From positions 124,001-188,000 of the forward strand of contig NZ_JADNYM010000001.1 in NCBI RefSeq assembly GCF_015708085.1: a stretch of DNA of 64,000 nt, read 5' to 3'. Positions 1-64,000 of the stretch are shown here, piece after piece. Source of the DNA: Arthrobacter terrae. GTDB taxonomy: Bacteria > Actinomycetota > Actinomycetes > Actinomycetales > Micrococcaceae. Below the pieces are notes generated by a model that saw nothing but the letters and a program-made list of their open reading frames with translations, did not search any database and had not been told where the DNA came from. The translations under genes and the position numbers were made by a program. The number at the start of each line of letters is the position of its first letter. The stretch's first letter is position 1.

Positions 1-1
1 G

Positions 2-2785
2 CAGGCAATCAAGGACAAAGCGGGCGACACGCTCCTGGTCCATGTCCGCTTTGGTGAGCTTGCCGAAGGCTTCCTCCCCATCGTGTGGAGCGATACCGGC
101 TTCATGACCCCGCCCCCGGCGAAGAATTTCCCGGCCTGGGGCATTCCCATGACCCATCCGGCGTTTCCCGTCGCCGGACTGGCAAAACCAACCCTGTGGA
201 TCGAGGTCCGCGACTCGGTGGTCGGCGGTGCAATGGGCTGGATCACCGCCGCCGCATGGGCTAACGATCCGTCCCAATTCAGGTCCCATGTGCCGTTGGA
301 AATGCTCTTTGGCGGATTGTCCGCATTCACGAACCTGAAGATCGACGGGCCGATTACTGACGTCCTGTGGAACGGCCGATTCAGCTACGAGGCGCCGCAT
401 CTCACCTTCGACTCGGGACCGTTTTCGGGGAGCGGCCGGATCCGGGTCAGCGATGAAAATTACGACTTCGACGCCACCATCGATGTACCGCTGACAGGGC
501 TGCCCAAGGGAGCGACCGTTCCGGTCAAGCGTCCTAACGGCCTGGAGAACCTGATATTTGGCAGCAAGACGTGGCGCTACGAGCGCACGCTGGGCGGAAA
601 GAGCGGCTCGAAAATCTCCGGAGAACTGACCGCCACGCTGGGCAACGGATCGTTCGACGTTCGCGGTACCGCCGGCTACAGCCGCTCGAACCCGCGGATC
701 CGCGGGACGGTAACTATCGTCGTCGGCAGCCTTGAGACGGCCCGGCAGGCGGTCACCGACCGGCTCGGACCTGATGCTCCGGCCAGCATTGAACCGGCGG
801 CGCCGGGAGAGGGCATCGCCATCGCGGGTTTCGGCCAACTGGACTTCGAGCTTTCCGAGTGGATGACCGGAAACGCCGAGGTGATCGTGCACCCGGAGGG
901 CTGGGTCACCGCCCGGGGGGAAATCCTGCCCACGAAGATTATCCCGCTCTTCCGGAAGCAGGCGAAGGAGCGCGAAGTCCCGGGGGCCGGCGGGTCCCTC
1001 ACCGAGGTCGTCGCTGGCCTACCGCTGATTGGAGACGTTCGGATCGAAGCCGAGGCCCAGCTCTATTCGTACGGTTGGTTCGGCCCCGGAACATTGCACG
1101 ACATCCGCGTTACCGGGCTGATCTCCAACCATCCCGCCATCGTGAACCGTTTCGAACTGGCCGGAACCATTAGTTCACCGGCGGCCGCCGGACTTCGGCT
1201 CGAAGCAAACATCGGCCTGTCCGCGTATGCCGTTCACCTGAAGAAGGTCGCCGAGGCGAAACTCACCGGGCAGGGCACGCTGGAGCTGCAAATGTACGCG
1301 GAGGCCGCAGCGGCTGCGGGACGCCGCGCCTCCACGGCTCCTCCGGGTGAGGCAGAGTACTACCTCCGGGGGAGTCTGGCCGCCGCCGCGGCACTCATTC
1401 TCGATCTGCAGCTCAAGCTTCGCGGTGATGTCCTCGGCTTCTGGCGGCCCAACATCCACCTCATCGACCAGACCTACACGCTGGGACAGGCCGGCGCAAA
1501 GCTGAACTTTGAGTACGTTTTCGGGAAGAACAAAGACAGTAGCATCGAGGTCAGCTTCGACAAGGTCAGCTTCGACGCCGGCACTTTCGCCGCCGCCGTC
1601 GTTCGCGGCGAAACGGTGACCCAGAAGGGCTACGAAGGCAAGACGCCGGTTGCCGCCGACACCACGAGCGAGGTGGTCAACCCGGACGCGCCGCCGCCCC
1701 CTGGCCCGGTGGCCTCCGGTGCGCACACTTCCGCCCAGTTGGAAGAACCCTTCAGCATGTACTGGGCGTCGCATACGCTGCGGTTGTCGCTGCTGGAACC
1801 ACCGGATCTTCAGATGGAGAGCACCGGACCTGAGCGGCTGTTGAACAGGATTTCACGTGCGCGGAAGAATGTCCGCAAGGATGCCGCCCTTTCCGTGTTG
1901 GAGCGGGACACGCGGCTGTCGGATCTGGACAAGATCGCCGCCCAGGCCCGGCAGGTGTTGGACGCGGCCGAGAAGGTCGAGAAGGGATCCAGGTATCTGA
2001 CCCCCTCCGTGCCCGGGTTCCACAATCTGGCGCAGCTCATTGCGGACTACGGCACCCGCTATCGGACGACCGACCTTGCCGTCGGGCTCGCGGCGGTCAG
2101 CGTGGATCCGACGAATCCCAAGACGGTGCTGAACAAGTTCCCGAAACTTGCCGACGACGCCCTCATCGCCGCACGAGTCGGGCGGATCCTGGACATGGGT
2201 GTCTCCGCGACGGTGCTGCGCAGAATCGTGGACAACCACCCGCCGAGCGCCGAGGGAGACGTCGTCGACCTGCTGGAATACATCGAGACCATGATCCTTG
2301 CCCGGGCCGTCAACTGGGGGGCGGTGCTGACAGACCTGAAGATCGGCGGCAGGAAACTTCAGGGGGCCACCTGGGTGCTGCGCTATATTGCGACCTACGG
2401 CGACTGGTCGGACGTGTCCTTTGAAGCCAAAGACGAGGATGCTGGGCAGCCCGACAACCGCCGGTGGGACACCCTGATGTCCGGGACGCTCTATGAATTC
2501 AAGGACTGGTACGTCTGGAAGTCGATATCCTCGCGGACGTTCCTCAAACAGATCCTGCAGGACTACCTCAACAACGGGGTGGGCGAGACGATGCCGCTCA
2601 AGTGGGTCTTCAGTGACTCTCCGCTGACCCGTAAGTCGATCATTGCCAACATGGAGGCGGCCCTCGACGGGGTTAAGGCGGATCTGCTGGCGGGGAAGCC
2701 GCCCCGGGTTCCGGGTTACTACTCGCCGGCCATGTGCGACACGATCAAGAGCCGGCTCAATTCCGTGGTGGTTAAAGTCAACTAG
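2..2785 (+). CDS. Large beta-rich eCIS-associated protein, 5' end outside window
   Basis: The reading frame is open without a stop back to base 2, so the GTG at 83 is probably internal and the true start lies upstream; about 927 codons are visible. The first ~500 residues are rich in alternating hydrophobic, beta-strand-like segments with many Gly turns. They are followed by a Pro-rich linker (PPPPGP near residue 560) and an alpha-helical C-terminal third. No catalytic motif is recognised. It lies just upstream of a DUF4157 protein and the baseplate genes of a contractile injection system. It could therefore be a cargo or structural protein whose N-terminal delivery domain lies outside the window; this is inference from position. 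The stop is TAG at 2783-2785. Function unknown. Confidence 0.75.
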   Translation, partial: QAIKDKAGDTLLVHVRFGELAEGFLPIVWSDTGFMTPPPAKNFPAWGIPMTHPAFPVAGLAKPTLWIEVRDSVVGGAMGWITAAAWANDPSQFRSHVPLEMLFGGLSAFTNLKIDGPITDVLWNGRFSYEAPHLTFDSGPFSGSGRIRVSDENYDFDATIDVPLTGLPKGATVPVKRPNGLENLIFGSKTWRYERTLGGKSGSKISGELTATLGNGSFDVRGTAGYSRSNPRIRGTVTIVVGSLETARQAVTDRLGPDAPASIEPAAPGEGIAIAGFGQLDFELSEWMTGNAEVIVHPEGWVTARGEILPTKIIPLFRKQAKEREVPGAGGSLTEVVAGLPLIGDVRIEAEAQLYSYGWFGPGTLHDIRVTGLISNHPAIVNRFELAGTISSPAAAGLRLEANIGLSAYAVHLKKVAEAKLTGQGTLELQMYAEAAAAAGRRASTAPPGEAEYYLRGSLAAAAALILDLQLKLRGDVLGFWRPNIHLIDQTYTLGQAGAKLNFEYVFGKNKDSSIEVSFDKVSFDAGTFAAAVVRGETVTQKGYEGKTPVAADTTSEVVNPDAPPPPGPVASGAHTSAQLEEPFSMYWASHTLRLSLLEPPDLQMESTGPERLLNRISRARKNVRKDAALSVLERDTRLSDLDKIAAQARQVLDAAEKVEKGSRYLTPSVPGFHNLAQLIADYGTRYRTTDLAVGLAAVSVDPTNPKTVLNKFPKLADDALIAARVGRILDMGVSATVLRRIVDNHPPSAEGDVVDLLEYIETMILARAVNWGAVLTDLKIGGRKLQGATWVLRYIATYGDWSDVSFEAKDEDAGQPDNRRWDTLMSGTLYEFKDWYVWKSISSRTFLKQILQDYLNNGVGETMPLKWVFSDSPLTRKSIIANMEAALDGVKADLLAGKPPRVPGYYSPAMCDTIKSRLNSVVVKVN

Positions 2786-2899
2786 CCTCCGGCCGTTGGT
2801 GGTGCTCGAGAGTCCCTGGCCGCCGCCTACCACTTGATCGCCCAACCGCCGGCGAGGGCGCTGGAGTGCTCCGAAGACAGTACGGTGACGGGCCCGCGT

Positions 2900-2905
2900 T
2901 AGGCT
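2900..2905 (+). promoter_or_regulatory. Candidate leaderless -10 element TAGGCT
   Basis: TAGGCT fits the actinobacterial TANNNT -10 consensus and ends 6 bases before the ATG at 2912, with no Shine-Dalgarno between. Transcription would start at or next to the start codon. No convincing -35 is seen. Confidence 0.4.
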
Positions 2906-2911
2906 CTGGCC

Positions 2912-5191
2912 ATGCTGGCGTATCAGGATGCGGAACAAAAGTCAGAGGGCCGTCCTCTGGATACTGCGACAAAAGAACACTACGAACGTGGTCTGAACTC
3001 GGATTTGAGCGGCGTTCGGCTCCATACTGACGGCCCGGCCCAGCTGTCCGCGGCCGGCCTTGGCGCACAGGCTTTCACCTCGGGACTACACATCATCTTT
3101 GGTGCTGGGCGCTTTGATCCGGCATCGTTGGCGGGGCGACACCTTCTGGGTCATGAGCTTGCCCATGTTGTACAGCAGCAGGGGGGTTCTGCCGGCAGCA
3201 CAGCGACGACAGCAGATGCCGAGGCCGAAGCCGAGCGTGCCGCATCAGTGGCCGCGGCGGGATCACCGACCAGTGTTCACGCAGACCGAGCCGGCCGACT
3301 GCGTGGATTCGGCGGCGATATCCGCACCATGTCGATCACGCCTCAGTTTGCCCGCAGCCTCACAGATGCGGCGTTGGCAGAACAGCTCCAGATCCTCGGC
3401 GCCCATCTGGCCGTGCTGCCCGCTGGCGCCGCTGAATTTGAAGCGGCACGCTCAAATCAGAGCATCCTGCAGGAAGAACAGGTCCACCGCTTAGTGAGCG
3501 GCCAGACCATCTTCGGGGTGGGAAGTACTGTCCAACATAGACACCTCCGATTTCAGCAAGGCGTTCTGTTGTCGGCACGCCACCGGCTTCTGCAAAACAT
3601 CGAAAACCTGGCCCAATGGCGTTCACTTATCGTCGACCGACTGCCCGCGGAAGCGCTGCAAACCCAGGTGCTTGCCCAATCGGCGTCAGATCTTCATGCA
3701 ACGGCTACCACCACCGGCGGCCTGACCGCGTTCTCAAACTGGAGCGCGGACCCCAATCCATACCGCCGCAATGTCTGGGAGCACCAAGTCCGCGGCCAAT
3801 GGCGGGCATGCACGGGCTGCCACGAGCTTGTCCGAGCTGATCAAATGGCGGGCGACGAGTCCCATACAGGTCCGGCATGGCTGACACCGGCTGATCGATT
3901 GTCAGATGCCGCCGGGCTGAACTCGAGCCCGATCGGCATGTACAGCGGCATAACCGGGGAGAGTTCTGCCCGGACCTTGGCTGCCATCGCGGCCATCCGA
4001 CCTATCGTGGCACCTCTGGGGGACCAAGGTTACAGGATCATTCCGGACGATGTATTTAGTCTGCGGAGCGGTCTGACACCAGGTCAACTCAAGGAGACCA
4101 TTCTGGCCAAGTTGGATCATCGGCGCTGGTCATACGCGGAATTAATTCGACGGATCGCCAACGGTGATATCAGTTACCTGCAGCTTGGCCCAGTGTTGCA
4201 GGATCTCCTCCCCAGCACCGATGCCGAGGTCCAGCAGGCAGTCAAAGATGACATCGCGTCAGAGCATCGATGGTCCATCCTGAAGATCGCAGGAACAATT
4301 ATCCTGGCTCTCCTGTCAATTCTCTTTCCACCGCTGGTTTTGGCGCTCGCCGCAATTCAGTTCACACAGGGTTACAACACCTTCAAGACAGGGTCAGCCT
4401 ACAATCTCGGCATAGGCGCCAACAGTGTTTTCACCCGTGACCAGCAGGATAGCGGCACCGCCATGATGGCGTCGGGCGTGTTCAACATGACCATGGCCGC
4501 CGTCACGGTCGCAGGCGCGGCACCGGGCCTGCTCGATACCGCTGCGACGCGCGCCATTACCACCTCCGATCTGGCAGTTGCCGCGCGGCTGGGGCAACGC
4601 GCACTGCAAGGTCCGATACCCGAGGCCGAGCTTTTACTCCTCCAGCAGCCGGGCCTGGTCGGACGGGTGGCGCTACGCTGGGCAGACATGAGGCAATTCC
4701 AAGTCCTATATCGGGGACAAACCGCGGCGACAGCGGAGATTCTCAGCCCGGTGGCACGCTCCGGTGGAGTCGCCGCCTCCCGGTCCATGTATGACGCCAT
4801 GAAGGCACAGGGCATGAGCGATCTGGAAATAGCGGGGCTGACGGCCAAATGGAATAACCAGCCGGTCCCGTCGTTCAGCGCGCCGCCAGGCATGGCAGGC
4901 CAGCCCTTAGGCGGGGTCGGTATTCCAACCACCCGCCTGCCGAACATCGCTGCTGACTTTGCCCAGCCAACCGGCGTCATCTATGTCCTGCGGATTCCCA
5001 AGGGCCTCGCCATTCCGGTCGGAAAGGCCGGCTGGGGGGCCCAGTCGGCCCTCGAGCAGGAATGGGTGATATTCCATCAGTTACCAAATGGAATGGTCGT
5101 CCGCCAACTTCCAGGCAATGTTGCGCCTCCACTGCAGTTCGACTATCCGGCAGCGGGTCCGTCTCTGGCAGTCCCTCCGGCAACGCCATGA
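2912..5191 (+). CDS. DUF4157 (eCIS core) protein with C-terminal ADP-ribosyltransferase-like domain
   Basis: 759 aa. The N-terminus is a DUF4157 domain with the metallopeptidase-like signature HELAHVVQQ (HExxH at 81-85), typical of proteins encoded in eCIS loci and thought to mark cargo or process it. A C300-x2-C303-H304 cluster suggests a small metal site. A long hydrophobic stretch spans about 456-484. The C-terminal ~165 residues carry an ADP-ribosyltransferase-like pattern: YRG with Arg601, a TT-R...A-x2-FA stretch starting Thr673-Thr674, and an ExE motif at Glu715/Glu717. In the R-S-E class of ART toxins these bind NAD and catalyse transfer; the assignment is from motif spacing only. The stop overlaps the next gene by ATGA, as in toxin-immunity pairs. 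Start chosen at ATG 2912, behind a possible leaderless promoter. Confidence 0.8.
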   Translation: MLAYQDAEQKSEGRPLDTATKEHYERGLNSDLSGVRLHTDGPAQLSAAGLGAQAFTSGLHIIFGAGRFDPASLAGRHLLGHELAHVVQQQGGSAGSTATTADAEAEAERAASVAAAGSPTSVHADRAGRLRGFGGDIRTMSITPQFARSLTDAALAEQLQILGAHLAVLPAGAAEFEAARSNQSILQEEQVHRLVSGQTIFGVGSTVQHRHLRFQQGVLLSARHRLLQNIENLAQWRSLIVDRLPAEALQTQVLAQSASDLHATATTTGGLTAFSNWSADPNPYRRNVWEHQVRGQWRACTGCHELVRADQMAGDESHTGPAWLTPADRLSDAAGLNSSPIGMYSGITGESSARTLAAIAAIRPIVAPLGDQGYRIIPDDVFSLRSGLTPGQLKETILAKLDHRRWSYAELIRRIANGDISYLQLGPVLQDLLPSTDAEVQQAVKDDIASEHRWSILKIAGTIILALLSILFPPLVLALAAIQFTQGYNTFKTGSAYNLGIGANSVFTRDQQDSGTAMMASGVFNMTMAAVTVAGAAPGLLDTAATRAITTSDLAVAARLGQRALQGPIPEAELLLLQQPGLVGRVALRWADMRQFQVLYRGQTAATAEILSPVARSGGVAASRSMYDAMKAQGMSDLEIAGLTAKWNNQPVPSFSAPPGMAGQPLGGVGIPTTRLPNIAADFAQPTGVIYVLRIPKGLAIPVGKAGWGAQSALEQEWVIFHQLPNGMVVRQLPGNVAPPLQFDYPAAGPSLAVPPATP

Positions 5192-5556
5192 CATCCCCGG
5201 CGGAGGAATGGCGGCGGATTATTCGTTCCGGAATGCCCAACGCCCCGCGCGACGACGACGAACTGCACCGATATCTTCTAGCCGCATACACGCGATCGCA
5301 GGGTATTGAACGGTTCGTGATGGCCGTTGCGCGGCTGACATTCGGCGATCTGGATGTGGCAGAGGACGTCTTGACCTACCTGCCCGAGCCCGGCCATCCC
5401 GCCCGGGTTCTGGCCCGGTCGCTGGACGCTCTGCTGCCGACGGAAGCCACCGTGCTGGAAAATCCTGCGGCTGCCCGCCGGTGGCTCGCCAAGCATCGGG
5501 ATACGCTGCGCTGGAACCCCGCGTCGGGGCGGTTCGAGTCCTCATACTCTGACTGA
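5188..5556 (+). CDS. Small protein, candidate immunity partner of the upstream toxin
   Basis: 122 aa. The start is the ATG at 5188, whose ATGA overlaps the stop of the DUF4157/ART gene, implying translational coupling. A longer frame from 5062 would run antiparallel to no signal and overlap the toxin domain, so it is rejected. The protein is mostly helical, acidic (many Asp/Glu), without signal peptide or membrane segment, hence cytosolic. No family is recognised. Size, coupling and position directly after a putative ADP-ribosyltransferase make an immunity protein the leading idea, but an eCIS chaperone or adaptor for the cargo is equally compatible. The function is inference. Confidence 0.7.
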   Translation: MTSPAEEWRRIIRSGMPNAPRDDDELHRYLLAAYTRSQGIERFVMAVARLTFGDLDVAEDVLTYLPEPGHPARVLARSLDALLPTEATVLENPAAARRWLAKHRDTLRWNPASGRFESSYSD

Positions 5557-5627
5557 TCCCTACGCCGGCGAATTCATCTAAAGGCATCCGCAACGCCGTC
5601 GTGACGCCTGCGCCGCAGCATAGACCC

Positions 5628-6038
5628 ATGACGAACGGAGCAACTGCGGACATCGCGGACCAGTGGACCGGAGTGGGACTGCGCTTCCCGCTGCGCCCGG
5701 CCGTGGTGACGGGAGGCCTCGAGTACCTCGGTGGCATGGAACTGATCCGGGCGTCCATTGCCACCATTTTGGACACGCAACCCGGCGAGCGCATTATGGT
5801 CCCCTCCTTCGGCTGCGGGCTGCTGCGCTACCTGATGGAACCGAACACGCTGAGCACACGCACCTCGATGGAACAGGACATTATCTCCTCGCTCTCGCTG
5901 TGGGAGCCGCGGGTCCGGCTGGTGAACGTCGCGGTGACGCCCGGGGAGGATCCTTCCCTGGTATGGATAGAAATCTCCTACGTGCGTCTGGCCGATCTCC
6001 GGCCGGACAACCTGGTTTACCCGTTCTATTTGAAGTAG
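5628..6038 (+). CDS. gp25-like baseplate wedge protein
   Basis: 136 aa from ATG 5628; a GTG at 5601 would add nine residues and neither start has a clear Shine-Dalgarno. The protein matches the T4 gp25/phage W lysozyme-like baseplate family: an N-terminal region leading to a motif of the type ELIRASI..ILDTQPGER, then VPSFGCGLLRYLMEP, then a beta-rich C-terminus ending at LVYPFYLK. In contractile tails gp25 joins the baseplate to the first sheath ring. It begins the structural block, seven bases before the baseplate J-like gene. Confidence 0.88.
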   Translation: MTNGATADIADQWTGVGLRFPLRPAVVTGGLEYLGGMELIRASIATILDTQPGERIMVPSFGCGLLRYLMEPNTLSTRTSMEQDIISSLSLWEPRVRLVNVAVTPGEDPSLVWIEISYVRLADLRPDNLVYPFYLK

Positions 6039-6045
6039 CGATCCG

Positions 6046-8247
6046 ATGGCACTGATCAGCCCGATTCTGGACAACCGCTCCTACGAGCAACTGCGCGATG
6101 AGCTGATCCGCCGCATCCCGGTCTATGCGCCGGAGTGGACCAACCACAATGAGAGCGATCCGGGTATCGCGCTCGTGGAACTCTTCGCCTACCTCGGCGA
6201 GTCACTGCTGTACCGGTTCAACCAGATTCCCGACGCCGCCCGGATCGAGTTTCTGCGCATGCTGGGGGTCAGGCCCCGCCCGGCGCAATCGGCGCTGACG
6301 CTGCTGGCGGTATCAACCGAGCGCGCGGAGGGTGTCCAGATCCTGCAGGGTTCCGAGGCCGCTGCCGGGGCGGTGTCCTTCCAGACGCAGGACGAGGTGT
6401 ACGCGTGGCCGCTGGACCTGGTGGCCGCGGGCAAGACGCCGGAGGATCCGGCGGACACAAAAACCGGTCATGACAGCAGCGAGGACGCGCTGGCACGGGC
6501 TAAGGCAAAGAAGGCGACGGCGCAGTTCTACCGCACCACAGTGGTTTCGGCGGATCCCTTGGCGGCGGACGCCGTCTCGGTGGATGTCAGCGCGCAGGCG
6601 GACCGGTCGCTGTGGATCGCGCTGCTGCGCAAGGACACCACGGACGTGGAGAAACTCGCCGGCCGGACGCTGTTCATCGGGGTCGCCTTCGATGAAACCA
6701 TTGCGGAGCCGGTGCAGCTGGAGGCACTGAAAGCCGACGGCGCCGCGGCCTTCCGCTCGGACGGGCTCACCTCCAGCCCTCCCCCGATGCTCTGGCGGCT
6801 CTGGAACGGTCCGCCCAAGACGCCCGCGGGCAGCAAGGGCGGCGCAGGTGGCAAGGGGGGCAATGGCAGCCCGGGCGGAGCGGAAACGCCGGCCTTCCAG
6901 GAGCTTCAGGTCCTCGGTGATACCACCAAAGGCCTGGTGAGCAGCGGCGTTGTGAAGCTGGCACTGCCCGCCGGCCTGCCGACCGTCACTGCGCCGTCGT
7001 CGGGCGGTCAGGACAGCCCGCCGCCGCTGGAGGACACCAAACTCGCCCAGAACGTGATCGCGTGGATCCAGGTCTGCCGTCCGGAGAACGCCGACGCCAA
7101 TGATTCCATTCATCGGGTCCGCTGGGTGGGCATCAACGCTGTTCAGGCCATCGCGTCGCGGACCGCTGCGGCGGAACTGCTGGGCAACGGGACAGGCGAC
7201 GGCGACCAGCAGCTGCCGCTGAACCATCACCCGGTGGTGCCCGGCAGCATGGTGCTGGAGGTGGAGGAGCCCGCCGGCTGGACGTCCTGGCTGGAGGTGG
7301 AGAACTTCTCCGGCAGCGGTGCCGGAGACAGGCACTACCTGGTGGACTATGACCACGGCTCGGTATCCTTCGGGCGGGCCCGGGTGCCACAGATCGGTGA
7401 GCGCATCCGGGTGCTTGCCTACCAGTACGGCGGCGGGTCGGCCGGCAATGTCGCGGCAGGGGCCGTGTCCGCGCTGCCGGGCACGGCCGGGGTGAAGGTG
7501 GCCAATCCGCTGCCGGCCGCGGGCGGCGCCGACGGCGTGCGCATCGACGAGGCGATGGATGCGATCCCCGCAGAGGTGCACCGCCACGACCGCGCGGTGA
7601 TCGGCGCTGACTTCCGGGACCTTGCGCTGCAGGTGTCCGGCGTGCAGCGGGCCGAAACGCTGCCGCTGCTGCACCCGGACAATCCGACCGTACCTGCGGC
7701 GGGTGTGGTGAGCGTGATGGTCTTCCCGGAGTTTGACCTGAGGAACCCGGCGGCCCCGATGCCGGATCTTGGCCTGCTGCGCCGGGTGGCCCGCTATCTG
7801 GACGCCCGTCGCCTGGTCACCACGGAGCTTTACGTGATTCCGCCGGAGTACGTGCGGATCAGCGTTTCCGTTGGCGTCCAGGTCCGCGCCGGTTACCAGG
7901 TGGACGCCGTCCGCCGCTGGGTGGAGCTGATCCTGCGCCAATACCTCGCACCGCTTCCCCCCTACGGGCCCGACGGCGGCGGCTGGCCGCTGGGCCGGAC
8001 CATCCGCCGGGCGGAGCTTGAGGCTATCGCAGTCCAGGTGGAAGGCGTCGAATACCTGGAGGATCTGCTGCTGGCCTCCCCGGACGCACCGCGGACGGAG
8101 CAGCCGCGCATCGATCTGTTGCCGTGGCAGCTGCCGGAGCTGGCGGCCATCACGGTCGTGTCCGGCACACCGCTGCCGGTGGGCACCGAGTACGCTCCCG
8201 CCCCGGCACCGAAAGTCCCGGTGCCTCTACCCCCGGAGGTGTGCTGA
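6046..8247 (+). CDS. Baseplate J-like protein
   Basis: 733 aa. The N-terminus (about residues 1-75: ISPILDNRSYEQLRDEL, then NESDPGIALVELFAYLGE) is the hallmark of the 'putative baseplate assembly protein' branch of the baseplate J/gp6 family used by eCIS and related tails (Afp11-like). A Gly/Ser-rich linker lies near residues 260-285, inserted between the N-terminal arm and the conserved C-terminal wedge region (DAIPAEVHRHDRAVIG..DFRDLALQVSGVQRAE, about 505-545). It assembles with the gp25-like and tail-protein-I-like products into baseplate wedges. It ends with TGA overlapping the next ATG by one base. Confidence 0.9.
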   Translation: MALISPILDNRSYEQLRDELIRRIPVYAPEWTNHNESDPGIALVELFAYLGESLLYRFNQIPDAARIEFLRMLGVRPRPAQSALTLLAVSTERAEGVQILQGSEAAAGAVSFQTQDEVYAWPLDLVAAGKTPEDPADTKTGHDSSEDALARAKAKKATAQFYRTTVVSADPLAADAVSVDVSAQADRSLWIALLRKDTTDVEKLAGRTLFIGVAFDETIAEPVQLEALKADGAAAFRSDGLTSSPPPMLWRLWNGPPKTPAGSKGGAGGKGGNGSPGGAETPAFQELQVLGDTTKGLVSSGVVKLALPAGLPTVTAPSSGGQDSPPPLEDTKLAQNVIAWIQVCRPENADANDSIHRVRWVGINAVQAIASRTAAAELLGNGTGDGDQQLPLNHHPVVPGSMVLEVEEPAGWTSWLEVENFSGSGAGDRHYLVDYDHGSVSFGRARVPQIGERIRVLAYQYGGGSAGNVAAGAVSALPGTAGVKVANPLPAAGGADGVRIDEAMDAIPAEVHRHDRAVIGADFRDLALQVSGVQRAETLPLLHPDNPTVPAAGVVSVMVFPEFDLRNPAAPMPDLGLLRRVARYLDARRLVTTELYVIPPEYVRISVSVGVQVRAGYQVDAVRRWVELILRQYLAPLPPYGPDGGGWPLGRTIRRAELEAIAVQVEGVEYLEDLLLASPDAPRTEQPRIDLLPWQLPELAAITVVSGTPLPVGTEYAPAPAPKVPVPLPPEVC

Positions 8248-10544
8248 TGTACGGGGACCGTTCGCTTAGTCTGCTGGTCCAGCCGGACCAGTGGGCCCGC
8301 TGCGCCCACTCCCATACCGCGCTGCTGCCCGGCGGCGGCGTCGTTCTGGACTGGGCGGAGGACGCCGCGGAACCGGCCACGGATTATTGCCCGGCCACGG
8401 CATGCCGGCAAGCCGCAACAGAGCACGCCGAATCCGGCGGCTGCGGATCAGCGCACACCGAACCACCGCACACCGAACCGGCCGGACTCGCCTTTGACCG
8501 CTGGTGCCGGGCCTACCGCTCCCGGCCGGCCGAGGGAAGAGTCGACGTCTACGATGCGGACAGCGCATCGGAGAACACACCGGCTGCTTCCCCCTGCGCC
8601 GGCGTGCTGGGCCACCCCGCCGGTCTGGCCGTGGACCGGGCGCAGCGTCTGTATGTGGTGGAACCGGCCACCCGCTCGGTGCTGGTGGTGGATCTTTGGG
8701 CCCAGCGGCTGCTGCGGCGGGTGCCGATGGGACGCCGCCGGCCGGTGGATGCTGCGCCGGACTGCGGCCGGGTTGCGGTGCTGCTGCACCATCCGGATTC
8801 CCTGGTCTTCCTTGAGGGCCGTCGCTCCCCCCGCCCCGGCCCGGCGCTGATTAATCCGGGCTGCCGCACCGGTCTGGTCCCGGACAGGCTGGCCGCCGGC
8901 CTGCTGGTGCTGTGGCGCGGCGGCGGCCACGGCGTCATCGCGTCCCCGGACGGCACGGTACAGCTGGAGGTGGACGGCGCCACCGCCATCGCCAGCACTG
9001 CGCAGGGACTGCTGGTGGTCGCCCGGGCGCCCGGTCTGTCGTTCCGGCGGTTCCAGCACGACGACGACGGCTGGCTGGAGCTCGAGCCTGCGTCCGCGCC
9101 GGCTTTTGACGGCGGTGCCGTGGCCGTCTCGCCGGCGGGTCGCATCGTCTTTACCACCCCGGCGGGCTTCGCCACCACCGCGGGTTCCGCGGCCCGGCAC
9201 GAACCGGATGGCACGGTGGTGACCTACCGGCTGGACAGCGGCCGTTACCGCACCCGGTGGGGCCGGGTATTTTTGGATGCCTGCATGCCGGCCGGGACCA
9301 ACACGACCCTGCGCTTCCTGACCAGCGACGACGAGGATGTACTCGATCCACTGGAAGCATCCGCACCGGGCCGCGGCGCCCGCACCGTCCCGCACCCGGA
9401 GCTGACTCCGCCGCTGCCATCGCAGAGCCTGCTGGCCGCGGTGGAGCGGAACAGCACTCTTTTCCGGCGGCCGACGGGACGCGAACAGCCGTGGCAGCAG
9501 ATCTCCCCGGAGGACGGTTTCGAAACCTATGAATCCCAGGTCAATGCGGCACCGGGCAGGTATTTGTGGCTGGAAATGCACCTGGCCGGCACCGTGCAGA
9601 CCAGCCCGCGGATCCGTGCCGTCCGGATCGAACGGCCCGGTCACCAACTGCTGAGCAGTCTGCCCCGTGCCTGGTCCCGGGACGACGGGGACACGGACTT
9701 CATGCACCGTTTCCTGGCACCGCTGGAGGGGACCCTGTATGAGCTGGACTGGCGGGCGGCCGAGCGGGCCATCCTGCTGGACCCGCACACCACTCCCCAG
9801 GAGGCACTGCCTTGGCTGGCCGGCTTTGCCGGACTCGTCCTGGACCGCCGCTGGCCCGAACCTGCCCGCCGCTCCCTGATTGCCGAGGCCTACCGCCTAT
9901 TTGCCCGGCGTGGCACCCGCGCCGCCCTGATCCGGATCCTCGAACTCTATCTGGGCAGGGCCCCGGTGATCATCGAGGCGTGGCAGCTGCGCGGTCTCGG
10001 TGGCATGGTGCTGGGGAATCCACCGGCCGGCCCGCCCGCGCCCGCGGTCGGCGGAAACGCCCGGGCCACCGGCATGCTGGGCCGCTTCTCAATCGGCGGG
10101 TCCGCTCCCGCGGCATCCACTATGTCCGCTACGTCCGCTGGGTCCGGGACCCCAACCGTCCCCGCCCTGGACAACTCCTCCACCGGCAGCGTGCCGCCTT
10201 CGTCGCGCCGTGCCAACGTACAGGATTCCTTCCAGCTCGCCGCGCACCGCTTCACACTGCTGATCCCCGGCGAACTTACCCCGGAGCAGCGCCAGGTAGT
10301 GCATGGAATCGCCGAAGTGCACCGCCCCGCCCACACGATGTATGAGCTCTGCGAACTCGGAGCCGGCATGCGGGTGGGGCAGCGGCTGCACGTGAGCCTG
10401 ACCTCGTTCGTCGGTCCGGACGCCCGTTGGGCGCCCGCTGTGCTGGGCCGGTTCCGCGTTGGCGGCGACGGCGTCGTCGGTACGCACGCCACGGGTTCCC
10501 GGCTGGGCGAGACCTCGAGAGCGGGGCAGGTGAGGGTCGGATGA
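8247..10544 (+). CDS. Tail protein I-like baseplate protein with NHL/propeller-like N-terminus
   Basis: 765 aa from ATG 8247, preceded by GGAGG at a good distance; the longer frame from 8124 overlaps the previous gene and is rejected. Residues ~100-370 contain repeated blades such as GHPAGLAVDRAQRLYVVEP and resemble an NHL/beta-propeller. Residues ~475-600 match the P2 tail protein I-type wedge family (LPRAWSRDDGDTDFMHRFL, PWLAGFAGLVLDRRWPE, RGTRAALIRILELYLG). A Ser/Thr/Pro-rich linker follows (about 625-660). The product is expected to be an outer baseplate wedge (Afp12-like). It overlaps the next gene by ATGA. Confidence 0.85.
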   Translation: MYGDRSLSLLVQPDQWARCAHSHTALLPGGGVVLDWAEDAAEPATDYCPATACRQAATEHAESGGCGSAHTEPPHTEPAGLAFDRWCRAYRSRPAEGRVDVYDADSASENTPAASPCAGVLGHPAGLAVDRAQRLYVVEPATRSVLVVDLWAQRLLRRVPMGRRRPVDAAPDCGRVAVLLHHPDSLVFLEGRRSPRPGPALINPGCRTGLVPDRLAAGLLVLWRGGGHGVIASPDGTVQLEVDGATAIASTAQGLLVVARAPGLSFRRFQHDDDGWLELEPASAPAFDGGAVAVSPAGRIVFTTPAGFATTAGSAARHEPDGTVVTYRLDSGRYRTRWGRVFLDACMPAGTNTTLRFLTSDDEDVLDPLEASAPGRGARTVPHPELTPPLPSQSLLAAVERNSTLFRRPTGREQPWQQISPEDGFETYESQVNAAPGRYLWLEMHLAGTVQTSPRIRAVRIERPGHQLLSSLPRAWSRDDGDTDFMHRFLAPLEGTLYELDWRAAERAILLDPHTTPQEALPWLAGFAGLVLDRRWPEPARRSLIAEAYRLFARRGTRAALIRILELYLGRAPVIIEAWQLRGLGGMVLGNPPAGPPAPAVGGNARATGMLGRFSIGGSAPAASTMSATSAGSGTPTVPALDNSSTGSVPPSSRRANVQDSFQLAAHRFTLLIPGELTPEQRQVVHGIAEVHRPAHTMYELCELGAGMRVGQRLHVSLTSFVGPDARWAPAVLGRFRVGGDGVVGTHATGSRLGETSRAGQVRVG

Positions 10545-12670
10545 CCGAGCTGTTCATCGGCACGCTGAGTGCTACCGCCGCGGCAGGGAACTACGACGAC
10601 GACGGCTCCGTTGCGGGCGCCGGGAACCTGCCGTCGCGGATGCAGGACATGCTGGCCCATCTTGGGGACCGTCGGCTCGAGGAGATAATGGGGACGGCGG
10701 ACTTTCCCGACGGTGAATGGTGCCTGCGCCGTTTGGACCTCCGTGTGGGGCTGGATCCAGCGCGGCCAGGACCGGTGCTGGAAACCCAATGGGCGCAGGC
10801 CGTGGTGCAGGAACTGAGCCAGCGGATCGGCTCTGGCTCCGACGACGTGCTGCACTTCCCGCGGATCACCGACGCGTTCAATGATCTGGCGGCGTCACTG
10901 GCCGCCGGACGGACGGACCATGCCTGGGCTTGGCGGCAGCTCGGGCTGCTGCTGCCCGAGGACCCGGATCCGGCCGGCGCGCCGGGACCGGCGCTGCTGG
11001 CCGTGCTGCGGCGCCGGCCGGAACAGGCCCTGTCCGCCATAGTTACGACGGTAGAGACGAACGGTGCCGCACCGCTGCACCGTCTGCTTGCCGGACGAGG
11101 CTGGTTTGATCTGGCGGTCATCGTCGCAGCAGCGGCTGGAGCGCCATGGCCAGCCGCCGCGATTGAATCATTGCTCTTCACCGCGACAGGCACCACGGGT
11201 AATGGCACCGCGGGAAGGGACACTCCGGGAACTTCAGGCGCCGGCGGGGCCGGCCGCCGTGGTCCTAACGCGGCCCGAGGTACCGAGGTACCGCGCCCCG
11301 ATCACAGTAGAGGTGCGGCCGGGACAACGTCCGGTTCCGGCCATCCGGTCCCGTTTCCGGTACCCCGATCCGAGCAAGTAGCGGACGCACAGACGGTGGA
11401 CGCACAGAGCGCTGAGGCGCGGCAGGCCGGCTCACAACTTGAGGAGGCTCAGAGGGCTACCGCAGGGCTGGCGGAGGCACAGGCGCTTGGTCTCGCCCGG
11501 TGCTCGCGGTTGGCGGGGGCCATGCTCCGAAGCGGGCTCCGGCCGGACATCCCGACCGCCGCGGCGTGGGCGCTGCTTGCCGCGGCCGAGGCGGACCCCG
11601 GATTGCTGCGCCGACCGGACGCAGCTGAAATCCTCCGGTCGCTGGCATCGCGCTTCCTGGCCCCCGCCACTGCTGGCCAGGGTCTCGGCGGCACCTCCCG
11701 TGCCGGGCCCGCGGCCGGACCCATCGGCGCGGCCTCTGGAACGGGGCAATACGCCGTCAGCCGCACCGACACCGGGGGTGCCGGCCACAGGGGTGCCGAT
11801 GTCAGGGCGGCTGAACCCGGGAGCACCGAATCCCCGGGCACGGGTGCCTACGATCTGCGGACGTCCGCCCGCGGCAACACCCCGCTGTCCGATAAGCCCG
11901 GGCGCGACGTTCCCGGCGCGGAAGCCGACCTTCGCGGCAGCGCAGCCGACGCCGGTTCGGCCGGCATCAACGGCACTGCCGGCATCAACGGCACGACCGA
12001 CGGGACAGCAGCCGAGGGCCCAGCAGCCGCCGGTGCGGGTCAGGCCGCGACAGACGAGGACCGCACGGATTCCCCGGCTGAAGCCAGCAGTCCGACGCTC
12101 TGGGCGGGGCTGCCGTTTCTGCTCGCCACCGCCGGCGATGCCGGCTTCCCGGACCTGCTGCTTGCCGATTCGGCCCTGGCAGCGCGGCCCCTGCGATGGA
12201 TCATCCACCGGCTTGGACAGCTGCTGGTCCCGGCGGCGCCGGAGGACCCGGCGGTCATGGCGCTCGCCGGGCTGACGCCCACCGCTGAAGCGCCCGATGG
12301 TGACCGGCACGCAACGGCAGAGGCGGCCTCCGCCGCGAGCGTCATGACCTTGGAGCAACACGACTCGATGCGCCATACCTCGGACAGCCACGGCGAGGAG
12401 CAGCAGGCCTTGGAGCAGCAGGCCTTGGAGTACTATGCCGCGCGCTGGGCGGAGGCCACCGCAGGCAGGCTTGGGCGTGCGCACCATGACCCCTTCGACG
12501 TCATCGCAGAGATCGCGTTTCGCCGCGGCGAGGTCCTGGCGCAGACCGGCTGGATCGAAATGCATCTGAGTCTGCGCGATGTCGACGTGGATGTGCGCCG
12601 CGCCGGCCTGGACATCGACCCGGGCTGGATCCCGTGGCTGGGAGTGGTGGTGCGCTTTGTCTATGAGTGA
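10541..12670 (+). CDS. Contractile injection system tape-measure-like protein
   Basis: 709 aa from ATG 10541 (ATGA overlap with the preceding stop). The N-terminal ~110 residues (DRRLEEIMG, then EWCLRRLDLRVGLD) and the last ~70 (GWIEMHLSLRDVDVDVRR, then PGWIPWLGVVVRFVYE) resemble the two conserved ends of the CIS tape measure family, which often sits before the AAA+ ATPase gene in eCIS loci. The middle (about 225-520) is low complexity, rich in Gly, Ala, Ser and Thr, with short tandem repeats (AGINGT twice). Such a variable centre fits a length-determining protein, but family membership is from memory of the motifs, not a search. It overlaps the ATPase gene by 8 bases. Confidence 0.6.
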   Translation: MTELFIGTLSATAAAGNYDDDGSVAGAGNLPSRMQDMLAHLGDRRLEEIMGTADFPDGEWCLRRLDLRVGLDPARPGPVLETQWAQAVVQELSQRIGSGSDDVLHFPRITDAFNDLAASLAAGRTDHAWAWRQLGLLLPEDPDPAGAPGPALLAVLRRRPEQALSAIVTTVETNGAAPLHRLLAGRGWFDLAVIVAAAAGAPWPAAAIESLLFTATGTTGNGTAGRDTPGTSGAGGAGRRGPNAARGTEVPRPDHSRGAAGTTSGSGHPVPFPVPRSEQVADAQTVDAQSAEARQAGSQLEEAQRATAGLAEAQALGLARCSRLAGAMLRSGLRPDIPTAAAWALLAAAEADPGLLRRPDAAEILRSLASRFLAPATAGQGLGGTSRAGPAAGPIGAASGTGQYAVSRTDTGGAGHRGADVRAAEPGSTESPGTGAYDLRTSARGNTPLSDKPGRDVPGAEADLRGSAADAGSAGINGTAGINGTTDGTAAEGPAAAGAGQAATDEDRTDSPAEASSPTLWAGLPFLLATAGDAGFPDLLLADSALAARPLRWIIHRLGQLLVPAAPEDPAVMALAGLTPTAEAPDGDRHATAEAASAASVMTLEQHDSMRHTSDSHGEEQQALEQQALEYYAARWAEATAGRLGRAHHDPFDVIAEIAFRRGEVLAQTGWIEMHLSLRDVDVDVRRAGLDIDPGWIPWLGVVVRFVYE

Positions 12671-14789
12671 GCTGATTTCGCCGACGGAAACCGCGGCAAC
12701 GGAAACCGCGGCAACGGAATCCGTACGGGCGTCCAGGGCATCACGGCATGCAGGCCCGGAGGCTGCCGCGGCCCCTTGGACGGTTATCAGCGCGGATCTG
12801 ACATCGCGCACCGCCCGGATCGCACGCGATGTCGCTGCCGTGCTGGAGCTGCATGGCAGTGCCGGCTCGGGCGCTGCCGAGGCGGCGGACTTCTTCCGTA
12901 GTTGGGCCGACAGCACCTCGACGCAGCTGGACCTGGTGGATGCACCGCTTGATGCTCTCGCCGCACGGTTCGCTCTGACGCCGCCGGAGCTCGACCTGCT
13001 GCTGCTGGCGGGCCTGCCGGAGGAGCACGAGGGAATTGCAGCGACCTTCCGCGGCCTGCATCCGCAGGGCGAACCCCGTCCCACCGCCGGGCTCGCGGCA
13101 CTCATCCTGACCAACACCTTACTGTCGGCCGGGGCCGCGGTTCCCGGTGATGCTGCTTGCGATATTGCTGCTCCCGATCATGCAGGCGCTGGTTCCGCTG
13201 CTGCGGTGGACGCACGGCCGGCGCTGCGCCGGCTGCTCAGCAGCGGGGAAGCGGTCCGCCATGGGCTGCTCCGGCTGGCCGGAAACGGCACCCTTTTCGA
13301 ACGGTCGCTCATTGCCGCGGACAGTCTATGGGAGGCCCTGCACGGTCACGACGCGTGGCCCGATGGGCTCCCGCGTGTGGAAACTGGCACCGTCCCGCCC
13401 GGATTGGGCTGCTGGCTGACCGGCCCCGGTGTCCGCCGCGCGGTCGCCGCCCTGCAGTCGGACGCCGGCTGCAGCATCCTGGTAACCGGTGCGCATGAAA
13501 GCATCATGCTCAGCCGCGCTCTCGCCGTCGCCGATGCTGCCGGCAGATCGATTGTCGCCGGCAGGGTCACGGCCGGGGATACTGCAGGCATTGCACTGCT
13601 GGCCGCGCACGCGGCCCTGCGCGGCGCGGTACCGCTGCTGGTTCTCGCCGCCGTCGGGCAATCGGAGCCGGATCTGCTGGCTGTGGGGGACGTTCCCGGG
13701 CCGGTGCTGATCTGTTCCGCCAGCACCTCCGTTCGTGCCGCCGGCGGCCGCCCGATGCTGGCGCTCGATGCCGGCCCGGTAGGTGCCCGGGACCAGCAGT
13801 CCGCGTGGGCCGCCGCCCTGCCGCACCTGTCCGGGCAGTCCGCAGGCATCGCCGCCCGGCATCCGCTGGACCCGGCCCTGATCGCCGAACTCGCCGTCGA
13901 CGTCCTCGCCCAGGGCAGCCAACCGGAGCTGGCGGAGATCACCGCCCTGATCCGCGCGCGGGCCGGCCTCACGCTGCCCCCGGGAGTGCAGCTGCTCAGC
14001 CCGACGGTGCCGTGGAACCATCTGGTGCTGCCACCAGAAGGGGCCTGGCAGCTGCGCGATGCGGTGTCGCGGCTGGATTACCAGTCGGTGGTGCTCGAGG
14101 ACTGGGAATTGCGGGGCCGGGCACATGCCACCGGCGGAACCCGGATGCTGTTCACGGGGCCGCCGGGCACCGGCAAGTCCCTCGCCGCCCACGCCGTCGC
14201 TACCGCGGCCGCCACCGATCTGCTGCTCGTAGACGTTTCCCGGCTGGTGTCCAAATGGCTCGGCGAAACCGAGAAGCATCTCGCCGCGGCCTTTGACGCA
14301 GCCGAACGCACCCAGGCCGTCCTGCTGCTGGATGAGGCGGACGCGCTCTTTGGCACCCGGACCGAAATCTCCGACGCCAACGACCGCTACGCCAATCTGG
14401 AGACCGCCTACCTGCTCCAGCGGCTGGACAGTTTCGACGGTCTGGTCATCCTCACCACCAACCTGCGCTCGAACATCGACGCCGCCTTCATCCGCCGGAT
14501 GGACTTTGTGGTGGAATTCCCGGTCCCGGATGCGGACGGCCGGGCGGAGCTGTGGTCACGGCATCTGCCCCTCGCCGCGGTCGCAGGGGACATAGACCTG
14601 GCGGCGCTTGCCCGGCTCTATCCGGTGCCCGGCGGCTGGATCCGCAACGCGGCAATTGCCGCCGCGTACGTGGCGGCCGCCGGGGAAGATTTGATCAGCC
14701 AGGCGCATCTGGTGGCTGCCATGAAGCGGGAATATGCGAAGGCCGCGCTTCGCTTTCCCGGCGAACCTCCGAGGAGACGAAATGACTAA
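12663..14789 (+). CDS. AAA+ ATPase of the contractile injection system
   Basis: 708 aa from ATG 12663; a longer frame from 12579 is rejected because it lies in the previous gene. The C-terminal ~280 residues are a classical AAA+ module: Walker A GPPGTGKS near residue 500, Walker B VLLLDEADALF near 555, sensor-1-like ILTTNLRSNID and arginine-finger-like IRRMDFVVEFP. The N-terminal half is the helical/winged region found in Afp15-type ATPases (LAARFALTPPELDLLLLAGLP). Afp15-type ATPases are needed for particle assembly. The N-terminus has a direct repeat of TETAA. Confidence 0.9.
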   Translation: MSELISPTETAATETAATESVRASRASRHAGPEAAAAPWTVISADLTSRTARIARDVAAVLELHGSAGSGAAEAADFFRSWADSTSTQLDLVDAPLDALAARFALTPPELDLLLLAGLPEEHEGIAATFRGLHPQGEPRPTAGLAALILTNTLLSAGAAVPGDAACDIAAPDHAGAGSAAAVDARPALRRLLSSGEAVRHGLLRLAGNGTLFERSLIAADSLWEALHGHDAWPDGLPRVETGTVPPGLGCWLTGPGVRRAVAALQSDAGCSILVTGAHESIMLSRALAVADAAGRSIVAGRVTAGDTAGIALLAAHAALRGAVPLLVLAAVGQSEPDLLAVGDVPGPVLICSASTSVRAAGGRPMLALDAGPVGARDQQSAWAAALPHLSGQSAGIAARHPLDPALIAELAVDVLAQGSQPELAEITALIRARAGLTLPPGVQLLSPTVPWNHLVLPPEGAWQLRDAVSRLDYQSVVLEDWELRGRAHATGGTRMLFTGPPGTGKSLAAHAVATAAATDLLLVDVSRLVSKWLGETEKHLAAAFDAAERTQAVLLLDEADALFGTRTEISDANDRYANLETAYLLQRLDSFDGLVILTTNLRSNIDAAFIRRMDFVVEFPVPDADGRAELWSRHLPLAAVAGDIDLAALARLYPVPGGWIRNAAIAAAYVAAAGEDLISQAHLVAAMKREYAKAALRFPGEPPRRRND

Positions 14790-16122
14790 GACAGAGTCCA
14801 TAGCGACCGACGGCCCCGCCTGCGGCTGTGCTTCCTGCGCGGCGGCGGACGTGCCGGCCAATCCCTTCGTCGCCCTGCGGGTCGCGTACGGCATGCTGCT
14901 GGGCGAGGACGATTTCGATGCCCTGATGGCCAATCCGCGCGGCAAGCTGATGCTGCACCAGGCTTGGCTGCATGGCGCCGGAGTGGTGCACGGCCTCGAC
15001 GTCCGCCGGGATGGAACCCGGAATCTGAAGGTCCTTCCCGGTCTTGCGGTGGACGGCGCCGGCCGCGAGCTGTACCAGGACTGCACGGTTACCCTGGACG
15101 TACGTCAGCTGCTCGACGCTGCCGGTTTGAAAGACTCCGCGGATTGCTCGACGGAAACCGTTGATGCCTATCTGGTCGCTGCCTTTTCCGCCTGTCCCTC
15201 GGCCGCCGTTCCGGTTCTGGCGGACCCGTGTGATGTCACGCGTAAACACGACGAGTTCTCCCGGATCCGGGAACAGGTCACGTACAGTCTGCGCACCAAG
15301 CCCGGTCCCGCGGCGGTGTACGGGTACCATCGGGTCCGGGTGCTGCTGGGTCTGGAACCGGTGCTGAACGACGACGGCGCCGGGCGTGAAGCGCTCGCCG
15401 CCCGTAAGCGGGCCGCCGGTGTAGCACCGGAGCAGCGCGCCGGGGCACTGCTGGCCGAGTTCCGGCAGCTGGCGGCCAGGGATGAGATCGAGCTGGAGCC
15501 AGCGCAACAAGCCGGGGACTGCTATCCCACCCTCTTCCCCGCGGAGGTGGACGAGGCAGGCGTGGTGCTGGCCGCCGTCATCGTCAGCATCCGCGACGCC
15601 GACGGCGCGGCAGAGGTCACCGTGGAAGTGCCGGACACCTCGGTACGGAACGTGTTGCTGCCCGCCGGCGTCATCCAGGAACTGGTGTGCGGGCTGGCTC
15701 CGGGATTGATCGGCACCGCCGTGACCCTCGACGGCGGCGGCCCGCGCGTCACCGGTGAGGCCGAGCTGAGCGAGCAGGGGCGCCGCCTGAGCTTCGCCGT
15801 CACCGCCGATGTTCTTCCGGCGTCCCTGCGCCGGGCCATCGTGATCACCTCCTTGTCCGAACGCGGCTGGGTCGAGGAAGATATCGACACCGTCCGATAT
15901 GAGCCGAATGAACACCGCGTCATCATTGAACTCGCAGACCGGCCCATCAACGACCTGGTCCGTCTGATCGTCCGCGGCACGGGCCCGACACCCGTCTATG
16001 GCGAGGATCCCCGAGTGCCGCTGGCCGGCAGGGTGGGCGGACCGCCCGGCACGGCGGAGAGCGGCCATGACGCCGTACTGACCTTTTCCAATCCTCTTCT
16101 CGACAGGAGGGCCGGCTCATGA
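14782..16122 (+). CDS. eCIS-associated structural protein A (paralogue of next gene)
   Basis: 446 aa from ATG 14782, preceded by GAGGAGA and overlapping the ATPase stop by 8 bases. The N-terminal ~100 residues carry a pattern shared with the downstream gene: NPF..LRVAYGMLLGEDDFDAL, then GAGVVHGLDV, then VLPGLAVDGAGREL. This 'VxxGLxV...PGxAIDxxGR' module recurs in phage-tail-like loci. A Cys cluster (CGCASC) sits near the N-terminus. The C-terminal half is beta-rich. No enzymatic motif is seen. It is likely a particle surface or baseplate accessory protein, inferred from position and module. Confidence 0.75.
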   Translation: MTKTESIATDGPACGCASCAAADVPANPFVALRVAYGMLLGEDDFDALMANPRGKLMLHQAWLHGAGVVHGLDVRRDGTRNLKVLPGLAVDGAGRELYQDCTVTLDVRQLLDAAGLKDSADCSTETVDAYLVAAFSACPSAAVPVLADPCDVTRKHDEFSRIREQVTYSLRTKPGPAAVYGYHRVRVLLGLEPVLNDDGAGREALAARKRAAGVAPEQRAGALLAEFRQLAARDEIELEPAQQAGDCYPTLFPAEVDEAGVVLAAVIVSIRDADGAAEVTVEVPDTSVRNVLLPAGVIQELVCGLAPGLIGTAVTLDGGGPRVTGEAELSEQGRRLSFAVTADVLPASLRRAIVITSLSERGWVEEDIDTVRYEPNEHRVIIELADRPINDLVRLIVRGTGPTPVYGEDPRVPLAGRVGGPPGTAESGHDAVLTFSNPLLDRRAGS

Positions 16123-17831
16123 CTGGCATGATTGAGGAGCCCGGCAGCACACCCGGTCCCACCGTACCCGGGGACGTTACCCGGCTGAATCCCAAGGACG
16201 GCCTGTTCCTGCGTGGTGAGCACCTCGACGCCATCCAAAGCTACGCCCGCGAGCTGGCTCAGATGATTGGAACCGGCGCGGGCAGCGGCGTCGTCTACGG
16301 GTACACCGTCAGCCTGGACGGAGAGAATCTACGGGTTGAACCGGGGTTGGCAATCGACCCGCAGGGCCGGCCGCTGCGCTCAAACGCCGAGGCAGTGCTG
16401 CAATTGAAGGACCCCCCTGCCTTGGACAGCAGCGGCAACGGCTTCCTGGTAGTGGAGGTGGGACCGGCCGAGTGGCCCTCCGGGCACGAGAAGGTCTACG
16501 GCGAGGTCTGCGGTGACGGCTGTTCCGGTTCCGGCTCCGCGATCCAGCCATGGATTGGCGAGGGCATCACCGTTGAACTGGTGGCGCGCAGCCTTGAAGG
16601 GCTCAGCACGGCAAGCTCGGTTCTGCGGCGCAACCGGCTGGCCTCCTTATATTTCGATCAGGAGCGCAGAAACGGCCACCCGTGGCTGCAGCCGGACGGT
16701 GGTCAGCCGGTTATCCCGGTCACCGGCTGGAACTGGAATGCCGGAACGCCGGCGGCGCAGCCAGCTCATGTGCCGATCGCGGCCTTACTGGCGGTGGACG
16801 GAAAATGGGTGCTGGATGTCTGGACTGCCCGGCGGGACATGGATGGACCACCGGCCAAAAACGTCTGGCAAAACCGGCTGTCGATGCGGCCGTGGAGCAT
16901 CTTCATGGCCCAGGTCCTGCAGTTCCAGGCGCAGCTGGCCGCCCACGCGGCCGAGCTGGCCCAGTTGGACTTTGATGCCGAAGCCTTTAAGACGTTCGAA
17001 CCCCTGCGGGAACTGTCCCTGCGCCTGAAGCTGACCCGTACCCAGGAGGCGGCTCTCGGGAAGGACTTCCTGGAAAAGGTGGCCAAGGCCGCCAAGGCCC
17101 TCCCGCTGACAGCTGTCAAGACCGGCAAATCCCTGCGTGCCATGGGCTTTGAAGAGCTCCCGCCGGCTGGCTACCTGCCCATTCCCAAGGCCGCTCCCAA
17201 CGTCGAATCCGCCGTCCGGCTGCTGCTGGGCAATCGGCTGGACTACCGATTCCGCTCCTGCAGCGCCGACTACGTGGCCGTGGCCGTGGACGAGTCCCAG
17301 CACCGCGACCGGATCCCGTTGACGGAAGCCAAGCACCAGCCGGAGGTGGACATTCTCGTCCCGCAACCGCCGGCGGATGGACCGGACTACGGGTGGGTGG
17401 CATTCGTGCACCGGAGCTGCTGCGAGGTCAAGGAAATACCGCCGGCGGCCGAACCCGTGGACGTCTACTTCAGGAGATTCGAAGGCGGTCCGGGCCAACT
17501 ACCGACAATTTACGGGAACCAGAAGCTCGAGGGCGACCCGGCCGCGGAACTGTTGTACCCGCCGTCGGACTGGGCCTTCCCCGGCAACAACTACAAAGTA
17601 GTTAACCTGTTCACCGACTTCCTGACAAGCCAAGCACTCGAACCGGCGCAATACAACGTCTACATGGTTGGCCTAGCCGCCGAAAGCCGGCTTCCGCTCA
17701 TCGCCGTGCGGGCTTCCCTGCTGGCGGCGTCCCTCGATTCCGGATTGTTGGCCCCTGTCTTCAGCTTCACCCGGGCTGCGGGCCAGCGGGAGGCAATCGT
17801 TATCGCCGTCGAACAGATACGGGGGAATTGA
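16119..17831 (+). CDS. eCIS-associated structural protein B
   Basis: 570 aa, starting at ATG 16119 with ATGA overlap. Residues ~20-95 (NPKDGLFLRGEHLDAIQSY, GSGVVYGYTVSLDGENLRV, PGLAIDPQGRPLRSNAEAV) align with the N-terminus of the preceding protein, so the two are probably an ancient tandem duplication with diverged C-termini. A helical, possibly coiled-coil segment spans about 260-330 (QFQAQLAAHAAELAQLD), followed by a mixed C-terminal domain. It has no signal peptide. Role unknown; expected to be part of, or displayed on, the injection particle. Confidence 0.75.
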   Translation: MTGMIEEPGSTPGPTVPGDVTRLNPKDGLFLRGEHLDAIQSYARELAQMIGTGAGSGVVYGYTVSLDGENLRVEPGLAIDPQGRPLRSNAEAVLQLKDPPALDSSGNGFLVVEVGPAEWPSGHEKVYGEVCGDGCSGSGSAIQPWIGEGITVELVARSLEGLSTASSVLRRNRLASLYFDQERRNGHPWLQPDGGQPVIPVTGWNWNAGTPAAQPAHVPIAALLAVDGKWVLDVWTARRDMDGPPAKNVWQNRLSMRPWSIFMAQVLQFQAQLAAHAAELAQLDFDAEAFKTFEPLRELSLRLKLTRTQEAALGKDFLEKVAKAAKALPLTAVKTGKSLRAMGFEELPPAGYLPIPKAAPNVESAVRLLLGNRLDYRFRSCSADYVAVAVDESQHRDRIPLTEAKHQPEVDILVPQPPADGPDYGWVAFVHRSCCEVKEIPPAAEPVDVYFRRFEGGPGQLPTIYGNQKLEGDPAAELLYPPSDWAFPGNNYKVVNLFTDFLTSQALEPAQYNVYMVGLAAESRLPLIAVRASLLAASLDSGLLAPVFSFTRAAGQREAIVIAVEQIRGN

Positions 17832-18088
17832 CGGTGCTGTATCTACAAGGATCGCGCTCGAAAACCGGGGTCTGCATCGTCCGGGTGGAGACCCAACCAG
17901 AGAGCCTCCTGATCGCCGTCTCTGCCCGGCGCGACGTTGACAGCAACCTGCACTCCGCGTTCGAGGAGCGGCCACGGTACTTCACGGAACCGGACGCCGC
18001 TCTCGCGGTCATCGTGCAGTTCCTGTATTCCTTTCAAGGGTCCGACCCGGCCGCACATGGGTCAGCCGGCAAGCCGGCCGGGAAATGA
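17828..18088 (+). CDS. Small hypothetical protein in the eCIS operon
   Basis: 86 aa if translation starts at the TTG at 17828 (TTGA overlap with the previous stop); GTG 17834 is a near alternative giving 84 aa. The sequence begins with a compact beta-rich core (VCIVRVETQPESLLIAVSARRDV) and ends in a helix and a polar tail. No family is recognised. The coupled start and intact frame support a real gene. Position suggests an eCIS accessory role. Confidence 0.55.
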   Translation: MTVLYLQGSRSKTGVCIVRVETQPESLLIAVSARRDVDSNLHSAFEERPRYFTEPDAALAVIVQFLYSFQGSDPAAHGSAGKPAGK

Positions 18089-18175
18089 AACAACGTTCAT
18101 CCAACCTCATGCCCGCCCCTTGCCTCTGGAAGCGAACAGGAGCATCCTAAGGTGACCTAGACGAGGAGGGCCACC

Positions 18176-18673
18176 ATGGCGCCACGATTGATTGAGGTCC
18201 GTCAACCGCGTCAGGATGACCTGGTCGGAAACGAATTCGTGATCGCCGGCTTCGGCACCGGGTTCGAGGCAGTCGTCCTCTGGCGCGTCCTCGACGGCGA
18301 CGGTCAACCCATCGGTGAAGGCAATATCCAGGGCGCCGGCTCCATGGGAGTCATCCGGGACTTCGGAAACACGGTGGTGCTGGAAAATACACCGGCCCGT
18401 GGCGAACACGTGACGCTGCAGGTCTTCGGCGACGATCCGTCCGGCATCCGCCCACCCGGGCCCGACCTCAATATAGTACGTGTCACGCTATTCACTTCGT
18501 TGCAGGGCTTCAAACTCTATGAGGTCAAAAGTGGTGACAACCTCACCAAGATCGCGCAGCAGGAAGGCCAGAACACCACTGCCAACGACATCTTTGAGGC
18601 AAATCGGGACCGCATAACGAACCCGAATGTCATCTTCGCCGGACAGGTTTTGCGGATCCCACTGATCGCATAA
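18176..18673 (+). CDS. Gmad2-LysM protein of the eCIS locus
   Basis: 165 aa with Shine-Dalgarno GAGGAGGG before ATG 18176. Residues ~15-110 resemble the Gmad2 immunoglobulin-like fold (DLVGNEFVIAGFGTGFEA...VVLENTP). Residues ~115-163 are a LysM repeat (YEVKSGDNLTKIAQQ...NRDRITNPNVIFAGQVLRIP). LysM proteins are constant members of eCIS loci, where they act as baseplate/hub adaptors or contact peptidoglycan. No signal peptide is present, so it is not exported by Sec. An 87-base gap separates it from the previous gene, so it may have its own promoter. Confidence 0.85.
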   Translation: MAPRLIEVRQPRQDDLVGNEFVIAGFGTGFEAVVLWRVLDGDGQPIGEGNIQGAGSMGVIRDFGNTVVLENTPARGEHVTLQVFGDDPSGIRPPGPDLNIVRVTLFTSLQGFKLYEVKSGDNLTKIAQQEGQNTTANDIFEANRDRITNPNVIFAGQVLRIPLIA

Positions 18674-18723
18674 ACACCGGCTTCGAACGCTTCATCGATT
18701 CGATAAAACAGAAGGGGATCATC

Positions 18724-19803
18724 ATGTTAGCGAACCTTCAAAACCACTGCTGCGGTATTGCTCCACCGGATCTGCTCGCCCGGCTTGCCATCGAGGGTGA
18801 TATACACCAGCGGGAGGCGGCAGTCCGGGCCTTGGCCACTTCCGCGGCCATCCGCTCGCAGCGGGCCGTGTTGGGCCACCTCGATCGCCAACTGAATCTG
18901 AATATCGGAAAGATGATCGGCTTCTCAGTCACGCCGGACCGCCGGCTGACCGTCTACGACAACCAGAAGAAGGGCAGGCCCTTCCTCCCCGGTGTCCGCA
19001 TGCGGGGATGGGGAGAACCGCCTGCCGAGGATCAGGCGGTGAACCAGGCCTACGATGGCAGCTCGGCAACCTATGAGTTCTACCGTGATGTCCTGCAGCG
19101 CAATTCCCTGGATGGATCGGGGATGGAACTCGTTTCCTCCGTCCACTACGGTGTTGCTTTTGATAATGCCTTCTGGGATGGCGCTCAGATGGTCTACGGT
19201 GACGGGAGCGGCCGGATCTTCCAGATCGGTGGTCTGACCCGGGCCGTGGACGTTATTGCCCACGAACTGACGCACGGTGTCACGGAGCAGACGGCCGGGC
19301 TCGTTTACAGTAAACAGTCCGGGGCGCTGAATGAGTCGTTTTCGGACGTCTTTGGCTCACTTGTCAAGCAGTACAGCCTGAAACAGACGGCTGCCGAGGC
19401 CGACTGGCTGATCGGCGCGGGAATTCTGGTTCCCCAGCTGGGTGCGGCCCTGCGCTCGATGAGCAAACCCGGCACGGCGTACACAGGAGACCGGCAACCC
19501 GGACACATGGACGACTACGTGGATCTGCCGGATAACAACGACCCCCGCAACGACAATGGCGGGGTACATATTAACTCGGGAATCCCCAACCACGCTTTCT
19601 ATCTGGCGGCAACGGCACTCGGCGGTTCGGCCTGGGAGAAGGCCGGAAAAATCTGGTACACGACGCTGACCAAACATCTGCACCCCAACACGCAATTCAG
19701 CGAGGCTGCGCTGGCCACCGTCGCCGTGGCCGGCGAGCTGTTCAGTTCCACGGCACAAACAGCCGTCCGGAATGCCTGGCTGGAGGTCGGGGTTCTTTCA
19801 TGA
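18724..19803 (+). CDS. M4 family (protealysin-like) metallopeptidase
   Basis: 359 aa, with GAAGGGG shortly before ATG 18724. It is a thermolysin-family zinc peptidase: HELTH at 180-184 (zinc ligands His180, His184; general base Glu181), third zinc ligand Glu204 in GALNESFSD, and the transition-state His282 in NGGVHINSG. The N-terminal ~50 residues form the short propeptide seen in protealysins (CCGIAPPDLLARLA), and no Sec signal peptide is present. Lack of a signal fits loading into, or release by, the injection system, or an intracellular role. It is followed, with ATGA overlap, by the gene for its likely inhibitor. Confidence 0.93.
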   Translation: MLANLQNHCCGIAPPDLLARLAIEGDIHQREAAVRALATSAAIRSQRAVLGHLDRQLNLNIGKMIGFSVTPDRRLTVYDNQKKGRPFLPGVRMRGWGEPPAEDQAVNQAYDGSSATYEFYRDVLQRNSLDGSGMELVSSVHYGVAFDNAFWDGAQMVYGDGSGRIFQIGGLTRAVDVIAHELTHGVTEQTAGLVYSKQSGALNESFSDVFGSLVKQYSLKQTAAEADWLIGAGILVPQLGAALRSMSKPGTAYTGDRQPGHMDDYVDLPDNNDPRNDNGGVHINSGIPNHAFYLAATALGGSAWEKAGKIWYTTLTKHLHPNTQFSEAALATVAVAGELFSSTAQTAVRNAWLEVGVLS

Positions 19804-20111
19804 AGCTGACCGTCCGCCGCGGAGGTGGCATCGCGGGCATCGTCGCCCGGACCGAGCTCGACGCGAATGTGTTGCCGCCCCCTGATGCGGCGGTCTTTAC
19901 TGCTGAGATCAACCGGGCGCGGATGCGGGAGCTGCCCGATCCTCCCGCCACGAGCGGCCGGCCGGATGCACAGCTCTACGAAATTTCCCTGGAGGAGACC
20001 GGACTGCTGTTCAGCCGCCACTACACCGACGACTCGCTGCCCGAGGACGTGCGCACGCTCCTGGCCTGGGTTGATGGGCGCCCGGAGCGCATCGAATCCA
20101 TCGAACAGTAG
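19800..20111 (+). CDS. Emfourin-like protealysin inhibitor
   Basis: 103 aa, ATGA-coupled to the M4 peptidase gene. The N-terminus (MKLTVRRGGGIAGI) and the C-terminal YEISLEE...DVRTLLAWV pattern match the emfourin family, small proteins found next to protealysin genes that bind and block these M4 peptidases. It is cytosolic (no signal) and presumably protects the producer from premature activation. Two lines of evidence, family resemblance and position, agree. It is the last gene of the eCIS-linked run. Confidence 0.85.
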   Translation: MKLTVRRGGGIAGIVARTELDANVLPPPDAAVFTAEINRARMRELPDPPATSGRPDAQLYEISLEETGLLFSRHYTDDSLPEDVRTLLAWVDGRPERIESIEQ

Positions 20112-20173
20112 ACATTTTGACGTCACATTGCCGGGTTCCTGCCGGGCCGTGATTACGGGCCGCCTTTTTGCGA

Positions 20174-20206
20174 TCCGCCCACCACTGGGCTTCCGTGGTG
20201 GGCGGA
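20174..20206. terminator. Inverted repeat between convergent genes
   Basis: Perfect 12-bp stem TCCGCCCACCAC (20174-20185) and GTGGTGGGCGGA (20195-20206) around a 9-base loop. It lies between the emfourin gene and the convergent small secreted-protein gene. No T-tract follows on either strand, as is common for GC-rich actinobacterial terminators. Confidence 0.55.
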
Positions 20207-20234
20207 AGGCCCTGCGGTGGGCGTGTCGGCCGGC

Positions 20235-20486
20235 TCAGCTCTCTGGTATCCAGACCGGTGCTGGGACCCCGGCTCCGGTGTGAATGTCGCAGCGGAACAG
20301 CTGGGTGCCGATCCGGGTGAGCGAACAATACGGCGCGTTCATTGCCGGCGCCTGCCCAACCGCTGGTCCGGGGTCCTGTTGGGCGAATGCCGGCGCGGGT
20401 ACGACGGCGGTAATAAGCAGGGCGGTGACGGCAAGTGCCGTCCACCGCGGCGCGTGCTGTGAAACATACCGATGATGAACATTCAT
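20235..20486 (-). CDS. Small secreted protein with two cysteines
   Basis: 83 aa from the ATG at 20486 (GAAAGG upstream); the frame's earlier start at 20525 lacks support. A Sec signal peptide is clear: a basic start, hydrophobic ALAVTALLITAVV and cleavage site AFA before QQ. The mature part is about 47 residues, Pro-rich, with two Cys 14 apart (YCSL...FRCD) likely forming a disulfide. No family is recognised. It is divergently transcribed from the LuxR-type regulator gene, sharing a 147-base intergenic region. Confidence 0.6.
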   Translation of the reverse strand: MNVHHRYVSQHAPRWTALAVTALLITAVVPAPAFAQQDPGPAVGQAPAMNAPYCSLTRIGTQLFRCDIHTGAGVPAPVWIPES

Positions 20487-20633
20487 GGTCTTGCCTTTCA
20501 ATCGCTGTGAACCTGATATCTCCACTCTGCTCCCGGTGCCGGCCCCTATACATCGGGGATTCCCCCTTAGAAATTCACTGATTACCCTGAGATTTCACCG
20601 GCACTCCGGCCGCAGGGGTGCGAAACTTAGGAT

Positions 20634-23543
20634 GTGGCCGAACCCTTAGAGGCGATTGGTCCGGACTTCGTTGGGCGGGCGAAGGAACTGGGCGCAATCG
20701 GCGCGTTCCTGGACCGCGCCGCTGCCGGCGCGGCGGGCGCACTTGTGGTCTACGGTGATGCGGGCGTGGGGAAAACGGCACTGGTGCAGCGCGCCTGCAA
20801 TTCCGGTGGATCCGAAGCCTGGATCTTCGCCGGAGCCTGCCTGCCCTTAGCGTCGATGACGGTCCCGTTTCTTGCGCTGCGATCGGCTTTCCGCGGAGCA
20901 CCCCGGATCGATGGCGTCGCGCACCCGTCGCTGCGGACATCCGGCGGCGCACCCCACGATGTTCCGGTCATGATTGACCGCTGGCTTGAGGAGCTCTGCC
21001 TGATCCGTCCGGTGGTGCTGGTAATCGATGACCTGCAGTGGGCGGATCAAAGCACCTTGGATGTGCTGATGTATCTCATCGCGGGACCGGCCGACCGGCG
21101 CCTGGCTGTGGTAGCCACCATGCGCAGGGGCGAGGTCGGCGAAGGCCACCCGCTGCAGCGTTGGCTTGCCGACATCCGGCGCCTGCCACGGATCCTGTGG
21201 ATCATGCTTGGCCCCCTTGACCGATTGGACACGGAGAGCCAGCTCACCAATCTGCTCGGTACTCCCCCACACCGGTCCCTTGTGCATGAAATCTTCACGC
21301 ACACTGCAGGCAACGCTTACCTCAATGACCTTCTCGTTGCGGGCCTTCAACCGGACACGCGCCACCTGCCGGCGCAACTTCCGTCAGATTTGAAAGCCGC
21401 GATCCTTCGGTCATGGCGCGGACTGACCCCCGCAACCCGGGAGCTCACTCAGATCATGGCCGTCGGGGGCAGGCCAATCCGCGCTCAGGACCTTGCCGCC
21501 GTCGCCCCGGACGCCGCAATGCCCGGCGGCGTCCTGGCGATGCTCCGCGAGGCAGCGGACACAGGGACTGTGGATGTTTCTCCGGCGGGAACATATTGGT
21601 TCCACCATCCACTGATCGCCGAGGCCCTCGAGCAGGGACTGTCCACGGACGAGCGCCAGCGCTGGCATGCAGCGTTTGCAGCGCACTACGAGCACCAGCT
21701 GGCAGGCGAGCTAACACCGGATTTCGAGTCAATGGTGGCGGTGGCTGACCATCACCACCACGCCGGCCATACTGATGACGCCTATCGGTGGGCCCTGCGC
21801 GCTGCCGCCTCCGCAGGCGCAGTGGGCGGGGTTACCGAAATGCTCCGCTTACTTCGGCGGGCCGTTGAGTTGCGTGGCAGCCTACCGGCCGCGGACGAAA
21901 ACCGGCAGGACTTGTGGTCCCGACTGCGGATCGCAGCTGAAAAGACGGGATCCCATGAGGAGGAACTGGAGGCAGTTGAGGCGCTATTGGCCGGCATCGA
22001 CGTAGCCACCGGGCCACTGGATGCATCCGAACTGCTGGTTCGGCGCACACACCTGCTTTTTTCCACGGGGCGTGCGTTCATGGCAACCAAAGACATGCGC
22101 GAGGCAGTCCGGCTGGCCGCCACCGAACCCACAAGCTGGCAGTACGCCCTCGCGCTGGCTGAACTGGCCCACGCAGGTCTGTGGCATAAGGATCCCGACG
22201 CCCAAAGCCACGCCGACCATGCGCTCGCCGTGGCCCGGGCGGCCGGCAACCCGCGTGCGCTGTCCTATGCCCTGTCGGCAAACGCCATGGCCGCAGTCTT
22301 CGCCGGGCGCACCGGAGAGGCGCTGGACTTTGCCACCGAAGCGTTGGCTGCAGCAGTTCAAGCGCGCGATTACTGGGCCTTCGTCCATGCGGCGCTATGG
22401 CAGGGAAACGCACAGGAAACCTGGACGAGCGAGCTGTATGCCAACCTGTTGCGGGCCGGCAGGCAGAAACTTGCTGAACTCGGAGCGCCGCACGGGTACA
22501 TCGCGAAGCTGGCCGCCGACGAAGCCGGCAGTTACCTCGCAATCGGTCGCTGGCGGGAGTGCCAGCAGGCACTTCGGATAGCGCTAGGCTCCGATCCTGG
22601 CACGATGGGCGACGTCGGCGCCCGGCTGACCGCCGCCCGTCTTGCCTCATGGCAAGGCCGGCACCCCGAGGCGCAGGCACATCTCGCGCGCGCGGAAGAG
22701 CTGTACGCCCAAAAGTCCGAGTTTCTTAACCTTGATTTCGATGCCATCCGCGCCGAGGTGTACGTAGCGGCCGGCAACCCGGAGGTGGCTTACGACGCTG
22801 CGATGACGGGGGCCACATCAGCGGGTACACCGCCAACAATGTGCGAATGGCTGGTCCCGCTCGCAGCGCGTGCCCTCGCTGACAGGATCCAACTGGCCAG
22901 AGACGCCGGCAAACCCACCGCCGTGCTCATGGCACTCGTAGATCGCTTAGTGCAGCGGTTCCCTGCCGCGATCCCGGACTTTAGCGGCCGCACCGAAGTA
23001 TATGAGCGGCAGATCACCGCGTTCAACCTGCTGTACGCAGCTGAAGTGGGCCGTGCCAGACTAAGCGCCGGCAACGGCTTGGAGTGGGGCCGGGCGGCCG
23101 ATGCCTGCCAGACGGCGTCACTGCTTTGGGAGGCGGCATACGCCTGCTGGCGCGCTGCGGAATCATTACTTTTGCGCGGACACACGCAACGTGGGCCGGC
23201 CGCAGCGTACCTCCGCCTCGGCGTGGCTCTCGCCGGAGACCTCCAGGCAGGACCAATCCAGGCGCTGCTGATAGAGCTCGCTGGCCGTGCCCGGATCCCG
23301 ATTACCGAACCAGTCGGTGGAACGCCGCAGGCCGCGCGCCAGGAGCTGCCCGGGCTGACGACGCGCGAGCGGGAAATCCTTGCATATGTCATCGCCGGTC
23401 GCACCTACGGTGAAATTGCCCGTGGCCTGGTGATCAGCGAGAAGACAGTCAGCTCGCATATCTCGAACCTGCTGCGTAAGACTGGAGCCGCCAATCGGTT
23501 GGATCTTTCCCGTCTCGCGACCCGACGGCCAGCAGATTCATAG
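20634..23543 (+). CDS. LuxR-family (LAL-type) ATP-binding transcriptional regulator
   Basis: 969 aa from GTG 20634. Large ATP-binding LuxR layout: an N-terminal NTPase domain with Walker A (GDAGVGKT near residue 43) and Walker B followed by a sensor (VLVIDDLQWADQST near 122), a long TPR-like helical middle (about 330-850), and a C-terminal LuxR HTH (LTTREREILAYVIAGRTYGEIA near 905-925, then ISEKTVSSHISNLLRKTG). Such regulators activate target operons upon ligand or protein binding to the middle domain. Its target is unknown; neighbours are the eCIS locus upstream and the divergent secreted-protein gene. Confidence 0.92.
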   Translation: MAEPLEAIGPDFVGRAKELGAIGAFLDRAAAGAAGALVVYGDAGVGKTALVQRACNSGGSEAWIFAGACLPLASMTVPFLALRSAFRGAPRIDGVAHPSLRTSGGAPHDVPVMIDRWLEELCLIRPVVLVIDDLQWADQSTLDVLMYLIAGPADRRLAVVATMRRGEVGEGHPLQRWLADIRRLPRILWIMLGPLDRLDTESQLTNLLGTPPHRSLVHEIFTHTAGNAYLNDLLVAGLQPDTRHLPAQLPSDLKAAILRSWRGLTPATRELTQIMAVGGRPIRAQDLAAVAPDAAMPGGVLAMLREAADTGTVDVSPAGTYWFHHPLIAEALEQGLSTDERQRWHAAFAAHYEHQLAGELTPDFESMVAVADHHHHAGHTDDAYRWALRAAASAGAVGGVTEMLRLLRRAVELRGSLPAADENRQDLWSRLRIAAEKTGSHEEELEAVEALLAGIDVATGPLDASELLVRRTHLLFSTGRAFMATKDMREAVRLAATEPTSWQYALALAELAHAGLWHKDPDAQSHADHALAVARAAGNPRALSYALSANAMAAVFAGRTGEALDFATEALAAAVQARDYWAFVHAALWQGNAQETWTSELYANLLRAGRQKLAELGAPHGYIAKLAADEAGSYLAIGRWRECQQALRIALGSDPGTMGDVGARLTAARLASWQGRHPEAQAHLARAEELYAQKSEFLNLDFDAIRAEVYVAAGNPEVAYDAAMTGATSAGTPPTMCEWLVPLAARALADRIQLARDAGKPTAVLMALVDRLVQRFPAAIPDFSGRTEVYERQITAFNLLYAAEVGRARLSAGNGLEWGRAADACQTASLLWEAAYACWRAAESLLLRGHTQRGPAAAYLRLGVALAGDLQAGPIQALLIELAGRARIPITEPVGGTPQAARQELPGLTTREREILAYVIAGRTYGEIARGLVISEKTVSSHISNLLRKTGAANRLDLSRLATRRPADS

Positions 23544-23633
23544 ATGTCGTTTCAACGAAACTGATGGTGCCCCCGCATAGACAACGAGACCCCGCAGCAA
23601 CATGTTCGAGTAACGCGTCACGAAGGGCGGCGC

Positions 23634-25001
23634 TAAGCCTGTATCCACCGATCGGGTTGGGGGTTTGGCTGAAGTCTGATTTTTGTCGAATTTGTGTTTC
23701 TGGGCGGGCGGTAGCGGCTGGCCTCGCTGCCGTTGGTGTTCCACGTTTGGGTTCAGGGTTACGCCGGGGTTGGCTGTTTGGGCGCGTTCTATGCTGCCTA
23801 TGGCGGGGCGGGGTGGCGATGAAGAGTTGCTGCCACGCGGTTTGCCAGGGCCATGACGCGGGCAGGTGGAGCTGAATTCTGCGGGCGCTGGAAGCGATCC
23901 GTGCCGGGACGTTGATGAGTTTACGCCGGATGGTCCCGGTCCTTGCCTTCGCGAAGGGCCCTTCAGTAAGAACCCCGGCGGTGCGCGTGAGGTTGTAGGC
24001 CATGACCGCCGCGACCAGCCAGGCAGAGTTCGCCGCGAAGTTCCCGGAGGGCAGATGGGCGAGGGCACGGTCCTTCATGTCGGCATTGACCTGCTCGATG
24101 ATGGCATGTTTCCGGTGGGTTTTATCCGCTGCGACCGTCTTCAGTGTGTGCGCTGAGACCGTGGTGAAGAACGCGTGGAAGCGGTGCGTATCGAACAACG
24201 CGGGCTGGCCTTCGGTGGCTTTCGGGTTCAGCTCGGGGACACGGCGCACGACCAGGCGTACGGTCACGCAGACCCTGGCCCCCCGGCCCCGCCGGCCAGG
24301 GCGGCTGCCAGGGCGGCGTGGCCGTAGTAGGCCGAATCAAAGGCGACACACCACCTCCCCGGCGGTCCCGGTGCGTTTGAGGGTGGCCAGGGCATCGGTG
24401 ACGAACCCCTTCGCGCCGCGGGCTGAGTTCGTCCCGCCCTTGCGCAGGCGCTGGGCCAGGATCACCGGCGCGGTGTCTTTGGTGGAGGCCATGGCCAGCA
24501 GCGCGTTCAGGCCCCGGACTCCGCAGTACCCGTAGCCTGAGCCCTGCTTGCCGTACCCGTGGACCTCCACGATGGTGTCATCGACATCGACGAACACGAA
24601 GTCTTCTCCGATTGGCGCACCGAACAGGGGTACCCGGCGTCCCAGGTTAGTCAGGAAGCGCGAGGCGCCCGCGTCGAGTTGGCGCACAGGCCCGAACGTG
24701 AACGTGCGCAGGAACGACCCCGGCGTCGAGGGAGCATAACAGCCCTTGAAGACCTTCTTCATCCCGCCGTGGCGCAACAAGCCCATGTCCTCAATGCTGT
24801 CAGCGCCGGCGACCAGGGCCGCGACCTTCAACCCGGCGTTGGCTCCCTTGTCCGTGGGCACCGAGAGCCATTCATCGGCCAGCTCGTGCAGGCCCCGTCC
24901 CGGGCCAACCGCATCACTGGCACCAGTCCGGTCGGTGACACGAGGTTCGCCTCACGCCCTGCAGCCCCTTCCACGCGGCAGCACTTCGGGATGCAGGCCT
25001 A
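23634..25001 (-). mobile_element. Decayed IS1380-type insertion sequence
   Basis: About 1.37 kb bounded by imperfect terminal inverted repeats: TAAGCCTGTATCC at 23634-23646 and, on the opposite strand, TAGGCCTGCATCC at 24989-25001 (11 of 13 identical). It contains a broken IS1380-type transposase on the minus strand. No matching short target duplication is obvious, consistent with age or rearrangement. Confidence 0.7.
23640..24985 (-). pseudogene. IS1380-family transposase, frameshifted and internally deleted
   Basis: The N-terminal part is readable from about 24861 to 24337 (PTDKGANAGLKVAALVAGADS, then VFVDVDDTIVEVHGYGKQG with the DDE-type first Asp, then GVRGLNALLAMASTKD). Upstream, the true N-terminus (ANLVSPTGLVPVM) sits in another frame. 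At about 24337 a 1-base shift leads to DSAYYGHAALAAALAG. Then roughly 60-70 codons of the usual protein are missing before the frame resumes at TVRLVVRRVPELN (about 24265) and runs to the C-terminal region with HAIIEQVNADMKDRALAHLPSG. Two or more frameshifts plus a deletion mean it cannot encode an active transposase. Confidence 0.85.
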
Positions 25002-25240
25002 AAACTTTTGTGTGGCTTGGAACACTAAATTCCGCCGATCCAGCACCACGGCGGGACCGTACCCCCGGCCTCCGCATTGGCCAAGGAAGCCTCCCGCTGT
25101 TGGTCAGGCCTGCGATTCCCGACTGCGCTGATTTGGTTATCGCTGACCTGGCGCGGTCCAATGTCCGCAGTTCAGGGAACCGCCGAGGGCAGTTGATTCG
25201 GCGGACCGGAACGGCGTAGATTTTTTAGTGGGAGGCTTTT

Positions 25241-25420
25241 ATGCCATCCGCGGAGGGCCTGATTCCGTTGGGTTGCTGTTCCCGACGGCGGGTACCGCCG
25301 CTGCAAAAAGACGTCAATTTGTGGCTGTTACTTGTCGGGGAACCACGATTCTGGCGGTGGAAAGGAGTGCATCCGGGTTTTCGACCCTACTGCGTCGGGG
25401 TGAAAAGGGGCAGACTGTAG
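25241..25420 (+). CDS. Possible 59-aa small ORF
   Basis: ATG 25241 is preceded by GGGAGG at a good spacing and the frame runs to TAG at 25418-25420. The product is basic and Trp/Arg-rich, with no known family. The ribosome-binding site is the main support; it may be chance. Confidence 0.22.
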   Translation: MPSAEGLIPLGCCSRRRVPPLQKDVNLWLLLVGEPRFWRWKGVHPGFRPYCVGVKRGRL

Positions 25421-25443
25421 ACAGTGGCAGGTTACCCCACAGA

Positions 25444-25514
25444 TTATTGAGCACAAGGGTTAGTGAGTACAGAAGGGTTTATTGAGCACAGAGGGGTTAT
25501 TAGGCACAGAGGAG
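25444..25514 (+). repeat. Four 18-bp tandem repeats carrying Shine-Dalgarno-like sequence
   Basis: Imperfect copies of TTATTGAGCACAGAGGGG at 25444-25460 (17 bp), 25461-25478, 25479-25496 and 25497-25514. The last copy ends in GAGGAG six bases before the ATG at 25520 and is the likely ribosome-binding site of the membrane-protein gene; the other copies repeat the same AGAGG/AAGGG core. Confidence 0.8.
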
Positions 25515-25519
25515 TAGCA

Positions 25520-25987
25520 ATGATCACACTTAGACGCAACAAATTGGCCCAGGATGCTGTGTATGGCATCGACCGGATGGTGCGCAACGTCGAGACCGGA
25601 AGGTTCGAACGCAGTCTCGCCGGGTTAAGCGCCGTAGGTGCCCTGGTAACGGCTGCAGAGATTTATTTCGAGCACGACAGCGCAAGCTTCGGCAACAAGC
25701 TGATGTGGATCCCGGTTGCGCTTGGACCCGTAGGTGCGGCGGCTGGGGTGGCAGGCTTTTTCAGCCACCGGATGGCCAAGACCGCCCTTCCGCTGGCGTC
25801 CGCGGTCATCGTAGCGAACGGCCTGCAGGGCACATATCTGCACGCCCGCGGCATTCATCAAAAGCCCGGTGGTTTTAAGAATTTCCGATACAACATGGAA
25901 ATGGGTCCGCCGCTGATGGCGCCGCTGCTGGTGACCATGGTTGGTGGCATGGGCCTCCTGGCCGCGCTTCTGAGGCGGGAGAAATGA
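25520..25987 (+). CDS. Small integral membrane protein of the GMC dehydrogenase operon
   Basis: 155 aa from ATG 25520, with GAGGAG just upstream; a GTG at 25463 would translate the tandem repeats and is less likely. After a basic amphipathic N-terminus it has about four hydrophobic segments (near 37-50, 66-85, 92-105 and 130-150). It is ATGA-coupled to a gluconate 2-dehydrogenase subunit 3-like gene and then a GMC oxidoreductase gene, so it may anchor or electronically connect the dehydrogenase to the membrane. No haem-binding CxxCH is present. Family not recognised; the role is inferred from the operon. Confidence 0.75.
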   Translation: MITLRRNKLAQDAVYGIDRMVRNVETGRFERSLAGLSAVGALVTAAEIYFEHDSASFGNKLMWIPVALGPVGAAAGVAGFFSHRMAKTALPLASAVIVANGLQGTYLHARGIHQKPGGFKNFRYNMEMGPPLMAPLLVTMVGGMGLLAALLRREK

Positions 25988-26646
25988 GCGGCCTTCCGTT
26001 GGATCCGTCAGCCGGAGGCGGCCGGTTCCCCGGATTCGATGTGATGGCCCAGTCCAAGCATTGGGATGAGGTGACCACCTCCGTTGTGGTTTCGCGGCTG
26101 GGCATGCCGCCGGACATCAGGTTCTTTCGCGGAACCGAGGAAGCGACAGCGAGTGCCCTCTGCGACCAGCTGCTCGACCAAAAAAACCCGCCCCGGGTGC
26201 CGGTGGTAAACATGGTCGACGCGCGCCTGGCGGATGAGCAGACGGACGGCTGGCACTACGACGGAATGGCCCCCGACGGCCAGTCATGGCGCGATTCCCT
26301 CGCCGCTCTGGACGAAGACGCCATGGTCCACAGCGGCTGCCCCTTCGCCGAGGCTCCCTGGGACGCCCAGTCGGCGATTTTGCAGGCGGTGCTGGACCTT
26401 GGGTCCAAGCCGTGGCATGGAACCCCCGCCGCACGGATCTGGAGTCTGTGGACCCGGTACGCGTGCACCGCCTTCTACTCACACCCGTGGGCCTGGGACG
26501 AGATTGGGTTCCCGGGCCCGGCATATCCGCGCGGCTATAAAAATCTCGGTGTCAACGAACCTGGGGGAAAAAACAACAGACTTGAGCCGTTCGAGGTCGC
26601 CGACGCCCGGCCGGCCCAGGATCCGCTCCGGAAGGGAAACTCATGA
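25984..26646 (+). CDS. Gluconate 2-dehydrogenase subunit 3 family protein
   Basis: 220 aa, ATGA-coupled on both sides. The central and C-terminal parts (DGMAPDGQSWRDSLAALDED, GTPAARIWSLWTRYACTAFYSHPWAWDEIGFPGPAYPRGY split across residues ~85-180) fit the gluconate 2-dehydrogenase gamma/subunit 3 family, the small partner that stabilises or exports FAD-dependent GMC subunits. No twin-arginine signal is visible here, so this version appears cytoplasmic-facing. It forms a complex with the downstream GMC protein by analogy. Confidence 0.8.
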   Translation: MSGLPLDPSAGGGRFPGFDVMAQSKHWDEVTTSVVVSRLGMPPDIRFFRGTEEATASALCDQLLDQKNPPRVPVVNMVDARLADEQTDGWHYDGMAPDGQSWRDSLAALDEDAMVHSGCPFAEAPWDAQSAILQAVLDLGSKPWHGTPAARIWSLWTRYACTAFYSHPWAWDEIGFPGPAYPRGYKNLGVNEPGGKNNRLEPFEVADARPAQDPLRKGNS

Positions 26647-28319
26647 ACTCCGTGCGCGACCGTAACGAATCAGCGTGGCTGCTTCCCGCGGGACCCGGCA
26701 TCAACCACCGCCTGCGCGCAGATATGCGTCACTTCGATGACGAGGAGGAGGTCGACGTCGTCATTGTCGGTTGCGGTGCGGGCGGGTCGACTATGGCGCA
26801 GCGGCTGGCCCGGGCCGGCTGGAGCGTAGTGGCGATGGATGCCGGCCCGTTTTGGGATCCGGAAACGGATTGGGTCTCTGACGAGGCCGGTTCGCACCAT
26901 TTGTATTGGACGGAACCGCGCGTCATCGGCGGGGCGGATCCGGTGCCCTTGGGATCCAACAATTCCGGCCGCGGCGTCGGTGGTTCGATGGTCCATTACG
27001 CCGGCTATGCCCCGCGGTTCCACCCCAGCGACTTCCGCATCCACAGCGCCGACGGAGTCGGCACCGACTGGCCCATCGAGTACACCGATCTCAAACCGTA
27101 TTACACCGAGATCGAAGAAGAGCTGCCGGTATCCGGCCAGGATTGGCCGTGGGGTGACCCGCACTCCTATTCATACAGTCCTAACCCGGTATCCGGCAAC
27201 GGCGATATGTTCCTGCGCGGCGCCTTGGCCTGCGGCATCACTGCCAAAGTGGGACCGGTAGCCATCGCCAACGGCCGCTTCGGTAATAGGCCGCACTGCA
27301 TCTACCGCGGTTTCTGCCTGCAGGGGTGCAAGGTCAATGCAAAGGCCTCGCCGCTGATCACCCACATTCCGGACGCTCTGGCCCATGGGGCCGAGGTCCG
27401 CGCGGACTCGATGGTGACCCGGATTGAGGTGGACGAACGCACCGGAAAAGCCACCGGCGTGCACTACAACCGGCGCGGAAGCCAGCGTTTCCAGCGTGCC
27501 CGGATGGTCGTCGTCGCCGGTTATTCCATTGAGACGCCCCGGCTGCTGCTCAACTCCGCGTCGGCGCGGTTCCCCGACGGCCTATGCAACGACTTCGATC
27601 TGGTGGGCCGCTATCTGATGGTTCAGGGCGCACCGCAGACGGCCGGCCGTTTCGATGCCGAGGTGCGGATGTACAAGGCTCCACCACCGGAAGTCAGCAC
27701 CGAAGAGTTCTACGAGACGGATCCGACGAAGCCTTACAAGCGCGGTTTTTCCATCCAGACGGTATCTCCGCTGCCGATCACCTGGGCAGAGCATGTGGCC
27801 GCGCAGGGTCACTGGGGCGCGGGGTTGCGCCAGTATATGAGCGACTATGTGCACTGGTCCTGTCTGGGCGCACTATGCGAGTTTCTGCCGCTGCCTGAAA
27901 ACCGCGTGATCTTGTCCAGTGAGAAGGACCGCCATGGTCTGCCGGTGGCGCAGTTCAACTATTCCCAGTGCGACAACGACAAGGCGCTGATGAGGGCAGC
28001 CCAATCCGTGATGGAAGATATCCTGCACGGCGCGGGGGCGGACGAGGTGATCACCATTGACCGATACGCCCACCTGGTCGGCGGTGCGCGGATGGGCGCC
28101 GACGAACACAGCGGCGTGGTCGACGGCGACTGCCGGAGCTTTGCCGTGCCGAACCTGTACATCACTGATGGAAGCGTGCTGCCCACCGAGGGCAGCGCAA
28201 ACCCGGCGCTGACGATCATGGCCGTCGCGGCACGCGCCGCAGACCGGCTCACGGCCGGCGGCTCAGGAAGCCCTGCCGACCGGATCCCCGTCCCCGTCCG
28301 GCGAGGTGCTACCGGATAA
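26643..28319 (+). CDS. GMC family FAD-dependent oxidoreductase
   Basis: 558 aa, ATGA overlap with the preceding gene. Dinucleotide-binding motif VIVGCGAGGSTMAQ at about 39-52, GMC C-terminal signature HLVGGARMG...CRSFAVPNLYITDGSVLPT near 480-520, and His-containing active-site region. It resembles the large subunit of gluconate/sorbitol/2-ketogluconate-type membrane dehydrogenases and presumably oxidises a sugar or sugar acid, passing electrons to the respiratory chain with its two upstream partners. The neighbouring dehydratase and aldose epimerase support a carbohydrate substrate. The exact substrate cannot be read from the sequence. Confidence 0.9.
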   Translation: MNSVRDRNESAWLLPAGPGINHRLRADMRHFDDEEEVDVVIVGCGAGGSTMAQRLARAGWSVVAMDAGPFWDPETDWVSDEAGSHHLYWTEPRVIGGADPVPLGSNNSGRGVGGSMVHYAGYAPRFHPSDFRIHSADGVGTDWPIEYTDLKPYYTEIEEELPVSGQDWPWGDPHSYSYSPNPVSGNGDMFLRGALACGITAKVGPVAIANGRFGNRPHCIYRGFCLQGCKVNAKASPLITHIPDALAHGAEVRADSMVTRIEVDERTGKATGVHYNRRGSQRFQRARMVVVAGYSIETPRLLLNSASARFPDGLCNDFDLVGRYLMVQGAPQTAGRFDAEVRMYKAPPPEVSTEEFYETDPTKPYKRGFSIQTVSPLPITWAEHVAAQGHWGAGLRQYMSDYVHWSCLGALCEFLPLPENRVILSSEKDRHGLPVAQFNYSQCDNDKALMRAAQSVMEDILHGAGADEVITIDRYAHLVGGARMGADEHSGVVDGDCRSFAVPNLYITDGSVLPTEGSANPALTIMAVAARAADRLTAGGSGSPADRIPVPVRRGATG

Positions 28320-28374
28320 CCACCAAGCGCCGCAGCCACGGCGCCCCGACTATCTGTACGGAAGGCTGACGGGA

Positions 28375-29478
28375 ATGATTGATCCACTGGTCGACTCGGT
28401 CGACGTTGGCGTGTACACAATTCCCACCGATGCACCGGAGGCGGACGGCACCATCGCCTGGGATTCCACCACCATGATTCTGGTGCGGATTACCTCCGGT
28501 GACACCACCGGCATGGGTTGGACCTATGGTGCCGCCGCCTGCGGACAGGTGGTCAGCGGCGTTCTCTCACCGATCATCACTGGCCGCAGTGCGCTTGATA
28601 TTGGTGGCTGTTGGGAGGCGATGATCAAGGCTGTGCGCAATAGCGGCCGGCAAGGCGCAGTCGGCTACGCCATCTCCGCAGTGGATATTGCGCTGTGGGA
28701 CCTCAAAGCAAGGCTGCTGGATCTGCCGCTGACCCGGCTGCTGGGGGCCGTCCGTGAGAGTGTTCCGGTCTATGGCAGTGGCGGCTTCACCACTTACACG
28801 CCGGAACAGCTGGCGGGTCAGCTCGGCGGCTGGGCCCATGAGCAGCAAATCCCCCGGGTCAAGATCAAAATCGGCGAATCCTGGGGTGCAGATGCTGGTC
28901 GGGACCTTTCAAGAATGCAGCAGGCCCGGCGGGTGATCGGCGACGACGTTGAACTCTTCGTCGATGCCAATGGCGCCTACACCCGCAAACAAGCCATCCG
29001 GGTGATGAAGGCCGCCGCGGACCTTGACGTGCATTGGTTTGAGGAACCTGTATCCTCGGACGATCTGGCAGGACTGCGGGAAATCCGCGACGCCGTCTGC
29101 GCGGACGTGACGGCCGGGGAATACGGCTTCGACATCTACTACTTCCAGCGCATGTGCCAGGCGAAAGCGGTGGACTGCCTGCAGATCGATGCCTCCCGCT
29201 GCGGCGGGATCACCGATTGGATCCGCGCGGCCGCCGTCGCTGCCTCCCACGGGCTCGACGTTTCCGGTCATTGTGGCCCGCACCTGCACGCGCATGTCGC
29301 CGCGGCGACACCGAACCTGCGGCACCTGGAATGGTTCCACGACCATGTACGGATCGAATCAATGTTTTTCGACGGCACGCTGGACCCGCAGGGCGGCGTG
29401 GTCACTCCGGACACGTCAGCCCCCGGCAACGGCTTGACCCTGCGCAGCAGCGACATCGGGGGATTCCGGGTCAAATAA
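28375..29478 (+). CDS. Enolase-superfamily (mandelate racemase/muconate lactonizing) enzyme
   Basis: 367 aa from ATG 28375 (GGAAGG upstream); a GTG at 28306 overlapping the GMC gene would add 23 residues. Metal ligands show the standard spacing: Asp197, Glu223 and Glu249. The catalytic KxK is Lys163-Ile-Lys165, and the C-terminal barrel holds HCGPHLH (His299, His303). These place it in the acid-sugar dehydratase/racemase part of the superfamily. With the GMC oxidase and the epimerase it likely processes an aldonic acid; the substrate is not determined. Confidence 0.88.
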   Translation: MIDPLVDSVDVGVYTIPTDAPEADGTIAWDSTTMILVRITSGDTTGMGWTYGAAACGQVVSGVLSPIITGRSALDIGGCWEAMIKAVRNSGRQGAVGYAISAVDIALWDLKARLLDLPLTRLLGAVRESVPVYGSGGFTTYTPEQLAGQLGGWAHEQQIPRVKIKIGESWGADAGRDLSRMQQARRVIGDDVELFVDANGAYTRKQAIRVMKAAADLDVHWFEEPVSSDDLAGLREIRDAVCADVTAGEYGFDIYYFQRMCQAKAVDCLQIDASRCGGITDWIRAAAVAASHGLDVSGHCGPHLHAHVAAATPNLRHLEWFHDHVRIESMFFDGTLDPQGGVVTPDTSAPGNGLTLRSSDIGGFRVK

Positions 29479-29506
29479 CCGTCCACAACGAGTTTGGAGC
29501 AGAAAA

Positions 29507-30424
29507 ATGCACAGAGCACCATCGGGAAACCAATACGAGCTCCGCCATGGCGAGCAGGTTGTCGCCATTACCGAGGTAGGTGCCGGACTGCGGTCCTACC
29601 TGGCTGGGGATCGTCCGGTCATCGACGGTTACCCCGTGACGCAACGGTGCACGGGGGCACGGGGGCACTCACTGATTCCGTGGCCTAATCGGATCAAAGC
29701 CGGAAAATACAGCTGGGACGGCATCGAACGCCAGCTCAATCTCACCGAACCTGCCGTCGACGGCGCTATCCACGGGCTCACCCGCTGGGCGTCGTGGCAA
29801 TTGCTCGAACGCGATGAAAACCATGCCTCCTTCGGGCACGTTCTCTACGCCTGCCCGGGCTGGCCATGGGTCCTTGAGTGCCGAATCGATTACGAATTAT
29901 CTGATGCGGGCCTGTCCGTCCGCACCACCGCAACCAACATCGGCGACGGTGCCTGTCCGTACGGTGCGGGAGCCCACCCGTACCTGAGCGTTGGAACGGA
30001 GACGATCGACAGCGCTAAGGCATGCGTACCAGGGTCGGTGTATCTTCCCGTGGACGACATCGGCATCCCCACCGGCCGGGAGCCGGTCGAGGGCACGCAC
30101 TACGATCTGCGCACCGAACAGTTGCTCGGTGCGAGAAAGATCGACGTGACCTACACAGACCTGGACCGCGACGCAGATGGCATGGCCCGGGTCAGGCTTT
30201 CGGCCCCTGATGGAGCCGCGGTGTCGCTCTGGGCCGACGACGGCTACCCCTATCTGGAGATCTTTACCGGGGATGCTCTGCCCCAGCCGGATCGGCGGCG
30301 CACCGGTCTGGGCGTCGAGCCTATGACCTGCGCCCCCAATGCATTCAATTCCGGCGAGGGACTGATCACCCTGGAGCCGGGGCAGCAGCACAGCGCATGC
30401 TGGGGCATCGACCCATACGCGTAG
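29507..30424 (+). CDS. Aldose 1-epimerase
   Basis: 305 aa, ATG 29507 preceded by GGAGCAG. Galactose mutarotase-like fold: HSLIPWPNRIKAGKYSW (N and R contacting sugar), IHGLTRW with the conserved His, GAHPYL with the catalytic His of the central motif, and the C-terminal acidic GLGVEPMTCAPNAFNSG with the general-base Glu. It interconverts alpha and beta anomers of an aldose, fitting a pathway that begins with oxidation of one anomer by the neighbouring dehydrogenase. Separated by 28 bases from the dehydratase gene, hence the same operon. Confidence 0.92.
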   Translation: MHRAPSGNQYELRHGEQVVAITEVGAGLRSYLAGDRPVIDGYPVTQRCTGARGHSLIPWPNRIKAGKYSWDGIERQLNLTEPAVDGAIHGLTRWASWQLLERDENHASFGHVLYACPGWPWVLECRIDYELSDAGLSVRTTATNIGDGACPYGAGAHPYLSVGTETIDSAKACVPGSVYLPVDDIGIPTGREPVEGTHYDLRTEQLLGARKIDVTYTDLDRDADGMARVRLSAPDGAAVSLWADDGYPYLEIFTGDALPQPDRRRTGLGVEPMTCAPNAFNSGEGLITLEPGQQHSACWGIDPYA

Positions 30425-30584
30425 GAGAGTCTTCTACGCCCAAATTCGGCGGAAGTAATGGCGATCGGCACCCGGGTAACGAGCTCCTTGGCTGCCGATA
30501 CGCGCAGTACATCCAGCTGTCCGGCCACGCCGGACTCCAATATCCCTCATCGCCGGCAAAGTGCCGGCAGAAAGAAGGTATCCA

Positions 30585-31595
30585 ATGAGTACCACGCAGG
30601 TAGTTGTGATCACCGGAGCAAGTGCGGGCATCGGCCGGGCGACCGCGCAGGCGTTCGGAAAGAGGGGCGCCAAAATAGGGCTGCTGGCGCGCGGCCAGGC
30701 CGGGCTGGACGGCGCGAAGAAAGACGTGGAGGACGCCGGCGGCCAGGCTCTGGCCATCCCCACGGATGTCTCCGACTACGATCAGGTTGAAGCGGCCGCC
30801 GCAGCAGTCGAAGAGGCCTTCGGCCCGATAGATGTCTGGATTAACGTTGCGTTCACCTCGGTTTTCGCACCCTTCATTGACATTAAGCCGAAGGAGTTTA
30901 AACGCGTTACAGAGGTCGCTTATCTTGGCTTCGTCTACGGGACCCATGTCGCACTCTCGCGGATGATCCCCCGCGGCCGCGGCACGATCGTTCAGGTCGG
31001 ATCCGCCTTGGGGTCGCGGAGTATTCCACTGCAATCGGCCTACTGCGGAGCGAAACATGCCGTCGATGGATTCACCTCCACGATCCGCACCGAGCTGCTG
31101 CATGAAAAGTCCAACGTGCACATCACCATTGCCCAGATGCCGGCAGTGAACACGCCACAGTTCTCCTGGGTGCTCTCGCGGCTTCCGAATCATCCGCAGC
31201 CGGTGCCGCCGATCTACCAGCCCGAGGTCGCGGCCCGTGGGGTGGTGTTTGCGGCCGACCACCCCAAGCGCAAGCAGTACTGGGTCGGAGCGTCAACGGT
31301 GGGCACCATCTTCGCCAATAAGTTTGCCGCACCGCTGCTGGACCGCTACCTGGCCAAGACCGGTTATCAGTCCCAGCAAACCAACGAAAAAGCTAAAGCC
31401 GACGCCCCTTACAACCTGTGGGAACCGGTCGACGGCGGCGACGGCCATGATCATGGCGCACACGGCGTCTTCGACTCGAAGGCACACTCCATTGCGCCGC
31501 AGCTGTGGTTCTCGCACCATGTCCGGCTGGCAACCGGCGGGGCTTTCGTCGGATTGGGTCTGGCGGTGCTGGGAGTGCGGCGGTTATTGCGATGA
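30585..31595 (+). CDS. SDR family oxidoreductase with C-terminal hydrophobic tail
   Basis: 336 aa from ATG 30585 (AGAAGG upstream). Classical short-chain dehydrogenase: TGASAGIG cofactor motif at about 10-17, and catalytic Tyr153-x3-Lys157 in YCGAK. The NAG/NNAG position is replaced by NVA ([12 protein letters not shown]), as in one subgroup of long actinobacterial SDRs. It extends ~90 residues beyond the usual fold, with a His-rich stretch (DGHDHGAHG) and a final hydrophobic segment ([14 protein letters not shown]), so it may be membrane-associated. The next gene is coupled by ATGA. Confidence 0.88.
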
Positions 31596-31966
31596 TCCCC
31601 GCCGGCAATGGATCCCCGGCCGCCGCTGCCGGTGGGACAGCGCCTGGGTTGAGGGGACCGGACCAGTGCGGCCCCAACGCAGATATCGCCCGGATCCGCG
31701 CCCGGCTTATGCACGGCTTCGGCCCGGGTGCGGATCCGGAAACCATCAAGGCGTTGACGCGTGACCGACCGGTGCTCGCCGGGCAGCCCACGGTGGTCGG
31801 ATTGGAGCAGCTGGAGCAGCAGACTCTGCTGGCGCGCGGTCCTGCCGGTGGAAAACTCATCCGGCTGATCCGGATTGGCCGCAGCGGCACGCTGCTGCTG
31901 GGTCTTGCAGCCGGTCTTGCTGCGGAGCTGGTCGAAATCGCACGCCAACGGCGCAGAACACCGTAG
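31592..31966 (+). CDS. Small hypothetical protein
   Basis: 124 aa from ATG 31592, ATGA-coupled to the SDR gene. Gly/Ala-rich start, helical middle with charged residues ([13 protein letters not shown]), and a C-terminal hydrophobic segment ([20 protein letters not shown]) that could anchor it in the membrane. No family recognised. The coupling suggests a role with the SDR. Confidence 0.6.
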
Positions 31967-32030
31967 GCGCGGCTTCACACCGCTTAGCACCCCCGCTGCC
32001 GGACGAATTCTCCGTTGAACTGTTGGATAC

Positions 32031-32062
32031 GACGACGGCGGCGCGGGTGCGCCGCCGTCGTC
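32031..32062. terminator. Bidirectional hairpin between convergent genes
   Basis: Perfect 14-bp stem GACGACGGCGGCGC / GCGCCGCCGTCGTC with a GGGT loop, between the plus-strand hypothetical gene (ends 31966) and the minus-strand GH15 gene (ends 32104). There is no U-tract on either side. Confidence 0.75.
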
Positions 32063-32103
32063 AGCCACTGACGTACCCGACAGACCCGCAAAAACGCCGA
32101 CCG

Positions 32104-33873
32104 CTATGCGCCCCACGGTCGGGCGAGGCGGGCGGAGCATTCCAGCATGAGCGCGTGGACGAATGCCTGCGGCAGGTTTCCGCGCAGTTGACGCTCGTTC
32201 ACGTCAAATTCCTCAGTGAAGAGCCCGGGCGGCCCGCAGGATGCGCGGTTGCGCTCAAACCAGCGGGTTGCTTCCACCTCATTGCCCTGTTGATGCTGGG
32301 CCAGCGCCATCGTAAATCCGCAGAGCAGGAAGGCTCCTTCGGCGTCTGCAAGCGGGCCCGGTCCCTGCCGGAACCGGTAGAGATAGCTGTCCACCCCGAG
32401 TTCCTCCTCCAGCGCACGCAGCGTCGCCAAGGTGCGGGGGTCATCCGCCGCTACCCCACCCCGGATCGGTGGGAACAAGAGTGCGGAATCGTTTCTCTCG
32501 TCGTCCGGCGCGCGCTGCCAGCGCCCGCTCGGATGCGTCGAGCCGGCCGCCGTCTCGGCAAGAATCGCTTCCGCCAGCGCCAGCCAATCGCCCATCCTGG
32601 CCCGGGGCGCTCCGACGCTGCTGATGGCGCGAAGCCCCGCCACACAGATCAGCCTGCTCTCGGTCCAGTTCTTATTGTCCAGTTCCCAAATGCCCGCCTC
32701 CGGATCGTGCCAGCGGATTGCGATGGCGGCCGCGGCGGCCTCGGCGGCACGCCAGCCATCGGCGTCAAGGTGGTCGTGGCGCCCCGCGGCGGCGAGCAGA
32801 AGCAGCGACTCCCCCAACGCGTCCAGCTGGAACTGGGCATTAACATGATTGCCGAGGATGTCCGAGCCGCCGGGATAGCCAGCCAGTTTCAGCGACCTTT
32901 GCCCCGGTACGGGTCCGCCAAGGGTCGTGTAGGCCGGTTTCAGGTTGGGGCCATCGGCAAGCAGCCGCTCGGAAACGAATCGGACGGCGTCATCGAGCAG
33001 CGGGTGCGCCCCGGCGGCCGCGATGGCCTCGCCGGTGAAACATTGGTCCCGTATCCACACGTAGCGGTAGTCGTAGTTACGGCCCTGTTTGGCGTGCTCG
33101 GGCAAACTCATGGTCGCGGCGGCAACCATGCCGCCGCCGGTACTGGTCAAGCCGCGTAATACCGCGTACGCGTGCCGGGCATCCCGCGGTGCGATGGTCT
33201 CTGCGAGGTCGGGAACCGTACTACGCCACGCGGACTCGGTGGCTTCCCATGCGGTGTCCGGGACAACGAGCTCGTCCGGCAGCGCCTCCTCCGACAGTTC
33301 CAGCACAAAGTCATGGTGCTCACCCGCTTTAAGGGTCAGATCCAGGGACAGTGCTGGCCCGGTGCCGCCGGCGCTGGGGCGGGCGTCATCGGCACCCATC
33401 CACCGCATCCGCAGGGACCCCGTGCGGCCCGTCCAGATCCCGTTTTCGCGGGCCAGCGAACGGACACCGTGGTGGCCAAACCCTGCTCGTGGATCCAGGA
33501 TCACCCGGACCTTGGCGTCACCCTCGACGGCCATGACCCGGCGCAGGATCACCGCACGTCCGGGCTCCGCAGGAAACGCCAACGCTTCGCGGCATTCGAT
33601 GATGCCGCTCTCGGTCACCCATCTGCTGCGCCAAATGAGCGTACCTTCCTCATAGTAGCCACCCCAGACAAACCGGCCTTGGGGGGTGATCGCATAGCTG
33701 CCGTGTCCGCCGATCAGGGAGGAAAATACCGCATCCGAGTCCCAGCGCGGAACACACATCCACACAAAGTCGCCCCGCGGCCCGACGATGATCCCGCGCT
33801 CGCCGTCGGCAATCAACGCGTACTCCCGCAGCACATGCGGAGGGAACTGCCAGCTTTCCTTGGTACTCACCAT
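32104..33873 (-). CDS. Glycoside hydrolase family 15 protein (glucoamylase/trehalase-like)
   Basis: 589 aa. N-terminal beta domain (IADGERGIIVGPRGDFVWMCVPRWDSDAVF as the usual 'ALIGDG..AALV..DGSIDW' equivalent) followed by the alpha/alpha barrel: YDYRYVWIRDQ with a substrate-binding Arg-Asp, GYPGGSDILGNH, WELDNKNWTESRL, and a C-terminal FTEEFDV that should carry the catalytic Glu pair. GH15 members hydrolyse alpha-glucosidic bonds of maltooligosaccharides, or trehalose in actinobacterial relatives. No signal peptide, so intracellular. It lies 64 bases behind the cytochrome-molybdopterin gene on the same strand. Confidence 0.9.
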   Translation of the reverse strand: MVSTKESWQFPPHVLREYALIADGERGIIVGPRGDFVWMCVPRWDSDAVFSSLIGGHGSYAITPQGRFVWGGYYEEGTLIWRSRWVTESGIIECREALAFPAEPGRAVILRRVMAVEGDAKVRVILDPRAGFGHHGVRSLARENGIWTGRTGSLRMRWMGADDARPSAGGTGPALSLDLTLKAGEHHDFVLELSEEALPDELVVPDTAWEATESAWRSTVPDLAETIAPRDARHAYAVLRGLTSTGGGMVAAATMSLPEHAKQGRNYDYRYVWIRDQCFTGEAIAAAGAHPLLDDAVRFVSERLLADGPNLKPAYTTLGGPVPGQRSLKLAGYPGGSDILGNHVNAQFQLDALGESLLLLAAAGRHDHLDADGWRAAEAAAAAIAIRWHDPEAGIWELDNKNWTESRLICVAGLRAISSVGAPRARMGDWLALAEAILAETAAGSTHPSGRWQRAPDDERNDSALLFPPIRGGVAADDPRTLATLRALEEELGVDSYLYRFRQGPGPLADAEGAFLLCGFTMALAQHQQGNEVEATRWFERNRASCGPPGLFTEEFDVNERQLRGNLPQAFVHALMLECSARLARPWGA

Positions 33874-33937
33874 GTCTTTTCAGCTCATTTCTGTTGTGCA
33901 CTTCGCTATTGCCGAAACCGGCACCTGGTCCGCGGCT

Positions 33938-35428
33938 CTAAATCCCGGCGGCGTTGGCGTAGTACTGTTGGTCTTCGCGCCAGCCGCCCTGGCCCATCCC
34001 GATATCCCTGTAGTCTTCGATAAATTCAATGGCACACACCCACTTGACCATCTTGAAACCAAGCTGGGTTTCAAGGCGAACCCGCACCGGAGCACCGTGC
34101 TCGATCGGCAGTGGTTCGCCGTTCATCTCCAAGGCAAGGATCGACTGCGGATTAGTGGCCAGGTGCACCGGGATGCTGCCGTAAAAGAATCCGTAACGGC
34201 CCTCGCCCTCGGTCAGGCCCTTGTCATCGAAGGCATAAAACACAATGTGCTTGGCCCGTTCCTGCGGACCAACAAGTTCAATGATGCGGGCCAGGGGAAC
34301 GCCGCCCCACTGGGCAACAGCAGTCCAGCCTTGGATGCAATTGTGTTTGGTGATCTGTGACTGCCCGCCCAGCCCGCGCAGGTCCGCGAGCGAGAGTGAC
34401 ACCGGATGGTCAACGAGGCCTCCGATCGGCAGCCTGTAGTCCTGAAAACCTTCCTCTGCCAGCTGTTCGTAGTGCTCGCCGGTTGGCGGATAGCCATTGA
34501 CCCGGAAGTAGGGTGAAATGTCTTTGCTGTGGAAGCGTTCCCGGGAAAGGAAGGACTTAGAGATGACCCGCTCAAAGGGGTTGACCATGACTCCGAGCAT
34601 CCGTTGGGTCCGGCGCCGGTAGCGCAGCGAAAACCAGGTGATCACCACATGGAGGACCAGGATCAGGAACAATCCGGCACAGCCAATGATGATCGCTTCG
34701 ATACCGTTAGCGTCCTGGTTGGCCAGCACTATGCTGGCTGCCTCCTTCGGCACGTCGTGGATTAGCACCATGAATACATGGATGACAGTGAACACAGCGA
34801 AGGCGACGAGTCCCAGGAAGTGCAGGCTCCGGGCGCCCTGCTTTCCGTGGAAGATTTTGCCGTACCACGGAAAGCGGGCAAGCACGGACGGGGACATCGC
34901 GGCACCCGTGAGCACCTGGAACGGAGCAAGCAGGAAAATAATGATGAAGTAGGTCAGCTTCTGCGCCGGTTCAAAAGGCTCCCCGGGAATCTTCGACGGG
35001 ATCTGGAAATGCAGATAGGTACCGAGGGAGTTGATCGAGTCCGGGATGATCGACCAGTGCGTTGGAATCAGGTAATGCCAATACCCGGTGGCGAAAACCA
35101 GCACAATGTAGACCAGACCGGTGAGGATCCAAAACTGGACACTCATAAAATGCCAGTGCCTGCCCAGCCCGATATTCTTCTTTCCGGGCAGGGCAATCAA
35201 TGGTGTCCACGCCTCCTCCTCGTCCAAGGAGGTCCATGGCTTTCGCGAGTCAGCGCCATACATCTTCTTGGAGAACCGCAGCCACTCCCGGCCCGGCGGG
35301 CAGTTGTCGTACCAGTAGAGCTTAGGGAAGGCCGACAGTACCTCCAGTCCGCTCCTGGCCAACAGCAACAAAAAAAACAGGTTCAGAAAGTGGGTGACAG
35401 CCACCCACCAGGGGAAGAATTCAGGCAT
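33938..35428 (-). CDS. Cytochrome b561-like/molybdopterin oxidoreductase fusion
   Basis: 496 aa. The N-terminal ~290 residues hold about five membrane segments (WVAVTHFLNLFFLLLLA near 8-24, SVQFWILTGLVYIVLVFA near 95, LTYFIIIFLLAPFQVLTG near 160, and others) with His residues placed to bind b haems, as in Ni/Fe-hydrogenase b-type cytochromes. The C-terminal ~190 residues are an oxidoreductase molybdopterin-binding domain (sulfite oxidase/YedY-like) containing NCIQGWTAVAQWGGVPL, where the Cys would ligate Mo. The soluble domain comes after a cytoplasmic-type linker with no Tat signal. The fusion couples a Mo redox reaction to the quinone pool; the substrate is unknown. Confidence 0.85.
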   Translation of the reverse strand: MPEFFPWWVAVTHFLNLFFLLLLARSGLEVLSAFPKLYWYDNCPPGREWLRFSKKMYGADSRKPWTSLDEEEAWTPLIALPGKKNIGLGRHWHFMSVQFWILTGLVYIVLVFATGYWHYLIPTHWSIIPDSINSLGTYLHFQIPSKIPGEPFEPAQKLTYFIIIFLLAPFQVLTGAAMSPSVLARFPWYGKIFHGKQGARSLHFLGLVAFAVFTVIHVFMVLIHDVPKEAASIVLANQDANGIEAIIIGCAGLFLILVLHVVITWFSLRYRRRTQRMLGVMVNPFERVISKSFLSRERFHSKDISPYFRVNGYPPTGEHYEQLAEEGFQDYRLPIGGLVDHPVSLSLADLRGLGGQSQITKHNCIQGWTAVAQWGGVPLARIIELVGPQERAKHIVFYAFDDKGLTEGEGRYGFFYGSIPVHLATNPQSILALEMNGEPLPIEHGAPVRVRLETQLGFKMVKWVCAIEFIEDYRDIGMGQGGWREDQQYYANAAGI

Positions 35429-35529
35429 GCTGGTTCCAACCTTCGCAGCTACGTACCTGGGTCTCGGGCGGCATCCGCCGGCCGCGCCTCGAAACCCGTA
35501 CTACCGGTGCGGCCCCGGGATGAGTGAGG

Positions 35530-37383
35530 CTAGCCGTCCCCCTTATCGGGGCTCTGCGGCCGATCCTTGTCCTGGCCGATGTGGAGCTTTCCCTTCACCC
35601 GCTCGATGCCCTCGGCGACGAGCGCCTCGGCAGAATCACGGATGACGCCGACCTCGAAAGGGTCCTTCTTCAAGAGCGCTTCGCCGGTGTTCTTAGCGAA
35701 TTCCAGCGTGATATGCGGTGGGAGGGGTGGCACATTCCTGGAAGTGTAGGCGTCAATGAGCGTGATGCCACGATGGGCAAACGCGGCATCCCAAGCCGCG
35801 GCGACTTCGTCGTCCTTCTTGACCCGGATACCTTGGAACCCGAGCAGTTCGGCCCACCCCGCGTAGTCGATCGATTCGACATCCTGTGATGTCTCCCATA
35901 CCGGGTTCGCATCCTCCGTGCGCATCTCCCACGACACCTGGGTCAGGTCATTGTTGTGCAGGACCATAATGATCAGCTGCGGATTATCCCATTCCTGCAT
36001 GTACTTCTTGATCGTGATGAGTTCGTTCATGCCAAGCATCTGAAATGCTCCGTCACCGATGGTGCAGATGACAGACCGTTCGGGGTGCGCGAACTTCGCG
36101 GCGACGGCGTACGGCATGGCCGCCAGCATGGAAGCGAGCCGGCCGGAAAGGTCCCCCATCATGCCGCGTCGCAGACGGATATGGTGGCCATACCAGTCGG
36201 CAGTGCTGCCTGCGTCCGCGGTGACAATGGCCTGTGGTGGAAGACGCTTGTTCAGTTCAAGGTAGACGCGCCGCGGGTTGACGCCGTCGGCATAGTTCAG
36301 CATCGCCTCCGCTTCCATCTCGTGCTCCCATTCGACCATCTCTTTCGCGACGTTTTCCTGCCATGAAAGATCTGTCTTCGCCTCCAGGTGCGGGATGAGC
36401 GCGGTGAGAGTTGCTTTCACATCGCCCCAGATATTCAGTTCGGTCGGGTAGCGCAAACCCATTTGCTCCGGTTTAAGGTCCACCTGGATCGCCCGTGCCT
36501 GACCGCTTGGCGGCAGGAACTGGCCGTATGGATAGTTGGTTCCAAGGAGAACCAGGGTGTCGCAGTCGTTCATCTGGTGCATGCTCGGGCGGGTGCCGAG
36601 CAGGCCCAGCTGCTGGCTGTGGTGGGGAACGTCAGAGGGAACGACCTGTTTGGCGCGCAGGGCAGTGATAAGACCGGCTCCGGCAAGCCGTGCCGCTTCA
36701 AGCACCTCGTCCGTCGCGCCATTTGAGCCGTGGCCGACCAGGAACGTCACCTTGCTGCCCGCATTGATGATGGCCGCGGCCTTCATGATCTCGCTCTCGG
36801 GAGGAACAATGGATATCGAGGGCGCGACGGCGCTTGAGCGCGATACCCAGTTCTCCGGCGTGAGCTCTTCCATGTCCATGCCCTGCACATCGTGCGGAAG
36901 GATGATGACTGCCGGCCCCAGCCGGACACGGGCCGTACGGAACGCGGTGTCGACCACTGCCTGCGCCTGTTTGGGCGAAACGATCGTCTGCACGTAGACC
37001 GCCACGTCCTCCAAAGTGCGCTCCAGATTGCTTTCCTGCTGCGTAAAGGTTCCCAGCGAGGGCAACCCCTGTTGGCCGATGATCGCCACGACGGGCTGGT
37101 TGTCCATCTTCGCGTCGTACAGCCCGTTCAGCATATGGAATGCTCCCGGACTGGAGGTCGCGATGCACACCCCGACCTCGCCGGTAAACTTGGCGTACGC
37201 GGTGGCCATCAGGGAACAGATTTCCTCATGCGTGGGCCGGATGTACTTCAATCCGTCACCGTCGCGTTCAGCCTTGCCGAGCGCACCATCGAAGGCACCG
37301 ATCCCGTCCCCGGGGAAACCAAACACCCGGCTGACACCCCACTGCCGAATCCGCTCAATGACGAAATCACTTACCGTTGTCAT
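35530..37383 (-). CDS. ThDP-dependent pyruvate oxidase-like enzyme
   Basis: 617 aa from the ATG at 37383, preceded by AAGGAG; the frame's extension to 37506 is rejected. Acetohydroxyacid synthase/pyruvate oxidase family: cofactor-activating Glu in RPTHEEICSLMATAYAKFTG, central FAD/NAD-fold domain, and the ThDP motif GDGAFQMLGMNEL ... HNNDLTQVSW near 430-470. The 'thiamine pyrophosphate-requiring protein' branch in actinobacteria resembles PoxB, which converts pyruvate to acetate and CO2. It heads a minus-strand run with the cytochrome-Mo fusion and GH15 genes, divergent from malate dehydrogenase. Confidence 0.88.
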   Translation of the reverse strand: MTTVSDFVIERIRQWGVSRVFGFPGDGIGAFDGALGKAERDGDGLKYIRPTHEEICSLMATAYAKFTGEVGVCIATSSPGAFHMLNGLYDAKMDNQPVVAIIGQQGLPSLGTFTQQESNLERTLEDVAVYVQTIVSPKQAQAVVDTAFRTARVRLGPAVIILPHDVQGMDMEELTPENWVSRSSAVAPSISIVPPESEIMKAAAIINAGSKVTFLVGHGSNGATDEVLEAARLAGAGLITALRAKQVVPSDVPHHSQQLGLLGTRPSMHQMNDCDTLVLLGTNYPYGQFLPPSGQARAIQVDLKPEQMGLRYPTELNIWGDVKATLTALIPHLEAKTDLSWQENVAKEMVEWEHEMEAEAMLNYADGVNPRRVYLELNKRLPPQAIVTADAGSTADWYGHHIRLRRGMMGDLSGRLASMLAAMPYAVAAKFAHPERSVICTIGDGAFQMLGMNELITIKKYMQEWDNPQLIIMVLHNNDLTQVSWEMRTEDANPVWETSQDVESIDYAGWAELLGFQGIRVKKDDEVAAAWDAAFAHRGITLIDAYTSRNVPPLPPHITLEFAKNTGEALLKKDPFEVGVIRDSAEALVAEGIERVKGKLHIGQDKDRPQSPDKGDG

Positions 37384-38741
<1,358 letters not shown>

Positions 38742-38817
38742 CGGACCGCATGCGCTGATTCCCGCCAGCGGTATCGGTGGGTGTTGTTGAACCTAATGTG
38801 CGTGGCCGCTGAAACGA

Positions 38818-38852
38818 CTGTGCCCGGCCTCCCCACGGGAGGCCGGGCACAG
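38818..38852. terminator. Bidirectional hairpin between mdh and proX-like gene
   Basis: Perfect 16-bp stem CTGTGCCCGGCCTCCC / GGGAGGCCGGGCACAG with a 3-base loop (CAC), centred between the convergent mdh and substrate-binding protein genes. Confidence 0.85.
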
Positions 38853-38894
38853 CGCGGCATACAATCGGCGCAGCGGCCGGGAAGCTATGAGAAA

Positions 38895-39785
38895 CTAGCT
38901 GCTCAGCTCGTCCACATAGTCCTTGTTTTCCGACATCCATTTCTTCACGATCGGCGCATAGTCGTCAACCGTGGTGCCGGTGTTGAACATGACGTTTTCC
39001 AGCGAGAACAGCTTATCCGAGTCCATCTTAAAGCCCTTGATCCAGCCCGAAAGCGTAGGGAAGTTCTTCTCGAAGCTCTTGCTGCCGAAGGAATGAATGC
39101 CCTCCGAGTCACCGAAAATGTTCTTCGGGTCCTTGAGGTTCTTCACCGGGAACGCGTCATAGGCCCAGTGCGGGCTCCACAGCGTTACCGCGATGTTTTC
39201 CTTGGCATTTGTGGCAGCCGTCAGTTCGGACAGCATGGCCGGGGTGGAGGAGGTGACGAAATCCATCTTCTCCAGGCCATACGCCTTGATTGCCTTTTCG
39301 GTCAGCTCCGTCAGCCCGGCGCTGGGCTCAATGCCCACAATCTTGTTGCCGAACTTGTCTGCGTTCGCCGCCAGCTCATCCAAGGAGTCAATCGGAGCGT
39401 CCTTGTTGACCGCGATAGCGTTCTGCGCGTCCTCGTTCCACACGCCCAGGTCCGTCATATCCGCGCCGTACTGCTCGATGTACGTTTTGTGCGTATTGGG
39501 CAGCCACGTATCCAGGACCAAGTCATAATCGTCCGTGGACAGGCCAAGGTACACGGGGGCGGTGTCTGCATACGTGAGCTTGACGTTGTAGCCCTTGTCC
39601 TCCAGCACTGCCTTCCACAGCTCCGAAGCGGCCGTATCCTCATCCCAGCCGTTGAAAACGGCGATGTTGAGGTCCTTGTTGTCTCCGTTGTCCAGCTTCG
39701 CGGCGTCCGCAGTCCCGGAGCAGGCGGTCAGGCCCAGCATTCCGACGACGACAATCGCGGCCAGTGTCCTAAATCGGTTCTTCAT
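38895..39785 (-). CDS. proX: Glycine betaine/choline-type ABC transporter substrate-binding lipoprotein
   Basis: 296 aa, GGAAG before the ATG at 39785. A lipoprotein signal peptide ends in LTAC (Cys22), so it is membrane-anchored outside the cell. OpuAC/ProX family features: WDEDTAASELWKAVLEDKG, LDTWLPNTH and LWSPHWAYD, whose Trp/Tyr residues form the aromatic cage for quaternary ammonium ligands. Together with the permease and ATPase genes upstream on the same strand it forms a compatible-solute importer. The exact ligand (betaine, carnitine, choline or another trimethylammonium compound) is not determined. Confidence 0.93.
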   Translation of the reverse strand: MKNRFRTLAAIVVVGMLGLTACSGTADAAKLDNGDNKDLNIAVFNGWDEDTAASELWKAVLEDKGYNVKLTYADTAPVYLGLSTDDYDLVLDTWLPNTHKTYIEQYGADMTDLGVWNEDAQNAIAVNKDAPIDSLDELAANADKFGNKIVGIEPSAGLTELTEKAIKAYGLEKMDFVTSSTPAMLSELTAATNAKENIAVTLWSPHWAYDAFPVKNLKDPKNIFGDSEGIHSFGSKSFEKNFPTLSGWIKGFKMDSDKLFSLENVMFNTGTTVDDYAPIVKKWMSENKDYVDELSS

Positions 39786-40008
39786 GTCTTCCTATTCTGT
39801 CCCGGGCCGGTTAATTCCTTCCGGCTCGGACGGGTTTACGGTAAGGCACAGGCGTTCTGCACCCTCACTCCGGGGCGCGGCAGACCGCCCGGTATGGAAA
39901 GTTGAAAATTACAGTGACGCGGGCACGACGGCGGCAAGCACGTCCGCGGGTTGCCTGCGGCACCGCTGCGCAGCCGGCTGACAGACCTGCCGCCACCGGC
40001 TGCGTGGC

Positions 40009-41079
40009 TCAGCGAGCGGCAGCCTCTTGGCCGCGGCGGCCCTCCCCAGCACCGGCATTGGTGCCGGAACCACTCTCGGACGTTCCGCCGTCGAACGCTG
40101 CCTTAGCGGGTGACATGGCCGCAGACTTGCCAACGGCTGAAGTGCCCGCCGCTGCGTCCGAGCCGGTGCTTTCAGCTGTGGATGCCCGAGAAGTCTGCGC
40201 CACACGCGGACGTTTGCGCCGCTTCTGCCCGAGGGCAGCCGTCATCCGGTCCAGGAACACCGCGATGATCACCACAGAGATCCCGGCCTCCGCACCGAGG
40301 CGGATGTCGATCCGGTTCAGGCTGGCCACTACGTCCCCGCCCAAGCCGCCCGCGCCCACCATGCCGGCAATGACCACCATAGACAGCGAGAGCATGATGA
40401 CCTGATTGACCCCGGCCATAATGGACGGCAGCGCCAACGGGAGCTGGATCTGGCGCAGGATCCGGAACGGGGAGGCACCGAATGCCTGACCTGCCTCCAC
40501 CACCTCCGAATCCACGCCGCGGATGCCCAACTCGGTAAGCCGCACGCCCGGAGCCAGCGCGAAAATGATGGTAGCCACGATGCCGGGCACCACGCCCACC
40601 CGGAAAAGGATCAGCGCGGGAATCAGATACACAAACGCCGGCATGGTCTGCATAAAGTCCAGCACCGGTTTAATGATGGTGGAGGCCAGTTTGGACCGTG
40701 CCGCCAGGATACCCAGCGGGACGCTGAGCACCACGGCAATCACGCTCGCCACCAGCACCAGCGCGAGCGTATCCATCGCGTTCTCCCACTGCGCCACCCC
40801 GGCAATCAGCAGGAAACCGACCGCCGTGCCCGCGGCCATTCGCCAGCCACGGGCCAGGAACGCCAGCACCACGGCCACCAGAATCACCGCCCAGAACGGC
40901 GGTGCAGTAAGGATAAAGTCCAGCAGTTCGTACAGTCCGCCAAAAATCACCCGAATGACGTCAAACAGACCGCCGAACCCATCGGTAATGAAGTCCACTA
41001 CATCCTTGACCCACACACCCAGCGGAATGCGGAAGGGCACATCGACGGAGGCCGCAGCCATAAGTGTCAACGAGCTCAT
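40009..41079 (-). CDS. proW: Glycine betaine-type ABC transporter permease
   Basis: 356 aa, multiple membrane segments between about 60 and 300, with the binding-protein-dependent transport EAA-type loop (EVVEAGQAFGASPFRILRQIQLP). The C-terminal ~60 residues are a polar Ala/Ser/Gly-rich tail unlike the usual ProW end. The start overlaps the stop of the ATPase gene by ATGA, so the two are coupled. Confidence 0.93.
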   Translation of the reverse strand: MSSLTLMAAASVDVPFRIPLGVWVKDVVDFITDGFGGLFDVIRVIFGGLYELLDFILTAPPFWAVILVAVVLAFLARGWRMAAGTAVGFLLIAGVAQWENAMDTLALVLVASVIAVVLSVPLGILAARSKLASTIIKPVLDFMQTMPAFVYLIPALILFRVGVVPGIVATIIFALAPGVRLTELGIRGVDSEVVEAGQAFGASPFRILRQIQLPLALPSIMAGVNQVIMLSLSMVVIAGMVGAGGLGGDVVASLNRIDIRLGAEAGISVVIIAVFLDRMTAALGQKRRKRPRVAQTSRASTAESTGSDAAAGTSAVGKSAAMSPAKAAFDGGTSESGSGTNAGAGEGRRGQEAAAR

Positions 41080-42383
41080 GAAAGACTCCCATCGTTAGCG
41101 GTGTGGACGAGGTCAGGCAGCGACGCCGTTTCGGCAAGCACCTCGGTGATGCTCTGGGCGGAGATTGGTCCGGCAGGTTCAATCAGAGCAATGGTCTGGG
41201 TGCTGGGCGGAACATTACCCAGCGCGGCCAGCAGCGTCACGCGCGGAATGGCGCCGATCAACCGCCCCTTTTCGTCCACCACAGCCAGTGGCAGCGGGCT
41301 CTCCACCGCCAGTTCAAATAAGTCCACCAGCGGAGCCTCTCCCGTGACCGAGGCCACGTTCGGGTTCACCACAGCGGACAGCGACGTTTCGCCCGCTTTG
41401 ACCTGGCGCATCACATCCTTATCCCGTACCACTCCGGTGAGCACGCGCCCCGCGCCCACCACGAACGCGGCAGACGACTGCAGATCCCGCATGGACAGCA
41501 GCGCGGCACGTGGACCTGCCGCGGACTGCACCACCGCCCGCACCGGTTCCATCACGGAGGCGGCCGTCAGCACCCGGGCGCGGTCTACGTCCTGGACGAA
41601 TTGAGCCACATAGTCATTGGCCGGATCGGTGAGAATGTCTTCCGGAGTACCCACCTGGACAATCCTGCCGTCACGCATCACCGCTATCCGGTCCCCCAGA
41701 AACATCGCTTCATTTAGGTCGTGGGTGATGAAAATGATCGTTTTGCCCAGCTGCGACTGCAGCTCCACCAGCTGTTCCTGCATTTCGCGCCGGATCAGCG
41801 GATCCAGCGCCGAAAACGCCTCGTCCATGAGCAAAATATCCGTTTCTGCGCTCAGCGCCCGGGCCAGGCCCACGCGCTGCTGCATGCCGCCGGACAGCTC
41901 GCCGGGCAGCTTGTCTTCCCAGCCGCTGAGCCCCACCAACTCCACGACCTTGCCGGCCCGCTGCAGCCGCTGTGCCCGCGGCATACCCTGGATCTCCAGA
42001 GCGTATGCCGCGTTCTCCAGCACCGTCCGGTGCGGCAGCAGTGCAAAGTGCTGGAACACCATCGAGATATTGTTCCGCCGCACCTCCCGCAGCGTCTTGG
42101 CCGGGACACCGGAAATGACCGAACCATTGACCGTAACGGTTCCCTCTGTAGGTTCGAGCAGACCATTGAGCATGCGGATCAGCGTGGACTTACCGGAGCC
42201 GGAGAGCCCCATCACCACGAAAATCTCGCCGGTCTGTACCTCGAAGGAAGCGTCAATCACCGCGGCAGTCCCCTGCTCCACCAGCTCCGCACGATCGGTA
42301 CCTGCCTTCACCCGCCGGACCAGGTCCGCCGGTCGCCGCCCGAAAGCCTTATATAAATGTTCTGCTTTTACTGCTGTTGTCAC
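41076..42383 (-). CDS. proV: Glycine betaine-type ABC transporter ATP-binding protein with CBS domains
   Basis: 435 aa from the GTG at 42383, preceded by AAGGA; a TTG at 42425 is the alternative upstream start. Walker A GLSGSGKST near 60, ABC signature LSGGMQQRVGLARAL near 165, Walker B DILLMDEAFSALDP. The ProV-type extension of ~150 residues at the C-terminus contains two CBS motifs, which in OpuA sense ionic strength. It is the first gene of the proVWX operon; a 529-base region lies upstream. Confidence 0.93.
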   Translation of the reverse strand: MTTAVKAEHLYKAFGRRPADLVRRVKAGTDRAELVEQGTAAVIDASFEVQTGEIFVVMGLSGSGKSTLIRMLNGLLEPTEGTVTVNGSVISGVPAKTLREVRRNNISMVFQHFALLPHRTVLENAAYALEIQGMPRAQRLQRAGKVVELVGLSGWEDKLPGELSGGMQQRVGLARALSAETDILLMDEAFSALDPLIRREMQEQLVELQSQLGKTIIFITHDLNEAMFLGDRIAVMRDGRIVQVGTPEDILTDPANDYVAQFVQDVDRARVLTAASVMEPVRAVVQSAAGPRAALLSMRDLQSSAAFVVGAGRVLTGVVRDKDVMRQVKAGETSLSAVVNPNVASVTGEAPLVDLFELAVESPLPLAVVDEKGRLIGAIPRVTLLAALGNVPPSTQTIALIEPAGPISAQSITEVLAETASLPDLVHTANDGSLS

Positions 42384-42912
42384 ATGATCCTTACCGGCTT
42401 CGGCTTTTTGCGCATAATGCGTCAAAAACCTGCCGCTTCCTGATTACGGTCGGGTTATTCAACGGCGACGGAATAGATTCCAGTGCCGGTCTCTAAACGC
42501 TTAGGCAAGCGCAACCGGGAACATACGTCCGCACGGCGGAGGACCATCTGGGCCACTTCCGCACTTTTGAAAAACCATACGACTCGAAATGACGCGCCCA
42601 TGCGGGCACCGTTCCGGTCGCGGCCTGAATTCACTGGTCGTTACGACCAGCATTTACCCTAACAAGGGTTCGACGGCGGCAGGCCCGCGGAAGCGGCTCG
42701 GCCACCCTCCACCAGCGGACCAGCCAAGCCCTTCGCCCCGCAGGCGCGGCGATCCTGAGCCGATGGACCTTTCGCCGTTCTGTTGTGGAGTTGTTACTTA
42801 TTAGCCTCTGCGGACGCCGAATTACTGCAGTTTCGCCTGCAGCACCGCTGCCGTGAACTTTGCATTTTGGCCTCGGATTACCGGCAAACCATGTGGCTTT
42901 CCAACAACCCTG
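42384..42912. other. Intergenic region upstream of proV
   Basis: 529 bases without a supported gene. It contains a perfect 7-bp inverted repeat at 42634-42650 and presumably the proVWX promoter. The short ORFs here lack ribosome-binding sites and homology. Confidence 0.5.
42634..42650. promoter_or_regulatory. Perfect inverted repeat, possible operator
   Basis: CTGGTCG-TTA-CGACCAG, a 17-bp dyad of the kind bound by dimeric regulators, about 250 bases upstream of the proV start. Which regulator binds is not visible. Confidence 0.35.
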
Positions 42913-44919
42913 CTATGAAGCCCAGTCGGCGTTGTTGTAGGTGCCGCGGAAATGGGCGCGCAGGTACTCCCCCACAACGGCGGCCCCGAGATCAGCAGCA
43001 TCGGGGGCGACAACGCGGCCGCCGACCCGGCGGGCCATCCGCGCCACGAACCGTTCCAGACCCGGGTCATCGCCCAGTCGGAAGAACGTAACCTGCGTGC
43101 CGGCCCGCCCGAGGCGGTCGAGTTCGGCGACCGTGACGCGGATTGTCTCGGGCTCGGGTGGCCAGGAGAACCAGGACTCCCCCTCCGCCAACAGGTGCGC
43201 GGTCGGTTCGCCGTCGGTGACCACAAGGAGGGTCGGCTGCATGGAGGGGTGCTGACGGAAGAAACGATTGGCCAGCAGCAGGCCGTGATGCAGATTGGTC
43301 CCCTGCTCCCGCAGCGGCGGCAGTGCCGTGAGCCCGTCGATGTCCATGGACTGCGCATAGCGGCCGAACGTGATCAGCGCCAGCCGGTCCCCGCGGAATC
43401 GGGTGGAGAGGAGGTGGTGCAGGGCGAGCGCGGTGCGTTTCATCGGCACCCACCGTCCCTCGGCGGCCATCGAGAACGACACATCCACGAGCAGGACGAC
43501 GGCGGCCCGGGTACGTGCTTCGGTCTCCGTGACCTCGATATCGCGCACCCCGAGGTGCAACCCGCGGCCCGGATCATCGCCTTCGGCGATGGTGCGGTGA
43601 ATGGCATTGGTGATGGTGCGGGTGACATCCCAGGGTTCGGTGTCCCCGAACTGCCATTCACGGCTGGAGCCGGTCTGCTCACCGGCGGCACCGGCGGCAC
43701 GCGTGTCTCTGTTCCCCTGCCTGCTGGAGAGTTGCTTGGCGGTGTCCCGCAATAGCGTCCTCCCAAGCCGCCGCATGGCCTGCGGGGACAACCGGAGGTC
43801 ACCGTCGGTTCCGCGCTGGAGATAGCCGCCGTCCTGCATTGCCCGCTCAATCCCGGCCAGCGTCTGCGCACTCACAGCGGCGTCCTGCCCCAGTTGGCGG
43901 GCAAGGGCATCCAGGTCCAGATCGTCCAGGCGTGATCCGTTGTAGGACTGGGAGAGCTGTTCGGCCAGCTCGTCAAGTTCGCCGATGTCCTGGAGTACGC
44001 CCGTGCCGTCACCGAGCCCGAGCCCCTCCTGGCCCTCAAAGCGCTCTGATCCGGTCCAGTCCTCGCCGGGGCGCAGTGCGCGCAGGCTCGAGTCGAGTTG
44101 ATCAAGTTGGGCCATCAGTTGCGGCGAGCCGAACGCCTGGGCAGACAAACTCATTAGCTCATCGCGCTGCTCGGCGGACATGGACTGCAGGAGCCGCTGG
44201 GCCGCGGCCGCCCGCTGTGCAAGGGCATCGACCAGTTCCTCCACCGATTGTGGATTTTCCGGAAAGAAGCTGCCGTGGCGCGCCATGAACTCCTGGAAGT
44301 CCGCGTCGGTGTCCTCGCCGCGCCGGTGTTTGTCGAGCAGTTCGTTCAGGTCGCGCAGCATCCCGCTCACGGCCGCGCGGTCCTCGTCGGTGGCGCTCTC
44401 GAGCGCTTGTTTCATGCCTGCAAACCGCTGGTCCAGGACCTCGCGCCCCAGCAGATCCTTAATCCGCTCGTAGGCCTCCCGTGCGCTGCCCGATTGCCAG
44501 TCATAGGAGGCGAGCTCGTTGACTGCTGCGGCTGTGGACGTGGGCAGGTTCTGCAGTTGCATTTCACGAAAGACGCGGTCGGTGTTGTCCATCCCGGCGT
44601 CGCGGGCCAGCTGCTTGCGTTCGGCCAAGACCGCAGTGTCCAGAAGCTTCTTGACCTCGTTGAGGGTGCCATCGAGCCCGTGGCGGCTGAGCAGATCTTT
44701 GCGGCGTTGTTGAACCCGGCCTGCGAGTTCGTCCAGCCCTTCCCGGTTTCGGCCTCCGCGCCGAAGGAACTCCTGCAGGGCGTGCCGGGGCGAGTAGCCC
44801 GCCATGACGTCCTCAGCGATCGCGTCGAGTGCCTCGGCCAGGTCCACCGGCGGGGCGAGCGGATCGGGTCCTCCAGTGTAGAGCCCGTATTTGGAGGACC
44901 GGTTATGAGCGCCCATCAT
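42913..44919 (-). CDS. VWA domain-containing protein paired with a MoxR-type ATPase
   Basis: 668 aa from the ATG at 44919, with AGAGG five bases upstream; the ATG at 44934 lacks such a site. The N-terminal two-thirds is helical and charged. The C-terminal ~200 residues are a von Willebrand A domain with an intact MIDAS: DVSFS (DxSxS), GTNLHHG and the Asp of VVTDGEPT. VWA proteins of this type act with MoxR AAA+ ATPases as chaperone or metal-insertion pairs. The partner gene lies immediately upstream across a hexanucleotide repeat. Confidence 0.88.
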   Translation of the reverse strand: MMGAHNRSSKYGLYTGGPDPLAPPVDLAEALDAIAEDVMAGYSPRHALQEFLRRGGRNREGLDELAGRVQQRRKDLLSRHGLDGTLNEVKKLLDTAVLAERKQLARDAGMDNTDRVFREMQLQNLPTSTAAAVNELASYDWQSGSAREAYERIKDLLGREVLDQRFAGMKQALESATDEDRAAVSGMLRDLNELLDKHRRGEDTDADFQEFMARHGSFFPENPQSVEELVDALAQRAAAAQRLLQSMSAEQRDELMSLSAQAFGSPQLMAQLDQLDSSLRALRPGEDWTGSERFEGQEGLGLGDGTGVLQDIGELDELAEQLSQSYNGSRLDDLDLDALARQLGQDAAVSAQTLAGIERAMQDGGYLQRGTDGDLRLSPQAMRRLGRTLLRDTAKQLSSRQGNRDTRAAGAAGEQTGSSREWQFGDTEPWDVTRTITNAIHRTIAEGDDPGRGLHLGVRDIEVTETEARTRAAVVLLVDVSFSMAAEGRWVPMKRTALALHHLLSTRFRGDRLALITFGRYAQSMDIDGLTALPPLREQGTNLHHGLLLANRFFRQHPSMQPTLLVVTDGEPTAHLLAEGESWFSWPPEPETIRVTVAELDRLGRAGTQVTFFRLGDDPGLERFVARMARRVGGRVVAPDAADLGAAVVGEYLRAHFRGTYNNADWAS

Positions 44920-44936
44920 GCTGCCTCTTCCCATTC

Positions 44937-44969
44937 CTATTTCTATTTCTATTTCTATTTCTATTTCTA
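44937..44969 (-). repeat. Hexanucleotide repeat between the MoxR and VWA genes
   Basis: Five exact copies of CTATTT plus a partial CTA (read as TAG followed by AAATAG units on the coding strand). The repeat starts at the MoxR stop codon and ends just before the VWA ribosome-binding site. Each unit contains an in-frame TAG. Confidence 0.95.
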
Positions 44970-46355
44970 ACCGTAGATCGTCTCCCCGCCGTCGGACTCC
45001 TTGGAGATCCGCCGGGCAAGGAAGAGACCCTCCAGTGCCAATTCGATGGCGGCCGCGCGCTGCCCGTCGTTTTTCGCGTCCAGCTGCCCGCTGATCTCTT
45101 CGTAGAGGCCGGACCCATCGAGGGACGGGAGATTTTCCAGAAATTCCCGGGCGGTGACCTGTTCCCCGGTGGTCACGGTCAAGTGCCCGTCGAGCGCCGC
45201 TACGAGCGGGCCGAAGTCGAGACCGCGGTAATGCACCCGCACGGCTTCGGCAGTGGCCATGCGCAGAAGATGGTCGAGGACGGCTTGCTCACGACCCTCC
45301 TCGCCGGATTCGAACTCGAGCTTGCCGGTAAGGACTTCGACGGCGGATTCCAGGTCAACAATCCGTGCGACTGCCTCGTCCTCCCCGCGCACGGTGGCGC
45401 GGTGCAGCGCTGCAGCAGCGACGGTCTCTGCACCCGCGATCGCGAAGCGCGCCGAAACCCCAGAGCTTTGGTTAATGGCCGGAGACTGCCGCAGTGCACG
45501 GGTGTAACGGGCCAGAATCTCGAGCATCACGGGCGGAACGTCGGCGACCAGCCGGCCCTCCTGCGCAATGACGGCAACCTCATCGTCCAGCTCGATCGGG
45601 TAATGGGTGCGGATCTCCGCACCAAAGCGGTCCTTGAGCGGGGTGATGATCCGGCCTCGGTTGGTGTAGTCCTCCGGGTTGGCGGATGCGACGACGAGTA
45701 CGTCAAGGGGCAGCCGCAGCACGTAACCCCGGATCTGGATGTCGCGCTCCTCCATCACGTTGAGCATCGCGACCTGAATCCGCTCGGCAAGGTCGGGCAG
45801 TTCATTAATGCCGACGATGCCGCGGTTGGCGCGTGGGATGAGACCGTAGTGAATGGTTTCCGGGTCCCCTAGTCGGCGGCCCTCGGCAACCCGCATCGGG
45901 TCCACGTCGCCGATCAGGTCGGCAACGGAGGTGTCCGGGGTGGCGAGCTTCTCGATGTAACGTTCCGAGCGGTGCCGCCACGCCACGCGCATCCGGTCCC
46001 CTTCGGCAACCGCACGGGTCCGGGACTGTTCCGTGATCGGTTCATAGGGATGCTCGTTCAATTCTGATCCCTCGATCACCGGCGACCACTCATCCAGCAG
46101 CCCGGCCAGCGTGCGCATCAGCCGCGTCTTGCCCTGTCCCCGCTCGCCGAGCAGGACGACGTCGTGACCGGCGATCAAGGCGCGCTCAAGCTGGGGAAGG
46201 ACAGTCCGGCCGAACCCATAGATCCCGGGCCAAGGGTCCCGGCCAGCGGCGAGCGCGGCGAGCAGGTTGTCGCGGATCTCGTGGCGCAGGTCCTTGTCAA
46301 TGTGGCCAGCTGCGCGCAGTTCACCAACGGTGAAGATGTCGGGGCGATCACTCAT
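44967..46355 (-). CDS. MoxR-type AAA+ ATPase
   Basis: 462 aa. Walker A GERGQGKTRL near 70, Walker B-like GIVGINELPDLAERIQ near 185 (Glu in place of the second acidic), sensor region VVASANPEDYTNRGRIITPLKDRFG near 225. This is the Mg-chelatase/MoxR branch of AAA+ proteins. It remodels or matures a partner together with the VWA protein encoded downstream. A candidate leaderless -10 (TAACGT, six bases upstream of the ATG) is present at 46362-46367. Confidence 0.9.
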   Translation of the reverse strand: MSDRPDIFTVGELRAAGHIDKDLRHEIRDNLLAALAAGRDPWPGIYGFGRTVLPQLERALIAGHDVVLLGERGQGKTRLMRTLAGLLDEWSPVIEGSELNEHPYEPITEQSRTRAVAEGDRMRVAWRHRSERYIEKLATPDTSVADLIGDVDPMRVAEGRRLGDPETIHYGLIPRANRGIVGINELPDLAERIQVAMLNVMEERDIQIRGYVLRLPLDVLVVASANPEDYTNRGRIITPLKDRFGAEIRTHYPIELDDEVAVIAQEGRLVADVPPVMLEILARYTRALRQSPAINQSSGVSARFAIAGAETVAAAALHRATVRGEDEAVARIVDLESAVEVLTGKLEFESGEEGREQAVLDHLLRMATAEAVRVHYRGLDFGPLVAALDGHLTVTTGEQVTAREFLENLPSLDGSGLYEEISGQLDAKNDGQRAAAIELALEGLFLARRISKESDGGETIYG

Positions 46356-46474
46356 GACCCTACGTTAGTCCTCGAACATGCAGTGCATCCAGAAAGGTGG
46401 AGAGCATCGGAAAGGTACAGAGCATCGGGCATTGAACGTTTCATATATGCGGCGCATAAACCCGTGGCAGCGCA

Positions 46475-46480
46475 TAGGCT
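46475..46480 (+). promoter_or_regulatory. Candidate leaderless -10 element TAGGCT
   Basis: TAGGCT lies 7 bases before the ATG at 46488; the first transcribed base would be at or beside the start codon. Confidence 0.4.
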
Positions 46481-46487
46481 GTAGGTG

Positions 46488-47204
46488 ATGACCGAAACAC
46501 CACCGCCGGCCCCCGCAGCGCCACCGGCCCCGCCGAGTACCCTGCTTCTTCTGGTGCGCCACGGGCAGACGCCGACCACCGGCGCGGTGCTGCCCGGACG
46601 GGCGGGGGGACTGCACCTCTCCGACCAGGGCCGGGTCCAGGCCGAACGGGTCGCGGAACGGCTTGCCGGTCTTCCGGTCGCTGGCATCTACTCCTCGCCG
46701 CTGGAGCGCGCACGCGAGACCGCGGAGCCCACGGCGGCCCGCACCTCACTGGAGGTGAGCGAGAACGCCGGCCTGATCGAGTGTGACTTCGGCGAGTGGA
46801 CCGGCGCCGCGCTCACCGAGCTCGCGGGCCTGCCTGCATGGCAGACCGTGCAGCATACGCCGTCGGCCTTCCGCTTCCCGGGCGGGGAGAGCTTTGCGCA
46901 GATGCAGGCCCGGATGGTGGCAACGCTCGAGGTGCTGTGCACCGCGCACGCCGGTGGCGTCGTCGTCTGCTTCTCCCACGCCGACCCGATCAAGGCCGCC
47001 GTCGCCCACGCCCTGGGCACTCATCTGGACCTCTTTCAACGGATCGTCATCAGCCCTGGCTCGGTCTCGGTCATTTCGTATGTGCAGGGCCAGGCGCCCG
47101 CCGTGCTCATGGTCAACTCGACCCAGGAACCGTTGAGCGGGCTGAGGACAGCGCAGACCAGGAGCATCGCACAGCGGGACGAACCGTGTCCGCCCGGGAG
47201 CTGA
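46488..47204 (+). CDS. Histidine phosphatase family protein (MSMEG_4193-like putative phosphomutase)
   Basis: 238 aa from ATG 46488 (GTG 46485 also possible). Phosphoglycerate mutase fold: phosphoacceptor His in LVRHGQTP near residue 25, YSSPLERARETA with the conserved Arg, ECDFGEWTG and the second catalytic His in CFSHADPIKAA. The MSMEG_4193 branch is commonly encoded next to a SCO1664-family gene in actinobacteria, as here. Substrate unknown. Confidence 0.9.
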   Translation: MTETPPPAPAAPPAPPSTLLLLVRHGQTPTTGAVLPGRAGGLHLSDQGRVQAERVAERLAGLPVAGIYSSPLERARETAEPTAARTSLEVSENAGLIECDFGEWTGAALTELAGLPAWQTVQHTPSAFRFPGGESFAQMQARMVATLEVLCTAHAGGVVVCFSHADPIKAAVAHALGTHLDLFQRIVISPGSVSVISYVQGQAPAVLMVNSTQEPLSGLRTAQTRSIAQRDEPCPPGS

Positions 47205-47887
47205 TGCTGCTCGTCGAGGGCCGGATCAAGCTCCTCGGGAGCATCGTACGCAGCAGCAACGCGACCTTCCTCGTCGAGGTCTCATGTGGAGACGACTCGG
47301 CATGGGCGGTCTACAAGCCGGAGGCCGGGGAACGGCCGCTGTCCGATTTTGAGCCCGGGCTGTTCCGTCGCGAACGCGCGGCGTACCTGCTCAGTGCATA
47401 CCTTCAATGGGACCTGGTGCCTCCGACGGTGATCCGCGAGGACTCCCCCTTAGGCATCGGGTCGCTGCAGTGGTTCGTCGAGGGCGACTTCCGTGAGCAC
47501 TACTTCACGCTGTTCCAGGACGCACCCGAGACCCACCGCTCGCTGTCGCAGCTCGCCCTGTTTGACTGCATCGCCAATAACGCTGACCGCAAGAGCGGGC
47601 ACGTCCTGCGCGCCAACGACGGACGGGTGTGGGGTATCGACCACGGCCTCTGCTTCGGGGCAGGGGACAAACTGCGCACCGTGATCTGGGACTTCGCCGG
47701 TGTTCCCATTCCAGCTGCCCTGCTGGAGGACATCGCCCCGCTCGCCGAAGCTGTCCCTGACGACGTCGCCGGACTCCTCGACGACGTGGAGGTGATGGCT
47801 CTGCAGCGCCGGGTGCAGCGCTTGCTCCGCAATGGGGTGCTGCCCACCGACACCACAGGTATGCGTTACCCGTGGCCGCTGGTGTAA
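47186..47887 (+). CDS. SCO1664 family protein
   Basis: 233 aa from GTG 47186, overlapping the phosphomutase gene by 19 bases; the much longer frame from 46796 is an overlap artefact. Features include a phosphatidylinositol 3/4-kinase-like catalytic layout: WAVYKPEAGERPL (Lys for nucleotide), LFDCIANNADRKSGHVL (catalytic-loop-like Asp/Asn) and WGIDHGLCFG (DHG in the DFG place). The role in actinobacteria is not established. The DUF3090 gene that often sits between these two is absent. Confidence 0.88.
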   Translation: MSARELMLLVEGRIKLLGSIVRSSNATFLVEVSCGDDSAWAVYKPEAGERPLSDFEPGLFRRERAAYLLSAYLQWDLVPPTVIREDSPLGIGSLQWFVEGDFREHYFTLFQDAPETHRSLSQLALFDCIANNADRKSGHVLRANDGRVWGIDHGLCFGAGDKLRTVIWDFAGVPIPAALLEDIAPLAEAVPDDVAGLLDDVEVMALQRRVQRLLRNGVLPTDTTGMRYPWPLV

Positions 47888-47921
47888 GGGAGTCCGGTAA
47901 GCGCCCTGAACCTTGGCTGGC

Positions 47922-47962
47922 GGGCCGCGTGTGCACGGGCCCTTGCGTCAGGTAGGCTGACG
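47922..47962. terminator. Double hairpin between convergent genes
   Basis: A stem GGGCC/GGCCC (47922-47926, 47938-47942) continuing as CGTG/CACG with one bulged G, followed by CGTCAG / CTGACG (47946-47951, 47957-47962). It sits between the SCO1664 gene and the convergent membrane-protein gene. Confidence 0.6.
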
Positions 47963-47968
47963 CCGAAC

Positions 47969-48655
47969 TCACTTGCGGGAAATCACGTCGCCGCTGTTGA
48001 GGATCACGAACCTGTGCCCGCCGGTCAGCACGTTCACAAATCCCGAGTCGACGCTGAGAACGTATCCTACGATGGTGCCGTTCGTGGTGTTGATCTCTTC
48101 CTGGGGTACCCACGGTGTCTGGACGAGGGCGGCGACGAGCAAGACGGACACACCGGCCACCCAGCCAATACTGGCCATGGCCAGGGAAAACAAGCGCCGC
48201 AGGCGGCTTTTCTGCGGGAGAATGCGGATCAGTGCGAACGCCCCAAAAACGGCCGCTGTCGCCAGCGGCAACCACCACAGCCGGAAACTGCCCGTCAGGG
48301 CGATCAGTGTGACGGTGCCCAAAATGGTGGACAACAACACCACCGCCCGATGCCTGCGGGCGGACCACAGATAGGTGGCGACGAGCAGGGGCAGAACGCC
48401 AATCAGCAGAATCGCCACCAGCAGGTGCCCGGCCATGAGCGTTCCGACGAGGAGAGCCAGACCGTCGCTCAGGCTCAGCGTGGTGCTTACCGCGAACGCC
48501 GTGTTCCAGTCATACCCGGACACGGCCAGGATCCGCAGAATCAGGAAAACGAATCCCCACGCGGCCGCTGGCGCGACGGCACCGGCGTAACGGCGGGGAA
48601 CCTCAGCGGAGGCCGCGGATTCGGCGGCGGTCTTCTTGGCATTGGCAGCGGTCAT
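47969..48655 (-). CDS. Multi-pass membrane protein of unknown function
   Basis: 228 aa. After an Ala-rich polar N-terminus come about five hydrophobic segments (near 30-45, 60-90, 103-120, 125-142 and 160-180). A C-terminal extracytoplasmic domain of ~45 residues follows, containing INTTNGTIVGYVLSVDSGFVNVLTG and ending near residue 228. No family recognised. The start is the ATG at 48655, with TAGCCT six bases upstream (minus strand), a possible leaderless -10. Confidence 0.75.
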   Translation of the reverse strand: MTAANAKKTAAESAASAEVPRRYAGAVAPAAAWGFVFLILRILAVSGYDWNTAFAVSTTLSLSDGLALLVGTLMAGHLLVAILLIGVLPLLVATYLWSARRHRAVVLLSTILGTVTLIALTGSFRLWWLPLATAAVFGAFALIRILPQKSRLRRLFSLAMASIGWVAGVSVLLVAALVQTPWVPQEEINTTNGTIVGYVLSVDSGFVNVLTGGHRFVILNSGDVISRK

Positions 48656-48661
48656 GGGATG

Positions 48662-48667
48662 AGGCTA
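48662..48667 (-). promoter_or_regulatory. Candidate leaderless -10 element TAGCCT
   Basis: On the minus strand TAGCCT is followed by six bases and then the ATG at 48655, matching the spacing seen at three other genes in this window. It overlaps the end of the amidohydrolase remnant. Confidence 0.35.
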
Positions 48668-48893
48668 CTGCTGCACGTTGGCAGCCTCCCAATCCGACGG
48701 TCTTTGCACCGTCCGCCGCCGTAAAAATGCGGCACGTTCAGGCCCCAAGAGCCGGTCGCGGAACACCGCACGCCCACCAGTGGACGTGGCCGATCAAAAA
48801 TGCCGGTGAAAGCCCCAGCGCCACCATCTTCCCGATGTGTTCCGGGCGCAGGACGCTGCAGTGCTCGAACCGGGGGCTGCCCGGTAGGCGTTC
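48665..48893 (-). pseudogene. Amidohydrolase (YtcJ/NfdA-like) C-terminal remnant
   Basis: The minus strand reads RFEHCSVLRPEHIGKM, then LGLSPAFLIGHVHWW, which is characteristic of metal-dependent amidohydrolase family 3 (NfdA/YtcJ). After a frame change around 48790 it continues FRDRLLGPERAAFLRRR and ends at TAG 48665-48667. Only ~75 codons of a ~550-residue protein remain and they lie in two frames, so it is a fragment. It lies in the 496-base gap before the RidA gene; the rest of that gap (to 49151) shows nothing further. Confidence 0.7.
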
Positions 48894-49151
48894 GAAACCA
48901 GGCTACCGATTCGGCACGCGGCCTCTTTACGTCCATCGTAAGGATCGGAACGCCGGTGATCAGGAGATCCGAGTGACAGGCACTACACATGTGCAGCATC
49001 CCCTGAACTCCACTGCCGTCGTCGTCTGTTCAGCCCTCTCCGGACGCCGGATAAGTGGTCTTGACAAAACCCGTGGCCCTGGCGCCTACTGGACCATCTG
49101 AACGCGGCGGTCCAAGGACGGCACGCCCAGCCATCACCGAAAGGCATCGGC

Positions 49152-49538
49152 ATGACACGTGAGGCCGTCAACAGCCCTCAGGTGCCTCCTGCGTTGGGGC
49201 CTTACAGTCAGGCGATCGTTGCCGGAGGGTTCGTGTTCTGCTCCGGTACGGCCGGAATCGACCCGGCGACAGGGTCGGCACCGGAGGGCGTTCAGGCCCA
49301 GACGGAGCAGGCGCTGGTCAACCTTCAGGCCGTCCTCGTAGCGGCTGGCTCGTCAATTTCAGAGGTGGTCAAGACTACGATCTTCTACGCCAACGTCGAT
49401 GACTTCGCCACGATCAACGAGGTCTACGCCCGGCACATGCCGACGCCGCCGCCGGCCCGCTCGGCGCCTGCAAATGTACGGCTCCCCCACGGGTTGTTGA
49501 TATCGATCGACGCCATCGCCGTCCTGCCTTCACGATGA
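49152..49538 (+). CDS. RidA family protein
   Basis: 128 aa, AAAGG before ATG 49152. RidA/YjgF trimer family: GPYSQAIVAGGFVFCSGTAGIDPATG near 17-42, and the conserved Arg in ANVRLPHGLLISIDAIAVL near 107. These proteins hydrolyse reactive 2-aminoacrylate and other enamine/imine intermediates. Its position beside the hut-like island suggests a role in clearing an imine or iminated intermediate of that pathway; this is inference. The family assignment is secure. Confidence 0.92.
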   Translation: MTREAVNSPQVPPALGPYSQAIVAGGFVFCSGTAGIDPATGSAPEGVQAQTEQALVNLQAVLVAAGSSISEVVKTTIFYANVDDFATINEVYARHMPTPPPARSAPANVRLPHGLLISIDAIAVLPSR

Positions 49539-49624
49539 CGGCTGTGCTTTGACGGGTCTTTCCCACCGGGCACTCGATCGTCTGTTCGGGCGCCGCGGGG
49601 CGAAGCGCTCTTATTTATACAGCC

Positions 49625-50227
49625 TCAGGTTTCCCACAATTCGATAATCGCCCAGCGTCCCTTCGTGGTCCCGTGCAGGACAAGTTCGGTGCTGCCCGCC
49701 GCATTGTTGATTTGCAGCAGATCGTTGTCGCCCAGCTCGATTTCCGGGTTTTTCGCGACATTAATGAGGACTGCGGGCCCGATGTTGTACACGAGGATTA
49801 TTGCCGCGTCAGAAAGGAATGGGCGGGACCGGGTGAGGACCGGCCATTGGATCCGGGCGGTGATTCTCTCAGCGCGGTAGATCAGGTTAAGGGCCCGAAC
49901 CGGATCTGCCCGCAATTCACACCTGGTCTCCACGGCGCCGTCAAAGCGGTGAACGTCAAACGCATGAAGCTCACGGCTCCCCTGTTCCCCGGTTCTCAGA
50001 CGCACCCCGCTTCCACCAAAAACCGTGATAATGCGCTGCATACCGGCAAAGGTGGAAAAGGTACTGTCCCTGGCAATAGCGGCGAGGGAGACCCGCCAGG
50101 CGTAATCGCCGTGGGACGTATCCTTGGTGATTTCGGAGGTTGTGCCAAGGCCATTGAGCCACGGTGTGCTCGTCCGGGCACCGGCGCGGTGGACGCTGAT
50201 GGTCATGGACGGGCTGCCGGACTCCAT
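49625..50227 (-). CDS. hutD: HutD/Ves family protein
   Basis: 200 aa from the ATG at 50227 (overlapping the stop of the preceding M20 gene by one base); ATG 50206 is an alternative. HutD features: TPWLNGLGTTSEI near 22-34, WRVSLAAIARDSTFSTFAG, and ITVFGGSGVRL. HutD is a bicupin linked genetically to histidine utilisation and thought to limit hut induction, possibly by binding N-formylglutamate. It is the last gene of the minus-strand pair divergent from hutH. Confidence 0.85.
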   Translation of the reverse strand: MESGSPSMTISVHRAGARTSTPWLNGLGTTSEITKDTSHGDYAWRVSLAAIARDSTFSTFAGMQRIITVFGGSGVRLRTGEQGSRELHAFDVHRFDGAVETRCELRADPVRALNLIYRAERITARIQWPVLTRSRPFLSDAAIILVYNIGPAVLINVAKNPEIELGDNDLLQINNAAGSTELVLHGTTKGRWAIIELWET

Positions 50228-51489
50228 CACGGCTGCGCGTCGTGGAGTACCCCGGCACCGTCGGCGCTTTCCGATTCTGCCATTCCTGCCCGCTGAAATG
50301 CCAGCTCGGCCAGGCAAGCCGCCGCTTTGGGCAGAATTGCATCGTCGAAGGCGGCACGCGGCGAGTGGTTCATCGGAGCCAGAGCGGGGTCCTTCGCCGG
50401 GGAGGCGCCCAACAACAGGTAGGCGCCGGGAACCTCGCGGAGCACATGGGCAAAGTCCTCGGACCCGGCCACCGGATGCTCCATTTCACGGAAGCTTTCC
50501 GCGCCAAAGGTGCCGGTGATAATACGTCTGGCGTATTCAAACTCTGCCGGAGAATTCACCGTTACCGGGTAATCGGGTGCCTGGGATATTTCCGCGTCCA
50601 GCCCGTGCGCGGCCGCGATTCCCCGGCATAACCGCTTGACATCGGATACCAGTTTTTCCCGGTGCGCCGGCGAAAACATCCGAAGCGTTACATCGAAGGC
50701 CGCCGTCTCCGGGATGATCACACCGAGTGTACCGGCCTGTATGCGCCCTACGGTTGCGACGACGGGGTCGAAGACGTCAAATCCACGGGTGACCAACGTC
50801 TGCAGACCCAGGACCATCTCACATGCGACGGGAACGGGATCTTTGGCTTGGTGCGGTGCGGAGCCGTGGCCGCCCTCACCCCGGACGGTCACAAAGAGTT
50901 CGTCGCAGCCGGCCATCAGTGTCCCTGGCCTGGAGTAGAACACACCGCTGTCATAAACTCCTGAAAAAACGTGCAGGCCGAAGGCCGCCTCGACTCTGCG
51001 CCCGGCCGCCTCCAGCACCCCGTCCTCAACCATAAAGCGCGCGCCGTCGTACGCTTCTTCCCCCGGCTGGAACATAAAGACGACGTCCCCGCAAAGATCC
51101 GCCCGCCGGTCATGGAGAATCCGCAGTGCCCCGTAGAGCGCCGCCATATGCAGATCGTGCCCGCACGCATGCATGGACCCGCTGATTTCGGAGGCATAGT
51201 CCAAGCCCGTAGCCTCCGTCACCGGAAGGGCATCCATATCACCGCGAAGCAGGACCACCGGTCCGGGGCACCCGTCCGGTGTTAATTTTCCGCCCCGAAG
51301 CACACACGTCACCGAGCTTTGCCGGGTTCCGGGGAAGACCTCGAGCCCGTCCAGCCCGGCCAGTTTTTCCAGAATCAGCCGCTGCGTTTGGGGCAGGTCC
51401 AGGCCAATCTCGGGAATGCGGTGCAATTGGCGGCGTAAGTCAACTAGTTCCACCCGCAGTTGCTCGGCGGAATCTTCAATAGCGGTCAT
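50227..51489 (-). CDS. M20 family amidohydrolase (AbgB/hippurate hydrolase-like)
   Basis: 420 aa from the ATG at 51489, preceded by GAGGGATGAG; the longer frame to 51546 is less likely. Metal-binding and catalytic residues of the M20D type: MHACGHDLHMAAL (Cys and His), QPGEEAYDGA (Glu-Glu) and GLHVFSG (His), with the dimerisation domain in the middle. Relatives deacylate N-acyl or aminoacylated compounds. Divergent orientation from hutH suggests it feeds the island by freeing an imidazole amino acid from a conjugate; this is inference. Confidence 0.88.
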   Translation of the reverse strand: MTAIEDSAEQLRVELVDLRRQLHRIPEIGLDLPQTQRLILEKLAGLDGLEVFPGTRQSSVTCVLRGGKLTPDGCPGPVVLLRGDMDALPVTEATGLDYASEISGSMHACGHDLHMAALYGALRILHDRRADLCGDVVFMFQPGEEAYDGARFMVEDGVLEAAGRRVEAAFGLHVFSGVYDSGVFYSRPGTLMAGCDELFVTVRGEGGHGSAPHQAKDPVPVACEMVLGLQTLVTRGFDVFDPVVATVGRIQAGTLGVIIPETAAFDVTLRMFSPAHREKLVSDVKRLCRGIAAAHGLDAEISQAPDYPVTVNSPAEFEYARRIITGTFGAESFREMEHPVAGSEDFAHVLREVPGAYLLLGASPAKDPALAPMNHSPRAAFDDAILPKAAACLAELAFQRAGMAESESADGAGVLHDAQP

Positions 51490-51812
51490 CTCATCCCTCG
51501 TGATTTCAAACGTGGCAACGGTCAGCAGACGGAGACCGGGTTGCACCCGAGCGCCCCTTGCTGGAGTGTATGCCCCGCTTCTGCTTTTAACGATTCCAAA
51601 TTATCAGGCAGCAGGAATTCCCCCATAAGCATCTGCGTCCGCATTACGAAGCAGATTCCCGGAGTTTTTTCGGTCTACCTGGCGGACCGGGAGATGGATG
51701 GTTCCACCAAACGATAAGCCATCAACGGGTGGATTATCGTTCCATGAGAAGCGTTGCTTGCCATCTCCCATAACGTGATTAGCGTTACATAAATCTACTA
51801 GGAGGCTAAACG
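51490..51812. other. Divergent regulatory region of the hut-like island
   Basis: 323 bases between the M20 gene and hutH. It holds the TAACG-N7-CGTTA dyad and the hutH Shine-Dalgarno AGGAGG (51800-51805 region). No gene. Confidence 0.6.
51771..51787. promoter_or_regulatory. Dyad TAACG-N7-CGTTA, probable hut operator
   Basis: A 17-bp dyad whose arms are exact inverted repeats, 26 bases before the hutH start codon. This is a position where a repressor would block the leader or promoter. The cognate regulator gene is not in the window. Confidence 0.45.
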
Positions 51813-53453
51813 GTGATCGAAATTGGAAATGCACCCCTGACACTGGAGGATTTCATGTCGGTGGTGCGCGGCCGTGAGTTGGTGTCCATCTCCCCTGCTG
51901 CCATTGAAGCGATGCAGGCCAGCGAGCAATGGGTGTCGGCCATCATGGATGATATGCGCGACGGGAAAGAAGTTGCGGCCATCTACAGCATCAACACCGG
52001 CTTTGGGTCCCTGGCCGGACGTCAGGCGTTCGACACGGTGGAGGATGCCTCGGAGCTCTCCCGCCGGCTCATCATCTCCAACGCCAGTGGTGTGGGGCGT
52101 CCGCTGGATGAGGAAGTGGTCCGGGGCTCAATGCTCGTCCGCGCCGTCAGCCTCACCCGAGGGTACTCCGCCGTCCGCCGCGTTGTTCCCGAAACGCTCC
52201 TGACGATGCTGGAAAAGGGCGTCTTTCCTGCCGTCCCGGAGTTCGGTTCCCTCGGCGCGAGCGGGGACCTCATCCCGCTGGCACACCTGGCCATTGTCAT
52301 GACCCGGCCGGCAGGTGAGGACGTGGCCGTGGACAGCGGTGAGGCATACCTGGACGGCCGGCTGGTGGACGGCATCACCGCCATGCAGGCCGCCGGCATC
52401 GAACGCATCGTGCTGGGTCCGAAGGAAGGCCTGGCACTGGCTAACGGGACCTCGTTTTCGGCAGCCCAGGCCGCGCTTGCCCTGGCGGATGCCGAGAACC
52501 TGCTGGAGACGGCGCAGATTACCGCGGCCATGTCCATTGAGGCATTGACCGGGTTCGGGGATGCCTTTATCCCGCAGATCCACCAGGCCCGCGGCCACGC
52601 CGGGCAGATTGAGGTCGCTGCCCGAATCCGTGAGCTGCTGGCCGGCAGTGAGTTTATTGACGGCAGCGAAGAGCAGGACCCCGTCCGCCAGCCGCCGCAG
52701 GACGCCTATTCGCTGCGCTGCACGCCACAGGTTTTAGGTGCAGTGAAGGATACGCTGCGCTTTGTCCGCGGGATTGTGGAGACCGAGATCAACGCGGCAA
52801 CCGACAACCCGCTGATCTTCCCCGATCTTCCGGCATCACGGACGCTAAAAGCCGTCTCGGGCGGAAACTTCCACGCAGAGTATGTCGGCTTTGCCTCGGA
52901 CTTCCTTTCGATTGCCGTCACGGAAATCGGCAGCATCGCAGAACGGCGGCTGTTCAGGCTCGACGACGGTACGCTGAACCGCGGGTTGCCGGACATGCTG
53001 ATAGCCAGCGAAAAGGTCGGACTGGACTGCGGCTACATGCTCCCGCAGTATCTGGCGGCCGCGTTGGTCTCGGACTGCAAAACCTTGGCGCATCCGGACA
53101 GCGTGGATTCCATCCCTACGTGTGCGAATCAGGAGGACCATGTCTCGATGGCCAACAACGCCGGACGTCATGCCCGGCAAATTGTCTCGAACATCGAAAA
53201 CGTCATCGGCATCGAGCTCCTGATGTCGGCCCAGGCGCTGGAACTGCGGCTCACGGCCGCCGGCAAGGACGTCTCCGCCCTCTCACCCAGCAGCAGGGCA
53301 GTCCTGGAACTGCTCCGGTCCCACCGTTCGGCCGACGGCCGGCTGATTGACCACATAACCCAAGACACCGTCCTCTACCCCCGGGTCCGTGCGGCCGTCG
53401 AGCTCGTGCACAGCGGTGCCGTGGCCGACGTCGTCCGTTCCACCCTCAACTAA
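51813..53453 (+). CDS. hutH: Histidine ammonia-lyase-like enzyme (divergent)
   Basis: 546 aa, GTG start with AGGAGG. Aromatic amino acid lyase family: the MIO prosthetic group is formed from Ala149-Ser150-Gly151, catalytic Tyr58 in YSINTGFG, the Arg of QDAYSLRC, and the Glu of NQEDHVSM. In histidine ammonia-lyases the segment LVLSHAAGVG supplies a His to the imidazole; here it reads LIISNASGVG, so Asn90 replaces it. A PAL-like insertion (EEQDPVRQPPQDAYSLR) precedes the Arg, and it is ~35 aa longer than usual HutH. Elimination of ammonia from a histidine-related substrate is likely, but the substrate may not be histidine. Confidence 0.85.
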   Translation: MIEIGNAPLTLEDFMSVVRGRELVSISPAAIEAMQASEQWVSAIMDDMRDGKEVAAIYSINTGFGSLAGRQAFDTVEDASELSRRLIISNASGVGRPLDEEVVRGSMLVRAVSLTRGYSAVRRVVPETLLTMLEKGVFPAVPEFGSLGASGDLIPLAHLAIVMTRPAGEDVAVDSGEAYLDGRLVDGITAMQAAGIERIVLGPKEGLALANGTSFSAAQAALALADAENLLETAQITAAMSIEALTGFGDAFIPQIHQARGHAGQIEVAARIRELLAGSEFIDGSEEQDPVRQPPQDAYSLRCTPQVLGAVKDTLRFVRGIVETEINAATDNPLIFPDLPASRTLKAVSGGNFHAEYVGFASDFLSIAVTEIGSIAERRLFRLDDGTLNRGLPDMLIASEKVGLDCGYMLPQYLAAALVSDCKTLAHPDSVDSIPTCANQEDHVSMANNAGRHARQIVSNIENVIGIELLMSAQALELRLTAAGKDVSALSPSSRAVLELLRSHRSADGRLIDHITQDTVLYPRVRAAVELVHSGAVADVVRSTLN

Positions 53454-53466
53454 GGAGCACCCCACC

Positions 53467-55242
53467 ATGTCACTGACCACCGACCAAACAGTCTCGATCA
53501 CCACCAAGCATCCGGGCGGCAACGCTACCGGAATTGCGTTCGGTGAACTTCCCGCACAAAAGCCGGAGATCCTTTATGAGGTCAAAGCACAGCGCGGTGA
53601 CGAATTGCGCTGCAAAGGCTGGAAGCAGGAAACCATCCTGCGGATGCTGGAGAACAATATGGAACTCTCCGAGCACGTCGAAAACCTGGTGGTTTACGGC
53701 GGCATCGGCAAGGCGGCGCGGAACTGGGAGTCGTATTACGCGATCGTCGACTCGCTGAAGAACCTGGCGGATGACCAGACCCTGGTGGTCCAGTCCGGCA
53801 TGCCGGTGGCCGTGTTCGACACCCATGAGCTTGCGCCCCGGGTAGTCATGGCGACCACAAACTTTGTCCGGCCGGACTGGAAGACGTTCTACGACCTGCA
53901 GGACAAGAACCTGACAATTTTTGCCCAGTACACGGCGTCGCCATGGGAGTACATTGGCACGCAGGGAGTCATCCAGGGCACGTTTGAAACGCTCCGCTCC
54001 GTCGCTGACATTCATCTGGACGGCAGCTGGGTCGGGAAGATCCTGTTCTGTGCGGGCATGGGTGGCATGGGCGGCAACCAGCCGCGTGCCATGACAATGC
54101 TCGGCGGCGTTGCGATCTGCGCGGACGTCGACGAACGGATCATCAACAACCGGATCAAGGTCGGCTATGCGGATGTGCTCGCCGATTCCATCCCGCACGC
54201 GATCGAGCTGGCGCAGGAGGCCGCGGCTGCCAAAAAGCCGCTGGGTATCGCCGTCGTGGCAAATGCCACCGAACTCTTTGAGTACGCTCTGGAGCATGAC
54301 GTCCGCCCCGACGTCGTCACGGAAATGACCCCGGCCCACGACCCGCTGGCCTATGTGCCGATCGGCTACACCGTCCTGGAGGCGGAAGAATTCCGCAAAA
54401 AGGACCGGGACGCCTACTTCGAGATCTCCCGTACTGCCATGGTCCGCCAGCTCACCGCGATGAACCGGTTCTTCGATAACGGCGTTCCCACCTTTGAGTA
54501 CGGGAACCAGATCCGGCGCGAATGCCAGCTGCATGGTTTCGAGGACGCGCTGAAAATCCCCGGATTCGTCTCCGCCTACCTGCGTCCGCTGTTCCTGGAG
54601 GGCCGCGGACCGTTCCGCTGGACCTGCACGTCCGGGGATCCCAAAGACCTGGCGCGGCTGGATGACCTTGTTCTCGAACTGTTTCCCGATGATGAAATTG
54701 CCACCCGCTGGATCACCCTGGCGCGGAAGCATATTCCCATTGAGGGACTGCCCGCGCGGGTCTGCTACCTCGGTTTCGGCCAGCGGAAGAAGTTCGGTCT
54801 GGCGGTCAATGAACTGATCCAGCGCGGTGAGGTGAAGGGGACGGTGGCGTTCTCCCGGGACAATCTGGACTCCGGTTCGATCATCAATCCGACCTTCGAA
54901 TCGGAAAATATGCCCGACGGATCCGATCTGATCTCCGACTGGCCGTACCTCAACGGCCTGCTCAATGCCTCGGGCATGTGCGACCTTATCGCCATCCAGG
55001 CGAACTACGCGATGGGAGACTCGGTGCACACCGGCGTCACCATGATCGCCGACGGAACCGACACTGCCGCCTACCGGCTCAAGGCCTGCCTGACGGTGGA
55101 CAGCGGCATCGGAGTCGTCCGGCACGCACAGTCCGGCTATGCCCGGGCCAAGGAAGTCGCCAACACAGTCGGTCCGGCCGAGGGCGTCACCATTCCGCTG
55201 TGGTGGACCCCGACAGCCACTTTCGGACCGGAACAGCCCTGA
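53467..55242 (+). CDS. hutU: Urocanate hydratase-like enzyme (divergent)
   Basis: 591 aa from ATG 53467 with AAGGAG. The NAD-dependent urocanase scaffold is intact: YGGIGKAARNW near 76-86, QYTASPWEYIGTQG, CAGMGGMGGNQPRA, FEYGNQIRRE, YLRPLFLEGRGPFRW and catalytic-type Cys433 in PARVCYLGFG. The C-terminal loop that normally reads LHHGGGVGMGFSQHSG is instead IQANYAMGDSVHTG (510-523). The protein is also longer than the usual ~555 aa at its C-terminus. It probably hydrates a urocanate analogue; the usual product would be imidazolonepropionate. Confidence 0.85.
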   Translation: MSLTTDQTVSITTKHPGGNATGIAFGELPAQKPEILYEVKAQRGDELRCKGWKQETILRMLENNMELSEHVENLVVYGGIGKAARNWESYYAIVDSLKNLADDQTLVVQSGMPVAVFDTHELAPRVVMATTNFVRPDWKTFYDLQDKNLTIFAQYTASPWEYIGTQGVIQGTFETLRSVADIHLDGSWVGKILFCAGMGGMGGNQPRAMTMLGGVAICADVDERIINNRIKVGYADVLADSIPHAIELAQEAAAAKKPLGIAVVANATELFEYALEHDVRPDVVTEMTPAHDPLAYVPIGYTVLEAEEFRKKDRDAYFEISRTAMVRQLTAMNRFFDNGVPTFEYGNQIRRECQLHGFEDALKIPGFVSAYLRPLFLEGRGPFRWTCTSGDPKDLARLDDLVLELFPDDEIATRWITLARKHIPIEGLPARVCYLGFGQRKKFGLAVNELIQRGEVKGTVAFSRDNLDSGSIINPTFESENMPDGSDLISDWPYLNGLLNASGMCDLIAIQANYAMGDSVHTGVTMIADGTDTAAYRLKACLTVDSGIGVVRHAQSGYARAKEVANTVGPAEGVTIPLWWTPTATFGPEQP

Positions 55243-55243
55243 T

Positions 55244-56473
55244 ATGCCGCAGCCAACCCACCAGCGCCGCGTTGATCTAGTGATCACCGGAGCCGCGGAG
55301 CTGCTCACCTGCGCCGCGGATGCGTCCGATCTGATCGGACGGATCCGCGGCGGCGGGGTAGCGGTCGACGGCGGTACCATCACCGCCGTCGGCGATGTCA
55401 GCGGTTTCAGCGGGCGCCGGGAAATCGACGCCGCCGGGAAGGTGGTGCTGCCGGGCTTCGTGGACAGCCACACGCACGTGGTCTTCGGCGGCGACCGCGC
55501 CCTCGAATATGCCGCAAGGGTGGCCGGCCAGGTTCCGCCGGCCGGGGCCTCCGTCGGGATTGTGGGCACGATGGCTGACACGCGTGCGCGATCCGTGGAC
55601 GAACTGGTCGCGTCTGCGGCCGGCAGGATCAAGGAGATGATCTCCTCCGGCACTACGACGCTGGAAAGCAAGACCGGCTACGGCCTTGACACGGCCACCG
55701 AGGAGCGACTGCTGGAGGTGAATGCGCACCTTGCGGCCCTGTTGCCGGCCCGGATCATGTCGACATACCTGGGCGCACACGCCATTGACCCGCAACGTGA
55801 CGGCGCGGAGTGGACCGAGGACATCCTGGCCCAGCTGACGGAGGTAGGGCGTGAGGGCAGCGCCGCGTTCAACGATGTCTACTGCGATACAGGCTATTTC
55901 TCCTTAGAACAGTCCCGGAGCATTCTTGAACAGGGACGCCGCCACGGTCTCCGGCCGAAGATCCATTTGGACGCCTACAGCCACACCGGTGCCGCGGAGC
56001 TGGCAGCCGCGGTGGGCGCGGTCAGCGCCGACCATTTGAACTACACCACCGACGACGAACTGCGTGTCCTCGCCAAAGCCGGGGTGACCGGCGTCTACAT
56101 GCCGTGCCTGGAATTCGCGGTGCAGCACCCCGCACCGCTGGATCCCCGGAGACTGTATGCCGCGGGCATGGAGGTGGCTCTTGCCACCGACGTCTGCCCG
56201 GGTTCTTGGACCACCAGCATGCACCTGGCCGTGGCCATGGGCTGCCGGATCGGGGGCATGACCGTCGCGCAGGCCTTGCGGGCTGCGACCTACGGTGGCG
56301 CATGCGCCCTGGGCCTGTCCGCCACGATAGGATCGTTAGTTCCCGGCATGGCGGCCGACATTCAGGTGCTGGACGTCCCGTTCTACGAGCACATTGCGTA
56401 CCGACCGGGACTCAATTCCACGCAAACCGTCATCATCAATGGATCCATCGTTACAGGAGCGGGCGTTGAATAA
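55244..56473 (+). CDS. hutI: Imidazolonepropionase-like amidohydrolase (divergent)
   Basis: 409 aa from ATG 55244, one base after the urocanase stop; the frame from 55139 lies inside the previous gene. Metal-dependent amidohydrolase: DSHTHVVFGGD metal motif, LESKTGYGLDT, YLGAHAID, second metal/catalytic motif KIHLDAYSHTG (His241), SADHLNY, and ATDVCPGSW with the catalytic Asp. Canonical enzymes have Glu or Gln where Ala244 stands here (HAD-E/Q). It opens the imidazolone ring to N-formimino-glutamate in the normal pathway. Confidence 0.85.
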   Translation: MPQPTHQRRVDLVITGAAELLTCAADASDLIGRIRGGGVAVDGGTITAVGDVSGFSGRREIDAAGKVVLPGFVDSHTHVVFGGDRALEYAARVAGQVPPAGASVGIVGTMADTRARSVDELVASAAGRIKEMISSGTTTLESKTGYGLDTATEERLLEVNAHLAALLPARIMSTYLGAHAIDPQRDGAEWTEDILAQLTEVGREGSAAFNDVYCDTGYFSLEQSRSILEQGRRHGLRPKIHLDAYSHTGAAELAAAVGAVSADHLNYTTDDELRVLAKAGVTGVYMPCLEFAVQHPAPLDPRRLYAAGMEVALATDVCPGSWTTSMHLAVAMGCRIGGMTVAQALRAATYGGACALGLSATIGSLVPGMAADIQVLDVPFYEHIAYRPGLNSTQTVIINGSIVTGAGVE

Positions 56474-57806
56474 CTCATTTTTCTGCGAGTATGCATGGCT
56501 CGGCGGTGACGACGTCACCGCGAATGTCCTCATTACCGTCGAGAACGACAGAATCACCGCGGTAACCCCTGACGCGCAATGTCCGCCTGCCGCACGACGG
56601 CTTACCGGACTGACCATGCCCGGCTTCGCCAACGCCCATTCGCACGTCTTCCATCGGGCAATCCGGGGACGCGGCCAGCAGGGAGTGGACAGCTTCTGGG
56701 CGTGGCGGAACCTGATGTACTCCGTCGCCGGAACCCTGACTCCGGACTCCCTGTACGAGCTGGCGCTGGCAACCTATGCGGAAATGTCCTTGGCGGGCGT
56801 AACCAGTGTCGGAGAGTTTTTTTACGTCCACCACGACCCGGCCGGGCGCCGGTACAGCAATCCGAACATTATGGGTGAGACGGTTATCCAGGCCGCCGAA
56901 GATGCTGGACTGCGGATCACCCTGCTGGATACGTGCTATCTGCAGGGCGGAGTTGATGGCCGGCAGCTGACGGGGGTGCAGCAACGATTCACCGACGGCT
57001 CCTGGGAAAACTGGGCGAAGCGCGTCGGCGAGCTGAAGGAAACGGCAACGGCCCGCGCCGGGGCGGCGATCCATAGCGTGCGCGCCGTGCCGCGGCACGC
57101 GTTGGGTCCGGTGGCCGCATTTGCCCGGGCACACAACATGCCCGTGCATGCCCACGTTTCGGAGCAACCTGCCGAAAACCAGGACTGCCTCGACGTCTAC
57201 GGACTGACTCCCACCCAGCTGCTGGCCGAAGCCGGGGTGCTCGGTGCGGACATGACGTCCGTTCATGCCACCCACCTGACAGAGAAGGACGTCGCGTCCT
57301 ACGGGGCGACGGGCACGAGTATCTGCATGTGCGCCACCACCGAGAGGGATCTGGCCGACGGCGTCGGACCGGCCGGGCAGCTCTTAGAAGCCGGCGCGCG
57401 GCTCTGCGTCGGCAGTGACGCCCACATGATGATCGACCTGCTCGAAGAGGGCCGGGCGATCGAACTGGACCTTCGGCTCACCAGCGGCAGCCGCGGACAC
57501 GTCAACGCCGCCCAGATCGCCGATGCAATAACTGCCGGCGGGGCTCACTCGCTGGGCTGGGATGCCGGCAGCATTGCGGCCGGTAAGCTTGCCGACTTCA
57601 CCGTGATCGATCTGCTCTCGCCGCGCACGGCTGGGGCTGCATCGGGTGAGATGCTCCCGCACATTATCTTTGCCGCCGCTGCTGCAGATGTCCGCACGGT
57701 GATCCGCGGCGGCAAAATCGTGGTGGACCAGGGCACGAACATCCGCGTCCCTGACACCGGCGCTGAGCTCAATAAGGCAATCTCAAAGGTCATCGGCGCG
57801 CTCTAA
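56466..57806 (+). CDS. hutF: Formimidoylglutamate deiminase-like protein
   Basis: 446 aa from the TTG at 56466, with GGAG just upstream, overlapping the hutI stop by 8 bases; ATG 56439 would add nine residues. Actinobacterial HutF features: NAHSHVFHRAIRG metal motif, DSFWAWRNLMY, LLDTCYLQGG, IHSVRAVP, HVSEQPAEN and GSDAHMMIDL with the catalytic Asp. HutF releases ammonia from N-formimino-glutamate to give N-formylglutamate. It is closer to canonical HutF than its three upstream neighbours are to their own families. Confidence 0.9.
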   Translation: MNNSFFCEYAWLGGDDVTANVLITVENDRITAVTPDAQCPPAARRLTGLTMPGFANAHSHVFHRAIRGRGQQGVDSFWAWRNLMYSVAGTLTPDSLYELALATYAEMSLAGVTSVGEFFYVHHDPAGRRYSNPNIMGETVIQAAEDAGLRITLLDTCYLQGGVDGRQLTGVQQRFTDGSWENWAKRVGELKETATARAGAAIHSVRAVPRHALGPVAAFARAHNMPVHAHVSEQPAENQDCLDVYGLTPTQLLAEAGVLGADMTSVHATHLTEKDVASYGATGTSICMCATTERDLADGVGPAGQLLEAGARLCVGSDAHMMIDLLEEGRAIELDLRLTSGSRGHVNAAQIADAITAGGAHSLGWDAGSIAAGKLADFTVIDLLSPRTAGAASGEMLPHIIFAAAAADVRTVIRGGKIVVDQGTNIRVPDTGAELNKAISKVIGAL

Positions 57807-57841
57807 GCAGCGCCGCGGACAACAGCTAAGAAAGAGGGTCC

Positions 57842-59059
57842 ATGGAACGGCCGATGCAGCTACTCGGGCAGATCTCTGAGGTTGGCAAGGACTCCCGGCG
57901 CGGCGGATACAGCCGGCCGGTGTTCTCCACGGCCGAGACGGACCTGCGGGGCTGGTTTGTCGCCGCCGCTCAGCAGCGGGGGCTGCAGGTCGAAACCGAC
58001 CGGAACTCCATCATCTGGGCCTGGTGGGGGGAACCAGGTCCGGACGCAGTCGTCACCGGAAGCCATCTGGATTCGGTTCCGGGCGGGGGCGAGTACGACG
58101 GACCCCTCGGGGTTGCCAGTGCGCTCTCGGCGATTGACCTGATGCGCCAGCGCGGCCAGGAGCCGCGCCGCCCGCTGGCCGTGGCGGTGTTCCCCGAGGA
58201 AGAGGGATCCCGCTTTGGCGTCGCCTGCATCGGTTCGAGGCTGCTGTCAGGTGCCATTGATCCGGACAAGGCCCGCAACCTCACCGATGCCGACGGCAAC
58301 ACCCTCGCGGAGGTGTTCCGCACCAATGGAACGGACCCGGAACACCTTGGCATGGACAGCGAACGCCTGGCCGGAATCGGCCGCTTTGTTGAGTTGCACA
58401 TTGAACAGGGACGCGGCCAGATTGATCTGCAGGCACCCGTTGCCGTGGCCTCCTCGATCCTTGGCCACGGCCGGTGGAAGCTTTCCTTCGGTGGTCAGGG
58501 CAACCACGCCGGGACAACCCTGATGAATGACCGCTCCGATCCTATGGTCGCCGCCGCCCAGGCTGTGGTCGATATCCGCCGGATCGCCGCGGCTCATCCA
58601 GGGGCGCGCGGAACGGTGGGCCGGATTTCACCGATCCCCGGTGGAACGAACGTCATTGCCTCACGGGTGGACCTTTGGATGGACGTGCGGCATCGGACGG
58701 ACGAGGTCACGGCCGCCATCGTTGCGGAAATACACGCCGCCGGGCGCCGCATTGCCGCGGCCGAAGGCTGCACGCTCACGCTGTCCGAGGAGTCGCTCAG
58801 CCCTACCGTCCAGTTCCACCCGGGGCTGGCGTCGGAGCTGCTCGGGGTATTGGGGGATGTGCCGGTGCTGGAATCCGGAGCGGGACACGACGCTGGCGTG
58901 CTGGCCGCCAGCCTGCCGACGGCAATGCTCTTCGTCCGCAATCCCACGGGTGTTTCGCATGCGCCGCAGGAGGAGATCGAGACCGCCGACGCCGACGCCG
59001 GCGCGGTGGCGCTGGCCGATGTCCTGGCACATCTTACCGACGCGGAAGCGGCCCCCTGA
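57842..59059 (+). CDS. M20 family amidohydrolase, allantoate/N-carbamoyl-amino-acid type
   Basis: 405 aa, AAGAAAGAGG before ATG 57842. M20C-type zinc enzyme: TGSHLDSVPGGGEYDGPLG (His and bridging Asp), EEEGSRFG (Glu-Glu), ELHIEQG (His), QGNHAGTT and ESGAGHDAGVLA (last His). Members hydrolyse allantoate or N-carbamoyl-L-amino acids. Because the operon lacks a dedicated HutG, this enzyme probably performs the final step from N-formyl- or N-carbamoyl-glutamate to glutamate. This is inference from position. Confidence 0.88.
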   Translation: MERPMQLLGQISEVGKDSRRGGYSRPVFSTAETDLRGWFVAAAQQRGLQVETDRNSIIWAWWGEPGPDAVVTGSHLDSVPGGGEYDGPLGVASALSAIDLMRQRGQEPRRPLAVAVFPEEEGSRFGVACIGSRLLSGAIDPDKARNLTDADGNTLAEVFRTNGTDPEHLGMDSERLAGIGRFVELHIEQGRGQIDLQAPVAVASSILGHGRWKLSFGGQGNHAGTTLMNDRSDPMVAAAQAVVDIRRIAAAHPGARGTVGRISPIPGGTNVIASRVDLWMDVRHRTDEVTAAIVAEIHAAGRRIAAAEGCTLTLSEESLSPTVQFHPGLASELLGVLGDVPVLESGAGHDAGVLAASLPTAMLFVRNPTGVSHAPQEEIETADADAGAVALADVLAHLTDAEAAP

Positions 59060-59102
59060 TGACTGAACCGGGGACGAGTTTCCGTCGCCGGGGCACGCCG
59101 GT

Positions 59103-60176
59103 CTAGACGTCGGGAACGCCGGTCCAGAGGTCGAGCACGCCGGCATACTCGTTGAGCACATCGGCGACGGCGGCGTTGGCCTGCGCGGATCCGACGGTGA
59201 TGCGCACTCCCTCCAGCGGAAAGCAGCGCACCCCTATCGACGCTGCGGCGCAGCGTTCGGTGAAGGCGCCGCTGTCGGTTCCTATGGAGAGCCAGAGGAA
59301 ATTCGCAGCCGATGCCGACACCGGTAGGCCAAGACCGCGGGCCAGCTGGATGAGGGCATCACGTTCGCGAACGGTCTCCTGCACCTGGGCCTGGATCTGT
59401 GTGTGCTGATCCAGCGAGGCGGATGCGGCGGCGATGGCCATCCGGCCCACTGTGAAGGGCAGGGCCACCCGCCCCAGCACATCGATGATCGCCGGGGCCG
59501 AAATGGCATAACCAACCCGCATTCCGGCCAGGCCGTGGGCCTTGGAAAAGGTCCGCAGGACCGCGACGTTGGCGTGGCTCCGTAGTAGTTCTGTCCCGTC
59601 GAAGGCACTCCGGGCGGGGACGAACTCACGGTAGGCTTCGTCCAGAATCAGCAGGCAATCCGCCGGCAGACCGGCCACAAATGTGCGCAGCAGGCCGGGG
59701 CTCAGCGCCGTTCCGGTGGGATTGTTCGGGTTGCAGAGAATGACGACGCGCGTCCTGGGACCCACGCGGCGGGCCATCGCCGCCAGGTCCTGATCGTGGC
59801 CGATGAGCGGAACCGGCACCGGCACGGCACCGGCGGCGCCAATGATGATCGGATAGGCCTCATAGGAACGCCAGCCAAAGATCACCTCGTCCCCGGGGCC
59901 GGCAAAACCTCTGATCAGCTGTTCCAGGACCGCCACCGACCCTGCGCCGACCCAGACGTTCTCCGGATCCACGCCGCTGTCCGCAGCGAGGCGCCCCGTC
60001 AGCGCGTAAGGGACCAGCGGCGGGTACAGATTCGGCGTTGCGGCGGCCGCTGAAATCGCCTCGACGACCGAACGCAGCGGCGGGTAGCTGTTTTCGTTCG
60101 AGGACAGGCGGTACCGCAGGGGAACATCCGGCGGTCTGGACGTTCCATATCCGTCGAGGGCAAGAATGTTGGGCAT
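59103..60176 (-). CDS. HisC-like PLP-dependent aminotransferase
   Basis: 357 aa from the ATG at 60176. Fold type I aminotransferase of the HisC/aromatic class: RLSSNENSYPPL, substrate-cofactor motif CNPNNPTGT near 158, DEAYREF and PLP Lys in TFSKAHGLAGMRVGY near 225, and the C-terminal Arg in GVRITVGSA. HisC relatives accept histidinol phosphate or aromatic/imidazole amino acids. Its location in an operon with a polar amino-acid importer, beside the hut-like genes, suggests transamination of an imidazole amino acid in catabolism rather than histidine biosynthesis. Confidence 0.88.
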   Translation of the reverse strand: MPNILALDGYGTSRPPDVPLRYRLSSNENSYPPLRSVVEAISAAAATPNLYPPLVPYALTGRLAADSGVDPENVWVGAGSVAVLEQLIRGFAGPGDEVIFGWRSYEAYPIIIGAAGAVPVPVPLIGHDQDLAAMARRVGPRTRVVILCNPNNPTGTALSPGLLRTFVAGLPADCLLILDEAYREFVPARSAFDGTELLRSHANVAVLRTFSKAHGLAGMRVGYAISAPAIIDVLGRVALPFTVGRMAIAAASASLDQHTQIQAQVQETVRERDALIQLARGLGLPVSASAANFLWLSIGTDSGAFTERCAAASIGVRCFPLEGVRITVGSAQANAAVADVLNEYAGVLDLWTGVPDV

Positions 60177-60199
60177 TCCGCCCGGACCTGCGGGGCCCG

Positions 60200-61008
60200 T
60201 CACAGTACTTTTCCGGGATTGAGGATACCCGCCGGGTCCAGGGCCGCCCTGATCTTGTCCATGAGTACCACTCCGTTTCGGTGATCCAGGCGCAGGGAGC
60301 CCTTCTTCCACATGCCGATCCCGTGTTCGCCGGTGCAGATCCCGCCCATGGCAACGGCCCGTTGGACCAGACGGTCGTTGACGGCTTCCGCCGTGGCGTG
60401 TTCGACGGCGGAAGCCGGGTCGAGGACAAAGGCAAGATGGAAGTTCCCGTCGCGGACGTGTCCTGCAATGGGCGCGAATACTCCCGAGGCTGCAATGTCA
60501 GCACGGGTTTCTTCGATGCAGTCGCTGAGCCGGGAGGTCGACACACAGACCAGCAGGGCCTCGCCCTCGGAGGCGATGCCGTTGAAGCGCTCCAGAGCAT
60601 CCTTCACGGCGAAACCGCGACGACGGCGGAACATACCGTGCGGAACGACACTGCCGCCGTCGCTGTCCTCTCCGGTATGCCGTAAAGCCTGACGGTGGCC
60701 TCCGTGATAATGCCAGCGTTCCTTCGGAGCCGACAAAAAGGGCCCGTCGGGTCGTACCCGGCGGACGACTTACGGGCCCGGCCGTTCGGAACCGCCGGAA
60801 CACCGTGCCGCAAACACACCTTTTGGGTCAGCGCAACGTCCGCGGTGGACGAGCACAGGACAACCGCGTCGGGCAGGGACCACTCGTGCGCAGACACGTC
60901 GTGGCCCCGTGCCCGCCTGGTTTTTTCATCCGTGCACTCCTTGGCGCCCAGAGCCGCCTGCAGTTCCTTTACGGCGGCCGCGCTATCCGCGCCTGCCGGC
61001 GATGCCAT
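60200..61008 (-). pseudogene. FAD-linked oxidase (D-lactate/glycolate dehydrogenase-like), broken
   Basis: The ATG at 61008 overlaps the ATPase stop, as for a coupled gene, and the N-terminus is good (GHDVSAHEWSLPDAVVLCSSTADV). About 90 residues of the FAD-binding domain are missing after VCLRHGVPAVP. ARKSSAGYD and FVGSEGTL follow, then a 1-base deletion near 60723 before GIITEATVRLYG. Another frame change near 60615 precedes a shortened middle. The C-terminus reads IAGHVRDGNFH, then ICTGEHGIGMWKKGSL, ending at 60200. The total is 809 bp against ~1.4 kb for intact relatives. It cannot make an active 2-hydroxyacid dehydrogenase. Confidence 0.88.
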
Positions 61009-61772
61009 CAGAGGACCTTGGCGAGGAAGCTCTGTGTCCGTGCATGATCCGGATCAGAGAGCACCTTGGACGGCGCTCCACTTTCCACCAGGACCCCTTC
61101 GGAGAGAAAGTGCACGGTGTCCGCCACTTCCCGGGCGAAGCCCATTTCATGGGTCACCACGACCATGGTCATCCCCGATTCGGCCAGATCCTTCATGACG
61201 TCCAGCACCTCCCCCACCAATTCCGGGTCAAGCGCTGACGTCGGTTCGTCGAAGAGCATAAGTTCCGGTTTCATGGCCAGCGCGCGCGCAATCGCGACAC
61301 GCTGCTGCTGGCCGCCGCTGAGCTGGCTCGGGTAGTTGTGCATCTTATTTCCCAGACCCACGCGCTCCAGCAAGGCCCGTCCCTCCTCGACAGCCTGCTG
61401 GCGGCGGACGCCTTTAACAATGATGGGACCCTCGGTGACGTTTTCAAGGGCTGTCCGGTGCGGAAACAGGTTGAACTGCTGAAACACCATGCCTATCGAC
61501 GCACGGCGCAGGGCGATTTCCCTTTCCTTCAGCTCATGGAGCTTATTACCGACGAGGCGGTAACCGACCCGGTCGCCGTCGACCCACATCTGGCCGCCGT
61601 CGATTTTTTCCAGGTGGTTTATACAGCGCAGGAAAGTACTCTTCCCGGAGCCGGACGGTCCAATCAGGCACGCAACTTCGCCGGCCGCCACCTCGAGCGA
61701 TATTGCCCGGAGGACCTCGACGGCGCCGAAGGACTTACAGACGGCCGACGCCTTGAGCATGGGCTTGTTCAT
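61008..61772 (-). CDS. Polar amino-acid ABC transporter ATP-binding protein
   Basis: 254 aa from the ATG at 61772 with GGAG upstream; longer frames overlap the permease gene. Walker [10 protein letters not shown] near 40, Q-loop [10 protein letters not shown], signature [15 protein letters not shown] near 150, Walker [14 protein letters not shown], and the switch His in VVTHEMGF. This is the GlnQ/HisP type that drives import of polar or basic amino acids. Coupled by ATGA to the permease gene. Confidence 0.95.
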
Positions 61773-62779
61773 GACGGGATCTCCGTATTCGCCGAGGGTG
61801 CGCTGGTCGTAATTCCGCTGGCCGGTCCGTTCGCTGGAACGGCCGGACCACTCGTGTCCTTGTCCAGCTTGTCCGTGTCCACCGTGTTCTTGTCCTGCTT
61901 GTTTTTGTCCACGCGAATGGCACTTAGCGGGCTGAAGCCACGGCCATAGCGCCGTTCCAGAAAGTACTGCGCGACGGACAGCACGGCGGTGATGAACAGA
62001 TACCAAAGGGCGGCGACAATCAACAGCGGAATGGTCTGATACGTCCGTGAGTAAATCAACGATGCAGAGGTCAGCAGTTCCGAATATCCGATGACCAAAA
62101 CCAACGACGTCTGCTTGAGCATGCCAATGGTTTCGTTCCCCGTCGGCGGAATGATAATCCGCATTGCCTGCGGAAGAACTACCCGCCGCATGGTCTGCAG
62201 CCTCGTCATACCAATGGATTTGGCGGCTTCTGTCTGTCCTGGTGTCACCGATGAAATACCCGAGCGCACAATCTCGGACATGTACGCGGCCTCGTTGAGC
62301 CCCAGCCCCAGCATCGCGGCCATAAACGGTGTGATCAGGCTGTTGGTGTCGAAGGAAAACAGTTCCGGGCCCAGCGGCACGCCCAAGGCGATCCGCGGAA
62401 CGAGTGCCGAGAGAAAGAACCAGAAGAGAAGCTGGACCAACAGCGGAGTACCGCGGAAGAACCAGGCGTAAAACCATGCCGCCTTGGATACGATGAAATT
62501 GTCGGACAAACGGCCGACGGCGACCACGATGCCCAAGACGATGCCGATGATCATCGCGAGTACCGTCAAAATCAACGTATTCAGCACCCCCATCAGAATG
62601 GGATCAGCGAAAAGGTACTTGCCGACGACGTCCCATTGGAAGCGTTCATTGGTTGCCATTGCGTACAGCAGGAGCGCTACAAGCACCAGCACCACTGTCG
62701 CGGTGATCCACCGTCCGGTGTGCCGCGACGGGACGACCTGCGCGGGTTCGGCCTCCTCCATTGTCAGGACGGCACTCAT
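61769..62779 (-). CDS. Polar amino-acid ABC transporter permease
   Basis: 336 aa. HisMQ-type inner membrane permease with a first segment at about 26-45, a cluster of segments between 60 and 290, and the EAA loop [21 protein letters not shown] near 185-205. The C-terminal ~55 residues form an unusual charged and Pro/Ser-rich tail with Lys/Asp repeats ([18 protein letters not shown]). Coupled by ATGA to both the substrate-binding protein and ATPase genes. Confidence 0.93.
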
Positions 62780-63678
62780 TTTGTCCCGCCGTTAATGGGG
62801 AACTCCGTGACGGCGCCCTGTTCCTGGCCGTACTTTTTCAGAATCTCCCCGTAGGTGTTATCCGCAGCTATTTCCTGCATGCCCTTTTGCACGGCCTTCT
62901 GCAGCTCGGTGCTGCCCTTCGGGAACACTATGCCGAACGGGCCGGACATATACGGGCTCAGCATTTCAAGCTTTCCGCCCGAATCCTTGGCCACGGAGGA
63001 GCCGGACGTTGAGTCAAGCAGGACCACATCGACCCGTCCGGTCGTCAGGGCAAGGATCGTCTGATTCTGACCGGGGAAGATCGTGACATCGACGGCCGGC
63101 TTGCCTTCCGCTTCGCACGCCTTCGTTTGGGCGTCCGCATCCTCGGTTTCGGTGGTTCCCTTAACTATGCCGACTTTCAATCCACAGGTATCAGCCAGCG
63201 TGGCAACCTTTTTGGGGTTCTCAACGGTCCGCAGGATGCCGGCACCGGCCTTGAAGTAGTCGACGAAATCGACTTCTTTCTGCCGCTCCAAGGTGTCGGA
63301 CATCGCCGACATCGCCATGTCGTAGCGCGCGGATGCTAGACCGGGGATGATCGCGTCGAACGAAATATTATTGAACTTGATGGAAATTCCGAGCTTCTTC
63401 TCCAAGGCATCGGCAATTTCACGGTCGATGCCGATCACGGTCTTGCCGTCGGCATCGAAGGTTTCAAACGGCGGATATTCCACATTGCTCGCTATGTTCA
63501 GCGTGCCGCTTGACTGGATCGCAGCGGGCAGCAGGCTGTGCAGCGGTGCGGCGGTGCCGGCATTTCCGCTTTGGGCAGCAGACGAGCCCCCGCCACATCC
63601 GGCCAGCGAGAAGGCCAGGGGAAGCGCTACGAGTCCCGCCGTGATGGCGGCTTTTTTACTGCGGATGGACCGTGACAT
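62776..63678 (-). CDS. Polar amino-acid ABC transporter substrate-binding lipoprotein
   Basis: 300 aa from the ATG at 63678 with GGAG at good spacing; the frame continues to 63798 without support. Lipoprotein signal peptide ending LAGC. Family 3 solute-binding protein: ASNVEYPPFETFDADGKTVIGIDREIADAL, the Arg-Asp of ASARYDMAMSAMSDT that binds the amino-acid backbone, and GIVKGTT. With the permease and ATPase it imports an amino acid, plausibly the substrate of the adjacent hut-like island. Confidence 0.93.
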   Translation of the reverse strand: MSRSIRSKKAAITAGLVALPLAFSLAGCGGGSSAAQSGNAGTAAPLHSLLPAAIQSSGTLNIASNVEYPPFETFDADGKTVIGIDREIADALEKKLGISIKFNNISFDAIIPGLASARYDMAMSAMSDTLERQKEVDFVDYFKAGAGILRTVENPKKVATLADTCGLKVGIVKGTTETEDADAQTKACEAEGKPAVDVTIFPGQNQTILALTTGRVDVVLLDSTSGSSVAKDSGGKLEMLSPYMSGPFGIVFPKGSTELQKAVQKGMQEIAADNTYGEILKKYGQEQGAVTEFPINGGTK

Positions 63679-64000
63679 GAGATCTCCATTCATAATGTCA
63701 ACTGCGTTCACGGGCGGACACCACGTGGCCGGTGCTGCAATGGCCGACGCCCAACACGTTTTGTGCCGAATATCACAGTCGCTGCTCCTGACGAGCATAT
63801 GAACCTATATCGGCGCCGACAATGAGCGTTTTTCAGCCACTGAGAATGTTAAGGTCGCAGCTGCCCTCCATCCGCGGCCTTGCAGGCAGCTGCAAATACA
63901 CGGCGAACCCCGCCATTGCAGGCGCGGTTGCTGTCCGCGGCAGCCCGCTGCCCCGGCTGATGCGTCGAATCCTTGACGACGTCCCTTAGTATTTGAGAAT
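63679..64000. other. Upstream region of the amino-acid ABC operon
   Basis: 322 bases without a gene. A possible minus-strand promoter (TTGTCG, 17 bases, TATGCT) lies at 63794-63822, and a 9-bp inverted repeat, GCAGCTGCC (63857-63865) / GGCAGCTGC (63885-63893), is 19 bases apart just upstream of it. Confidence 0.45.
63794..63822 (-). promoter_or_regulatory. Candidate promoter of the ABC operon
   Basis: On the minus strand TTGTCG and TATGCT are separated by 17 bases, about 115 bases before the substrate-binding protein start codon. The inverted repeat immediately upstream could be a regulator site. Confidence 0.35.

Follow-up and report, generated by a model that had tools for sequence, protein, structure and literature searches.

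The island described here lies towards the end of the window, the whole 64,000-nucleotide stretch of DNA that was analysed from Arthrobacter terrae, a soil-type bacterium. All genes named for it were located with intact reading frames, with the exception of a remnant of a GlcD-like oxidase gene (Table 1). Its core is an operon of HutH-, HutU-, HutI-, HutF- and M20-type genes spanning positions 51813-59059, in which 13 bases separate HutH from HutU and 1 base HutU from HutI, HutI and HutF overlap by 8 bases and 35 bases precede the M20 gene, and an ABC importer adjoins it. An earlier sequence-only reading of this DNA had placed an importer, a HisC-like aminotransferase, RidA and a second amidohydrolase around the core. 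All of these are present. RidA is not retained with the cluster: it was matched in just one of 80 related loci and was rejected as a pathway member. The IclR-type regulator was matched in 11 of the 80; these neighbour-gene counts are lower bounds, many loci being incomplete. The M20D amidohydrolase possibly cleaves an N-acyl derivative or a dipeptide to free the amino acid. The HisC-like aminotransferase, which scores 248 bits against the TIGR hisC model and falls under its cut-off of 277, is a possible entry point by way of a 2-oxo acid analogue. The GlcD-like gene is broken in A. terrae and open in one related locus (L017), and has a homologue in another (L027).

Table 1. Genes of the island and its surroundings, in positions of the window
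Feature	Position	Strand	Remark
RidA family protein	49152-49538	+	neighbour of cluster
HutD family protein	49625-50227	-	
M20D amidohydrolase	50227-51546	-	transcribed divergently from hutH
HutH-like MIO ammonia-lyase	51813-53453	+	
HutU-like hydratase	53467-55242	+	distinct subfamily
HutI-like ring-opening amidohydrolase	55244-56473	+	
HutF-like iminohydrolase	56466-57806	+	cluster-specific lineage; catalytic motifs kept
M20 amidohydrolase, PRK09290.1-4 type	57842-59059	+	predicted N-formylglutamate deformylase
HisC-like aminotransferase	59103-60311	-	PRK03321 381 bits (cut-off 374)
GlcD-like FAD-linked 2-hydroxy-acid oxidase remnant	60203-60987	-	between HisC and importer
ABC importer ATPase	61008-61772	-	
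ABC importer permease	61769-62779	-	
ABC importer substrate-binding protein, family 3	62776-63798	-	polar amino acid type
IclR-type regulator	about 63993-64769		starts at window's end

Ring-contact residues of HutU, HutI and HutH

The island HutU carries Phe in place of Arg454, Asn in place of His443, Tyr in place of the Met of the GQMTA motif and Gln in place of the first His of the HHGGG motif, and it keeps Tyr52, Arg362 and Cys410 (we take these site numbers to be those of the P. putida enzyme). Among the 79 readable loci out of 80, position 454 is Phe in 77 and Met in 2, and position 443 is Asn in every one; both Arg454 and His443 are kept in all 15 canonical HutU rows, a hand-picked set of 2fkn, the genome's own copy and 13 from other genomes. 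The HutU part of the phylogeny proposed earlier as a check gave a distinct subfamily of single origin (SH-aLRT 100 for 27 hand-picked rows), and its members are distributed over several phyla. A plasmid collection held 695 matching records, the best being an unannotated Streptomyces megaplasmid at 84% identity; among the best 15 of the 695 are two from Burkholderiales at 57-59%, and the other 12 stand at 44-48%. The island HutI has Ala in place of Glu/Gln252 and a replaced GGGI loop, with the metal-site motifs kept, and HutIs near the subfamily HutU have Ala or Cys at this position in 67 of 67 cases. The island HutU and HutI both score above the ordinary hutU and hutI cut-offs (622 against 375 and 329 against 298, respectively).

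In the island HutH, Asn replaces His83 (P. putida numbering), and the MIO triad Ala-Ser-Gly is kept together with Y53, N195, Q277, Y280, R283, F329 and E414. The protein reaches 513 bits against the hutH equivalog cut-off of 539, compared with 648 for the canonical copy of the same genome, and exceeds the cut-off of the broader PRK09367 subfamily. We assume that His83 faces the distal ring edge (N-tau/C2) and that it corresponds to His89 of tyrosine lyase. Two papers report that the H82L variant of Geobacillus HAL is inactive on histidine and comparable P. putida mutants are active on it (PMC11432326), and that His89Phe switches the selectivity of tyrosine lyase (PMC9002059). The H82L and His89Phe effects suggest that position 83 matters for the ring.

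Gene calling overlooked some genes, for example in loci L018 and L045, and hence residues were counted by tblastn, taking for each locus the top HutH or HutI match wherever it lay; HutH was not found in 23 and HutI in 13 of the 80 related loci, many of which are incomplete. His83 is lost in 50 of the 56 readable loci with a HutH near the subfamily HutU, and the six that keep it all represent a single Pseudomonas variant, whose partner genes are different. With this variant left out, His83 is absent from 41 of 41 cluster HutHs and present in 23 of 23 non-cluster copies, which often share a genome with the cluster copies. On a quick HutH tree, built after removal of short rows and of rows more than 98.5% identical, the pattern takes a minimum of five changes, gain and loss being indistinguishable in this count. 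A single clade is rejected (p 4e-5), and thus, judged from the tree, the His83 change in cluster HutHs arose repeatedly; an independent-pairs sign test gave p 0.125 from four pairs only. Two HutHs with very long branches, Cys83 and further altered active-site residues (L030_12 and L064_3) were left out of the tree test and are counted among the 50.

The divergence at substrate-contact positions that had been noticed in all three enzymes is therefore real and conserved across phyla, and so is not due to chance. Taken by themselves, the residues are compatible with small N-tau substituents other than methyl.

Canonical hut enzymes and the last steps

The A. terrae genome encodes a separate canonical set, with HutU and HutH on contig C4, HutI on C23 and HutG on C12, so that the second set whose absence would have spoken against the earlier proposal is present. 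The island enzymes are 40% (HutH), 44% (HutU) and 37% (HutI) identical to these copies. A second HutU lineage is carried by all 20 genomes with island-type HutU that were tested, hand-chosen out of the 80 loci and mostly isolates; the island type is thus an additional copy in each. In two of the 20 (G306 Desulforhopalus and G311 Pararhodobacter) all HutH matches found carry His83, the sub-cut-off matches being partly read, which points to a subfamily HutU there without a matching lyase. With the expected hutH/hutU/hutI-like trio and a canonical hut set both in the genome, and with the extra HutU in the tested relatives, the proposal that a modified imidazole is degraded by a hut-like route is supported.

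HutF and the final M20 had both been regarded as ordinary, and this view fits only the second of them. The island HutF is 42-50% identical to the HutF of 92 other genomes in the family, and a HutF of at least 75% identity occurs in five of 295 searched genomes, the only ones also carrying the subfamily HutU. By sequence it is a cluster-specific lineage, and the case for its specialization rests on lineage because the catalytic motifs compared are kept. The M20 amidohydrolase is of the type that partners canonical HutF in relatives, and is 59.5-67% identical to the HutF-adjacent M20 in 25 of 25 canonical HutF loci among the matches listed. A little-diverged M20 behind diverged upstream enzymes is as expected if HutF removes the extra group together with the imino nitrogen; recent recruitment may also account for the conservation. 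In the anaerobe loci, FTCD with a diverged FchA takes the place of HutF. Of enzymes that could use the predicted methylamine, neither a copper amine oxidase nor a GMAS above cut-off was found in the A. terrae genome, where the matches to the latter were glutamine-synthetase-like and below the cut-off.

A proposed route for N-tau-methylhistidine and its alternatives

The sequences themselves show that the catalytic motifs are intact and the ring-contact residues altered, that the HutU subfamily crosses phyla and that the canonical hut set is a separate one. This second, altered enzyme set probably serves a histidine with a small group, most likely methyl, on the distal nitrogen. HutI with HutF, or with FTCD and FchA in its place in anaerobes, requires C2 to be a CH, and N-tau then remains as the substituted position. 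We consider it fairly likely that the operon serves specifically to break down N-tau-substituted histidine, most likely N-tau-methylhistidine. The HutH-like lyase would remove ammonia to give N-tau-methylurocanate, which the HutU-like hydratase would convert to N-methyl imidazolonepropionate. The HutI-like enzyme would then open the ring to N'-methylformimino-L-glutamate, the HutF-like enzyme would yield N-formyl-L-glutamate and methylamine, and the M20 enzyme would release formate and L-glutamate. We infer the N-tau position, the methyl group and the methylamine release at the HutF step alike. Among the substrates suggested earlier, N-methylhistidine is the favoured candidate, with the N-tau isomer fitting best, and a thio-imidazole such as ergothioneine is disfavoured.

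A substrate with a non-methyl group on N-tau, or one entering mainly as a 2-hydroxy acid (an imidazolelactate analogue) through GlcD or FMN oxidases and HisC, is unlikely. Genes suited to such an entry do recur among the 80 loci, in counts that are lower bounds (HisC in at least 13, GlcD-like in at least 7, FMN-dependent hydroxy-acid dehydrogenase in at least 5, AcnX-like in at least 4 and LarA-like in at least 3), but most loci show none of them and the GlcD gene of A. terrae is decayed, while a larger group would presumably need more space than the change from His to Asn provides.

Histidine methylated on N-pi, as in anserine, would be processed by HutF to N-formyl-N-methylglutamate and by M20 to N-methylglutamate. 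The HutI and HutF chemistry would still work and the adjoining M20D peptidase/acylase could open the dipeptide, but His83 of HutH faces the distal edge and not N-pi. Moreover, the final M20, which has diverged least of all the enzymes, would have to accept an N-methylated product, the diverged FchA beside FTCD in anaerobes would be superfluous for a normal formimino group, and an N-methylglutamate dehydrogenase was not recognized among the few annotated neighbours. We regard this substrate as quite improbable.

There is also little likelihood that the set acts on unmodified L-histidine, differing for instance in its regulation. The HutU and HutI scores above the curated cut-offs agree with this, as do the two genomes that pair the subfamily HutU with His83 lyases only; against it stand the island HutH below a cut-off that the canonical copy passes, the repeated loss of His83 in cluster copies and its retention in the others, the same pocket change in every readable subfamily HutU, and its status as an extra copy in all 20 genomes tested.

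Degradation of ergothioneine or another thio-imidazole is very improbable and was rejected, curated cut-offs being missed and partner genes missing: hut-fold side branches are known for thiourocanate and S-methyl-thiourocanate, and 7ned and 8q9u, which we take to be HutU-type hydratases of these branches, also lack Arg454 (Ile and Ala), but the island HutU scores 578 against a thiourocanate hydratase cut-off of 930 and 616 against 880 for the S-methyl form, the M20 scores 268 against 520 for ErtE, an ErtD-like gene occurs in six of the 80 related loci, in Pseudomonas only, and HutI with HutF implies that an unsubstituted C2 departs as a formimino group. MttB-like genes adjoin some Desulfobacterales loci and prompted the idea of hercynine, the side-chain trimethyl compound, which was rejected since HutU and HutI would then meet ordinary urocanate.

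Relation to known systems and significance

Compared with canonical hut, the island shares the order of chemistry, the folds and the catalytic motifs, and differs in the ring contacts of HutH, HutU and HutI. With the ergothioneine and S-methyl-thio routes it shares a hut-derived origin for a modified imidazole and the replacement of HutU Arg454, as seen in the two chains compared, whereas its HutU differs in the residue at 454 and in the pocket, and its cluster has formimino rather than hydantoin chemistry and no ErtD/ErtE-type genes. Beliaeva, Atac and Seebeck (in ACS Chem Biol, 2022) are reported to have described how soil bacteria degrade N-tau-methylhistidine to L-glutamate with HutH-, HutU- and HutI-like enzymes, a route that reportedly ends in N-methylformamide and glutamate. 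Compared with that description, the island has the trio in common and is predicted to yield methylamine, formate and glutamate through a HutF deiminase and an M20 deformylase. It thus looks like a new variant of the published route, and three Bacillaceae loci (L034, L035 and L091) carry the same HutU subfamily. The introduction of the paper on Geobacillus HAL (PMC11432326) counts N-tau-methylhistidine among the substrates of histidine ammonia-lyase, with reference to Beliaeva et al.

A broader scenario, to which we give somewhat less than an even chance, is one old methylhistidine pathway that spread across several phyla with a single HutU lineage, and into which HutH was recruited about four to five times with loss of the same residue. 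It would have three endings: HutF with methylamine release in Actinomycetota and Alphaproteobacteria, folate-linked FTCD with a dedicated FchA in anaerobes, and an M20 peptidase-like enzyme in Bacillaceae. Lactate and pyruvate analogues would enter, in some lineages, through a 2-hydroxy-acid oxidase and a HisC-like aminotransferase.

In curated models, HutU and HutI proteins of this kind are still labelled as ordinary histidine enzymes, and such annotations are therefore probably wrong; the recurrent residue loss in HutH offers a simple sequence rule for spotting such lyases. The breakdown of actin and myosin yields N-tau-methylhistidine, a stable compound that is usually considered metabolically inert. 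If the proposed route is true, a widespread bacterial conversion of it to glutamate and methylamine would connect the turnover of animal protein with the C1 and methylamine cycles.

Gene layout and the second hut set

We favor the reading that the window carries an operon for an N-tau-substituted histidine, of which N-tau-methylhistidine would be the simplest. The window is part of a 282,845-base contig in a genome totaling 4.43 Mb, and Arthrobacter sp. H14-L1 and Paenarthrobacter sp. PH39-S1 are its nearest named relatives among the genome contigs scanned. The GlcD-like gene that is decayed here is open in the related locus L017 (457 aa) and has a homologue in L027. The IclR-type gene, matched in at least 11 of the best 80 of 103 related loci, is likely the cluster regulator.

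Arrangement of the hut-like cluster (window coordinates unless stated)
Feature	Position	Strand	Remark
HutH, HutU, HutI, HutF, M20 amidohydrolase	51813-59059	+	tight operon
M20D amidohydrolase and HutD	upstream of operon	divergent	
HisC-like aminotransferase, decayed GlcD-like oxidase, three-gene importer	downstream of operon	opposite strand	
GlcD-like FAD-linked oxidase remnant	60203-60987		in pieces, two frames, stretches missing
IclR-type regulator	1994-2770 of locus L004, about 63993-64769 in window numbering		just beyond window end, directly after importer

The sequence-only reading had proposed that these enzymes may act on a modified imidazole and called for a search for a canonical hut set elsewhere in the genome, and such a set was found. 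A second HutU and HutH adjoin an IclR-type gene on contig C4 (893 bits for hutU and 648 for hutH with the curated models), a second HutI is on contig C23 (295 bits, slightly below the cut-off of 298), and HutG is on contig C12 (268 bits, cut-off 229). With the curated models the window HutU scores 622 bits and the window HutI 329; the window HutH, at 513 bits, falls short of its cut-off (539). The window HutF is the sole HutF match in the host genome.

Divergence of the cluster enzymes

The HutU scan confirmed 103 stretches on named genome contigs, and the best 80 were kept. Their HutUs are 58–100% identical to that of the window and come from Actinomycetota, Bacillota, Thermodesulfobacteriota, Pseudomonadota and other phyla; the genome's own canonical HutU is 44–45% identical to the window's. 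Three diagnostic sites, each readable in 79 of the best 80 of 103 loci, carry Tyr in the GQMTA motif (79/79), Asn443 (79/79) and Phe (77) or Met (2) at 454. Canonical HutUs have Met, His and Arg there (15/15; B. subtilis 2fkn, the genome's own copy and 13 from genomes checked for an extra HutU). Site numbers are those of P. putida; in the B. subtilis chain, Arg454 and His443 are Arg451 and His440. In a quick tree of 45 hand-picked rows, the 27 subfamily rows form one clade (SH-aLRT 100) apart from 7ned and 8q9u, named urocanate hydratase in the PDB, which we take to be thiourocanate and S-methyl-thiourocanate hydratase. These two keep His443 and have Ile and Ala at 454, and their joining to each other is unsure since both branches are long. 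The subfamily HutU is additional to another HutU lineage in all 20 genomes tested, and the other copy is fragmented in two of them (G297 and G313).

HutH residue 83 (P. putida numbering) faces the distal ring edge and corresponds to the selectivity His of a tyrosine lyase. In the latter enzyme a His sets ring selectivity (PMC9002059). At the matching position, Geobacillus HAL H82L is described as having no activity on histidine and similar P. putida mutants as active, both in a single paper (PMC11432326). Among the best 80 of 103 loci, 57 have a HutH match and position 83 is readable in 56. Another residue replaces His in 50 of these (N 19, D 19, C 11, S 1), including the very diverged lyases of L030 and L064 with other residues changed too; the six that keep it are all Pseudomonas. 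The other active-site residues, where readable in these loci, are largely retained: Y53 (56/56), N195 (53/55), Q277 (54/54), R283 (54/54) and E414 (52/52). In a quick tree of 68 rows with position 83 masked, His is absent in 41 of 41 cluster copies and present in 23 of 23 others, with four Pseudomonas cluster rows left out of the count. A minimum of five changes is required at this position; Bacillaceae Asp83 lyases are sister to Bacillaceae His83 lyases, and the Ser83 copy of L062 is nested within proteobacterial His83 copies. Forcing all non-His rows together cost 251 log units (AU p 4e-5), in a test that presumes a group named beforehand, and an independent-pairs sign test with only four pairs gave p 0.125. 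On this tree, loss of His83 in the HutH partners is recurrent. However, in two of the 20 genomes (G306 and G311, those of L058 and L084) every HutH match found has His83; either the matching lyase is absent or methylurocanate is imported from outside.

HutI position 252 is Ala (61) or Cys (6) in all 67 loci with a match among the best 80 of 103; Glu or Gln occupies it in HutI chains of solved structure and in the HutIs examined from outside the cluster. The Asp of the HutI ATD motif is usually regarded as catalytic. It is replaced by Asn in 36 of 66 readable partners (best 80 of 103 loci), and also in the genome's own canonical HutI. HutF, which had looked ordinary from the sequence alone, is instead a cluster-specific lineage by its identity pattern: among 295 genomes of the family, HutF is present in 97, and its identity to the window copy is 75–100% in the five with the HutU subfamily vs. 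42–50% in the other 92. Those HutF catalytic motifs that were compared are intact. For the M20 enzyme, identity to the HutF-adjacent M20 is 59.5–67% at each of the 25 canonical HutF loci among the matches listed (of 92). The enzymes that would meet the ring or the imino group have thus diverged, and the M20, which would meet N-formylglutamate alone, less so.

Proposed position of the substituent and variant loci

HutF occurs in at least 29, FTCD in at least 26 and FchA in at least 28 of the best 80 of 103 loci (accessory-gene counts are lower bounds, many loci being interrupted by contig ends), with FTCD and FchA in anaerobes. HutI, HutF and FTCD with FchA all need the formimino carbon, and therefore ring C2 would be unsubstituted, which, with residue 83 at the distal edge, leaves N-tau as the substituted position. 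We thus infer from these sequences that the substituent sits on histidine N-tau, and its exact identity is likewise inferential. The imino nitrogen of formiminoglutamate originates from N-tau, so HutF would release the N-tau group in the form of an amine (methylamine in the case of a methyl group). A search of the host genome for copper amine oxidase and for GMAS over the cut-off revealed no obvious gene for methylamine use. In Peptoniphilus asaccharolyticus (L073) one cluster holds two FTCD genes scoring alike (457 and 455 bits) and two FchA genes (106 vs. 180 bits, cut-off 275); L074, also Peptoniphilus, has two FTCD. The further-diverged L073 FchA could tentatively be a second copy, for a folate branch handling a modified formimino group, but the FTCD pair shows no such difference.

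Six Pseudomonas loci (L078–L083) have a related HutU (58–59%), a His83-type HutH, an ErtD-like gene and M20 matches. In L078, the one of the six that was scanned with HMMs, the ErtD-type and ErtE-type genes score 696 (cut-off 600) and 610 (cut-off 520), and a deaminase-type amidohydrolase is located between HutU and HutH. The Ert-type genes, this amidohydrolase and His83 together hint that these loci act on a C2-substituted ring, perhaps as an unknown route for C2-substituted histidine. In alphaproteobacterial loci (L041, L045, L089, L093) the neighbors of HutH include HisC and 2-hydroxy-acid oxidases that use FMN and/or FAD, which suggests a possible entry from a lactate-type (imidazolelactate) analogue. 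Desulfobacterales-type loci (L042, L054, L094) have open frames for MttB-like methyltransferases beside the cluster, that of L042 scoring below the pyrrolysine-enzyme cut-off. A corrinoid protein lies beside the cluster in the actinomycete locus L032. Near the subfamily HutU of some anaerobes (L043, L058, L061, L063) are a LarA-like lactate racemase (three loci) and aconitase X (four loci).

Relation to the N-tau-methylhistidine route

Beliaeva et al. (2022) reportedly describe a route to glutamate and N-methylformamide in Bacillus terra and soil bacteria, with enzymes resembling HutH, HutU and HutI. The Bacillaceae loci contain LysR, HutU, HutI, a PepT-like M20, HutH and an antiporter-family transporter, a gene set that would suit such an N-methylformamide ending. 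The route in the window would end instead with HutF and M20, and on account of this ending we take the Arthrobacter system to be a variant of the N-tau-methylhistidine route.
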